Below are positions 1 through 33,148 of a stretch of 33,148 nt of DNA, in pieces. How positions within the stretch are numbered: the stretch's first letter is position 1; every line of letters begins with the position of its first letter. Position numbers and translations under genes: made by a program. The stretch is from positions 1 to 33,148 of the forward strand of contig JAGQSZ010000010.1 in assembly GCA_020439285.1 (NCBI GenBank), given 5' to 3'. The stretch is from Microthrixaceae bacterium (GTDB lineage Bacteria > Actinomycetota > Acidimicrobiia > Acidimicrobiales > Microtrichaceae). The notes beneath the pieces are model-generated. The model was not told the origin of the DNA and ran no database searches. It saw nothing but the letters and a program-made list of their open reading frames with translations.

Positions 1-2
1 CG

Positions 3-140
3 TTCATCTCGGCCGTTATAGCGATCAAGTGGATGATCTCGTATCTGCAGCGCAACGACCTGTCGATCTTCGGTTGGTACCGGATCGTGATCGGCGGACT
101 AGCAGCCGGACTGGTCATCTCCGGCGCGCTCACGATCTGA
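3..140 (+). CDS. uppP: Undecaprenyl-diphosphatase, C-terminal end (partial)
   Basis: The gene enters from the left edge, and only its last 45 codons and stop are present. The peptide has the form FISAVIAIKWM, a short loop with RNDL, then IFGWYRIVIGG and a final hydrophobic helix. This matches the last two membrane segments of the UppP/BacA family, which recycles the undecaprenyl-phosphate carrier lipid for peptidoglycan synthesis at the cytoplasmic membrane. The catalytic motifs of the family lie upstream of the window and cannot be checked. It converges on the membrane-protein gene at 165-1415. The identification rests on a short but characteristic tail. Confidence 0.78.
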   Translation, partial: FISAVIAIKWMISYLQRNDLSIFGWYRIVIGGLAAGLVISGALTI

Positions 141-164
141 ACTCGCCACAATCAGCGGCCGCCC

Positions 165-1415
165 CTATGCGGCTTCGGACGCGTTGGTTTCGCGACTGAA
201 TCGCATTAACAACACGAACCGGTAGATCATGTCGCCCACCCAGATGACGACACCGATGACCGCCATGGGTTCGAACGCGATCGCCACGCCGAGCGCAGCG
301 ATGTTGCCGCCGATCAGGCTCGCCCACGATCTCGTCAACCGCAGACCCTCGCCAGGCTTGCGTTTACCGGCTGTGATCACCGGTGCGAAGTAGTTGAGCG
401 AGGACGAGACGATCTGGGCGAACCCGCCGACCGCCATCAACACCAACACGTGTTGCAGAGTCGGTTTGTCCCACAGGGCCGAGCAGCCCAACAGGATCAG
501 CGCGACGATCCACCACAGGTATCCGCTCGCTAGTTGCAACAGCCGTGGGCCGGCCCAGTCGAGTTGTTTGCGGCCGACTCTGGGGAACAACCAGATCGAT
601 CCCACCAACACCGCTGCATACGCCCAGGTGCCAACGGCAGCTGTGACGTTGGATCCGATCAGCCAACCCACCAGCGACACCGCCGTCGCAACTGCTGCAC
701 CGGCGATCGCGATCGAGATCCGCTGAGCGGTAGCGACCTTCGCCATCTTCATCCGGGCCTGGGTCGCCAAGAAGTACGGCAGGGTCGACAGGATCACAAT
801 CCCGACGAGCCCCAACGCGTTGGCCGTCAGGTGTATCCCACGGATCGTGTTGTAGTCATCGACCAACCCGCCCGATGCGATCACCGCTCCGAGCGAAACA
901 CCGACGATCCCGAAACACGCAGCGGCCACGTATCCCCAGATCGCCGGCACGTACCTGTCTGTGACGGCACCCTTGCGGATCTTGACGAGGCTGACGATCA
1001 ACAACACCAGCGCCACGATGACACCGGTTCCACCGATCCCAACGAGTGCCTTACCGGCAGAGGAATCCGATCCGAGTTCCCGACCGGTTGCAACACCAAT
1101 TACTCCGATTACAAGTGCTACGCGTTGCGCATCGGCGAGCCGTCGAGCCGGAGCGGGCGACGACGACCAAGTCACCGCAAGCAGTTGTGTCGCCCCGAGG
1201 ATCGCGCTCAGGAACGTTCCGACCATCAACAGGTGCAGCGGGAGCCACAGCCCGGTGTTGTTGTCCAATGGTGCGACCACCATCGCGGCCAACGCGAACA
1301 ACGCAGCCAACACAAATGTCGGGCGAGCCTGGGCGTGCACTTCACTCACTCGTGCAGCGGCACCCTTTGGGCCAGCCGCGGGCTCCTTCGATGCCGGAGT
1401 GTGATCGTTGCTCAT
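165..1415 (-). CDS. Polytopic membrane protein with in-membrane histidines (haem/copper oxidase or NnrS-like)
   Basis: A 416-residue protein with a soluble N-terminus of about 30 residues followed by roughly eleven or twelve hydrophobic segments. Histidines sit inside predicted membrane helices: His61 (LPLHLLMVGTF), His195 (GIHLTANALG) and His322 (LQHVLVLMAVGG). That arrangement recalls haem-binding helices of NnrS and cytochrome oxidase subunit I-like proteins; in actinobacteria such segments also occur beside copper oxidases. No motif fixes a reaction, so the role is inferred. The start ATG lies six bases after a TAGGTT hexamer, so the mRNA is probably leaderless. It is divergent from the dehydrogenase gene at 1516. 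It could equally be a structural membrane protein with no cofactor. Confidence 0.55.
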   Translation of the reverse strand: MSNDHTPASKEPAAGPKGAAARVSEVHAQARPTFVLAALFALAAMVVAPLDNNTGLWLPLHLLMVGTFLSAILGATQLLAVTWSSSPAPARRLADAQRVALVIGVIGVATGRELGSDSSAGKALVGIGGTGVIVALVLLIVSLVKIRKGAVTDRYVPAIWGYVAAACFGIVGVSLGAVIASGGLVDDYNTIRGIHLTANALGLVGIVILSTLPYFLATQARMKMAKVATAQRISIAIAGAAVATAVSLVGWLIGSNVTAAVGTWAYAAVLVGSIWLFPRVGRKQLDWAGPRLLQLASGYLWWIVALILLGCSALWDKPTLQHVLVLMAVGGFAQIVSSSLNYFAPVITAGKRKPGEGLRLTRSWASLIGGNIAALGVAIAFEPMAVIGVVIWVGDMIYRFVLLMRFSRETNASEAA

Positions 1416-1421
1416 CCAATG

Positions 1422-1427
1422 AACCTA
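1422..1427 (-). promoter_or_regulatory. -10 hexamer of a leaderless promoter
   Basis: On the minus strand TAGGTT is followed by six bases (CATTGG) and the ATG at 1415. It fits the TANNNT -10 consensus at the distance expected when transcription starts on the start codon. No Shine-Dalgarno sequence is present. Confidence 0.5.
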
Positions 1428-1515
1428 GACCGCACCGACATGGTCCGAACACGCCTAGTGTGACCCGGGGCAGTCGTCATGACGGCTACCGAGTCGTTTA
1501 CGAAGGGGTCAGTGA

Positions 1516-2352
1516 ATGTCAGATGTGTTGAAGGGCAAGCGTGCCCTTGTCACCGGTGGAGGTAGCGGAATCGGTCTCGGGTCCGCTCTGGCCCTAGCCG
1601 CCGATGGTGCCACGGTCACCTTGATGGGCCGCACCGCAGACAAGTTGAACGCGGCTGCGGAATCGATCCGTTCAACGGTCGCCGGTGCCGAGGTACACAC
1701 TTTCGCAGGCGACGTCTGTAACGAGGCCGACGTCGTGGCAGCAGTCGAAACAGCCGGTGGTGAAGCCGGGCTCGACATCTGTGTCGCAGCCGCGGGTGAC
1801 GGAACCGTCGGACCGATTGCGGTCATGCCGATCGAGGAATGGAACCGTGTACTCGGCGTGTCACTGACAGGCGTGTTCCTGACGATCAAGGCCGCGTCCG
1901 CTTCGATGATGCGCGGCGGTCGTGGCGGCAGCATCGTTGCGATCTCGTCACTCGCCGGCAACCTGACCCACAAGTGGATGGGTCCGTACTGTGTCGCCAA
2001 GGCAGGCGTCGACATGCTCGTCAAGGTCTCCGCCGATGAGATGGGCGTCGCCGAAATTCGCGTCAACGCCGTGGCCCCCGGGATCATCGAAACCGACCTG
2101 GTCGCGATGGTCACCCCCGACACCTCCGTCGGGCAGAGCTACCTGCGTGAATCGCCGTTGAGCCGCTTCGGTCAGGTCGAACACGTCGCCCCACTCGTGC
2201 GGTTCCTCGCGGGTCCCGAATCGGCACACATCACCGGTGCGATCGTCCCAGTCGACGGTGGACAGCACCTGCGTGCCGGGCCCGACTACGAAGAGTTCGC
2301 CCGGATGCTCTATGGCGAAGCCGTCGACGGGAAGCTTCCAGCACCCGAGTGA
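1516..2352 (+). CDS. Short-chain dehydrogenase/reductase (SDR)
   Basis: A 278-residue classical SDR of usual family length. It has the NAD(P)-binding TGGGSGIG at residues 13-20, a GDV acidic/adenine-pocket motif near 65-67, an AAAG in place of the usual NNAG near 91-94, the catalytic Ser144/145 (ISS) and the Tyr158-x3-Lys162 pair (YCVAK). The PG motif (VAPG near 186-189) and the C-terminal GGQ also fit. The substrate cannot be told. Arg39 after the second strand (MGRT) suggests NADP preference, an inference. The ATG is preceded by GAAGGGG about seven bases upstream, so this gene is leadered, unlike several neighbours. It ends 21 bases before the convergent exporter gene. Confidence 0.88.
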   Translation: MSDVLKGKRALVTGGGSGIGLGSALALAADGATVTLMGRTADKLNAAAESIRSTVAGAEVHTFAGDVCNEADVVAAVETAGGEAGLDICVAAAGDGTVGPIAVMPIEEWNRVLGVSLTGVFLTIKAASASMMRGGRGGSIVAISSLAGNLTHKWMGPYCVAKAGVDMLVKVSADEMGVAEIRVNAVAPGIIETDLVAMVTPDTSVGQSYLRESPLSRFGQVEHVAPLVRFLAGPESAHITGAIVPVDGGQHLRAGPDYEEFARMLYGEAVDGKLPAPE

Positions 2353-2373
2353 GGTCGCGCTGTCCGGAGTCGA

Positions 2374-3114
2374 TCAGAAGATCACTTGGGCGAGCAGCGA
2401 CACCGCAGAGAACGTCAGAACTCCAAGCACCAGATAGCTGAACGTGTTTCCCGCTATCCGGCTCCGCAGTCGCGTCCCGATCGGGATCACCACTGACACG
2501 GTGACACCGGCGCACACCATGGCGACGGCCCGGTCGGACGTCATCTGTCCCTGCCCCAACAAAATGACCAACTGCACGAAACCGGTGACACCGAAGATGA
2601 ACGTCACCGAGTGGATGTAGGCGCGCATCGGCAGGCGGTATCCGTGCATCCACGCTCCGACCACTGGTCCTGACACGCCGATCGAACCCTGCATGCAACC
2701 TGCGATAAAACCGGCGACCGGTGACCACTTGTGGGTGGTCGAAGCATCAAGTTGCAGCGTCGGATTCCGCAGGAACTGAACGACGAAAGCGACGATCATC
2801 GCTGCGAGCAACACCATCAAAGGATCGTTGGGCAACCGGACCAACGCGATCGTTCCGATGACAGCGCCGACCGTCCCCCAACCCACCAACCGGCCCAAGT
2901 CACGGGATTCTGCGCGGCCGTCACGGCTCTCCCAACACATGTAGACGTTCGCAGCCAAGTTGGGAATGGCGACCACCACTACGGCGTCGGGCACGCCCGC
3001 GACCAGGGCGATCAACGGGACGCTGATCACCGGGTAGCCCATGCCGGTCACGCTCTTGACCGTCGCGCCCGCAGCGGATGCGAGGATCACCACCAAAAGT
3101 TGGGTCGAAGTCAT
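2374..3114 (-). CDS. TauE/SafE family membrane exporter
   Basis: About 246 residues from the ATG, almost entirely hydrophobic, with seven or eight membrane segments. The glycine-rich first helix (AAGATVKSVTGMGYPVISVP) and the internally repeated second half (AGFIAGCMQGSIGVSGPVVG) are typical of the TauE/SafE family, which exports sulfite, sulfoacetate and related organic anions. The substrate here is unknown. A TTG start at 3129, immediately after the upstream stop codon, is also possible and would add five residues; neither start has a clear ribosome site, so translational coupling to the PASTA gene at 3130-3933 is likely. The two genes probably form an operon. Confidence 0.8.
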   Translation of the reverse strand: MTSTQLLVVILASAAGATVKSVTGMGYPVISVPLIALVAGVPDAVVVVAIPNLAANVYMCWESRDGRAESRDLGRLVGWGTVGAVIGTIALVRLPNDPLMVLLAAMIVAFVVQFLRNPTLQLDASTTHKWSPVAGFIAGCMQGSIGVSGPVVGAWMHGYRLPMRAYIHSVTFIFGVTGFVQLVILLGQGQMTSDRAVAMVCAGVTVSVVIPIGTRLRSRIAGNTFSYLVLGVLTFSAVSLLAQVIF

Positions 3115-3129
3115 CGGGACTGGCTTCAA

Positions 3130-3933
3130 TCAACAGGGGTTGGGTTCGTCGGTCTTCACCACACCCAGATTCGCTTCGCCCTCGCCAATCGGGGAGCCCG
3201 GCGCCGGGTCCTGGGACACGACGATCCAGTTTGAATCGATTATCTGGAGTCGACCGGCCCCCGTCGCGTCGAAGCTGCGTGAATAGAACACTCCCGCGGC
3301 TTGGATCGCGTTCTGGGCCTTCTGGAGGTTCATGCACACCACATCTGGCATCAGCTTTCGTTCCACCTCAGTGGTGGGTGGCGGTGGTACCAGAGTCGTC
3401 GGCGGAGTGACCGTGGTCGACGGTTGTGTAGACGTGCTCGAAGTGCTTGTGGATGACTCTGTTGATAACTCGGTCGTCGACGTGGACAACTCCGTGGTGG
3501 AGGTGAGTTCTGACGAGGTCGAGGTCATCGCCGTGTCATCAGTCGCGGATCGGTTGGAGGATCCGACGAGATAGGCGACGAGGATTCCGGCTAGGAATGC
3601 GATCACCACGGCAGCCCCGGCAATCTTGATGACTGTCTTGTCGCGTCCACCTTCGGGCGCCGGCTGGGGAGCCGGCGGCACCGGGTTGATCATCGTCGGC
3701 GGATTCGGCGACACCGGGTTGAACGGCGGTGGCGTCGGCGGCTGACCTGTTGGTCCCTGAGCTGTGGGGGAGCCTGTGGATAGCCCTGTGGACGGAGTGG
3801 GTACCTCCTGGGTCAGCGCATCGTGTCCGACATCAGGTTCGCTGGGTCGGCGCGCGTCGGGATGAAGTTCCGGTGCGTACCACTTACTGTCGCTAGCGAG
3901 CCACCAACCTTGGCCCATCGGCTGATCACTCAA
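3130..3933 (-). CDS. Single-pass membrane protein with N-terminal GWWLASD motif and C-terminal PASTA-like domain
   Basis: A 267-residue protein in four parts. Residues 7-25 carry the GQGWWLASDSKWYAPELHP motif. A proline/threonine-rich linker follows to about residue 98. One membrane helix spans about 103-123. Outside lies a Ser/Thr-rich stalk (about 130-190) and a terminal domain from about 192 with PDVVCMNLQKAQNAIQAAG and SQDPAPGSPIGEG, the pattern of PASTA domains that bind cell-wall fragments. Two cysteines (199 and 267) could form a disulfide. The start shown is TTG; an ATG at 3918 would remove five residues but keep the motif. The role is probably cell-envelope sensing or anchoring. The N-terminal motif recurs in the NERD protein at 27165-28379. 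Confidence 0.72.
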   Translation of the reverse strand: MSDQPMGQGWWLASDSKWYAPELHPDARRPSEPDVGHDALTQEVPTPSTGLSTGSPTAQGPTGQPPTPPPFNPVSPNPPTMINPVPPAPQPAPEGGRDKTVIKIAGAAVVIAFLAGILVAYLVGSSNRSATDDTAMTSTSSELTSTTELSTSTTELSTESSTSTSSTSTQPSTTVTPPTTLVPPPPTTEVERKLMPDVVCMNLQKAQNAIQAAGVFYSRSFDATGAGRLQIIDSNWIVVSQDPAPGSPIGEGEANLGVVKTDEPNPC

Positions 3934-4034
3934 TGTGTTGCCTGTTTCCTCATCAGAGTCGGAAACCAGAAGTTACCGCCTCCAACAGAACTGTTCCGAG
4001 TGAGGGACCTATGGGCTGAGGGTGGACGGAGTCC

Positions 4035-4598
4035 TCAGTCGTCGTGGAAAACGTCGGTTTCGGACTTGTGCCAGACCGGGTGATCGCCAGCGGTCTCGAC
4101 GTTGAACCCGTAGTCGAACACGAGGCTCCCGCCGAAGGTCGCGCCTATCGCCACAACGAGCGCAATCAACACCGACAACACAGTGATCGCGACAGGTGTG
4201 TAGACCCGGTCGCTGTAGATGCTCCAGCGCCAAGCCGTGTTCGCGATCGCCGCCAGAGTCACCACGATCATCATCACGGCGTGAGTGTTGATCGTCCTCC
4301 ACGCCTGCGTGCCTGGTTCCGAAGAAGTCTGACGGTCGACCAGACCGGTGAGTGCAGTGGGGACCGACACGATCACCCCGGCCGCGAACAGGAAGGTTCC
4401 TGCGTGCCACAGCATCTCGGTCCAAGCGTGGCCTTCGCCTCCGATCAACGACAGAACATCGAAGACAGCGCCCAACACGTAGGCGCCAATGGGGATATCA
4501 GTGAGCGGCGGATGTGTGGGCTTGCCGGACCAACCCCGAAGTCCCTTGAACTTACGACCCTTGAGCGTGAGAACCGGCTTGACCGTGAAGAACCTCAT
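4035..4598 (-). CDS. DUF2231 family membrane protein
   Basis: A 187-residue protein with about four membrane helices. The start of the domain reads KPTHPPLTDIPIGAYVLG (about residues 26-43), the signature of DUF2231, and further histidines lie in or next to helices (WHAGTF and NTHAVMM), a layout that may hold a redox cofactor. The function of the family is not established. The ATG follows CAGGAG with about five bases between them, a clear ribosome site. It is a single gene: 101 bases separate it from the PASTA gene start and about 200 from the divergent toxin-antitoxin operon. The C-terminus is short and hydrophilic. Confidence 0.75.
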   Translation of the reverse strand: MRFFTVKPVLTLKGRKFKGLRGWSGKPTHPPLTDIPIGAYVLGAVFDVLSLIGGEGHAWTEMLWHAGTFLFAAGVIVSVPTALTGLVDRQTSSEPGTQAWRTINTHAVMMIVVTLAAIANTAWRWSIYSDRVYTPVAITVLSVLIALVVAIGATFGGSLVFDYGFNVETAGDHPVWHKSETDVFHDD

Positions 4599-4765
4599 AT
4601 TTGCTCCTGATTGTTGTGCCTCGAGAAATGGGCCCGTATTCGCTATCTACCCCAGGAGCAGGGAATAGATGACAGGGCTCTTTCGAGCGAGCCGCTGTGC
4701 GCGCCTTTGGAGGCGTGACCCCAGTGTTTGTTCGGACTTGGGATCTGGCCCAAGGAGCCCTCCAT

Positions 4766-4800
4766 TACGTACTTAAATACGTACACATTTAAGGTATTAT
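4766..4800 (+). promoter_or_regulatory. Operator palindrome and leaderless promoter of the toxin-antitoxin operon
   Basis: TACGTACTTAAATACGTA at 4766-4783 is a near-perfect palindrome with TACGTA arms. TATTAT at 4795-4800 is followed by six bases and the antitoxin ATG at 4807, so the message is probably leaderless. The palindrome covers the -35 position, as expected for repression by the antitoxin-toxin complex. A small hairpin (CTTGGG/CCCAAG, 4737-4754) lies just upstream. Confidence 0.55.
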
Positions 4801-4806
4801 TCTTCC

Positions 4807-5106
4807 ATGTCCATCACTCGACCAAGGACCGTGCTTCCGACTACCGAAGCGAGGGCGAAGCTCTCTCAGATCGTCGCGGCATTCGAACGCGATGGCGTGG
4901 ACGCTGAGCCGGTAACTTTCGGGAGCCACCGGAACCCCCAGGGTGTGATCATCGGCTGGGATCTGTGGCTCGAGATCCTCCCCGCCATAGAAAACCGCCT
5001 CGATGCTGCCGAAACTCGACGCAGGCTCGACCGGGATACGGGGACACGCCTTAGTTTCGATGATGCCGCTCGAGCATTGGATCGTGACCCTGCCGACTAC
5101 CGCTAA
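4807..5106 (+). CDS. Type II antitoxin, Phd/YefM-like
   Basis: A 99-residue protein. The N-terminus (TVLPTTEARAKLSQIVAAFERDG) has the Phd/YefM pattern in which a short strand and helix form the DNA-binding dimer, and VIIGWDLWLEI corresponds to the strand and helix that follow. The acidic tail (LSFDDAARALDRDPADYR) would wrap and neutralise the toxin. The ATG lies six bases after TATTAT. The toxin gene begins nine bases after the stop, so the two are co-transcribed. The pair lies just left of the insertion element and tRNA-Ser gene, a common position for acquired modules. The exact antitoxin subfamily is uncertain. Confidence 0.75.
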   Translation: MSITRPRTVLPTTEARAKLSQIVAAFERDGVDAEPVTFGSHRNPQGVIIGWDLWLEILPAIENRLDAAETRRRLDRDTGTRLSFDDAARALDRDPADYR

Positions 5107-5115
5107 CCCCACGCG

Positions 5116-5448
5116 GTGAGCCGCCGCAGCTACCACCGAGTACTTCTGCCCGAGGTGCTCGACGACATTCGCGCTCTCGCAATGTTCGACGAGGCGCTGA
5201 TAGACGTACCGCTCCAGACCATTACGGACCTTGCCAACCACGCCAAGGTCGGCAAGGCGCTCGGAGAACGTCACGTTTCGGGTGATCTGACCGGCTGTCT
5301 GCGGATCAGATTCGATGTCCCGGGTATCCGACCGGAGCGCTTTCGGGTCGTCTACCGCCTCGCTCCCAACGAGACTATTCCCGACACGATCGAGGTCATC
5401 TCGGTCGGTCCTCGTGGCGGCCATGCTGCCTATCGGGCTGCTGCTTAG
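5116..5448 (+). CDS. Type II toxin, RelE/ParE-like
   Basis: A 110-residue basic protein starting with GTG, nine bases after the antitoxin. The centre (LANHAKVGKALGERHVSGDLTGCLRIRF) and the end (FRVVYRLAPNE...IEVISVGPRGGHAAYRAA) have the strand order and the terminal GxRxxxAxY form of RelE-superfamily toxins. These either cleave mRNA on the ribosome or inhibit gyrase, and the two cannot be separated from the sequence. Its length is usual for the family and the frame is intact, so the module may be active. Confidence 0.75.
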   Translation: MSRRSYHRVLLPEVLDDIRALAMFDEALIDVPLQTITDLANHAKVGKALGERHVSGDLTGCLRIRFDVPGIRPERFRVVYRLAPNETIPDTIEVISVGPRGGHAAYRAAA

Positions 5449-5614
5449 CGTCTCGGGGCTGACTGAGCGGAAAGCGGCTGAGGATTGGTGTCGATTATCC
5501 GAGCGGAGCAGATCTGAGCAACGCCCAAACTCAAAGAGGAACTGCCCCAGAAGCAGACGGATCCCTCGCATCCTGCTGGTTCACTACCGCCATCAAGCTG
5601 TTGAGAACCAACAG

Positions 5615-5656
5615 GTTCCCGGCACTTCCTGATCTAGCGGGGAAGTACCGGGAACC
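5615..5656 (-). terminator. Strong hairpin, probably the displaced terminator of tRNA-Ser
   Basis: GGTTCCCGG-c-ACTTCC (5615-5630) pairs with GGAAGT-a-CCGGGAACC (5641-5656), giving 15 paired bases with one mismatch and a ten-base loop. There is no clear T-run. It ends five bases from the copy of the tRNA 3' end at 5661-5675. Before the insertion element arrived it would therefore have stood directly downstream of tRNA-Ser on the minus strand. Confidence 0.5.
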
Positions 5657-5660
5657 CGAT

Positions 5661-5675
5661 CGGCGGAGAGTGTGG
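5661..5675. repeat. 15-bp direct repeat, left copy (target-site duplication)
   Basis: CGGCGGAGAGTGTGG is identical to 6975-6989, the 3' end of the tRNA-Ser gene. The two copies directly abut the terminal inverted repeats of the insertion element. Confidence 0.85.
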
Positions 5676-5723
5676 TGTGTTGTTTCAGGACATAGGAAAC
5701 GGGTGTCGCGCGTCATTGGAAAC
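5676..5723. repeat. Left end of the IS with two tandem transposase-site motifs
   Basis: The left terminus holds TGTTTCAGGACATAGGAAAC (5681-5700) and, 23 bases on, TGTCGCGCGTCATTGGAAAC (5704-5723). The second, inner motif matches the right end 18/20, while the outer one matches it 14/20. The flanking 15-bp duplication abuts the outer motif. Confidence 0.65.
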
Positions 5724-5745
5724 TGTGGCGGTCCGATAGTTCTGG

Positions 5746-6939
5746 GTGTCGAAGAACCGGTTGATCATTACTGCTGTCGTTATCGAGGGGCGTTCCCAGG
5801 CCGAGGTCGCGCGTGACTACAACGTTTCCAAGGGGTGGGTCTCCAAACTCGTTGCCCGTTACCGAGCGGAGGGCGACACAGCGTTCGAGGCGCGTTCACG
5901 AAAGCCGAGGTCGTCACCGAACGCGTTGGCTGTTGAGACTGTCGATCTGATCGTTGGTATTCGTGAGACACTGACCCGACAGGGTCTCGATGCTGGCGCA
6001 GCGACGATCGCCTGGCACTTGGAACACCATCACCAGATCAAGGTGTCGACAGCGACGATCTGGCGGCACCTCAAAGCCGCTGGCCTGGTGGTCCCGGAAC
6101 CGAAGAAGAAACCCAGGAGCTCCTACATCCGTTTCGAAGCCGAACTACCCAATGAGTGTTGGCAATCGGATTTCACGCATTGGGCTCTCGCTGATGGCAC
6201 CGATATCGAGATCATCGCCTGGATCGATGACCATTCCCGTTACGCACTCTCAGTCACAGCGCACCGGCCTGTCACCGGGCCAGTCGTGGTCGCTACGTTC
6301 ACCGAAAACACCGTCAAACATGGGGTTCCGGCGTCAACACTGACTGATAACGGTCTCGTGTACACAGCCCGTTTCGCCGGCGGGAAAGGCGGACGTAACG
6401 CATTCGAGAAACTCCTCGCACGTCTCGGGGTGGTTCAGAAGAATTCTGCGCCGAACCATCCCACGACATGCGGGAAAGTCGAACGGTTCCACCAGACCCT
6501 CAAGAAATGGCTCACTGGCCAACCCCGAGCATCCACGATCACCGAACTCCAAACACAACTCGATGAATTCATCGGGATCTACAACCACCAACGACCCCAT
6601 CGGTCTCTTCCGAACCGGGCGACACCCGCAACCGTCTATGAAGCCCGACCCAAAGCGATGCCTTCGGGCAAGACACCAGAGCCGCATCACCGTGTGCGAA
6701 CCGACCGCATCGATGACACCGGCAAAGTCACTCTCCGGCACAACGGGCGGCTCCACCACATCGGAATCGGTCGAGCCCACGCCCGAACCCCCGTCCTCCT
6801 ACTCGTCGAAGAGCTCGACATCCACGTAATCAACGCTGCCACAGGGGAACTCCTACGACACCTCACCCTCGACCCCACCCGCAACTACCAGCCCACCGGA
6901 AAACCCCGCAGCCAAAAACGAAGAAACCCCCGAACCTGA
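5746..6939 (+). CDS. IS481 family transposase
   Basis: A 397-residue DDE transposase. A helix-turn-helix lies at about residues 15-45 (RSQAEVARDYNVSKGWVSKL) with a second DNA-binding helix region near 80-115. The rve-type catalytic core follows: Asp142 in QSDFTHW, Asp201 in LTDNG and Glu246 in GKVERFHQTLKKWL. NHQRPHRSL is the usual closing motif of this family. The tail from about residue 300 is rich in basic residues. The GTG start fits the frame; no strong ribosome site is visible. The length and all catalytic residues suggest an active enzyme that excises and inserts the surrounding element. The stop codon lies in the loop of a hairpin at the right end. Confidence 0.9.
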   Translation: MSKNRLIITAVVIEGRSQAEVARDYNVSKGWVSKLVARYRAEGDTAFEARSRKPRSSPNALAVETVDLIVGIRETLTRQGLDAGAATIAWHLEHHHQIKVSTATIWRHLKAAGLVVPEPKKKPRSSYIRFEAELPNECWQSDFTHWALADGTDIEIIAWIDDHSRYALSVTAHRPVTGPVVVATFTENTVKHGVPASTLTDNGLVYTARFAGGKGGRNAFEKLLARLGVVQKNSAPNHPTTCGKVERFHQTLKKWLTGQPRASTITELQTQLDEFIGIYNHQRPHRSLPNRATPATVYEARPKAMPSGKTPEPHHRVRTDRIDDTGKVTLRHNGRLHHIGIGRAHARTPVLLLVEELDIHVINAATGELLRHLTLDPTRNYQPTGKPRSQKRRNPRT

Positions 6940-6954
6940 GGGTTCGAGGGTTTC
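6923..6954. terminator. Bidirectional hairpin at the right end of the IS
   Basis: GAAACCC-c-CGAACC pairs with GGTTCG-a-GGGTTTC around a four-base loop (TGAG) that contains most of the transposase stop codon. It can end the transposase transcript on the plus strand. On the minus strand it lies 24 bases beyond the tRNA-Ser 3' end, where it could replace the terminator that the insertion moved away. Confidence 0.5.
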
Positions 6955-6974
6955 CAATGTCTCGCGACATCACA
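6950..6974. repeat. Right terminal inverted repeat of the IS
   Basis: Read on the minus strand it begins TGTGATGTCGCGAGACATTG and continues GAAAC. It matches 19/25 with the outer left end, and the last 20 bases of the comparison match 18/20 with the inner left motif. Confidence 0.75.
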
Positions 6975-6989
6975 CGGCGGAGAGTGTGG
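6975..6989. repeat. 15-bp direct repeat, right copy (within tRNA-Ser 3' end)
   Basis: The same 15 bases as 5661-5675. They cover three bases beyond the tRNA, the discriminator base, the 3' acceptor strand and the first T-arm bases, which explains why the tRNA remains whole after the insertion. Confidence 0.85.
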
Positions 6990-7064
6990 GATTCGAACCC
7001 ACGGTGGACCAAGGCCCACAACGGTTTTCGAGACCGTCCCATTCGTCCGCTCTGGCAACTCTCC
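6978..7064 (-). tRNA. tRNA-Ser (anticodon CGA)
   Basis: On the minus strand the gene runs GGAGAGT (acceptor), a D-arm with CCAGAGCGGACGAATGG, an anticodon stem ACGGT around CTCGAAA and ACCGT, a long variable arm typical of type II serine tRNAs, GTGGGTTCGAATCCCAC (T-arm) and ACTCTCC plus discriminator G. The loop gives anticodon CGA at 7030-7028, reading UCG serine codons. CCA is not encoded. It begins ten bases after the tadA stop codon, so the two are likely co-transcribed. The 3' end is the insertion site of the IS481-like element. Confidence 0.95.
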
Positions 7065-7074
7065 GTCGGCGAAT

Positions 7075-7575
7075 CTAGCGGGTCTGACGCCGCTGGGCGA
7101 AGAAGGACACGAGCAACTCTGAGCAACGATCAGCGAGGACCCCGTGAGTGATCGCGAACTCGTGGTTCAAACGAGGGTCTGCCCCCAAGTTGTACAGCGA
7201 ACCAGTCGCTCCTGCCTTCATGTCGGGAGCCCCGTAGACCAGCCCTCCGATCCGTGACGCCCACAGCGCACCGCCACACATCGGGCAGGGCTCCAAGGTC
7301 ACCACGAGTAGACAGTCATCGAGTCGCCAGCGGCCCAGTTCGCTCGACGCATCCCGCAACGCGAGCACCTCGGCGTGTGCCGTCGGGTCGCCGGTCAACT
7401 CACGTTCGTTGTGGCGAGAGGCGATCACCCGGGGCTTGCTGGTGGGATCGGCAATGACGATGGCGCCGATCGGGACGTCGTCATGGTCGAGCGCACGTTC
7501 GGCCTCAGCGATCGCCAAACGCATCCAGTCCTCTTGTTGTGCGCGTGACGTCTTCGGCGGTTCCAGGGGATCCAT
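7075..7575 (-). CDS. tadA: tRNA-specific adenosine deaminase TadA
   Basis: A 166-residue cytidine/deoxycytidylate deaminase-fold protein. The zinc site is complete: His67-Ala-Glu69 (TAHAEVLAL) and Cys97-x2-Cys100 (EPCPMCGGA). The DVPIGAIV segment near residues 33-40 and the order of motifs match TadA, which converts A34 to inosine in tRNA-Arg(ACG) so that it reads CGN codons. It acts in the cytoplasm as a homodimer. The ATG lies six bases after TAGGTT with no Shine-Dalgarno, so translation is probably leaderless. The tRNA-Ser gene directly downstream is not its substrate but probably shares its transcript. Confidence 0.92.
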   Translation of the reverse strand: MDPLEPPKTSRAQQEDWMRLAIAEAERALDHDDVPIGAIVIADPTSKPRVIASRHNERELTGDPTAHAEVLALRDASSELGRWRLDDCLLVVTLEPCPMCGGALWASRIGGLVYGAPDMKAGATGSLYNLGADPRLNHEFAITHGVLADRCSELLVSFFAQRRQTR

Positions 7576-7581
7576 GGCTTG

Positions 7582-7587
7582 AACCTA
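7582..7587 (-). promoter_or_regulatory. -10 hexamer of the tadA-tRNA-Ser leaderless promoter
   Basis: Minus-strand TAGGTT, then CAAGCC, then the tadA ATG. It is the same hexamer and the same spacing as at 1422-1427. Confidence 0.5.
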
Positions 7588-7620
7588 CCGGTATGGCGGC
7601 GGGCGTCGCGCCTACGGGCT

Positions 7621-7680
7621 GCGCCTGCCCGTTCCCTCGCCGAACTTTGTTGCGCTGCCCGCTCCCTCGCCGAACTTTGT
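7621..7680. repeat. Two tandem 30-bp units
   Basis: Copies at 7621-7650 and 7651-7680 share CTGCCCG-y-TCCCTCGCCGAACTTTGT, 25 of the last 26 bases identical. The second copy runs directly into the hairpin at 7674-7719. The stretch 7576-7842 holds no gene I can support. Confidence 0.7.
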
Positions 7681-7719
7681 GGAGTTTCGGTTGGTGGGCA
7701 ACGCGAACTCCACAAAAGT
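7674..7719. other. Long hairpin upstream of the YceI gene
   Basis: ACTTTGTGGAGTT (7674-7686) pairs with AACTCCACAAAAGT (7706-7719) with one bulged base and a 19-base loop. It could be the tadA-side boundary, a REP-like element together with the tandem units, or a 5' leader structure. It lies more than 120 bases upstream of the start codon. Confidence 0.5.
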
Positions 7720-7842
7720 CGCCGGCAGAAGGCGGCGAACGGCGGCGGAAAGTAGGCACAAGGCGAAAATTCCCAAAAATCTGGAATAGATCCCCCGACA
7801 CCAGGTTAGAAGATATATCAACTACTTCTTGAAGGAGCCCTA

Positions 7843-8391
7843 ATGTCCAACGAAACCGCAACCCTCACCGGCAACTACGGAATCGATCCGAGTCACAGCC
7901 GCATCGGGTTCGTTGCTCGCCACGCCATGGTCACCAAGGTCCGTGGGACCTTCAACGAGTTCGAGGGCACCGGCTATTTCGATGCCGAGAATCCCACCAA
8001 CTCGCACCTTTCACTCACCATCAAGGCCGACAGCATCGACACCCGCAACGCCGATCGTGACGGCCACATCCGGTCGAGCGACTTCCTCGATCTGGAGAAC
8101 TACCCGACCATCACCTTCGTCTCCACCGGCGTCGAGAAGGTAGACGACGAGAACTACAACGTCACCGGTGACCTCACGGTTCGCGGCGTCACCAAGTCGC
8201 TCACCGTTCCCTTCGAGGTATCTGGTCCGGTCGTCGACCCGTGGGGCAACAGCCGTATAGGTCTCGAAGGCTCCGTCGTGGTCAACCGTAAGGACTGGGG
8301 CGTCAACTGGAACACCGTTCTCGAAGCCGGTGGCATGCTCGTGAGTGAGAAGGTCACGCTTGAGTTCGAGGTCGCAGCGGTCAAGTCCTAG
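7843..8391 (+). CDS. YceI family protein
   Basis: A 182-residue protein of the YceI lipocalin-like family, which forms a beta-barrel that binds isoprenoid or other amphipathic lipids. Characteristic pieces are YGIDPSHSRIGFVARHAMVTKVRGTF near the N-terminus, the DxRNADRDGHIRSSDFLD loop, and FEVSGPVVDPWGNSRIGLE. No signal peptide is present, so this version is probably cytoplasmic. AAGGAG at 7832-7837, five bases before the ATG, is a strong ribosome site. The ligand and physiological role are unknown. It is followed by a perfect inverted repeat at 8461-8497 that may terminate it. Confidence 0.88.
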   Translation: MSNETATLTGNYGIDPSHSRIGFVARHAMVTKVRGTFNEFEGTGYFDAENPTNSHLSLTIKADSIDTRNADRDGHIRSSDFLDLENYPTITFVSTGVEKVDDENYNVTGDLTVRGVTKSLTVPFEVSGPVVDPWGNSRIGLEGSVVVNRKDWGVNWNTVLEAGGMLVSEKVTLEFEVAAVKS

Positions 8392-8460
8392 GGCTGATCC
8401 TCCACACTCGACGCCGGTCGCAGGACCGCCAGAAGCGTCGACAATTCATAAGGGCTGAAT

Positions 8461-8497
8461 CTGTGCCGTGCCCGGTCACCCGCCGGTCACGGCACAG
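8461..8497 (+). terminator. Perfect 10-bp inverted repeat downstream of the YceI gene
   Basis: CTGTGCCGTG (8461-8470) and CACGGCACAG (8488-8497) enclose a 17-base loop. A T-run is missing. The right arm belongs to the duplicated segment that recurs before the pirin gene, while the left arm does not recur there. Confidence 0.45.
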
Positions 8498-8523
8498 TTC
8501 GTTCGTGATAGAGATGATCCATG
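8472..8523. repeat. Duplicated pirin upstream region, left copy
   Basis: These 52 bases match 10315-10366 at 49 positions, including the ATG of the pirin gene at the end. After the ATG weaker similarity continues (GAGCGGTGTGCAACGCG at about 8540 against GAGCGGTCCGGTATGCAACG at 10365). It looks like a decayed start of a pirin gene. Confidence 0.8.
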
Positions 8524-8585
8524 GCGCCTGACTTGGAGTGGAGCGGTGTGCAACGCGACGTGCTGCTTGAGTTGTCAGACGAGTA

Positions 8586-10235
8586 TCACGGTTCCCGGTA
8601 TTGGGCAGACCTTCGTGTCCCCTCCATTACGAGCTTTCCTTCCTTAGCCAGTCGTCGGAGGAGCCGTGAAGCTTGGTCGCCGGACAGTTGACAGAGCCTG
8701 GCGGCGTCACTTCTGGTGATCTTGTCGTGGTTGCGGACAAAGGTCATGATCATTTGCTCCTGTTGGATGCTGTCAAAACCCCGTGTTCGTACGTATTGAT
8801 CAGGTTGTCCAAGGGAGGAGTACATTGCTGCGGATAGATGGTAGGTGCGAGCCTTCCCTTCCCCTCGGGTCTCAAGAAGGCCCCTGCCCACCAAGTCATT
8901 AAGGACTACGCGTGCCTCGTCGTTTCGAATTCGCAGTAACTCTGCCGCCCGATGAGTTGTAATCCGCCCCTCATGGCGTACCTCATGAAGTAGTTGCAGC
9001 GTGGATAGCGAGATCGGTTCACCTTGACGTTGTTGGGCTGCAACAAACGCGGCCAACTCTCGGTCAGCTGGTCCCGGGTGTATGCGTACAACTACCCAAT
9101 CGGATGTGGATCTTCCGTAGTCGGGAGCAGAGCGACCGACTGCCAGCTGACTCCAGTAAACCTTGTTGATGCCTCTACCCGTCCTGTCCACGATGCCAGC
9201 GCGCTTGAATGCGTCTGCCAAGCGTGGATTGCGCGGATTTGGTGGAGCAGTGAGCAGATTCTCAATCGTGATTCCGCTCGGGAAACCGCCTGGGCTAGAG
9301 ATCTCCAGGACCGAATCTTCCAGCTTGACGCGGATCTGTCCAGATTGTGAATAGTCGCGATGTACGAGTGCGTTAGCGATTAATTCACGGAGGGTGGTGT
9401 CGGCAAACCGTGGCAAGCCAATCCTAAAGAAACCGTCCTGAAACTCCTCCTCTGGGTTGTATGGCCCTATTGCCTCGGTGAGATCCAGCATTGTCCTGAG
9501 GAGAGGCCGTCGCTCGATTCTGTTGATGCTCACCTCATGGCTGTTTAGAACTTGGAACGCTGACTCGTGAGTCGGCACGAAGCGCTGTATTGCGCTTTCG
9601 GTGCCGAACAACAACACGGCGCCGACCGCGAGTTCGCCTCCGGGCAGAGCAAATCCCAAGGCTTTGAGCAGGTCCAGGTCCGAGAGCGATCCGAGGACGT
9701 TGTCTCCCTGTGCACTTGCCATTCTTCGGAAGCCGGCTAGTTCGTTGGCATCTAGGTCATTCGTCGTTGCACCCGGGAGTGGTATGACCGAGATGTCGAC
9801 TGCGCCAATAGCTGCGGCGCGTCCCAGTTGCTCATGCGGTAGAAGCCCAACGCAATTCGGTCTCCCGTGTACGTCAATTACTCGTCGACGGTAGAGACCG
9901 CTGGTTGTTGACACTACTGATCGTGCGGACTCCACTGAGATTGCAACGATGTGCTTCCCATCGCTGTCAAGCACCTCAACGTTGACCCGCAGTGGAGGAG
10001 AGGTCTTGTTTGCGATCATCGCCGCTAAACGATCTGGATCGGTTGCTGTTCCATGAAGCGGTGGGGTTCCAACGATTTCCCCGTTGTCATCGACTCCGAG
10101 CAGCAACTGTCCACCAGAGGCATTGGCGAGACAAACCAATGCCTCTGTAATCCCCTTGTCATTTAGTGTCCGTTTGAACTCAACCGTAAGGGATTCGCCC
10201 TTGTCAGCTAGTTCACGCAACTTGTCTGCGTCCAC
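8586..10235 (-). CDS. Schlafen/AlbA_2-domain ATP-binding regulator
   Basis: A 549-residue protein. Residues 12-130 form an AlbA_2 (Schlafen-like) domain: ESLTVEFKRTLNDKGITEALVCLANASGGQLLLGVDDNG in family order. A central segment with LRELIANALVHRDYSQSGQIRV and ISSPGGFPSGI near 285-330 resembles the GHKL-type ATPase seen in this family, and two winged-helix regions follow (about 405-470 and 490-545). Proteins of this design are described as transcriptional regulators or defence-related. The GTG start lies six bases after TAAAGT. The gene is richer in A and T than both neighbours and sits between copies of a 52-bp duplication, signs of acquisition. Confidence 0.8.
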   Translation of the reverse strand: MDADKLRELADKGESLTVEFKRTLNDKGITEALVCLANASGGQLLLGVDDNGEIVGTPPLHGTATDPDRLAAMIANKTSPPLRVNVEVLDSDGKHIVAISVESARSVVSTTSGLYRRRVIDVHGRPNCVGLLPHEQLGRAAAIGAVDISVIPLPGATTNDLDANELAGFRRMASAQGDNVLGSLSDLDLLKALGFALPGGELAVGAVLLFGTESAIQRFVPTHESAFQVLNSHEVSINRIERRPLLRTMLDLTEAIGPYNPEEEFQDGFFRIGLPRFADTTLRELIANALVHRDYSQSGQIRVKLEDSVLEISSPGGFPSGITIENLLTAPPNPRNPRLADAFKRAGIVDRTGRGINKVYWSQLAVGRSAPDYGRSTSDWVVVRIHPGPADRELAAFVAAQQRQGEPISLSTLQLLHEVRHEGRITTHRAAELLRIRNDEARVVLNDLVGRGLLETRGEGKARTYHLSAAMYSSLGQPDQYVRTRGFDSIQQEQMIMTFVRNHDKITRSDAARLCQLSGDQASRLLRRLAKEGKLVMEGTRRSAQYREP

Positions 10236-10241
10236 ACCCAG

Positions 10242-10300
10242 ACTTTACGCACATATAGCGCATTGACAAACCAATAACGCATCGCGCAAACGAAATGCGC
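10242..10300 (-). promoter_or_regulatory. Leaderless promoter and inverted repeat upstream of the AlbA_2 gene
   Basis: Minus-strand TAAAGT (10242-10247) stands six bases before the GTG. Further upstream GCGCATT (10258-10264) and AATGCGC (10294-10300) form an inverted repeat inside a cluster of GCGCA motifs. This is a plausible operator for the encoded regulator; that link is inferred. Confidence 0.4.
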
Positions 10301-10314
10301 ACGGCGCGCAATGA

Positions 10315-10366
10315 CCGGTCACCTGCCGGTCACGGCACAGTTCGTCCGTGATAGAGATGACCCATG
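10315..10366. repeat. Duplicated pirin upstream region, right copy
   Basis: Matches 8472-8523 at 49 of 52 positions with a constant offset of 1843 bases. It is the native leader and start codon of the intact pirin gene and contains two GCCGGTCAC or CCGGTCAC units in tandem. Confidence 0.8.
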
Positions 10367-11296
10367 AGCGGTCCGGTATGCAACGCGCGAGAGGAAGCCG
10401 TGGACGCGACTGACGATCCCGAGGAATGCCGACTCGAGGTAACCGAGGGTCACGCTGCCCAGGTGGGAGCGATGGGCGTCAACCGACTGGTTCCCCGTCG
10501 CGCCCGGCGCACTGTCGGTGCGTGGTGTTTCGTCGATCACATGGGCCCAGCGCCCGTGACCGAAACGGTCGGGCTCGACGTCGGCCCTCATCCCCACATC
10601 GGTCTGCAGACCGTCACTTGGCTCTTCGAGGGATCCGTTGTGCACCGTGACAGCATGGGTTTCGAACAACTCATCCGGCCCGGTCAGCTCAACTTGATGA
10701 CCGCCGGACACGGCGTCTCCCATTCCGAGGAGACCCGTGGCATCTACGCCGGCGATCTGCACGGCATCCAGTTCTGGGTTGCTCAACCCGATTCGACCCG
10801 CAACGGCGAACCGGCTTTCGAGCATCACAGCGACCTTCCCCAATTGGACCTCGCCAACGGCACCGCAACCGTGATCATCGGCAGCGTCGGCGACGTCAGC
10901 TCGCCGGCGCGTCGAGACACCGACCACTCGGGTGCCGAACTCGATCTGCGACCCGGCGAATCGGTCGTTCCGCTCAGAGCGGATTACGAGTACGCGGTCG
11001 CTCTAGCGGACGGCGCAGTCACCATCGACGGGACGACCCTGACGCCGGGCAAGCTCGGGTACCTGGGGATTGGCCGCGATGAATTCGCCCTCACAGCCAC
11101 CGAAGCGACCCGCATGATGCTCTTCGGAGGAGTTCCACTCGAGGACGAACTCATCATGTGGTGGAACTACGTCGCCCGCACCCGTGACGAAATCACCGAC
11201 GCGCACAACAGTTGGACCAACGACGACGGTCGATTCGGCAAGGTTGCGTCGCCACTAGACCGGGTCGATGTCGACCCGCCGCTGTGGGCCCGATAG
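10364..11296 (+). CDS. Pirin family protein
   Basis: A 310-residue bicupin. The N-terminal cupin has GPHPHIGLQTVTWLFEG with metal ligands His76 and His78, and MTAGHGVSHSEE with His120 and Glu122; these equal the four iron ligands of human pirin. Pirins are iron proteins with quercetinase activity in some bacteria and regulatory roles in others; the role here is not shown. The C-terminal cupin (LRPGESVVPLRADYEYAVALADGAV) lacks ligands, as usual. A weak AGAGATGA precedes the ATG. The leader and start codon are duplicated at 8472-8523, so expression control may have been altered by the inserted regulator gene. Confidence 0.9.
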   Translation: MSGPVCNAREEAVDATDDPEECRLEVTEGHAAQVGAMGVNRLVPRRARRTVGAWCFVDHMGPAPVTETVGLDVGPHPHIGLQTVTWLFEGSVVHRDSMGFEQLIRPGQLNLMTAGHGVSHSEETRGIYAGDLHGIQFWVAQPDSTRNGEPAFEHHSDLPQLDLANGTATVIIGSVGDVSSPARRDTDHSGAELDLRPGESVVPLRADYEYAVALADGAVTIDGTTLTPGKLGYLGIGRDEFALTATEATRMMLFGGVPLEDELIMWWNYVARTRDEITDAHNSWTNDDGRFGKVASPLDRVDVDPPLWAR

Positions 11297-11628
11297 GCGA
11301 GCCGTTGCTGGTCGATGTCGACTTACACAATCCCGATTTCAGCGTGGTCCCAGAGATTCTTGAGCGATCGCTATCGCAGTTGAGGTAGGTGGGATTTCTA
11401 GTTGCCGCCGCGTGTAGCGCGTATAGGGGGTCTTACTCTCAACCTGTATGGGGGCCCTCCGGGCAGCCAGGGGTCAGGAGAATCATGGGCAGCGCGACGG
11501 CTGCGGCTCAGCCTCCCACTCTGACAGCGCGCGTCGAAGCCACATCGACGGGCGCCGAAGATGCGACGGCAGTTGACCGGGCTCGACACCTGCACTGCAT
11601 CGAGCGGTGAGAACAGGCAGATGGTAGA
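11297..11628. other. Gap with one possible small gene
   Basis: No recognised gene. The only candidate is ATG 11485 to 11610 on the plus strand (41 residues, AGGAG four bases before the ATG), with an alanine/threonine-rich product and no recognisable motif. I would not annotate it without conservation. Confidence 0.4.
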
Positions 11629-11630
11629 AT
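11625..11630 (+). promoter_or_regulatory. -10 hexamer of the AbrB/VapC operon
   Basis: TAGAAT is followed by seven bases and the ATG at 11638. It overlaps the in-frame ATG at 11629, so the downstream ATG is the better start. Confidence 0.5.
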
Positions 11631-11637
11631 GGCATCC

Positions 11638-11883
11638 ATGGTGGTAACGATCGATCGGGCCGGTCGAGTGGTGATCCCCAAGGAGATCAGGGACCGTCTC
11701 GACCTGACCGCTGACACCGAACTCAACATCGATGTTGAGGGCGACAGCATCCGTCTGGAACGGGTGGCTGGCCCCCAGCGTCGACTGGCCCGCACCAAGG
11801 ACGGCAGACCGTACTTTCCGGCCACCGGCCAGGTGTTGAGTGACCTGGAAGTCCAGCGACTCCGTGATGCCGACCAGCGCTGA
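11638..11883 (+). CDS. AbrB/MazE-type antitoxin (VapB)
   Basis: An 81-residue protein beginning MVVTIDRAGRVVIPKEIRDRL, the swapped-hairpin SpoVT/AbrB DNA-binding fold. Residues 45-81 form the toxin-binding tail with RPYFPATGQ. The start at 11638 is chosen because a -10 hexamer overlaps the alternative ATG nine bases upstream; the family pattern begins exactly here. The toxin gene starts inside the 3' end (17-base overlap), so the two are translationally coupled. It probably represses its own operon and neutralises the toxin next to it. Confidence 0.85.
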   Translation: MVVTIDRAGRVVIPKEIRDRLDLTADTELNIDVEGDSIRLERVAGPQRRLARTKDGRPYFPATGQVLSDLEVQRLRDADQR

Positions 11884-12298
11884 ATCGACCGCCAGTTTCG
11901 CTGTCGACACGAGCGTCGCCGTCGCATTTCTCGATGCAGCCCACTCGGCACACGACCGGTGTGTGAAGGAACTGAGCGGCAAACGACTCGCCTTGGCCGG
12001 CCACGCGGCGTTCGAGACGTTCTCGGTGTTGACCCGCATGCCCGGATCACTTCGGGTGCCACCCTCCGACGCGTTCGAAGCGCTCTCGGACGCGTTCCCA
12101 GAACCGTGTTGGCTCAACGCCAAACAACAACGATCACTCCTCGAACGACTCGGCACAGCAGGTATGGTCGGAGGAATGGTCTACGACGCTCTGGTCGGGG
12201 AAGCGGCCCGTGCCAACGGCCGAACGCTCATCACCCGTGATCGTCGTGCCATCGCCACCTACGACCTGCTCGGCGTCACCTACGCCGTGTTGGACTGA
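11867..12298 (+). CDS. PIN-domain ribonuclease toxin (VapC)
   Basis: A 143-residue PIN nuclease with the four acidic residues that bind the metal: Asp14 (FAVDTSVAVAFLD), Glu50 (HAAFETFSVLTR), Asp107 (VYDALVGEAA) and Asp125 (ITRDRRA). VapC toxins cut tRNA or rRNA at single sites; the target here is unknown. The ATG lies within the antitoxin gene, the usual layout. All catalytic residues are present and the frame is open, so it should be active. The next gene, the HIT-PLD-helicase, begins 23 bases after the stop on the same strand, which suggests one transcript. Confidence 0.88.
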   Translation: MPTSAESTASFAVDTSVAVAFLDAAHSAHDRCVKELSGKRLALAGHAAFETFSVLTRMPGSLRVPPSDAFEALSDAFPEPCWLNAKQQRSLLERLGTAGMVGGMVYDALVGEAARANGRTLITRDRRAIATYDLLGVTYAVLD

Positions 12299-12321
12299 GC
12301 CCCACGAGCCGCGGCGCTGAC

Positions 12322-15300
12322 ATGTCGGTGTTCTCCGAGATACCACCAACCGAGTGGATAGCGTCCAACAGATCCGGCTTCGCGATCCTTGACCGGTTCC
12401 CCGTAACCGAAGGCCACGCGCTCGTCATCTCCCGACGTGAGATCCCCACTTGGTGGGACGCCGCTCCCGACGAACAAGCCGACTTGATGGCACTCGTGGA
12501 CCAGGTCCGCACGATCCTCGATGAGCGTTACGCACCGGACGGCTACAACGTCGGGTTCAATGCCGGTTCGGCCGCCGGACAGACCGTCGATCACCTGCAC
12601 ATCCACATGATCCCACGCCATCACGGTGACATGGAGGACCCGCGGGGAGGTGTTCGCCATGTGATCCCCGAGCGGGGCAACTACATGGCGCCTCCGAGCG
12701 ACACCGCCAGACAACCGGCCGGGGAACCCACGTCGGGCACCCAGCGAGAACTGCTGTTGGTCGATTCGCTCGGTCCCCGCATGATGCGCCACGAACTAGA
12801 TGACGCTCTGCGTGACCCGGGTTTCGACCGTGTCGACCTGCTCGTCAGCTTCATCATGAAATCCGGGCTCGGTCTGATTCGTGAACGCTTGGACGAAGCA
12901 CTCGAACGCGGTGCTGTCGCCAGGGTTCTCACAACCGACTACCTGCATATCACCGACGCCGATGCGTTGGCACTGCTGTTGGATCTGCGTGAATCACATC
13001 ACGACTCGACAGGGAGTCTGGCGATCCGGGTGTTCTCCGATCCGCTCACCTCGTTCCACCCCAAGGCATATCTGTTCCATTCGAGCCGGACCAACGCAGC
13101 GCTCGGGTTCGTGGGTTCCAACAACCTGTCTCGCTCGGGAATCGACGGGGGAGTCGAATGGTCACTCGGGGTCGACAGCGTCCAACCGCTGGTGGCGAGC
13201 TTCGACCGATTGTGGAGCGATCCTCGCAGCCGACCCCTCAACCACGAATTCCTGCGCAGCTACCGCAACCAGTGGCGAGTGGCTCTCGCCCGTGAGGATC
13301 GCCCGGTCGAAGTCGACATCGAGTTGGAGGAACCGGCAGCACCGGTGGCACCGCGCCCTCTGCAACTCGAGGGACTCGAAGCGTTGAAGGCCACCCGGAA
13401 CGCGGGACACAACGCCGGACTGGTCGTGATGGCCACCGGACTCGGCAAGACCTGGCTCGCAGCTTTCGACTCGACAGCATTCATCGACTCAGATGCTCCC
13501 ATGGGAGCGCGCGACTCGGCCCCAGACGCTCCCGCGGGAGCGCGCGGCCGCATACTGTTCATCGCCCACCGCGAGGAGATCCTCACCCAGAGCCGTGACG
13601 TCTACCGGCAGGTGGCGCCTTCGCTCGAACTCGGGCTCTACAACGGATCTGAGAAACAACCGGATGCCGATGTCGTGTTCGCGTCCATCCAGACGATCTC
13701 ACGTCGGCTCGACCTGTTCGACCCCGATGAGTTCGACTACATCGTCATCGACGAGTTCCACCACGCCGCTGCTCCCAGCTACCGGCGGACCGTCGATCAC
13801 TTCACTCCCCGGTTCCTGTTGGGTCTGACCGCCACACCCGAGCGCATGGACGGCGCCGATCTACTCGCCCTGTGCGGCGACAACCTGGTCTTCGAGCGGG
13901 GACTCGTCGAAGGGATCAACAGGTCCGAACTGGTGCCCTTCCAGTACTGGGGTGTCGCCGACGTGGTCGACTACGAACCGATCCCGTGGCGCAGCGGCAG
14001 GTTCGATCCCCAAGCGCTCACCGAAGCGGTCGAGACCCGGGCGCGAGCCCAGCACTCTTTGGACCTGTGGCGCACGCGATGCAACAACCGCACCTTGGCG
14101 TTCTGTGTGTCGATCACTCACGCCGATTTCATGGCCGAGTACTTCAACGCTGCCGGAGTGCGATCGGTAGCGGTGCACAGTGGTCCGGATTCCTATTCAC
14201 GAGTCGATGCGATCAAGGGGTTGCGCACCGGAGAGATCCAAGTCGTGTTCACCGTCGATGTCTTCAACGAGGGCGTGGACATTCCCGAGATCGACTCGGT
14301 GATGATGCTCCGGCCGACGGGTTCGCCGGTGATCTTCTTGCAACAGCTCGGTCGTGGGTTGCGACTCAGCGACGGCAAGGACCACTTGACCGTGGTGGAC
14401 TTCGTCGGCAATCACTCGAGTTTCCTGATCGCACCAAGAGTCCTGGCGGGTCTGTCATCCAACCGCACACTGAGCCAGACAGACGTTGTGAGAGCGGTCC
14501 AACGAGGTGAGTTCGATCTGCCTGCTGGGTGTTCGGTCAACTTCGATCTGGAACTGGTCGACCTGTTCCAACGCCTCGTCGCTGCACGCCGGCAGACCAA
14601 GATCGGAGCACTCGCGAGCTACTGCTTGGAGATAGTGGACGAAACAGGTTTCCGGCCGAGCGCTGTGCAGGTGCACGCGGCTGGATTCGACCCGGCCGTC
14701 GCCCGAGCGAGCCACGGTGGATGGTTCTCCATGCTCGCCGATCTGGGCCTGCTCTCCGATGAGGAACAGGCGGTCGTCGACGCGCATGGATCGCTATTGC
14801 TCTCGATTGAGACCGAGTCGATCTCCAAGTCCTACAAACTGGTGACTCTTCGAGCGCTGATCGCGGATGGAACACTGCGGACCGGAACGACTGTCGATGC
14901 AGTGTCTGCTCGTTCGCACCGGTTGGTGTCGGGGGATCCGAGGCTTGTGCTGGACGTACGCAGCAAGTCCATTCCAGACCCGACGGTCGTGCCCATGAAT
15001 GAGTGGCGGAACTTCTGGCGCAAGAATCCGCTGGTCCACCTGGCGAAGCCAAAGGGCGAAGGCCCTGCCTTGTTCGACCTGGATGGCGACCGGTTCACGC
15101 CGAACTTCTCGGTCGATGAAGCGTCGGGCGAGACCTTCGACCAGATGGTCGGCGAGATCGTCGATTGGCGACTGGCCGGGTATCTGCTCGGGGGAAGTGC
15201 TGGTGCGGTTGAGGAGGATGACGTCGATGGTCCGGATGAAGAAGTCGAGGTCGATCCGGCGTATCGCTTGGACCGATACCCGGACGAGATGAATGCTCAT

Positions 15301-15726
15301 CTGATAGGTCAGCGCTTCAAGCGAGATCAGGTCTCGATTATGTTCGGACTCGAGTTCAACCAGGCGAAGTGGAATCTTGGCCACGTCTCACTTGGTGAGG
15401 ATGCGGTGTTGTTTGTGACTCTGAACAAGAGCAGCGCAATGCAGTACGGCAGTGATTATGTCGATCACTTCGAGTCGCCCTCCCAGTTCGTGTGGGCCAG
15501 TCAGAACAGCGTCGGTCCGGAATCGAAGAAGGGGCGAGAGGTGCTGGACTCGCCGGGCAACGGCGTCCGCATCCATCTGTTCGTGAGAGCCAAGAAGAGC
15601 GATGTTGCCTTCGAGTATTGCGGACTGGTTGAGCCGGTCAGTCACCATGGATCGAAGCCGATGTCTGTGACCTTCCAACTGCTCCAACCATTGAGTGGTG
15701 ATGCCGCACGAAGGTTCGGTGCATGA
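12322..15726 (+). CDS. HIT-PLD-SF2 helicase-DUF3427 fusion protein
   Basis: A 1134-residue protein in four parts. Residues 1-115 are a HIT hydrolase with the His91-x-His93-x-His95 triad (HLHIHMIPRHH). Residues 140-315 are a phospholipase D-type nuclease domain with one HxK motif (FHPKAYLF, His246 and Lys248) and GSNNLSRSG. Residues 345-710 are a superfamily 2 helicase: ATGLGKT at 371-377, a DEFHH box near 477-481, LTATPER, and the QQLGRGLR motif VI. The rest fits DUF3427. PLD-helicase-DUF3427 proteins are linked to phage defence; the HIT part might act on a nucleotide signal or adenylylated end. Residues 390-410 are an insertion from a repeat. It is followed by an HNH nuclease gene. Confidence 0.83.
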   Translation: MSVFSEIPPTEWIASNRSGFAILDRFPVTEGHALVISRREIPTWWDAAPDEQADLMALVDQVRTILDERYAPDGYNVGFNAGSAAGQTVDHLHIHMIPRHHGDMEDPRGGVRHVIPERGNYMAPPSDTARQPAGEPTSGTQRELLLVDSLGPRMMRHELDDALRDPGFDRVDLLVSFIMKSGLGLIRERLDEALERGAVARVLTTDYLHITDADALALLLDLRESHHDSTGSLAIRVFSDPLTSFHPKAYLFHSSRTNAALGFVGSNNLSRSGIDGGVEWSLGVDSVQPLVASFDRLWSDPRSRPLNHEFLRSYRNQWRVALAREDRPVEVDIELEEPAAPVAPRPLQLEGLEALKATRNAGHNAGLVVMATGLGKTWLAAFDSTAFIDSDAPMGARDSAPDAPAGARGRILFIAHREEILTQSRDVYRQVAPSLELGLYNGSEKQPDADVVFASIQTISRRLDLFDPDEFDYIVIDEFHHAAAPSYRRTVDHFTPRFLLGLTATPERMDGADLLALCGDNLVFERGLVEGINRSELVPFQYWGVADVVDYEPIPWRSGRFDPQALTEAVETRARAQHSLDLWRTRCNNRTLAFCVSITHADFMAEYFNAAGVRSVAVHSGPDSYSRVDAIKGLRTGEIQVVFTVDVFNEGVDIPEIDSVMMLRPTGSPVIFLQQLGRGLRLSDGKDHLTVVDFVGNHSSFLIAPRVLAGLSSNRTLSQTDVVRAVQRGEFDLPAGCSVNFDLELVDLFQRLVAARRQTKIGALASYCLEIVDETGFRPSAVQVHAAGFDPAVARASHGGWFSMLADLGLLSDEEQAVVDAHGSLLLSIETESISKSYKLVTLRALIADGTLRTGTTVDAVSARSHRLVSGDPRLVLDVRSKSIPDPTVVPMNEWRNFWRKNPLVHLAKPKGEGPALFDLDGDRFTPNFSVDEASGETFDQMVGEIVDWRLAGYLLGGSAGAVEEDDVDGPDEEVEVDPAYRLDRYPDEMNAHLIGQRFKRDQVSIMFGLEFNQAKWNLGHVSLGEDAVLFVTLNKSSAMQYGSDYVDHFESPSQFVWASQNSVGPESKKGREVLDSPGNGVRIHLFVRAKKSDVAFEYCGLVEPVSHHGSKPMSVTFQLLQPLSGDAARRFGA
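13492..13546. repeat. Two in-frame palindromic units inside the helicase gene
   Basis: GATGCTCCCATGGGAGCGCG (from 13492) and GACGCTCCCGCGGGAGCGCG (from 13525) lie 33 bases apart, an exact eleven-codon period. Each contains a perfect palindrome (GCTCCCATGGGAGC, GCTCCCGCGGGAGC). They encode two DAPxGAR units between helicase motifs I and Ia, where relatives have a short loop. Confidence 0.65.
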
Positions 15727-15785
15727 CACGTCGCCCCGTCTGACATTGCTTCATGCAGTGACTCGTGAAGTAGATCCGAACTATC

Positions 15786-16736
15786 GTGCGACACGTATGG
15801 GTGGGAGATCGCAAGGGGTCCGGCGTGTTTGATGCTGATCTCGATGAGCGGGTGCGGTCGAGCGCTATGGCCTGGCTACGCGCCGAGTTGCTTAGAACCC
15901 CCGATGGAATCAGTCACGCTCGACTACAGGACTTCCATTTCGAGGGAACAAGGCTCGCTCTTTGGAGCCAACGAGGCATCCGAAAGCCCGCAATCCTCGA
16001 CGCTGCTCTCGCAATCCAGACCACCTACTCAAATCGGCCGGACCAGCGTCCCTACGAGGACGAACCTGGACCCGATGGCCTGTTGCGGTACAAGTGGATG
16101 GGTACGAATCCAAACGCAGCAGACAATCGTGCGCTCAGGGTCGCCATGGAGTTGCACCTGCCGCTGATCTACCTAGTCGGACTCCGTCCGGGCCTATACC
16201 AACCGATCTTTCCCGTCTATGTCGTTGCAGAGGAGCCCGAGCTTCATCAGTTTGTTGTAACGACAAGTGAACAGGAGGAGACGGCGTGGGAGTATGCATC
16301 ACAAGGCGAGGTCGAGCTCTCCCGTAGATATCTAGAGTCGGTGCGTAGTCACCGGGTGCACCAGCGGGTATTCCGTGAACAGGTTCTGCTTGCCTATGGG
16401 TCGAGGTGTGCATTCTGCAATCTGGGACACCGTGAGCTAATCGATGCGGCCCACATTCGTGAGGATTCAGCAGGTGGTGAACCGAAAGTCACCAATGGAA
16501 TCGCCATGTGCAAGCTGCATCATGCGACTTTCGACAACCTGCTCGTTGGAATAACTCCCGATTATCGGATCGAGGTCCGACACGATCTCCTTGAAGAGGT
16601 TGACGGTCCAACTCTCCAGCACTCGATCAAGCAGCTGCACCGAGAGAAGATCCGGGTCCCCGAACGTCGTATCGCTAGACCCGACCGAGAGTTGCTCGCC
16701 GAACGGTTCGAGCGGTTTATGACTGCCGTCGCGTGA
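15786..16736 (+). CDS. HNH endonuclease, restriction-like
   Basis: A 316-residue protein. Residues 195-255 form an HNH nuclease with a zinc frame: Cys208-x2-Cys211 (RCAFC), His223 (IDAAHI), Cys242 and His245/246 (MCKLHHATFDN). The N-terminal 160 residues (KPAILDAALAIQTTY, RYKWMGTNPNAADNRALR, PLIYLVGLRPGLYQPIFPVYV) resemble the recognition part of HNH enzymes that cut modified or foreign DNA. The specificity cannot be told. The start is GTG; no good ribosome site is visible. It follows the helicase fusion gene by 59 bases on the same strand, so the two may act together as a nuclease-helicase pair. It converges on the small gene at 16783. Confidence 0.82.
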   Translation: MRHVWVGDRKGSGVFDADLDERVRSSAMAWLRAELLRTPDGISHARLQDFHFEGTRLALWSQRGIRKPAILDAALAIQTTYSNRPDQRPYEDEPGPDGLLRYKWMGTNPNAADNRALRVAMELHLPLIYLVGLRPGLYQPIFPVYVVAEEPELHQFVVTTSEQEETAWEYASQGEVELSRRYLESVRSHRVHQRVFREQVLLAYGSRCAFCNLGHRELIDAAHIREDSAGGEPKVTNGIAMCKLHHATFDNLLVGITPDYRIEVRHDLLEEVDGPTLQHSIKQLHREKIRVPERRIARPDRELLAERFERFMTAVA

Positions 16737-16782
16737 CCGCAGATTCTTGTGCCTGCATCAAGGCGCGTTAGCAACGAAGTAC

Positions 16783-17244
16783 TCAGTCATACCTTGACTC
16801 GCAAAGCTCCCGTTGACTTGCGTCGATGGTGAAATCCACTGAGTAGAGGTGAGCGTATCCCTGCTCATGTTTCGCCATGTCGGCTCCATCTGCTTCATCA
16901 AATGGTGGGCCGAGTAGGGAGTCTTCGGGAGAATCTCCGATGAAATACAGCGCGATGGCCGGTTGTATTGATTGCTCTTTTTGGTCTTTAGAGTTGGGTA
17001 CTCTCCATTTGCAACTGATGGGTAGCTGCCATCTCTTCCAATAGCTGAGCTCTTCTGGGGAACTCGCCCCGGTTCCTAACTGTGGTACCTCCACAAATCG
17101 AGTTGGTGGATTACTCGGACCGTTCATTTCGGGCCGTGTCAACGGAGCGTTGGGCATCTCGTTGATTAGCCATCTCAAATGCGCGCGCCTTAGCTCGATG
17201 GACCGAAAGCACTGGTCTAGAACGGTTTGCGTCCCTTGGACCAA
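16783..17244 (-). CDS. Unknown 153-residue protein coupled to the SNF2-DUF3883 gene
   Basis: I do not recognise the family. The reading frame starts with TTG inside the last 28 bases of the SNF2-DUF3883 gene, so it is probably translated by coupling; an ATG at 17157 is the alternative. The N-terminal part is basic (RSIELRRAHLRWLINEMP), and the last 60 residues contain LYFIGDSPEDSLLGPPFDEADGADM... and EQGYAHLYSVDFTIDASQRELCES. That C-terminal block recurs at 24785-24976 in a decayed second copy. It has no membrane segment and no known catalytic motif. Its position suggests an accessory or regulatory subunit of the helicase system. Confidence 0.6.
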   Translation of the reverse strand: MVQGTQTVLDQCFRSIELRRAHLRWLINEMPNAPLTRPEMNGPSNPPTRFVEVPQLGTGASSPEELSYWKRWQLPISCKWRVPNSKDQKEQSIQPAIALYFIGDSPEDSLLGPPFDEADGADMAKHEQGYAHLYSVDFTIDASQRELCESRYD

Positions 17245-20200
17245 GTCTTGGTCCAGTCGACAACCTGACCGGGCACTTCGAAGGTCCCAATTGTTATGTT
17301 GGAAAATGGGTCGTCGAGGTAGCGAACCTCGTCGTTATCGGGTGAGTCTGGATCGACCTGAACAAGCGCCAGGCGAAACATTGGAGCAGCATTCTTGCCT
17401 GTAACAACCTCGTTGTGCGTTACCCAGAATCCCGTTGACCCAATGGGCTGGGCCTTGACCAAAATCCTGAACGTACGACCCGTGGCTGTATCAGTTGAGA
17501 GCATCTGATAGCCCGGATTGTTGTGTTCGGCTCGTGTTCTTGCTTCACGCCCGAGTGCTCTTTCGCTCGCAAGCACATAGTCGAGTGCTCGTTTCTCAAA
17601 GGCCTTGCTTTCGGTCGTTCTGGCTGCATCTCCGATTGGTTCCAGCGCTGCCGTGCTGCTTGCAGGCAGCACAAGGGCTGCGGTCACGATGACGGGTGGC
17701 TTGGTGGACATGTTTGCCTGCTGGTCGATGAGTTTGGTGCGGAGGTCCAGGCGAACCTGGAGAGCGGCTGCTTTGTTGGCGAGGCTGCTTGATGACTCTT
17801 TGGTCTTGGGCCTCTCGCCGAAGCGTTCCATTTCCTCTGCAGCGACTGCTTCTTTCATGAGCCTCTCGCTCTCGTCTTTGAGCCGAGAGCTGACTAGAAC
17901 TCGTTGTTTCTCTAGTTCAGTGATTCGTCGCTGTTGGATCTCACTTAGGTAGTCCGGGAGTTCGTGCTCGATAATCCAACTCACCGCGGCTGATTCTGCT
18001 TCGTGCAGCCAGGGCAGCGACTTGGCGTTCTCTACATCCGAATTGCTGGGTGCCGGGAAGAAGTCAAGGTATGGAGCCGGCCCCGCCTCAATAACGGTTC
18101 CATCTTCCGCGACGTATGCATATCCAAACCTCCGCGCCACTGAGGCATCAGTGGCGTCAACGACCTCTTTGATGACGCCGACCAGGACTTGTGGGGATTC
18201 AATGCTGTTTGAAATGAGTGCAGTCCCCCGATTGAGGGTCCCCGCAAGAGTTGTTACCACTTGTTCCATGACAGCGTCATGAAGTGGGTGGCCAGGTGCA
18301 AGAAGATCGGCCCGTGCGAGTCCGTCTGGCTGAACAGCGTTTAGATCGAAGGTAACGCGGTCGTAACGAGACGCGATTGGGGCGTACCTACCGTTTCGCA
18401 ATACTGCTGGAACGCCGCTGAGTTCATAGCGCCCTTTCTCTCGCTTGATAACGCGACCACCGAAGCGAGTAAAGGCTTCTTTGAAGGCAAGTTCGATGTA
18501 ATGCGGCTGTAACCGACGAGCTTGGGCCTCCTCGGTCGCAGCCCGCAGAGATGCGAGGTCGGTCTGTGAAAAATTCTCGCTCGCTAGCGCGCGCTCGTTC
18601 AGGAGTTCCTCGAGCCCTTCAGAGACGCTGTTGTCAATGACCTCGTGCATACGGGCCCGAACCTCAGGCTGGTCGCCGTAACGAATGGCCTCTATGAGCA
18701 ATTCTCTAAGCGGAGTGTCTGCAAATGCCGTTCCGAGGACATCAAAGACCTTGCCTCCATATGCTTTTCGCTGCTCCTCGATCTTGTTCAAGAGAGCTGT
18801 GAAGACTTCTCCTTCACGGGTATTGGATGCCACGAGGTTCCAAAGCCGGCATACGTCTTCCTGCCCGATGCGGTGGATTCGACCAAAGCGCTGCTCGATC
18901 CGGTTGGGGTTCCATGGGAGGTCATAGTTGACCATCAGGTGTGCGGCCTGGAGATTGAGTCCTTCTCCTGCTGCATCAGTGGCGAGCATTATGCGGCACT
19001 CAGGGTTCTTGGTGAACTCTTCGGTTATGGCCCTTCGGTCGTGGCGTCGAACTCCACCGTGGATGGAAACGACCGCCTTTGGGTGCCTAATCAGCTTCTG
19101 AATACGTTCTGTTAGATAGTTCAGCGTGTCACGATGTTCGGTGAAGATGATGAGCTTCCGTGGCTTGCCAGTCCTATCCGGCGTAATGACGTTGTCTTCA
19201 AGGATGAGGCTTAGCTCGGACCATTTTTTGTCATCGCCTCGATCGCGAACCACCTTTGCGGCCATGGCTAATGTCTTTAGCTCGACAATCTCAGCTTCTA
19301 ATTCAGCGATGGTTTCCGCAGCCGTGGCGGCATCGAGGACATCTTCTTCGTATTCCTCAATCTGTTCGGCCGAGTATGCCTCTTCGTCAATTTCGCTCGG
19401 ATCAATTCCGAAGAGATCTGCTCGGTAGGTGCTGTTCTGAATACCTTGTTTTGCCATCTCCAAACGGTCTGCTCGACGGAGAAGGCTTCGATAAATTGCT
19501 TCTGGACTGGATGCCAGCCTCCGTTGAAGGACAGTTAGCGCGAATCCGACAGTGCTGCGTCGCTTGCCGTCGAGAAGTTTGGCTGCTCGGTTCATGCCAT
19601 TTCGGACATAGTCGGTGACCTGCTCGTACAGGTCATTCTCTAACTCGGTCAGCTCATACGGAATTGACTCAGCGATGCGTTCAGGGAAGAGCCTGTTTCC
19701 CTCGAAGGTCAACAGGTTCTCCTTTGTCATGCGGCGCATGATGTCGCTTGTGTCAACTGACTTGACGTTCTTTCCTGCGAAGCGGTCCTTGTCTAGGAGG
19801 CTGAGGAAGAGTTGAAAATCTTCCTCCTTGCCGGAGTGTGGTGTGGCAGTCATAAGTAGAAAGTGCCGGGCTATGTCACCGAGCAGCTCTCCGAGTTGGA
19901 ATCGTTTGGTCTTCACCAATTTGTTGCCAAAGTAGTGAGCACCCATGCGGTGAGCTTCGTCGACTACCACCAGATCCCACTGGGAGTCTCGGAGCTGAGC
20001 TAGAAGGTCGTCATTTCGTGCAACTTGATCCATCCTGGCGATCAGCAGGTTGCCCAGGTCAAATACGTTGCTTGTCAGGCTCGCGTCCACTCGTTCCGTG
20101 GTCAGGATCTCAAAACGCAGCCCAAACTTGAAGAACAGCTCGTCTTGCCACTGCTCTACTAGTCCGCCGGGAGCAACCACCAGGCAGCGGTGAACGTCCT

Positions 20201-20642
20201 CTCGGAGAATCAGCTCCTTGATGAAGAGCCCTGCCATGATGGTTTTACCCGCCCCAGGATCGTCGGCGAGCAGGAATCGCAGCGGACTTCGGGGTAGAAG
20301 TTCATCGTAGACAGCACGGATCTGGTGAGGGAGTGCCTGCACATTGCTTGTGGCCACGGCGAGCATCGGGTCATGCAGTCCGGCGAGCTTGATACGTTGG
20401 GCTTCTGCTGCCATCTTGAAGTCGTATGCGGGTGCATCAAAACCGCGACTACCCGAGGTTGAGACTGTGATCTGTTCCTCATCACGGCGAAATAGGACCC
20501 GTTGGCCGAGGGAACCGCTAGCGGTCCGATAGGTAATTTCGAATGCGTCCTTACCGTGTGCTTGTGCAAACAGAATCTCCACTACCTCATGAGGTATGAC
20601 TCCGCTAAGCCGCAGACCCGTAATGATCTCCTCCAGCTTCAT
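17217..20642 (-). CDS. SNF2-family DNA/RNA-dependent ATPase with C-terminal DUF3883-like domain
   Basis: A 1141-residue protein. Residues 100-430 and 480-640 form the two SNF2 ATPase lobes: LADDPGAGKT (125-134), DEAH (228-231), TATPHSG (265-271), TDAAGEGLNLQ and the motif VI QRFGRIHRIGQ. The middle (about 640-1000) is partly coiled-coil, with many Lys/Glu and heptad Leu. Residues about 1010-1115 (ALDYVLASERALGREART, NNPGYQMLS, RILVKAQPIGS, WVTHNEVVTGKNA) match DUF3883, a domain with a restriction-enzyme-like look found on defence helicases. AAGGAGG stands 11 bases before the ATG. It diverges from the second SNF2 gene and is followed by the small coupled gene. It is rich in A and T compared with the flanks. 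Confidence 0.87.
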   Translation of the reverse strand: MKLEEIITGLRLSGVIPHEVVEILFAQAHGKDAFEITYRTASGSLGQRVLFRRDEEQITVSTSGSRGFDAPAYDFKMAAEAQRIKLAGLHDPMLAVATSNVQALPHQIRAVYDELLPRSPLRFLLADDPGAGKTIMAGLFIKELILREDVHRCLVVAPGGLVEQWQDELFFKFGLRFEILTTERVDASLTSNVFDLGNLLIARMDQVARNDDLLAQLRDSQWDLVVVDEAHRMGAHYFGNKLVKTKRFQLGELLGDIARHFLLMTATPHSGKEEDFQLFLSLLDKDRFAGKNVKSVDTSDIMRRMTKENLLTFEGNRLFPERIAESIPYELTELENDLYEQVTDYVRNGMNRAAKLLDGKRRSTVGFALTVLQRRLASSPEAIYRSLLRRADRLEMAKQGIQNSTYRADLFGIDPSEIDEEAYSAEQIEEYEEDVLDAATAAETIAELEAEIVELKTLAMAAKVVRDRGDDKKWSELSLILEDNVITPDRTGKPRKLIIFTEHRDTLNYLTERIQKLIRHPKAVVSIHGGVRRHDRRAITEEFTKNPECRIMLATDAAGEGLNLQAAHLMVNYDLPWNPNRIEQRFGRIHRIGQEDVCRLWNLVASNTREGEVFTALLNKIEEQRKAYGGKVFDVLGTAFADTPLRELLIEAIRYGDQPEVRARMHEVIDNSVSEGLEELLNERALASENFSQTDLASLRAATEEAQARRLQPHYIELAFKEAFTRFGGRVIKREKGRYELSGVPAVLRNGRYAPIASRYDRVTFDLNAVQPDGLARADLLAPGHPLHDAVMEQVVTTLAGTLNRGTALISNSIESPQVLVGVIKEVVDATDASVARRFGYAYVAEDGTVIEAGPAPYLDFFPAPSNSDVENAKSLPWLHEAESAAVSWIIEHELPDYLSEIQQRRITELEKQRVLVSSRLKDESERLMKEAVAAEEMERFGERPKTKESSSSLANKAAALQVRLDLRTKLIDQQANMSTKPPVIVTAALVLPASSTAALEPIGDAARTTESKAFEKRALDYVLASERALGREARTRAEHNNPGYQMLSTDTATGRTFRILVKAQPIGSTGFWVTHNEVVTGKNAAPMFRLALVQVDPDSPDNDEVRYLDDPFSNITIGTFEVPGQVVDWTKTWSKGRKPF

Positions 20643-20738
20643 GGATCGTTCCCCCTCCTTGATAGGCGAACACCAGACATATTGCCGACGAGCGCTGAAG
20701 GTCTACTCTATTCCTGAGGTGGATCGGCGAAGGAGAGC
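20643..20738. promoter_or_regulatory. Divergent promoter region between the two SNF2 genes
   Basis: Only 96 bases separate the two start codons, so both genes must be controlled from here. AAGGAGG (20654-20660, minus) and AGGAG (20731-20735, plus) serve the two genes. TACTCTATT near 20704-20712 may belong to the plus-strand promoter. No clear palindrome is visible. Confidence 0.45.
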
Positions 20739-23700
20739 GTGGTGAGACGTGCCCAATGGCATCAACTCGGCACGGAAATCGATGAGATCAACTCTTGGAT
20801 CAGTATCGCCACCGAAGTCCGACGTATCTCTGGTCACCTACCGCTATCTGGTTCAAGCTCGCTGTGGGACGAGGCTGCAGCAGTTCTTGAGCCACTGGAA
20901 CGCCAGACACTTAAGGACGACATTGCGGAGTCAGCTCAGTTATCAAATGTCTCGTGGTCCTCAAATCGGATAAGGCTTCGGCCCGCTTATGCTGCGGCAA
21001 GTCGGCTCACGGAGCTGTATAGATCATTTCGTTCAACTCACAGTGATGAGAAGCTGCTGGCGCTTAGAGATCAGCTTGCCGAGATGGCTAAGTCGGAACG
21101 AAATGAACTGGCCCAGTTACTGACTGATCTAACCAGTTTGTGTGAGGTCGCTCGAAAGATGCTTCATGATTCCGCGCACATGCCTTTTGGTGGATCAGAA
21201 GCTCTCGCTCCGTCAGAAAGGACATCAGCAGAGGCGATGCTCCAAGTAGCAGTGCTCGAGCATCAAGCCAACGCAGCCATGCTCCTGGATGAACACTTCT
21301 GTCGAGAGCCATACCACTGCGGTGCTGCGCATGTTGCGACTAGCTATCTATACCGCTCATTTGTCTCAGCGAACGAGTCCGGCATGTTTGATGAACTCCG
21401 TGCTGCTGCGGAGCGGGTTGCTGAGCAGTCGGTGTTGGAGTTGGAAGCCCTTGATGGGGTTCTTGGTGATCTTGATGAGTGGCGGGCGGCTGCTGCGGAT
21501 CTATTGGATCTCACTGCTCACATGCCGCTGACTCGGGTCGGAGCGTTGTCCGATATCGAACGATCGGTACTTGAGATGCTCCAAGATCTAGTAGCGAAAT
21601 GTGCTCCTCGGGCTCATAAACTCTGGCTGGCAGACTGTTGCGACAAAGGTCGGTGCGATTCGTTGCATGTCGCCGCATCAAGCCTGGTTCAGTTCCACGT
21701 GTTTTGGCGAGTATTCCGACCACTGGACCTCGCGAGTATCTCTCGACGCTTGACCGAGCAGTTTGCGCAGGAGAACAGGGATGTCGAAGCATTCCTTGTT
21801 CAAATGGGGTCGTGGCAGAGTCGGGTTGAAGAAATACGAGCCACGAGAAAGACAGCGCGCGAGTTCATTGACGAACGAGTATCGCAACTCGTGGAGTGCT
21901 CGAAATCGTTGACGATTAGCAAAGCTCCGCTGAAACTCATACCGCTGATGGCAGACACAGCGATGGAGGCCAAGGACAACACGCTTGTTGCGTCATTGGT
22001 ATTACTTCGTGATGCTGCTCTGACCGAGACAGATGAGCGATCGCTTCAGTCTGTTGTAGCCCTTGCTGGGTCTGTTCGATCAGCGGTCAATCAAGGTTTC
22101 ACCAAGGCTGGAGCATGTAGAGCGAATGGGAAATGTCAACGGACCCACGATCGAATCTCCGAGGCATTCCAATTAGCTGATGAAACTGAGTCATTGCTTG
22201 ATCGATTAGCGGTCGATCTGGCGTCGATGCCTACGGACATAGATCTCCTCACCGAGTCGAACCTCGGCCTCAGTGAATGTCTTGGTGGTGACTCCCTTTC
22301 TTTGGAATTACTAGACAGCGAGACGCTGGCAAAGGCGTGGGAAAGCCTCGCAGTAGTTGCCGACCTGGAGAGCCTAGTGAAGGAGGCATCTGGCAAAGCT
22401 CACGCAGCAGCAGAAAGAGTGCGCACCCAGGACATCGTCAGAGCGATGAAGTCGATGGATCTCGAAGTTCTTCGTAAGGCTTCATCAGCGGATCGGGTCC
22501 GCGTGTCTCCGTTGGAGGCTTCAGGAATAAACAACGTTTGGGATGCGTATAAATATCAGGAGAGCGGGGATCTTGCTTCCCTGCCACAGCTCGGTAAGAC
22601 GTCGGCACAGGCGGTTACCCAAGCGGCTCTACGAATATTTGAGGCTGTGAGGGCAGAAACCCCAGTTCGGATTGATGTGAAACAGAGGAAGAGGGCGACT
22701 CTTAATCTGTTGCAATCGCTTCGCTATTGGGACGCAATCCGCCGAGTCAAGCCGTCTAGGGGCGAACGGTCTCTCGCCCGCGCACTGTTATCACTGAATC
22801 ATGAGCTTGCGGGCCGCCTGCAGAAGAGAGGCAAGACGCCAGCCCAGCGTGTCCTGGCCGTCAAATACGAGAGCACCGATACGCTTGCCCCTGACTTGGG
22901 TGAGATGTTGGTGAGTCTGAGCAACCAAGCTGCTCTTCTGTCAAGAGATGATGATATTTGGACCGACTTCCTGTCACGTCCTGCGGACTATTTCGGCATG
23001 ATCACCGAACTTGGATTCATGACTGAAGATGAGAAGAAGATGCATGGTGATCTCCCAGAGGAGATCGTCGAGGCAGTACGAGCCAAGGAGCTCAATTCGG
23101 ATCTTGTAACTGCGTCACTGCGCACATATCAGCTGTTCGGAGCTCGGTTCGCGTTGGCGCAGGAAAAGGTTGTTATCGGCGATGAAATGGGTTTGGGCAA
23201 GACTCTTGAAGCACTTGCATTAATAGCCCATCTTCGTGCTGCAGGTCATTCCCACTTCTTAGTCGTTTGCCCTGCAGGGGTTGTTAGCAATTGGATTCGG
23301 GAGACCTCGAAGCACACGAAACTTACTACGTCAAGGCTCCATGGCCCTCTGCTGGAGCGCACCAATTCTGCGAAATCTTGGATAAGGCGAGGCGGAGTCG
23401 CTGTCATAACTTATGACCTTTTGCCATGGGCCGAAAAGTACTTGAATGATGTGGAGCTTGGATGTGCTATTTTCGACGAGGCCCACTACATAAAGAATCC
23501 CAATGCTAAGCGGTCAGTAGCCGCAGCGAAGATCATTGACTCACTGAGGTTCATCATCCTTATGACCGGAACTCCACTTGAGAATAGTGTCGAGGAGTTT
23601 CGCAACCTAATTAGGTATATTCGGCCCGACCTAGCAGATGAGGCACCGGAGTATCTAGCCGCTGCATTTCGAAAACATGTAGCGCCCGCGTATCTGCGTA

Positions 23701-24422
23701 GAAATCAAGAAGACGTACTGACCGAGCTTCCAGAACTTGTTGAGATCGACGAGTGGACAACACTTTCTGAGGTTGACGAGATTGCTTATCGCTCTGCGGT
23801 GGAAGACGGCCATTTCATGCTTATGCGTAGGACAGCAATGCTCTCAGAACACTCGTCCAAGGTGGAACGCCTTTGCGAGATTGTTGAGGAAGCACAGGCG
23901 AATGGGCGCCGCGTAATTGTGTTCTCGTACTTTCGTGAAGTCCTTGATGTGGCTGCCCGAGTCTTACCTGGCAGAGTGTTTGGTCCACTGACCGGTTCTC
24001 TGCCAGCTGCCAAGAGACAAGTTTTGATTGATCGATTCTCGGAGTACAAGGACGGGGCAGTTCTTGTGGCTCAGATCGCCGCAGGAGGAGTTGGCCTTAA
24101 CATTCAGTCGGCTTCAGTCGTTGTGATTTGCGAACCTCAACTGAAGCCGACGCTCGAGGCTCAGGCTATTGCTCGAGCGCATCGAATGGGGCAGATAAAT
24201 ACTGTTCAAGTGCACCGCCTTCTTACTGAGAACAGCGTTGATGAACGGATCAGGGAGATACTCGCCGAGAAGAGGTGGATCTTTGATGAGTTTGCACGTG
24301 ATAGTGCGATTGTGAAGCAAGCTCCAGATGCGGTTGATATGTCTGAGGCCGAGCTGACCCGACTTGTTGTCGCAGCCGAAAAGGAAAGGCTACTGAGCTC
24401 TCCAGGGGCCACGATTGGCTGA
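20739..24422 (+). CDS. SNF2-family ATPase with a repeat-containing N-terminal region carrying C-x5-C-x3-H motifs
   Basis: A 1227-residue protein. The C-terminal 450 residues are a SNF2 motor: GDEMGLGKT (about 813-821), FDEAHYIKN (about 911-919), LMTGTPLEN, QIAAGGVGLNIQ and RAHRMGQINTVQVHRLL. The N-terminal 500 residues hold four diverged units. His-Met/Leu-Pro elements occur at His33, His147 and His261, exactly 114 apart; C-x5-C-x3-H motifs occur at Cys188/Cys194/His198, Cys300/Cys306/His310 and Cys460/Cys466/His470. The first unit lacks cysteines and the fourth lacks the early His. I know no named domain like this; zinc binding is an inference. Either GTG at 20739 or GTG at 20742 may start; the second is better spaced from AGGAG. 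Confidence 0.85.
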   Translation: MVRRAQWHQLGTEIDEINSWISIATEVRRISGHLPLSGSSSLWDEAAAVLEPLERQTLKDDIAESAQLSNVSWSSNRIRLRPAYAAASRLTELYRSFRSTHSDEKLLALRDQLAEMAKSERNELAQLLTDLTSLCEVARKMLHDSAHMPFGGSEALAPSERTSAEAMLQVAVLEHQANAAMLLDEHFCREPYHCGAAHVATSYLYRSFVSANESGMFDELRAAAERVAEQSVLELEALDGVLGDLDEWRAAAADLLDLTAHMPLTRVGALSDIERSVLEMLQDLVAKCAPRAHKLWLADCCDKGRCDSLHVAASSLVQFHVFWRVFRPLDLASISRRLTEQFAQENRDVEAFLVQMGSWQSRVEEIRATRKTAREFIDERVSQLVECSKSLTISKAPLKLIPLMADTAMEAKDNTLVASLVLLRDAALTETDERSLQSVVALAGSVRSAVNQGFTKAGACRANGKCQRTHDRISEAFQLADETESLLDRLAVDLASMPTDIDLLTESNLGLSECLGGDSLSLELLDSETLAKAWESLAVVADLESLVKEASGKAHAAAERVRTQDIVRAMKSMDLEVLRKASSADRVRVSPLEASGINNVWDAYKYQESGDLASLPQLGKTSAQAVTQAALRIFEAVRAETPVRIDVKQRKRATLNLLQSLRYWDAIRRVKPSRGERSLARALLSLNHELAGRLQKRGKTPAQRVLAVKYESTDTLAPDLGEMLVSLSNQAALLSRDDDIWTDFLSRPADYFGMITELGFMTEDEKKMHGDLPEEIVEAVRAKELNSDLVTASLRTYQLFGARFALAQEKVVIGDEMGLGKTLEALALIAHLRAAGHSHFLVVCPAGVVSNWIRETSKHTKLTTSRLHGPLLERTNSAKSWIRRGGVAVITYDLLPWAEKYLNDVELGCAIFDEAHYIKNPNAKRSVAAAKIIDSLRFIILMTGTPLENSVEEFRNLIRYIRPDLADEAPEYLAAAFRKHVAPAYLRRNQEDVLTELPELVEIDEWTTLSEVDEIAYRSAVEDGHFMLMRRTAMLSEHSSKVERLCEIVEEAQANGRRVIVFSYFREVLDVAARVLPGRVFGPLTGSLPAAKRQVLIDRFSEYKDGAVLVAQIAAGGVGLNIQSASVVVICEPQLKPTLEAQAIARAHRMGQINTVQVHRLLTENSVDERIREILAEKRWIFDEFARDSAIVKQAPDAVDMSEAELTRLVVAAEKERLLSSPGATIG

Positions 24423-24784
24423 GCCTTGCAAGCTGGATAAGGCCTGAGGCGCCGGGTGCCCAAACACATGAACTTCACCTCGGGCCAGGCCGATTTGCAG
24501 CTCAGGCAGATAGGGCTTTCAGAGCAGTTACTCCTAATCGCGTCCTGTCACCTATATGCCCGTCCCGCGATGAACCCATCGTGTTTGGGGCAGTGGTACG
24601 ACATCCTGATCGGGTCTCCCCTAACGACGGAAGTCGAGTGAGGTCTGATCGATGAGGCAGATGGTCCAATCGAGCAGGCTCACAGTGAGAGAACCCGCTT
24701 ACCTCACCGACGTCTAGCTCTGCTCGGCCGAGAGTTATTTGCCAGTTGCCCGAGCAGCTTTCACTGCGCCTTCACTGGTTAGTC
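24423..24784. other. Gap without a supported gene
   Basis: I see no gene, RNA or clear repeat here. A 61-codon open frame on the plus strand (24456-24641) has no ribosome site or recognisable motif. The stretch lies between the SNF2 gene and the decayed copy of the small gene, so it may be boundary debris. Confidence 0.4.
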
Positions 24785-25040
24785 CTATCTCGACTCGCAA
24801 AGTTCCATCTGGCGAGAGTCGATAGGCACGGCGACTGAGTACATGTGTGCGTAACCCTGCTCGAGCCTTGCCATGTCAGCGCCATCGGCCTCATCAAACG
24901 GCAAACCCTCTAACGCATCTTCTGGTGAGTCGCCGATGAAATACAGAACGAATGTTTCCCGCATCAAGTGCTCCATTCCCTAGCGGCACGGGCTTTGTGC
25001 TCCAAGTTCTTTGGTCTTACTAGCTAAATATTCCATTGGA
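24785..25040 (-). pseudogene. Decayed copy of the small gene at 16783-17244
   Basis: The minus strand from about 24958 encodes LYFIGDSPEDALEGLPFDEA..., EQGYAHMYSV and ELCESR before a stop at 24785, matching the end of the 153-residue protein closely. Upstream, a stop codon interrupts the frame before ATG 24976. A different frame further upstream (about 25036-24980) reads EYLASKTKELGAQSPCR, similar to the PNSKDQKEQSIQPA part of the intact protein, so a frameshift has occurred. The rest of the gene is missing. A 64-codon product could still be made from 24976 but has no separate evidence. Confidence 0.65.
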
Positions 25041-25174
25041 CCAGGGCGTGACCACCCCGTGTCTTGATGTCACCGGAAGCGCCGAACGCAAGATCAGGGG
25101 TCGGCGCTCGTTCTGTTCTCGGGCCGCTCGGTGCGCGTTCGCGGGAGCGCCCTCGGACCCGGTGTTCACACTCG

Positions 25175-25597
25175 CTAGGAGCCCAAGGGGTTGGATACGT
25201 GCATGCCCCGACGGCTCGCGGCATTGCACAACTCCAGATCTGCGCTCGAGATGACGTCGGTTTCCAGCGAGAGTGCGGCCGCGAGGTGCACGGCGTCATA
25301 TGCCCGTAGGGCTTCCTGTTCAGCCAGCTCGCCTGCAGCCACGATCAACTCGTTTGTCACCCTGACGATCAGTAGTTGATCAATGAGAAGCGCCAGGTGT
25401 GTCAGAGCCTCTTGCTGCTGACTGGCGGTGATTCGCCGGTGACGGTGAGCTGCCGCAAGCGCTGCCCGTGCCTCTACCCGGATCAGGGCTGACGATGCCA
25501 GTACCTCTGAAGCATCCCACAGCGCCTCGACTTGGTCTGAGCCGACCTCGTCAACCAGCAACTTGAGCAACGATGATGTGTCGACATAGGTGATCAC
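25175..25597 (-). CDS. PIN-domain ribonuclease toxin (VapC)
   Basis: A 140-residue PIN nuclease. Its acidic residues are Asp6 (TYVDTSSLLKLL), Glu42 (IRVEARAALAAA), Asp101 (AYDAVHLAAALSLETD) and Asp120 (SSADLELC). It fits the VapC family that cuts a structured RNA. The start GTG overlaps the antitoxin stop by four bases (GTGA), the classical coupling. The frame and catalytic residues are complete, so in contrast to the two toxin genes to its right it should be functional. Confidence 0.88.
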   Translation of the reverse strand: MITYVDTSSLLKLLVDEVGSDQVEALWDASEVLASSALIRVEARAALAAAHRHRRITASQQQEALTHLALLIDQLLIVRVTNELIVAAGELAEQEALRAYDAVHLAAALSLETDVISSADLELCNAASRRGMHVSNPLGS

Positions 25598-25875
25598 CGT
25601 CGCTGTTCCGCCACGAACGAACTGACGCTTCCCTTCGCTTTGATCCGGCTCCTTGGCCGTTGGCGGACTGTCGATCGAGGTGGCGTGACCAACCCAGTGC
25701 TGATGAGCATGCTGAGCCGGTCCTCGGCGGGGTCGATGGCAGACAGTCGTGCAACAGGCGTGCCTCGATCAGTGACGACGATCTCTTCGCCGGTCTTCAC
25801 TCTCTCCAGGTAGCGGCTCAAGTTGTTCTTGAGTTCGCGCACGCCGACAGCGGTCGAAGTAGTAGCTACATTCAC
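25594..25875 (-). CDS. Phd/YefM-family antitoxin
   Basis: A 93-residue protein with VGVRELKNNLSRYLERVKTGEEIVVTDRGTPVARL (about residues 11-45), the complete Phd/YefM DNA-binding core. The basic tail (RQRPRSRIKAKGSVSSFVAEQ) binds the partner PIN toxin. The GTG start is chosen because it lies six bases after TACACT; an ATG is absent in the region. It precedes and overlaps the VapC gene. Two GTAGCTAC palindromes surround the start and are its likely operator. Confidence 0.87.
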   Translation of the reverse strand: MNVATTSTAVGVRELKNNLSRYLERVKTGEEIVVTDRGTPVARLSAIDPAEDRLSMLISTGLVTPPRSTVRQRPRSRIKAKGSVSSFVAEQRR

Positions 25876-25895
25876 GCATCAAGTGTAGCTACATT
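25862..25895 (-). promoter_or_regulatory. Paired GTAGCTAC operator and leaderless promoter
   Basis: GTAGCTACATT occurs at 25862-25872 and again at 25885-25895, 23 bases apart, each containing the perfect palindrome GTAGCTAC. The minus-strand -10 TACACT (25882-25887) overlaps the second palindrome and stands six bases before the GTG at 25875. The first palindrome lies within the first codons. Binding of both by the Phd-VapC complex would block transcription. Confidence 0.6.
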
Positions 25896-26075
25896 GATTG
25901 ATGCGTACTGTGCAGATTCGAAAAGGTGCTCGCCTGACGAGCACTTCGTACTTGAGGAGCGAGTGAATCCTTTAGCTAGGTTCACCGCGCAGACTCTTGG
26001 CACTGGGTCGCTAACACTTGGATCGAGAACGACTTCGCACCACCAGACCCCACCTCGCTTGGGGGTCGTGTTCAT
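25872..26075 (-). pseudogene. MazF toxin gene cut after the first strand
   Basis: The frame opens with ATG at 26075, overlapping the MazE-like stop codon as ATGA. Its first 15 residues ([15 protein letters not shown]) are the start of a MazF endoribonuclease, whose family begins RGDVWWCEV. From residue 16 on no MazF feature is found: the expected proline-rich and RPxVVLS strands are missing and the frame ends after 67 codons, three bases from the next operon's start codon. A deletion joined the remnant to the Phd/VapC promoter region. The product cannot be an active toxin. Confidence 0.7.
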
Positions 26076-26332
26076 GAGGCCGCCGCGCCGGAACGAAAGG
26101 ATGCGAGATCGCCCCACTCATCAGGTTCGTTGAGCGGATGCTCGTCGTACTTTTCATAGGAAGCATCTATCTCGGCCCGTCGGTGTTCAGCGAGAAGTGC
26201 TGAAAGGGCCCGATCCAGGAGCGCAGCATCAGATGTCGACTTGGTTGCTGCTCGAGCATCGGTCAAGAGCTGTCCATCGACGGTCGTGCTGACGCGTGTG
26301 CGAGCCAGGCCACAAGCATGCCGCAAAGTCAT
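26072..26332 (-). CDS. MazE-type antitoxin without an intact toxin
   Basis: The family core starts at [21 protein letters not shown] (residues 10-30 if started at 26332), a ribbon-helix-helix DNA-binding segment, followed by [44 protein letters not shown], typical of antitoxins paired with MazF in actinobacteria. The family normally begins at Met-Ala-Arg-Thr; here that Met is CTG, so either ATG 26332 is used or the old start has been lost. A CATACT hexamer lies six bases before that ATG. The partner gene is reduced to a fragment, so this is a solitary antitoxin, perhaps kept as a regulator. Confidence 0.75.
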
Positions 26333-26465
26333 CTGTTGAGTATGTCGTGACCAAGGTCGGGATCGCCGGGCACTGCATGTCGCCCTACGGAATCGGATCG
26401 AGCAGACTCGACATCTGATATCAACATCGGTGCAGTGCTATCACCATGGATGGAGGTGACTTCCT

Positions 26466-26720
26466 ATGGCCCAAGTTCTGATCCGCAATCTTCCAGACGA
26501 GGTGCACCGCGCGCTTCGTGCGCAAGCGAAACGGTCCGGTAGGAGTACCGAGGCAGAGATTCGCCAGATTCTTGCTGACGCTGTTCAGCCACAGGATCGA
26601 CCACGCTTGGGGTCGCTGCTTCGCGAGATCGGCGGCGAAGCGCGCTTGTCCGACGGTGACGTGGCGGTTTTCGATTATGTGAGGGGCTCGACGCCGCTGG
26701 AGCCGATGGAGTTCCGGTGA
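26466..26720 (+). CDS. FitA-like ribbon-helix-helix antitoxin (VapB)
   Basis: An 84-residue protein beginning AQVLIRNLPDEVHRALRAQAKRSGRSTEAEIRQILADAV, the FitA-type ribbon-helix-helix fold, with a C-terminal toxin-binding tail ending GSTPLEPMEFR. GGAGGTGA about six bases before the ATG is a good ribosome site. The stop overlaps the GTG start of the partner toxin by four bases. The partner is broken, so this is an antitoxin without target. It diverges from the MazE-type gene across 133 bases. Confidence 0.85.
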   Translation: MAQVLIRNLPDEVHRALRAQAKRSGRSTEAEIRQILADAVQPQDRPRLGSLLREIGGEARLSDGDVAVFDYVRGSTPLEPMEFR

Positions 26721-27023
26721 TCCTCGTCGACACGAATGTGGTCTTGGAACCTCTCAAGCCGATGCCGTCGACGCAGGTGCTCGACTGGCTCGATGCCCAA
26801 TCGATAGAAACCCTCTTCATATCTGCGATTTCGGTAGCGGAACTTAGGAACGGAATCTTTCGCCCGTTGTATGACTGAGGCCAAACGTGCCGGAACGCCG
26901 GTCAGCATGGCAGATGGATTCATCGGCGCGATCGCCAAGTCAAACGATCTGATGGTCGCCACCCGGGACGTAGCACCATTCGTATCGATGGGTGTCGCGG
27001 TGATCAATCCGTGGGCGGTCTGA
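26717..27023 (+). pseudogene. Broken FitB/VapC PIN toxin gene
   Basis: Frame 1 (GTG 26717 to TGA 26878) encodes ILVDTNVVLEPLKP... and FISAISVAELRNGIF, the first half of a FitB-type PIN toxin with Asp5 and the Glu of VAEL. The second half continues in another frame from about 26871 (TEAKRAGTPVSMADGFIGAIAK, VATRDVAPF, VAVINPWAV) to the stop at 27023, and holds the third and fourth acidic positions. About 30 codons expected between the halves are missing. A deletion with frame change is the simplest reading. Neither half should be active alone. Confidence 0.8.
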
Positions 27024-27164
27024 GCGTGATGCGAGGGGCGACAGTCCTGGCGTGAACGGTTGGCGAGCTGGGATGTCACACGAGCTGACTTCGCTCATTT
27101 CCGACGCTCTCCCTATCCTTGATCGCTGGGGCCGATGAGACGCGAAGGTGAGGGGGGCTAGTCG

Positions 27165-28379
27165 ATGCCGGGAGAAGGTTGGTGGCTTGCGTCTGATGGG
27201 CGCTGGTATCCACCGGAACTCCACCCCAACCGAATAGGTCAGGGTTCGGGTGGCGCATCAGCGCACCAAGACCGTCTGACGGGTGCTGGAGCTTCTGCTG
27301 GTTCCAAAGCTGAGCAGTTGCGTGATAAAGCCGCCGAGCATCGAGCCAAGGCAGATCGCCTAGAACAACAGGCGTTGAATTGGGAAAAGGGTGCGGGCGG
27401 CGAGCAGATCACCGCCGATCGGCTGGCCCAGTTGCCGCCCCAATTCGTGGTCTTTCACGATCTCCATGTCCCCGGTTCCAGAGCCAATGTCGACCACTTG
27501 GTTATTGGGCCAACTGGTGTCTTCGTCGTCGACTCGAAGGCCCACTCTGGAACCTACAAATACGGCTCGGGAACGCTGTGGAACGGTCGGTGGTCGATCG
27601 ACAAGGAAGTAGAAACCGTCACGTTCATATCCGAACGAGTCAGCGAGCACCTCGACGTTCCGGTCAGTTCGGTGCTGTGCTTCACCGAAGCTGGACTGCC
27701 GGCACCGGTGGTCTATGTGGGGTCGGCCCAAGTCGTTGCCAAGGACGCATTAGTGCCGCTGTTGCTGAATGGGCCCTCGACCTTTACTCCTCAGTGGGTG
27801 GAGTGGTTGTCCAGGTTGGCGAGAGAGATGCAGGTCCCGATTCCAAGGGCAAAGCAGACGCCGACTGCGCTCGCGAGTACTGGATATCGAACTCAGAGAG
27901 CGAACACACCGAAGCCGCCGCGTAGAGAACCTCGTGCGCCAGCGAAAAATTACAAATCTTCGAAGCCCAAGAAGAGTCAGAAGTCAGGTGGTTGTGCTTC
28001 GGTCTTCGCTGGTCTTGTCGCTCTGTTGTTTCTTCTCTGGATAGCGGGTGGCGGAGCGACAAAGGTCGCCGATAGAGCCGTATCGACTACAACGACAGTC
28101 TTGCCAAAGGTCAACCTCGTTTTTGAATGTCCGGCGCCAGGCGCTGGCTACAGCGGGAAGTTCGAGTACTCACAGCCTCAGTCCGAGATGGCGAAGCACG
28201 AGATCCTCGTTTCATTCAAGGGTAAAGAGGTATATCGGTCAGAGCAGGTCGGAAACCCAGAGCCTCAGCCGATGACAGGACTCTGGCCAGGGGTGGAACT
28301 CGAACTGACGGTGATGTCGTGGCCCTATGGAACGATCATCTCGCAAAGCACCTACACAACTCCCCAAGAGCCCTGCTGA
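27165..28379 (+). CDS. NERD-domain membrane-anchored protein with GWWLASD motif
   Basis: A 404-residue protein. Residues 3-21 (GEGWWLASDGRWYPPELHP) repeat the motif of the protein at 3130-3933. A coiled coil spans about 47-75. Residues 75-190 are a NERD nuclease-related domain: Glu80 (GAGGEQ), FHDLHVPGSRANVDHLVIGP with Asp110, and VVDSKAH with Asp123 and Lys125, the PD-(D/E)xK pattern. A basic linker leads to one membrane helix (about 279-296) and a Cys-containing, beta-rich tail outside. Thus a DNA-cleaving domain would face the cytoplasm. Ribosome site GAGGGGGG precedes the ATG. It lies in the defence cluster but shows no operon partner. Confidence 0.8.
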   Translation: MPGEGWWLASDGRWYPPELHPNRIGQGSGGASAHQDRLTGAGASAGSKAEQLRDKAAEHRAKADRLEQQALNWEKGAGGEQITADRLAQLPPQFVVFHDLHVPGSRANVDHLVIGPTGVFVVDSKAHSGTYKYGSGTLWNGRWSIDKEVETVTFISERVSEHLDVPVSSVLCFTEAGLPAPVVYVGSAQVVAKDALVPLLLNGPSTFTPQWVEWLSRLAREMQVPIPRAKQTPTALASTGYRTQRANTPKPPRREPRAPAKNYKSSKPKKSQKSGGCASVFAGLVALLFLLWIAGGGATKVADRAVSTTTTVLPKVNLVFECPAPGAGYSGKFEYSQPQSEMAKHEILVSFKGKEVYRSEQVGNPEPQPMTGLWPGVELELTVMSWPYGTIISQSTYTTPQEPC

Positions 28380-28380
28380 G

Positions 28381-28400
28381 AGGGTCTATTGATCGACCCT
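28381..28400. terminator. Small hairpin between convergent genes
   Basis: AGGGTC (28381-28386) and GACCCT (28395-28400) form a six-base stem with an eight-base loop, starting two bases after the NERD stop codon and before the end of the MNT gene. No T-run follows. Confidence 0.35.
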
Positions 28401-28430
28401 GCACGATCGCCATATCCAACTTCGGTGGGG

Positions 28431-28844
28431 TCATCCTGCTGCCATCCGCTGCAGGTCAAGGATGCGGAGCCATTCGGTATCACGTTTGTGACCAAGCGCA
28501 GCCATCTGGGCGGTCGCGTACCCACCGGGGACAGATTCGTAGAGAGGCTCGCCACACAGTGCCTCGGCGTCAAGAACAGGGTGGTTGCCGTCAACGACCG
28601 CAACGTCAATCTTGTCGAATCTGGTGATCTCCACCAGTGCATCTATCAACTCGAGGAGCATCACGGGACCTTCGAATTGCACCGCGATGTCCAGGTCCGC
28701 CGGATCGGCGTCGCCTAATTCACGCGTTGCGCTGCCGAATGCCCCGAGCAGCCGCACTCCCAGGCGTTCGAACAAGTCATCGAGATCACCGCGCTCGGCT
28801 GCTGTCCGCAGTGTCGTCAGTGCTGACGCAGCATCGGAGGCCAT
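28431..28844 (-). CDS. MNT-type nucleotidyltransferase (MntA-like antitoxin)
   Basis: A 137-residue protein with the minimal nucleotidyltransferase signature LLGAFGSATRELGDADPADLDIAV: Gly-Ser at about 36-37 followed by the Asp-x-Asp pair that binds metal. A third acidic residue is in IDVAVVDG. In MNT-HEPN modules such proteins AMPylate and silence a HEPN ribonuclease. No HEPN gene is next to it, so it is either solitary or a remnant of a pair. The ATG stands six bases after TAACGT. Confidence 0.75.
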   Translation of the reverse strand: MASDAASALTTLRTAAERGDLDDLFERLGVRLLGAFGSATRELGDADPADLDIAVQFEGPVMLLELIDALVEITRFDKIDVAVVDGNHPVLDAEALCGEPLYESVPGGYATAQMAALGHKRDTEWLRILDLQRMAAG

Positions 28845-28850
28845 GGGACA

Positions 28851-28856
28851 ACGTTA
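28851..28856 (-). promoter_or_regulatory. -10 hexamer of the MNT gene
   Basis: Minus-strand TAACGT, then TGTCCC, then the ATG at 28844. Confidence 0.45.
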
Positions 28857-28862
28857 GTTGAG

Positions 28863-28917
28863 ACGTGCTAGAACGCCGGTCAGCATGGCAGGCGGATTGA
28901 TCGGCGCCATCGTCCAG
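28863..28917 (+). pseudogene. Fragment of a second FitB/VapC toxin gene
   Basis: These 55 bases match 26885-26939 at 47 positions and encode RARTPVSMAGGLIGAIV, the third-acid region of a PIN toxin, with the acidic residue changed to Gly. No other part of the gene is left. It lies upstream of the MNT gene start, on the opposite strand. The rest of the gap to 29066 holds nothing I can support. Confidence 0.7.
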
Positions 28918-29066
28918 CCAAGCCGAGTTCACCGTTGATCAGCGTCGCGCCAAAGGGAACGCCTGAATCCGTCATGATCGCGGTACTTCGTTCGCCACCG
29001 TGAGTAAAACTCGCTTCCAGCAGCGAGCGAAAGGTCCTCGAACCAGAGCGGGCGATGCAGGAGTGC

Positions 29067-30242
29067 TCAGGTGAGGCGCCGAAGAATGAACTGTTCGAAC
29101 ATCGGCACGGTGAATGCAACCTGGCCGTGGCGAGGAGCGAATATCAGGCCGCGCTTGATGAGGCTGTCTCGCACTGGTCCGACCTGCCCGGTTGTCTTCC
29201 CCATCGATGCCGCGACCTCTCCCGAAGCGTACGGGCCAGGTCCATCCAGCTGTGCCATGGCGCGTAGGTAGTTGCGTTCAGCGTCACTGGTCTTGTCGAC
29301 CCGTGCGCGGAAGAACCCGGTATCCAACTCGTCCAATGCGAGAACGGTCGAACGGTCGAATTCGGCGGCGGTTATCACTGGACCTTCCGCCACGTTCCAT
29401 GCCTGCTTGCCGAACTCTTGAAGGAAATATGGGTAACCCTCGCTGTCGCGCAGAATCTTCTCAAGCGCCAAGGGTTCCCAATCGGCGCCTTCTGCTTGGA
29501 CAGGTTCTACGACTGCGGCAATCGCATCGTCTTTCTTCAATGATCCGATCTCGATGAAACTGAACAACCGCTCGGCGTAGGAACGCGCTTCGCCAGCGAG
29601 ACCTGGTAGGGACGGCAGTCCAGCGCCTGCGACCAACAGAGGCAGGCCGAGTTGCGACACTCGGTGGAGCCCGACGATCAAGACACTCAACTCGTCGCTA
29701 CTCAGATACTGCAACTCATCAATGGTGAAGAGAACTCCAGTCTGTGCTTCCCGGGCAGTCTCGCCGACCTCACGAAAGATGTCACCGATATCGCGCTCCA
29801 GATCCCCCGAGTCAGCCAGACCGGCAAACGGCTCGACGTCGATGGTGAGGGCTCCGCCATCACCGGCTGGAACGTGGATCTTGACAAAAGCCTTCAGAAC
29901 TCGAAGACCGGCGACGGCTCGGTCCTTTATTCGTTCCCGCAAGCTGAGTTCCAGCAGGCAGCGGCGGGCCATCGTCGCCATGGCCTTTGCGATCTTGGTG
30001 TCGTCGGTGGCTTCGAGGTGCTCGTGGATCCACCCCTCGCGCTCAGCGATCATGCCGAACTCATTAAGGAGAACGGTCTTACCCACTCCGCGAAGTCCCG
30101 TCAGCAGAATGCTTCGTTCGAATCGGCCCAGTGTCATGCGTTGAACCGCGACAGACATGTCCTCCAATTGCGCATCGCGCCCCGCCAACATCGGCGGCGG
30201 GCTTCCGGCTCCTGGCGCAAACGGATTCCTCACCCTGTCCAT
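29067..30242 (-). CDS. AAA-family ATPase with C-terminal winged helix
   Basis: A 391-residue protein. Walker A is GLRGVGKT (49-56) and Walker B is GVLFTIDELQYL with Asp175-Glu176. LPLLVAGAGLPSLPG resembles sensor 1, and EGYPYFLQEFGKQAW is a sensor 2-like part of ATPases of the ORC/Cdc6-STAND type. The last 70 residues (NYLRAMAQLDGPGPYASGEVAASMGKTTGQVGPVRDSLIKRGLI) form a winged helix. Relatives serve as regulators or in stress-related ATPase systems; a precise role cannot be assigned. The ATG stands six bases after TATACT, in an AT-rich promoter region. Confidence 0.82.
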   Translation of the reverse strand: MDRVRNPFAPGAGSPPPMLAGRDAQLEDMSVAVQRMTLGRFERSILLTGLRGVGKTVLLNEFGMIAEREGWIHEHLEATDDTKIAKAMATMARRCLLELSLRERIKDRAVAGLRVLKAFVKIHVPAGDGGALTIDVEPFAGLADSGDLERDIGDIFREVGETAREAQTGVLFTIDELQYLSSDELSVLIVGLHRVSQLGLPLLVAGAGLPSLPGLAGEARSYAERLFSFIEIGSLKKDDAIAAVVEPVQAEGADWEPLALEKILRDSEGYPYFLQEFGKQAWNVAEGPVITAAEFDRSTVLALDELDTGFFRARVDKTSDAERNYLRAMAQLDGPGPYASGEVAASMGKTTGQVGPVRDSLIKRGLIFAPRHGQVAFTVPMFEQFILRRLT

Positions 30243-30248
30243 GCTCTG

Positions 30249-30312
30249 AGTATAACGAATTATTAGATTTATAGTTTGGAGAGGTATAAACGAAATAATT
30301 ATCTATATTTAG
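30249..30312 (-). promoter_or_regulatory. AT-rich promoter region with degenerate direct repeats
   Basis: TATAACGAATTATTAGATTT (from 30251) recurs in similar form as TATAAACGAAATAATTATCT (from 30285), each going on to a TATAG or TATTTAG end. TATACT (30249-30254, minus) is six bases before the ATPase ATG. This is the most AT-rich stretch of the window. It may be the operator of the ATPase gene or of the divergent ribbon-helix-helix gene. Confidence 0.45.
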
Positions 30313-30374
30313 CTGATCGCTTGAACAACGCCCTGCATCGACCTCAGTCCATAGTGGCGTTACACCATGACACC

Positions 30375-30584
30375 ATGACGAAGAATTTGACTGTTCGGCT
30401 CCCGGATGAGTTGGTGGAGGACACCGAGGCGCTGGCACGGGTGGAGGGCCAGAGCGTGAACGAGACGATCAAGAACGCCTTGTCCGACGCGATCGATGCT
30501 CGTCGTCGGGATCCCGAGTTCAAGCGGCGTGTGCAACAGATCATCGATGAGGACCGCGAGCTACTCGAACGACTCGCTAGGTGA
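30375..30584 (+). CDS. Ribbon-helix-helix protein (orphan antitoxin-like)
   Basis: A 69-residue protein from ATG 30375: MTKNLTVRLPDELVEDTEALARVEGQSVNETIKNAL is a typical ribbon-helix-helix, and the tail IDARRRDPEFKRRVQQIIDEDRELLERL is a charged helix like the toxin-binding part of antitoxins. An upstream extension of the frame to 30276 is open but does not look like protein. There is no toxin gene after it. It may regulate the divergent ATPase gene, whose repeats lie in the intergenic region; this is an inference. Confidence 0.75.
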   Translation: MTKNLTVRLPDELVEDTEALARVEGQSVNETIKNALSDAIDARRRDPEFKRRVQQIIDEDRELLERLAR

Positions 30585-30687
30585 GCGCTAGGTACCTCGA
30601 CCTCGCCGATTAGATCGGTATTACGGCCGCGGTGACCGGCTTGGACTAGGCCCTCATCGGCAGAGCGGAGACCTTCGCGGAATTATC

Positions 30688-30703
30688 TGAGACAAAAGTC
30701 TCA
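30688..30703. other. Six-base perfect hairpin upstream of the secreted protein gene
   Basis: TGAGAC-AAAA-GTCTCA forms a perfect stem with a four-base loop 32 bases before the GTG at 30736. It may be an operator or part of the leader of the long downstream gene. Confidence 0.35.
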
Positions 30704-30735
30704 AATCTGGAAAACGTGGTGCCGATTCGGGTTCC

Positions 30736-33148
30736 GTGAAAAAAGTCAGCACGCCACCAACCTCGATCGGTAAGCGGGTCTTATCGATCGTCATGTCCAT
30801 CGGCCTCATCAGTGCCTTGTTGGCGGTGGCCGCACCGTCGGCATCAGCTGATGCAGTCATGACCCAGACCTTTGGCTACACGGGCTCGGTCCAGACATTC
30901 ACCGTGCCAGCGGGTGTCACCTCGATGGGTGTCACCCTCATCGGTGGCCAAGGAGGACGTGGAGGCACCGACGCTGCTGGCCCGTCGCCAGCCGGTGGTT
31001 TCGTTGGCCAACTCCAAGGCACCATCGCAGTCACCCCCGGACAGGTGCTGACCATCGGAGTCGGCTCGGGTGGCGGTAGCGGCACCGGCGGCAACACCGC
31101 TGCAGCCGCCGGCAGCGCAGGCAACAACCCGCTCGACGACTACGACGGCGCCAAGGGCGGAGCGCCCGGTAACGCTGGCTCATCAGGCGGCGGTGGTGGT
31201 AGTGGCGCCGCGACCGTCCTGCGGCTCGCCGAAGGAGTCGACCTTGTCGCCGGTGGCGGCGGCGGAAGCGGCGGTAGTGGACAGTTCGCACCGATTATCG
31301 GTCGCCTGGCCGAGGACAACTTCGTCGGACGGTCCGACATCACCAGCACCAACGGTCGACAGGGTCTGAGCGCGAACGAGGCGTGTGGTCTCGCCAGCTG
31401 CGACGGTGGTGGTTCTGGCGCCGGCGGCGGCGGCGCACAAGGCGGCGAGCGTGGCGCCGATCAGTACGGCGGCGCTTCCGCAACTGAATGGTTCGGATTC
31501 GGTGGCTATCCCGGATCCAACTCTGACTCGGGAGTCGCAGGACTTTCAGCCAGCTATCAGTACGTCACCACCAACGGAGTGGCCGGATCAGTCGTGTTGT
31601 CATTCAACGTCGGTGTTCCCGATCCGCCGAGGTCCGTGGTCGGCGCCGCGGGCAACGGAATCATCGATGTCTACTGGCTCGCCCCAGCATCCCCGGGTAC
31701 TTCCCCGATCACCGATTACATCGTCAAGTACTCGACCAATCCTGCAGGTCCCTTCACGACCTTCAACGACGGCGTGTCAACCGACCGACGTGCGACGATC
31801 ACCGGGTTGACCAACGGGACTTCCTACTACCTGCAGGTCTTGGCGGTGAACGCAGTCGGCGAGAGCCTTCCATCTGCGGTGTCGAGTTTCCCTACGGTCC
31901 CAACGGCTACGCCTGACCCCAAGCCGATCCTGTTGTACGCAATCGCGGATGACGCGTCGGCCGGCCTCGAATGGAGTGACCTGTCGAGCCCCGGAGCCAC
32001 GGTCACCGACTATCAGGTCGAGTACGCAACCAACTCCGGTGGACCTTGGACCACTTTCGTCCACGCTCCGACCACGGATCAGGACATCACCGTCACCGGA
32101 CTCACCAACGGAACCCCGTATCTGTTCAGAGTCGCGGCAGTCACGACAGATGGCCAGGAGCCGTTCTCCAACTTGGCTTCGGCAACTCCGGTCGGATCTC
32201 CGACAGCCCCGACGATCACCTCGATCGATCCGCTCAGCTCGGCGTTGAAGGTCTGGTTCACGGCACCTTCGAGCAATGGCGGTTCGCCGATCACCAGCTA
32301 TCAGTATCAACTCGACGGCGGAGCCTGGGTCACAGCGCCCCAGACCACATCACCGTTGATCATCGGTGGCCTCAACAACGGACAGACCTATTCGGTGGCA
32401 CTCCGTGCAGTGACCGCAGCATCCACAGGTGCCGCGTCGGCACCGGTTTCAGCAACGCCCTTCGGCCTGCCGGGAATGGTCCCGGGATTCACGGCAACCC
32501 CGGGAGCGAACTCAGTGACCCTCAACTGGGACGGCGCCTCGCCCAACGGCTCAGCGATCACCACCTACAACATCGTCCAGTGGACAACTGCCTCGGCCGG
32601 GTCGATCATCAGCTCCTTCACGACCGCAAGTGGGGCTGACCGCACCTACACCGTCACCGGACTGGCACCGGGCGTCAAGTACTTCACAATCGAAGCAACC
32701 AACGCTGCGGGCACCGGTCCACGTACACCGACTCGTGTCACAGCTGAAGTCGGCGGAACCGTACCTGCCGCGCCGACGGTCAGTTCGATACAGGTCAACT
32801 CCACCAACGTCACCCTGGAATGGGCACACGGAGCTGCCGGTTCGTCAGCCATCTCTGGCTACCTGATCCGCTACATCGACGGTGCCGATGTCCACACGAC
32901 ACTCAAGCAGTCAGCGACTGCCGGGACGTCGACCTCGGTGACACTCCCATCGGGTGTCGATCCTTACAGCATCGAGATCGCAGACGTGTCAGCTGCTGGA
33001 ATCGGAGCGTTCCGAACTGTCAGGCCTCCCATGGTGACCAGCGGTGCAGCGACACTGACCTCGAGTGGCACCGACGCTGACCTCGCCGGTAGCGGCAACG
33101 CAAACGGTGAAGCCACCACGTTCGCCTTCCAGTTGGCGACCGACGAAG
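30736..33148 (+). CDS. Secreted glycine-rich protein with fibronectin type III repeats (partial)
   Basis: An open frame of 804 codons from GTG that leaves the window. Residues 1-40 are a signal peptide: KKVSTPP, then a hydrophobic core RVLSIVMSIGLISALLAVAA and a cleavage site near PSASA-DA. Residues 43-85 (TFGYTGSVQTFTVPAGVTSM) start a bacterial glycine-rich domain; up to about residue 250 Gly-Gly runs dominate, with two cysteines (CGLASC). Five fibronectin type III domains follow, at about 31618-31900, 31912-32190, 32194-32465, 32467-32757 and 32758-33033, each with a Trp or Tyr on strand B and a TGLTNGT or GLAPG turn. Probably a large cell-surface or matrix-binding protein. No Shine-Dalgarno is seen. 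Confidence 0.85.
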   Translation, partial: MKKVSTPPTSIGKRVLSIVMSIGLISALLAVAAPSASADAVMTQTFGYTGSVQTFTVPAGVTSMGVTLIGGQGGRGGTDAAGPSPAGGFVGQLQGTIAVTPGQVLTIGVGSGGGSGTGGNTAAAAGSAGNNPLDDYDGAKGGAPGNAGSSGGGGGSGAATVLRLAEGVDLVAGGGGGSGGSGQFAPIIGRLAEDNFVGRSDITSTNGRQGLSANEACGLASCDGGGSGAGGGGAQGGERGADQYGGASATEWFGFGGYPGSNSDSGVAGLSASYQYVTTNGVAGSVVLSFNVGVPDPPRSVVGAAGNGIIDVYWLAPASPGTSPITDYIVKYSTNPAGPFTTFNDGVSTDRRATITGLTNGTSYYLQVLAVNAVGESLPSAVSSFPTVPTATPDPKPILLYAIADDASAGLEWSDLSSPGATVTDYQVEYATNSGGPWTTFVHAPTTDQDITVTGLTNGTPYLFRVAAVTTDGQEPFSNLASATPVGSPTAPTITSIDPLSSALKVWFTAPSSNGGSPITSYQYQLDGGAWVTAPQTTSPLIIGGLNNGQTYSVALRAVTAASTGAASAPVSATPFGLPGMVPGFTATPGANSVTLNWDGASPNGSAITTYNIVQWTTASAGSIISSFTTASGADRTYTVTGLAPGVKYFTIEATNAAGTGPRTPTRVTAEVGGTVPAAPTVSSIQVNSTNVTLEWAHGAAGSSAISGYLIRYIDGADVHTTLKQSATAGTSTSVTLPSGVDPYSIEIADVSAAGIGAFRTVRPPMVTSGAATLTSSGTDADLAGSGNANGEATTFAFQLATDE

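Follow-up and report, generated by a model that had tools for sequence, protein, structure and literature searches.

A Swi2/Snf2 ATPase of 1227 residues, encoded in a stretch of 33,148 nucleotides from a Microthrixaceae bacterium (hereafter the window), carries ahead of its motor a long region in which cysteines and histidines recur at regular intervals, and the question arises of what this region is, how it was formed and what it might contribute to the motor. On the basis of sequence comparison, the array apparently represents a new domain family, joined to an enzyme of a known kind.

The Swi2/Snf2 protein and its N-terminal array

The gene extends from 20739 to 24422 on the plus strand and begins with a GTG preceded by the stretch GGAGAG, a second GTG at 20742 being aligned with the ATG of its relatives. 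The two-lobed Swi2/Snf2 motor (23106 to 24308, plus strand) retains intact GDEMGLGKT, DEAH, MTGTPLEN and ARAHRMGQ motifs, and its assignment to the class is given by matches to Pfam SNF2-rel_dom (113 bits) and Helicase_C (59 bits), together with the Walker A, DEAH and C-terminal helicase motifs; this motor, at residues 797-1151, is all that Pfam covers in the protein. PADLOC matches span residues 527-1213, with DpdE (PDLC02852) at 660 bits and DrmD (PDLC02627) at 455 bits. The likeness to DpdE/DrmD-like ATPases comprises the motor and the linker region preceding it, but these profiles stop short of residues 1-520, and NCBIfam DrmD_b is matched at 82 bits, far below its cut-off of 950. Among the eight larger proteins of the window, PADLOC detected no DISARM gene (DrmA, DrmB or DrmC) and no other Dpd gene beside the Snf2 gene, the other strong best assignments being HmaA and mREase_IV. 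Within the protein, a helix-hairpin-helix-like stretch (LPQLGKTSAQAVTQAA; 22494 to 22658, plus strand) was recognized by alignment to relatives, and weak Pfam HhH matches to it occur in the relatives only.

Residues 1-520 displayed no match in Pfam, NCBIfam, PADLOC, PHROGs or the sequences of the PDB, a search of the latter giving nothing at E up to 1, and no description of the N-terminal repeat domain was found in the literature searched. An earlier note on this DNA had given the open reading frame, its coordinates and its residue numbers correctly, and had inferred a repeated metal-binding recognition module joined to a DNA or RNA translocase, for which it knew no named family; the Swi2/Snf2 motor is indeed intact, and none of the family collections Pfam, NCBIfam, PADLOC and PHROGs covers the region. 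The same note had pointed out three triads of identical C-x5-C-x3-H spacing, C188/C194/H198, C300/C306/H310 and C460/C466/H470, as well as H-(M/L)-P elements spaced by 114 residues at H33, H147 and H261, and both features are indeed read directly from the protein. Composition shuffles of residues 1-530 yielded a mean of 0.0056 C-x5-C-x3-H motifs and reached three in none of 20,000 trials, and three alike were obtained in 0 of 3,000 shuffles when any C-xa-C-xb-H spacing was allowed, which rules out chance or composition as the origin of the triads.

The N-terminal region is a true tandem repeat, although it does not consist of four equivalent units as had been supposed. A Cys-less copy defined by the unit alignment comes first (u0, residues 1-114, 20739 to 21080), marked by H33-L-P and a basic segment, SSNRIRLRPAY, followed by two metal units of 112-114 residues, each with three predicted helices (u1, residues 115-228, 21081 to 21422; u2, residues 229-350, 21423 to 21788), and by a related final domain that holds the third triad and is homologous to the N-terminal domain that Cys-less relatives have as a single copy (residues 345-520, 21771 to 22298), all on the plus strand. 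The aligned units share a rough consensus that reads ER-x2-L-x3-L-x-DL-x2-W-x3-A in the N-terminal part, H-(M/L)-P-(L/I)-(T/S)-R-x-G-A-L-S-x2-ER in the middle and H-x6-LLDP-x2-C-x(4/5)-C-x3-H-x2-A in the C-terminal part.

Distribution and origin of the units

An alignment of the subfamily was run against 84,980 species genomes and the best 80 loci were kept, three of which match from residue 2 on: those of Arthrobacter humicola (L030), Nocardioides sp. CFH 31398 (L031) and Knoellia remsis (L032). No C-x5-C-x3-H motif was present in the other loci of these 80 with a readable reading frame; homologues of the same spacing on other SNF2 proteins, named in the earlier note as a sign of support, exist within a small clade and not in SNF2 proteins in general. 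In a tree of the motors, the four proteins with repeats form one clade with a support of 100/100. Their N-terminal regions are 22-36% identical, and the units show only 19-34% identity to u2 of the window. After one Cys-less unit, and before the related final domain, the Arthrobacter protein has four metal units, those of Nocardioides and Knoellia one each, and that of the window two. The triads are found at 186, 298, 410, 522 and 676 in Arthrobacter, the first four with an internal period of exactly 112 residues, at 185 and 339 in Nocardioides and at 185 and 338 in Knoellia, and BLAST comparisons among these proteins aligned them in more than one register, with offsets of one unit or more. 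The first unit is devoid of a triad in all four proteins, with a basic stretch in its place in three of them. Because copy number differs between relatives, units can be deleted or swapped as a direct test of what the array does.

The repeat-bearing family is rare. No new member was found in genome samples from the order and class of the window's own organism, from the families of the Arthrobacter and Nocardioides relatives, or from the family and order of the Knoellia relative; four extra matches in the sampled genomes consist of a Cys-less final domain alone, and a further weak match (L029) had an E value of 5e-4. An origin in phages or plasmids was also considered and set aside, phage records, viral contigs and plasmids containing no repeat-bearing relative.

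Ordinary relatives possess a single N-terminal domain of the form MDRxERxxLR...RRFFxGxxRKxxAxxAAxxLxxxHxW, which can be aligned with the window protein's final domain, its basic RRFFxGxxRK standing in the alignment about where the latter has the Cys/His motif. The profile of the units also matches this Cys-less domain with an hhalign probability of 94.6 and an E value of 7e-8. The simplest reading of these alignments is that the units arose as tandem duplicates of the Cys-less N-terminal domain, and that the copies and the final domain acquired a metal site, u0 being the exception. Such a history would clearly exemplify the gain of a probable metal site in the course of domain duplication.

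Putative metal sites and predicted fold

The conserved residues are probably metal ligands, and the pattern proposed for the sites is (H/C)-x12-C-x4/5-C-x3-H. The first putative site comprises H175, C188, C194 and H198 (21261 to 21332, plus strand; H-x12-C-x5-C-x3-H) and would lie in the turn between helices alpha2 and alpha3. The second comprises C288, C301, C306 and H310 (21600 to 21668, plus strand; C-x12-C-x4-C-x3-H). In this unit the C-x5-C-x3-H pattern previously reported is real, but C300 is not the conserved cysteine: the relatives show the equivalent of C301, with C-x4-C-x3-H spacing, and C300 is an extra residue. Since the expected 12 residues stand between C288 and C301, C301 is taken as the pairing cysteine. 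The third triad (C460, C466 and H470; 22116 to 22148, plus strand) is part of the final domain and has no visible conserved fourth ligand, as no conserved residue of the H/C type precedes the first Cys of that domain by x12. The C, C and H of the triads are kept in all 12 cases (36 of 36 residues) across the eight internal units and four final domains of the four proteins. The position separated by 12 residues from the first Cys is occupied in the eight internal units by His in five, by Cys in the second metal unit of the window and by Asp in two, this Asp at -13 belonging to one unit of Arthrobacter and one of Knoellia; the latter unit has a His at -16, after an insertion of three residues.

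AlphaFold2 models were obtained for residues 1-630 (21 alignment rows, pLDDT 86.6, pTM 0.54) and 100-345 (5 alignment rows, pLDDT 88.3, pTM 0.75). Each modelled unit consists of three helices, which are about 45, 26 and 20 residues long, at 102-146, 158-183 and 195-214 in u1 and at 216-260, 272-296 and 307-326 in u2, and these long helices are predicted to be near-continuous across the unit borders. Judged from the secondary structure of the models only, the triad is placed in the alpha2-alpha3 turn, and the H-M-P loop connects alpha1 to alpha2. H198 and H310 fall within the first turn of helix alpha3 and H175 and C288 within the C-terminal portion of alpha2, so that the whole of alpha2 separates H147 and H261 from the triads. 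The fourth ligand that had been suggested at first, a His that precedes the triad by 39-41 residues, belongs to this separate H-(M/L)-P motif in the alpha1-alpha2 loop and is implausible, being at the opposite end of a helix of about 25 residues. H175 and C288, with 12 residues between them and C188 and C301, respectively, are the better candidates.

The C-x5-C-x3-H half of the spacing is shared with CCCH zinc fingers (C-x7-8-C-x5-C-x3-H). In contrast to these, the units of the window have no Cys 7-8 residues upstream, carry their His or Cys candidate at x12 and hold the triad within a unit of long helices; an assignment to zf-CCCH was rejected, because Pfam gave no match (E up to 1 for the full protein; 5 for the N-terminal regions) and the x12 spacing does not fit. 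Fold searches with the 630-residue and two-unit models retrieved no significant match in the PDB or among viral models. A resemblance to spectrin repeats 16-17 (5j4o) in Foldseek had a non-significant E value of 0.8, and a match to the spectrin-like EzrA (VIA; Z 7.5, 186 aligned, rmsd 9.3) falls in the range that helical models reach by chance. Spectrin repeats and the array both consist of three-helix units of about 110 residues in tandem, with helices near-continuous across borders, but there is no significant match between them in fold or sequence. To our knowledge, spectrin repeats carry no metal site of this kind.

The Hma neighbourhood and the possible role of the array

Separated by a 96-bp gap, the divergent partner of the Snf2 gene encodes an HmaA-like Swi2/Snf2 helicase (17217 to 20642, minus strand), which is matched by the PADLOC profile for the HmaA component of the Hma system, a known phage defence, with 1258 bits over 1115 residues and is 64-71% identical to the HmaA proteins beside the repeat-bearing relatives. 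HmaA adjoins the Snf2 gene in all four repeat-bearing loci, head-to-head in the window, and likewise in nine relatives without repeats. The Hma system was proposed in PMC8565338 and renamed in PMC12839542 as DUF499-centred, BREX-related systems; in the passages of these two papers that were searched, no second Snf2 motor is named as a component. Most HmaA/Snf2 loci of the relatives continue with HmaB and several with GmrSD, and of eight genomes of relatives that were tested, seven contain DUF499 (HmaC). The window resembles this HmaA-HmaB-GmrSD arrangement, with its DUF499 ATPase gene, in the divergent HmaA, and differs from it in HmaB and HmaC: the adenine methyltransferase HmaB (DUF1156) is absent from the window and from its own assembly, which is 76% complete, and the DUF499 ATPase HmaC has no match in that same assembly. 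The system of the window may therefore be reduced or decaying. The Arthrobacter locus likewise lacks HmaB and DUF499.

Most Type-1 helicases of the HmaA kind have a C-terminal PD-(D/E)XK nuclease (PMC12839542). In ten of ten loci with HmaB, the G(Y/F)D...IEVK motif of the C-terminal NOV_C domain of HmaA is intact. This domain, which we take to be of the PD-(D/E)XK type, has a broken motif in the window (17340 to 17597, minus strand), where GYQ...ILVK replaces GYD/GFD...IEVK; in the Arthrobacter protein the motif reads GYD...IKVV, and in a further locus (L038) the domain is missing. These are precisely the three loci without HmaB, and the nuclease motif is accordingly lost in three of three such loci as opposed to none of ten with HmaB (Fisher p 0.0035, uncorrected for descent). 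The losses look independent, because the lesions differ and the motif is intact in the Nocardioides protein, the nearest relative of that of the window. Their joint occurrence makes sense, since a nuclease left unprotected should damage the cell. It also suggests that a defence system of the restriction type may drop methyltransferase and nuclease together while the motors are kept.

We consider it fairly probable that the protein is a DpdE/DrmD-like Swi2/Snf2 motor acting beside the HmaA of an Hma locus, in which a zinc-stapled N-terminal array docks DNA or a partner and couples this docking to translocation. Each site would bind a structural Zn2+ pinning the turn between two helices, so that the array may form a stiff arm projecting from the motor; this arm would dock incoming DNA or a partner protein, either HmaA or a nuclease, docking would be coupled to ATP-driven translocation, and added units would lengthen or retune the arm. 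As no known DNA- or protein-binding fold matches, the docking role is one that we infer. A defence-linked DNA motor would in this manner have gained an undescribed, expandable repeat domain with probable metal sites.

The two main rivals of this reading are a pure scaffold and an array that reads DNA. We hold it to be unlikely, but deserving of attention, that the array is a scaffold or spacer only, with spectrin-like units that set the distance between motor and partner or drive self-assembly, and a metal that is a staple without part in recognition. The long helices running near-continuously across unit borders, the non-significant resemblance to spectrin repeats 16-17 and EzrA and a copy number free to vary are consistent with such a scaffold. 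However, in the unit alignment the H-M-P-L-T-R and triad loops are conserved far above most of the helices, which suggests a working surface, and an H-M-P loop is needless in a pure spacer.

Alternatively, the units may constitute the target-recognition element, their metal turns reading a DNA feature, and the HmaB-less loci with more units would tell foreign DNA without methylation. In fact, the repeat loci without HmaB have two (window) and four (Arthrobacter) metal units as compared with one each in those with HmaB (n = 4 proteins), and loss of HmaB is always accompanied by loss of the HmaA nuclease. Nevertheless, the comparison comprises four proteins only, no known DNA-binding fold is matched and the metal loop is less basic than the ancestral Cys-less RRFFxGxxRK that it replaced, and we regard DNA reading as rather improbable. 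Equally doubtful in our estimation is a methyltransferase-free derivative of the Hma/BREX-related system, deprived jointly of HmaB and of the HmaA nuclease, in which the second Snf2 motor, with its expandable, metal-stapled array, would have assumed the recognition of foreign DNA and pass it to a separate nuclease, of the HNH kind here and of the GmrSD type in Arthrobacter.

Repeated Cys-containing sites on an ATPase might also be expected of redox or metal sensors, either a Zn-thiolate switch or Fe-S, turning the motor on in infection stress. Two Cys together with two His or other ligands per site are typical of structural zinc, and no additional Cys is conserved, the second metal unit of the window alone having more; we consider a sensor very unlikely. 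Least probable of all is that the conserved Cys and His are packing residues without metal. Duplication alone can copy a spacing within one protein, but units of such low identity to u2 keep C, C and H in every triad-bearing copy, across four lineages and a change from x4 to x5.

The surroundings of the HmaA/Snf2 pair contain further genes of interest. Adjoining HmaA is an HNH endonuclease gene (P0004; 15786 to 16736, plus strand), the product of which is 45% identical to an HNH protein encoded directly behind the Snf2 gene in Nocardioides. The pair is flanked by direct repeats of 171 bases at 16785-16955 and 24781-24951, each with a short minus-strand frame (LYFIGDSPEDxL...ELCESR) found nowhere else in the assembly; with 71% identity over the 171 bases, they are too diverged for the scar of a recent insertion. 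In the product of a gene at 12322-15726 (plus strand), a HIT domain is fused with a PLD-like segment, a ResIII helicase and DUF3427, and this protein resembles methyl-directed restriction enzymes of type IV (365 bits in PADLOC). Judged by their sequences, two adjoining frames at 25175-25597 and 25594-25875 (minus strand) look like those of a PIN-domain toxin and of a Phd/prevent-host-death antitoxin, and a small frame at 26466-26720 (plus strand) like that of an antitoxin of the FitA/Arc ribbon-helix-helix type. Finally, the SLFN_AlbA_2/HATPase_c_4 protein with a winged-helix C-terminus encoded at 8586-10235 (minus strand) may be the product of a defence or regulatory gene.
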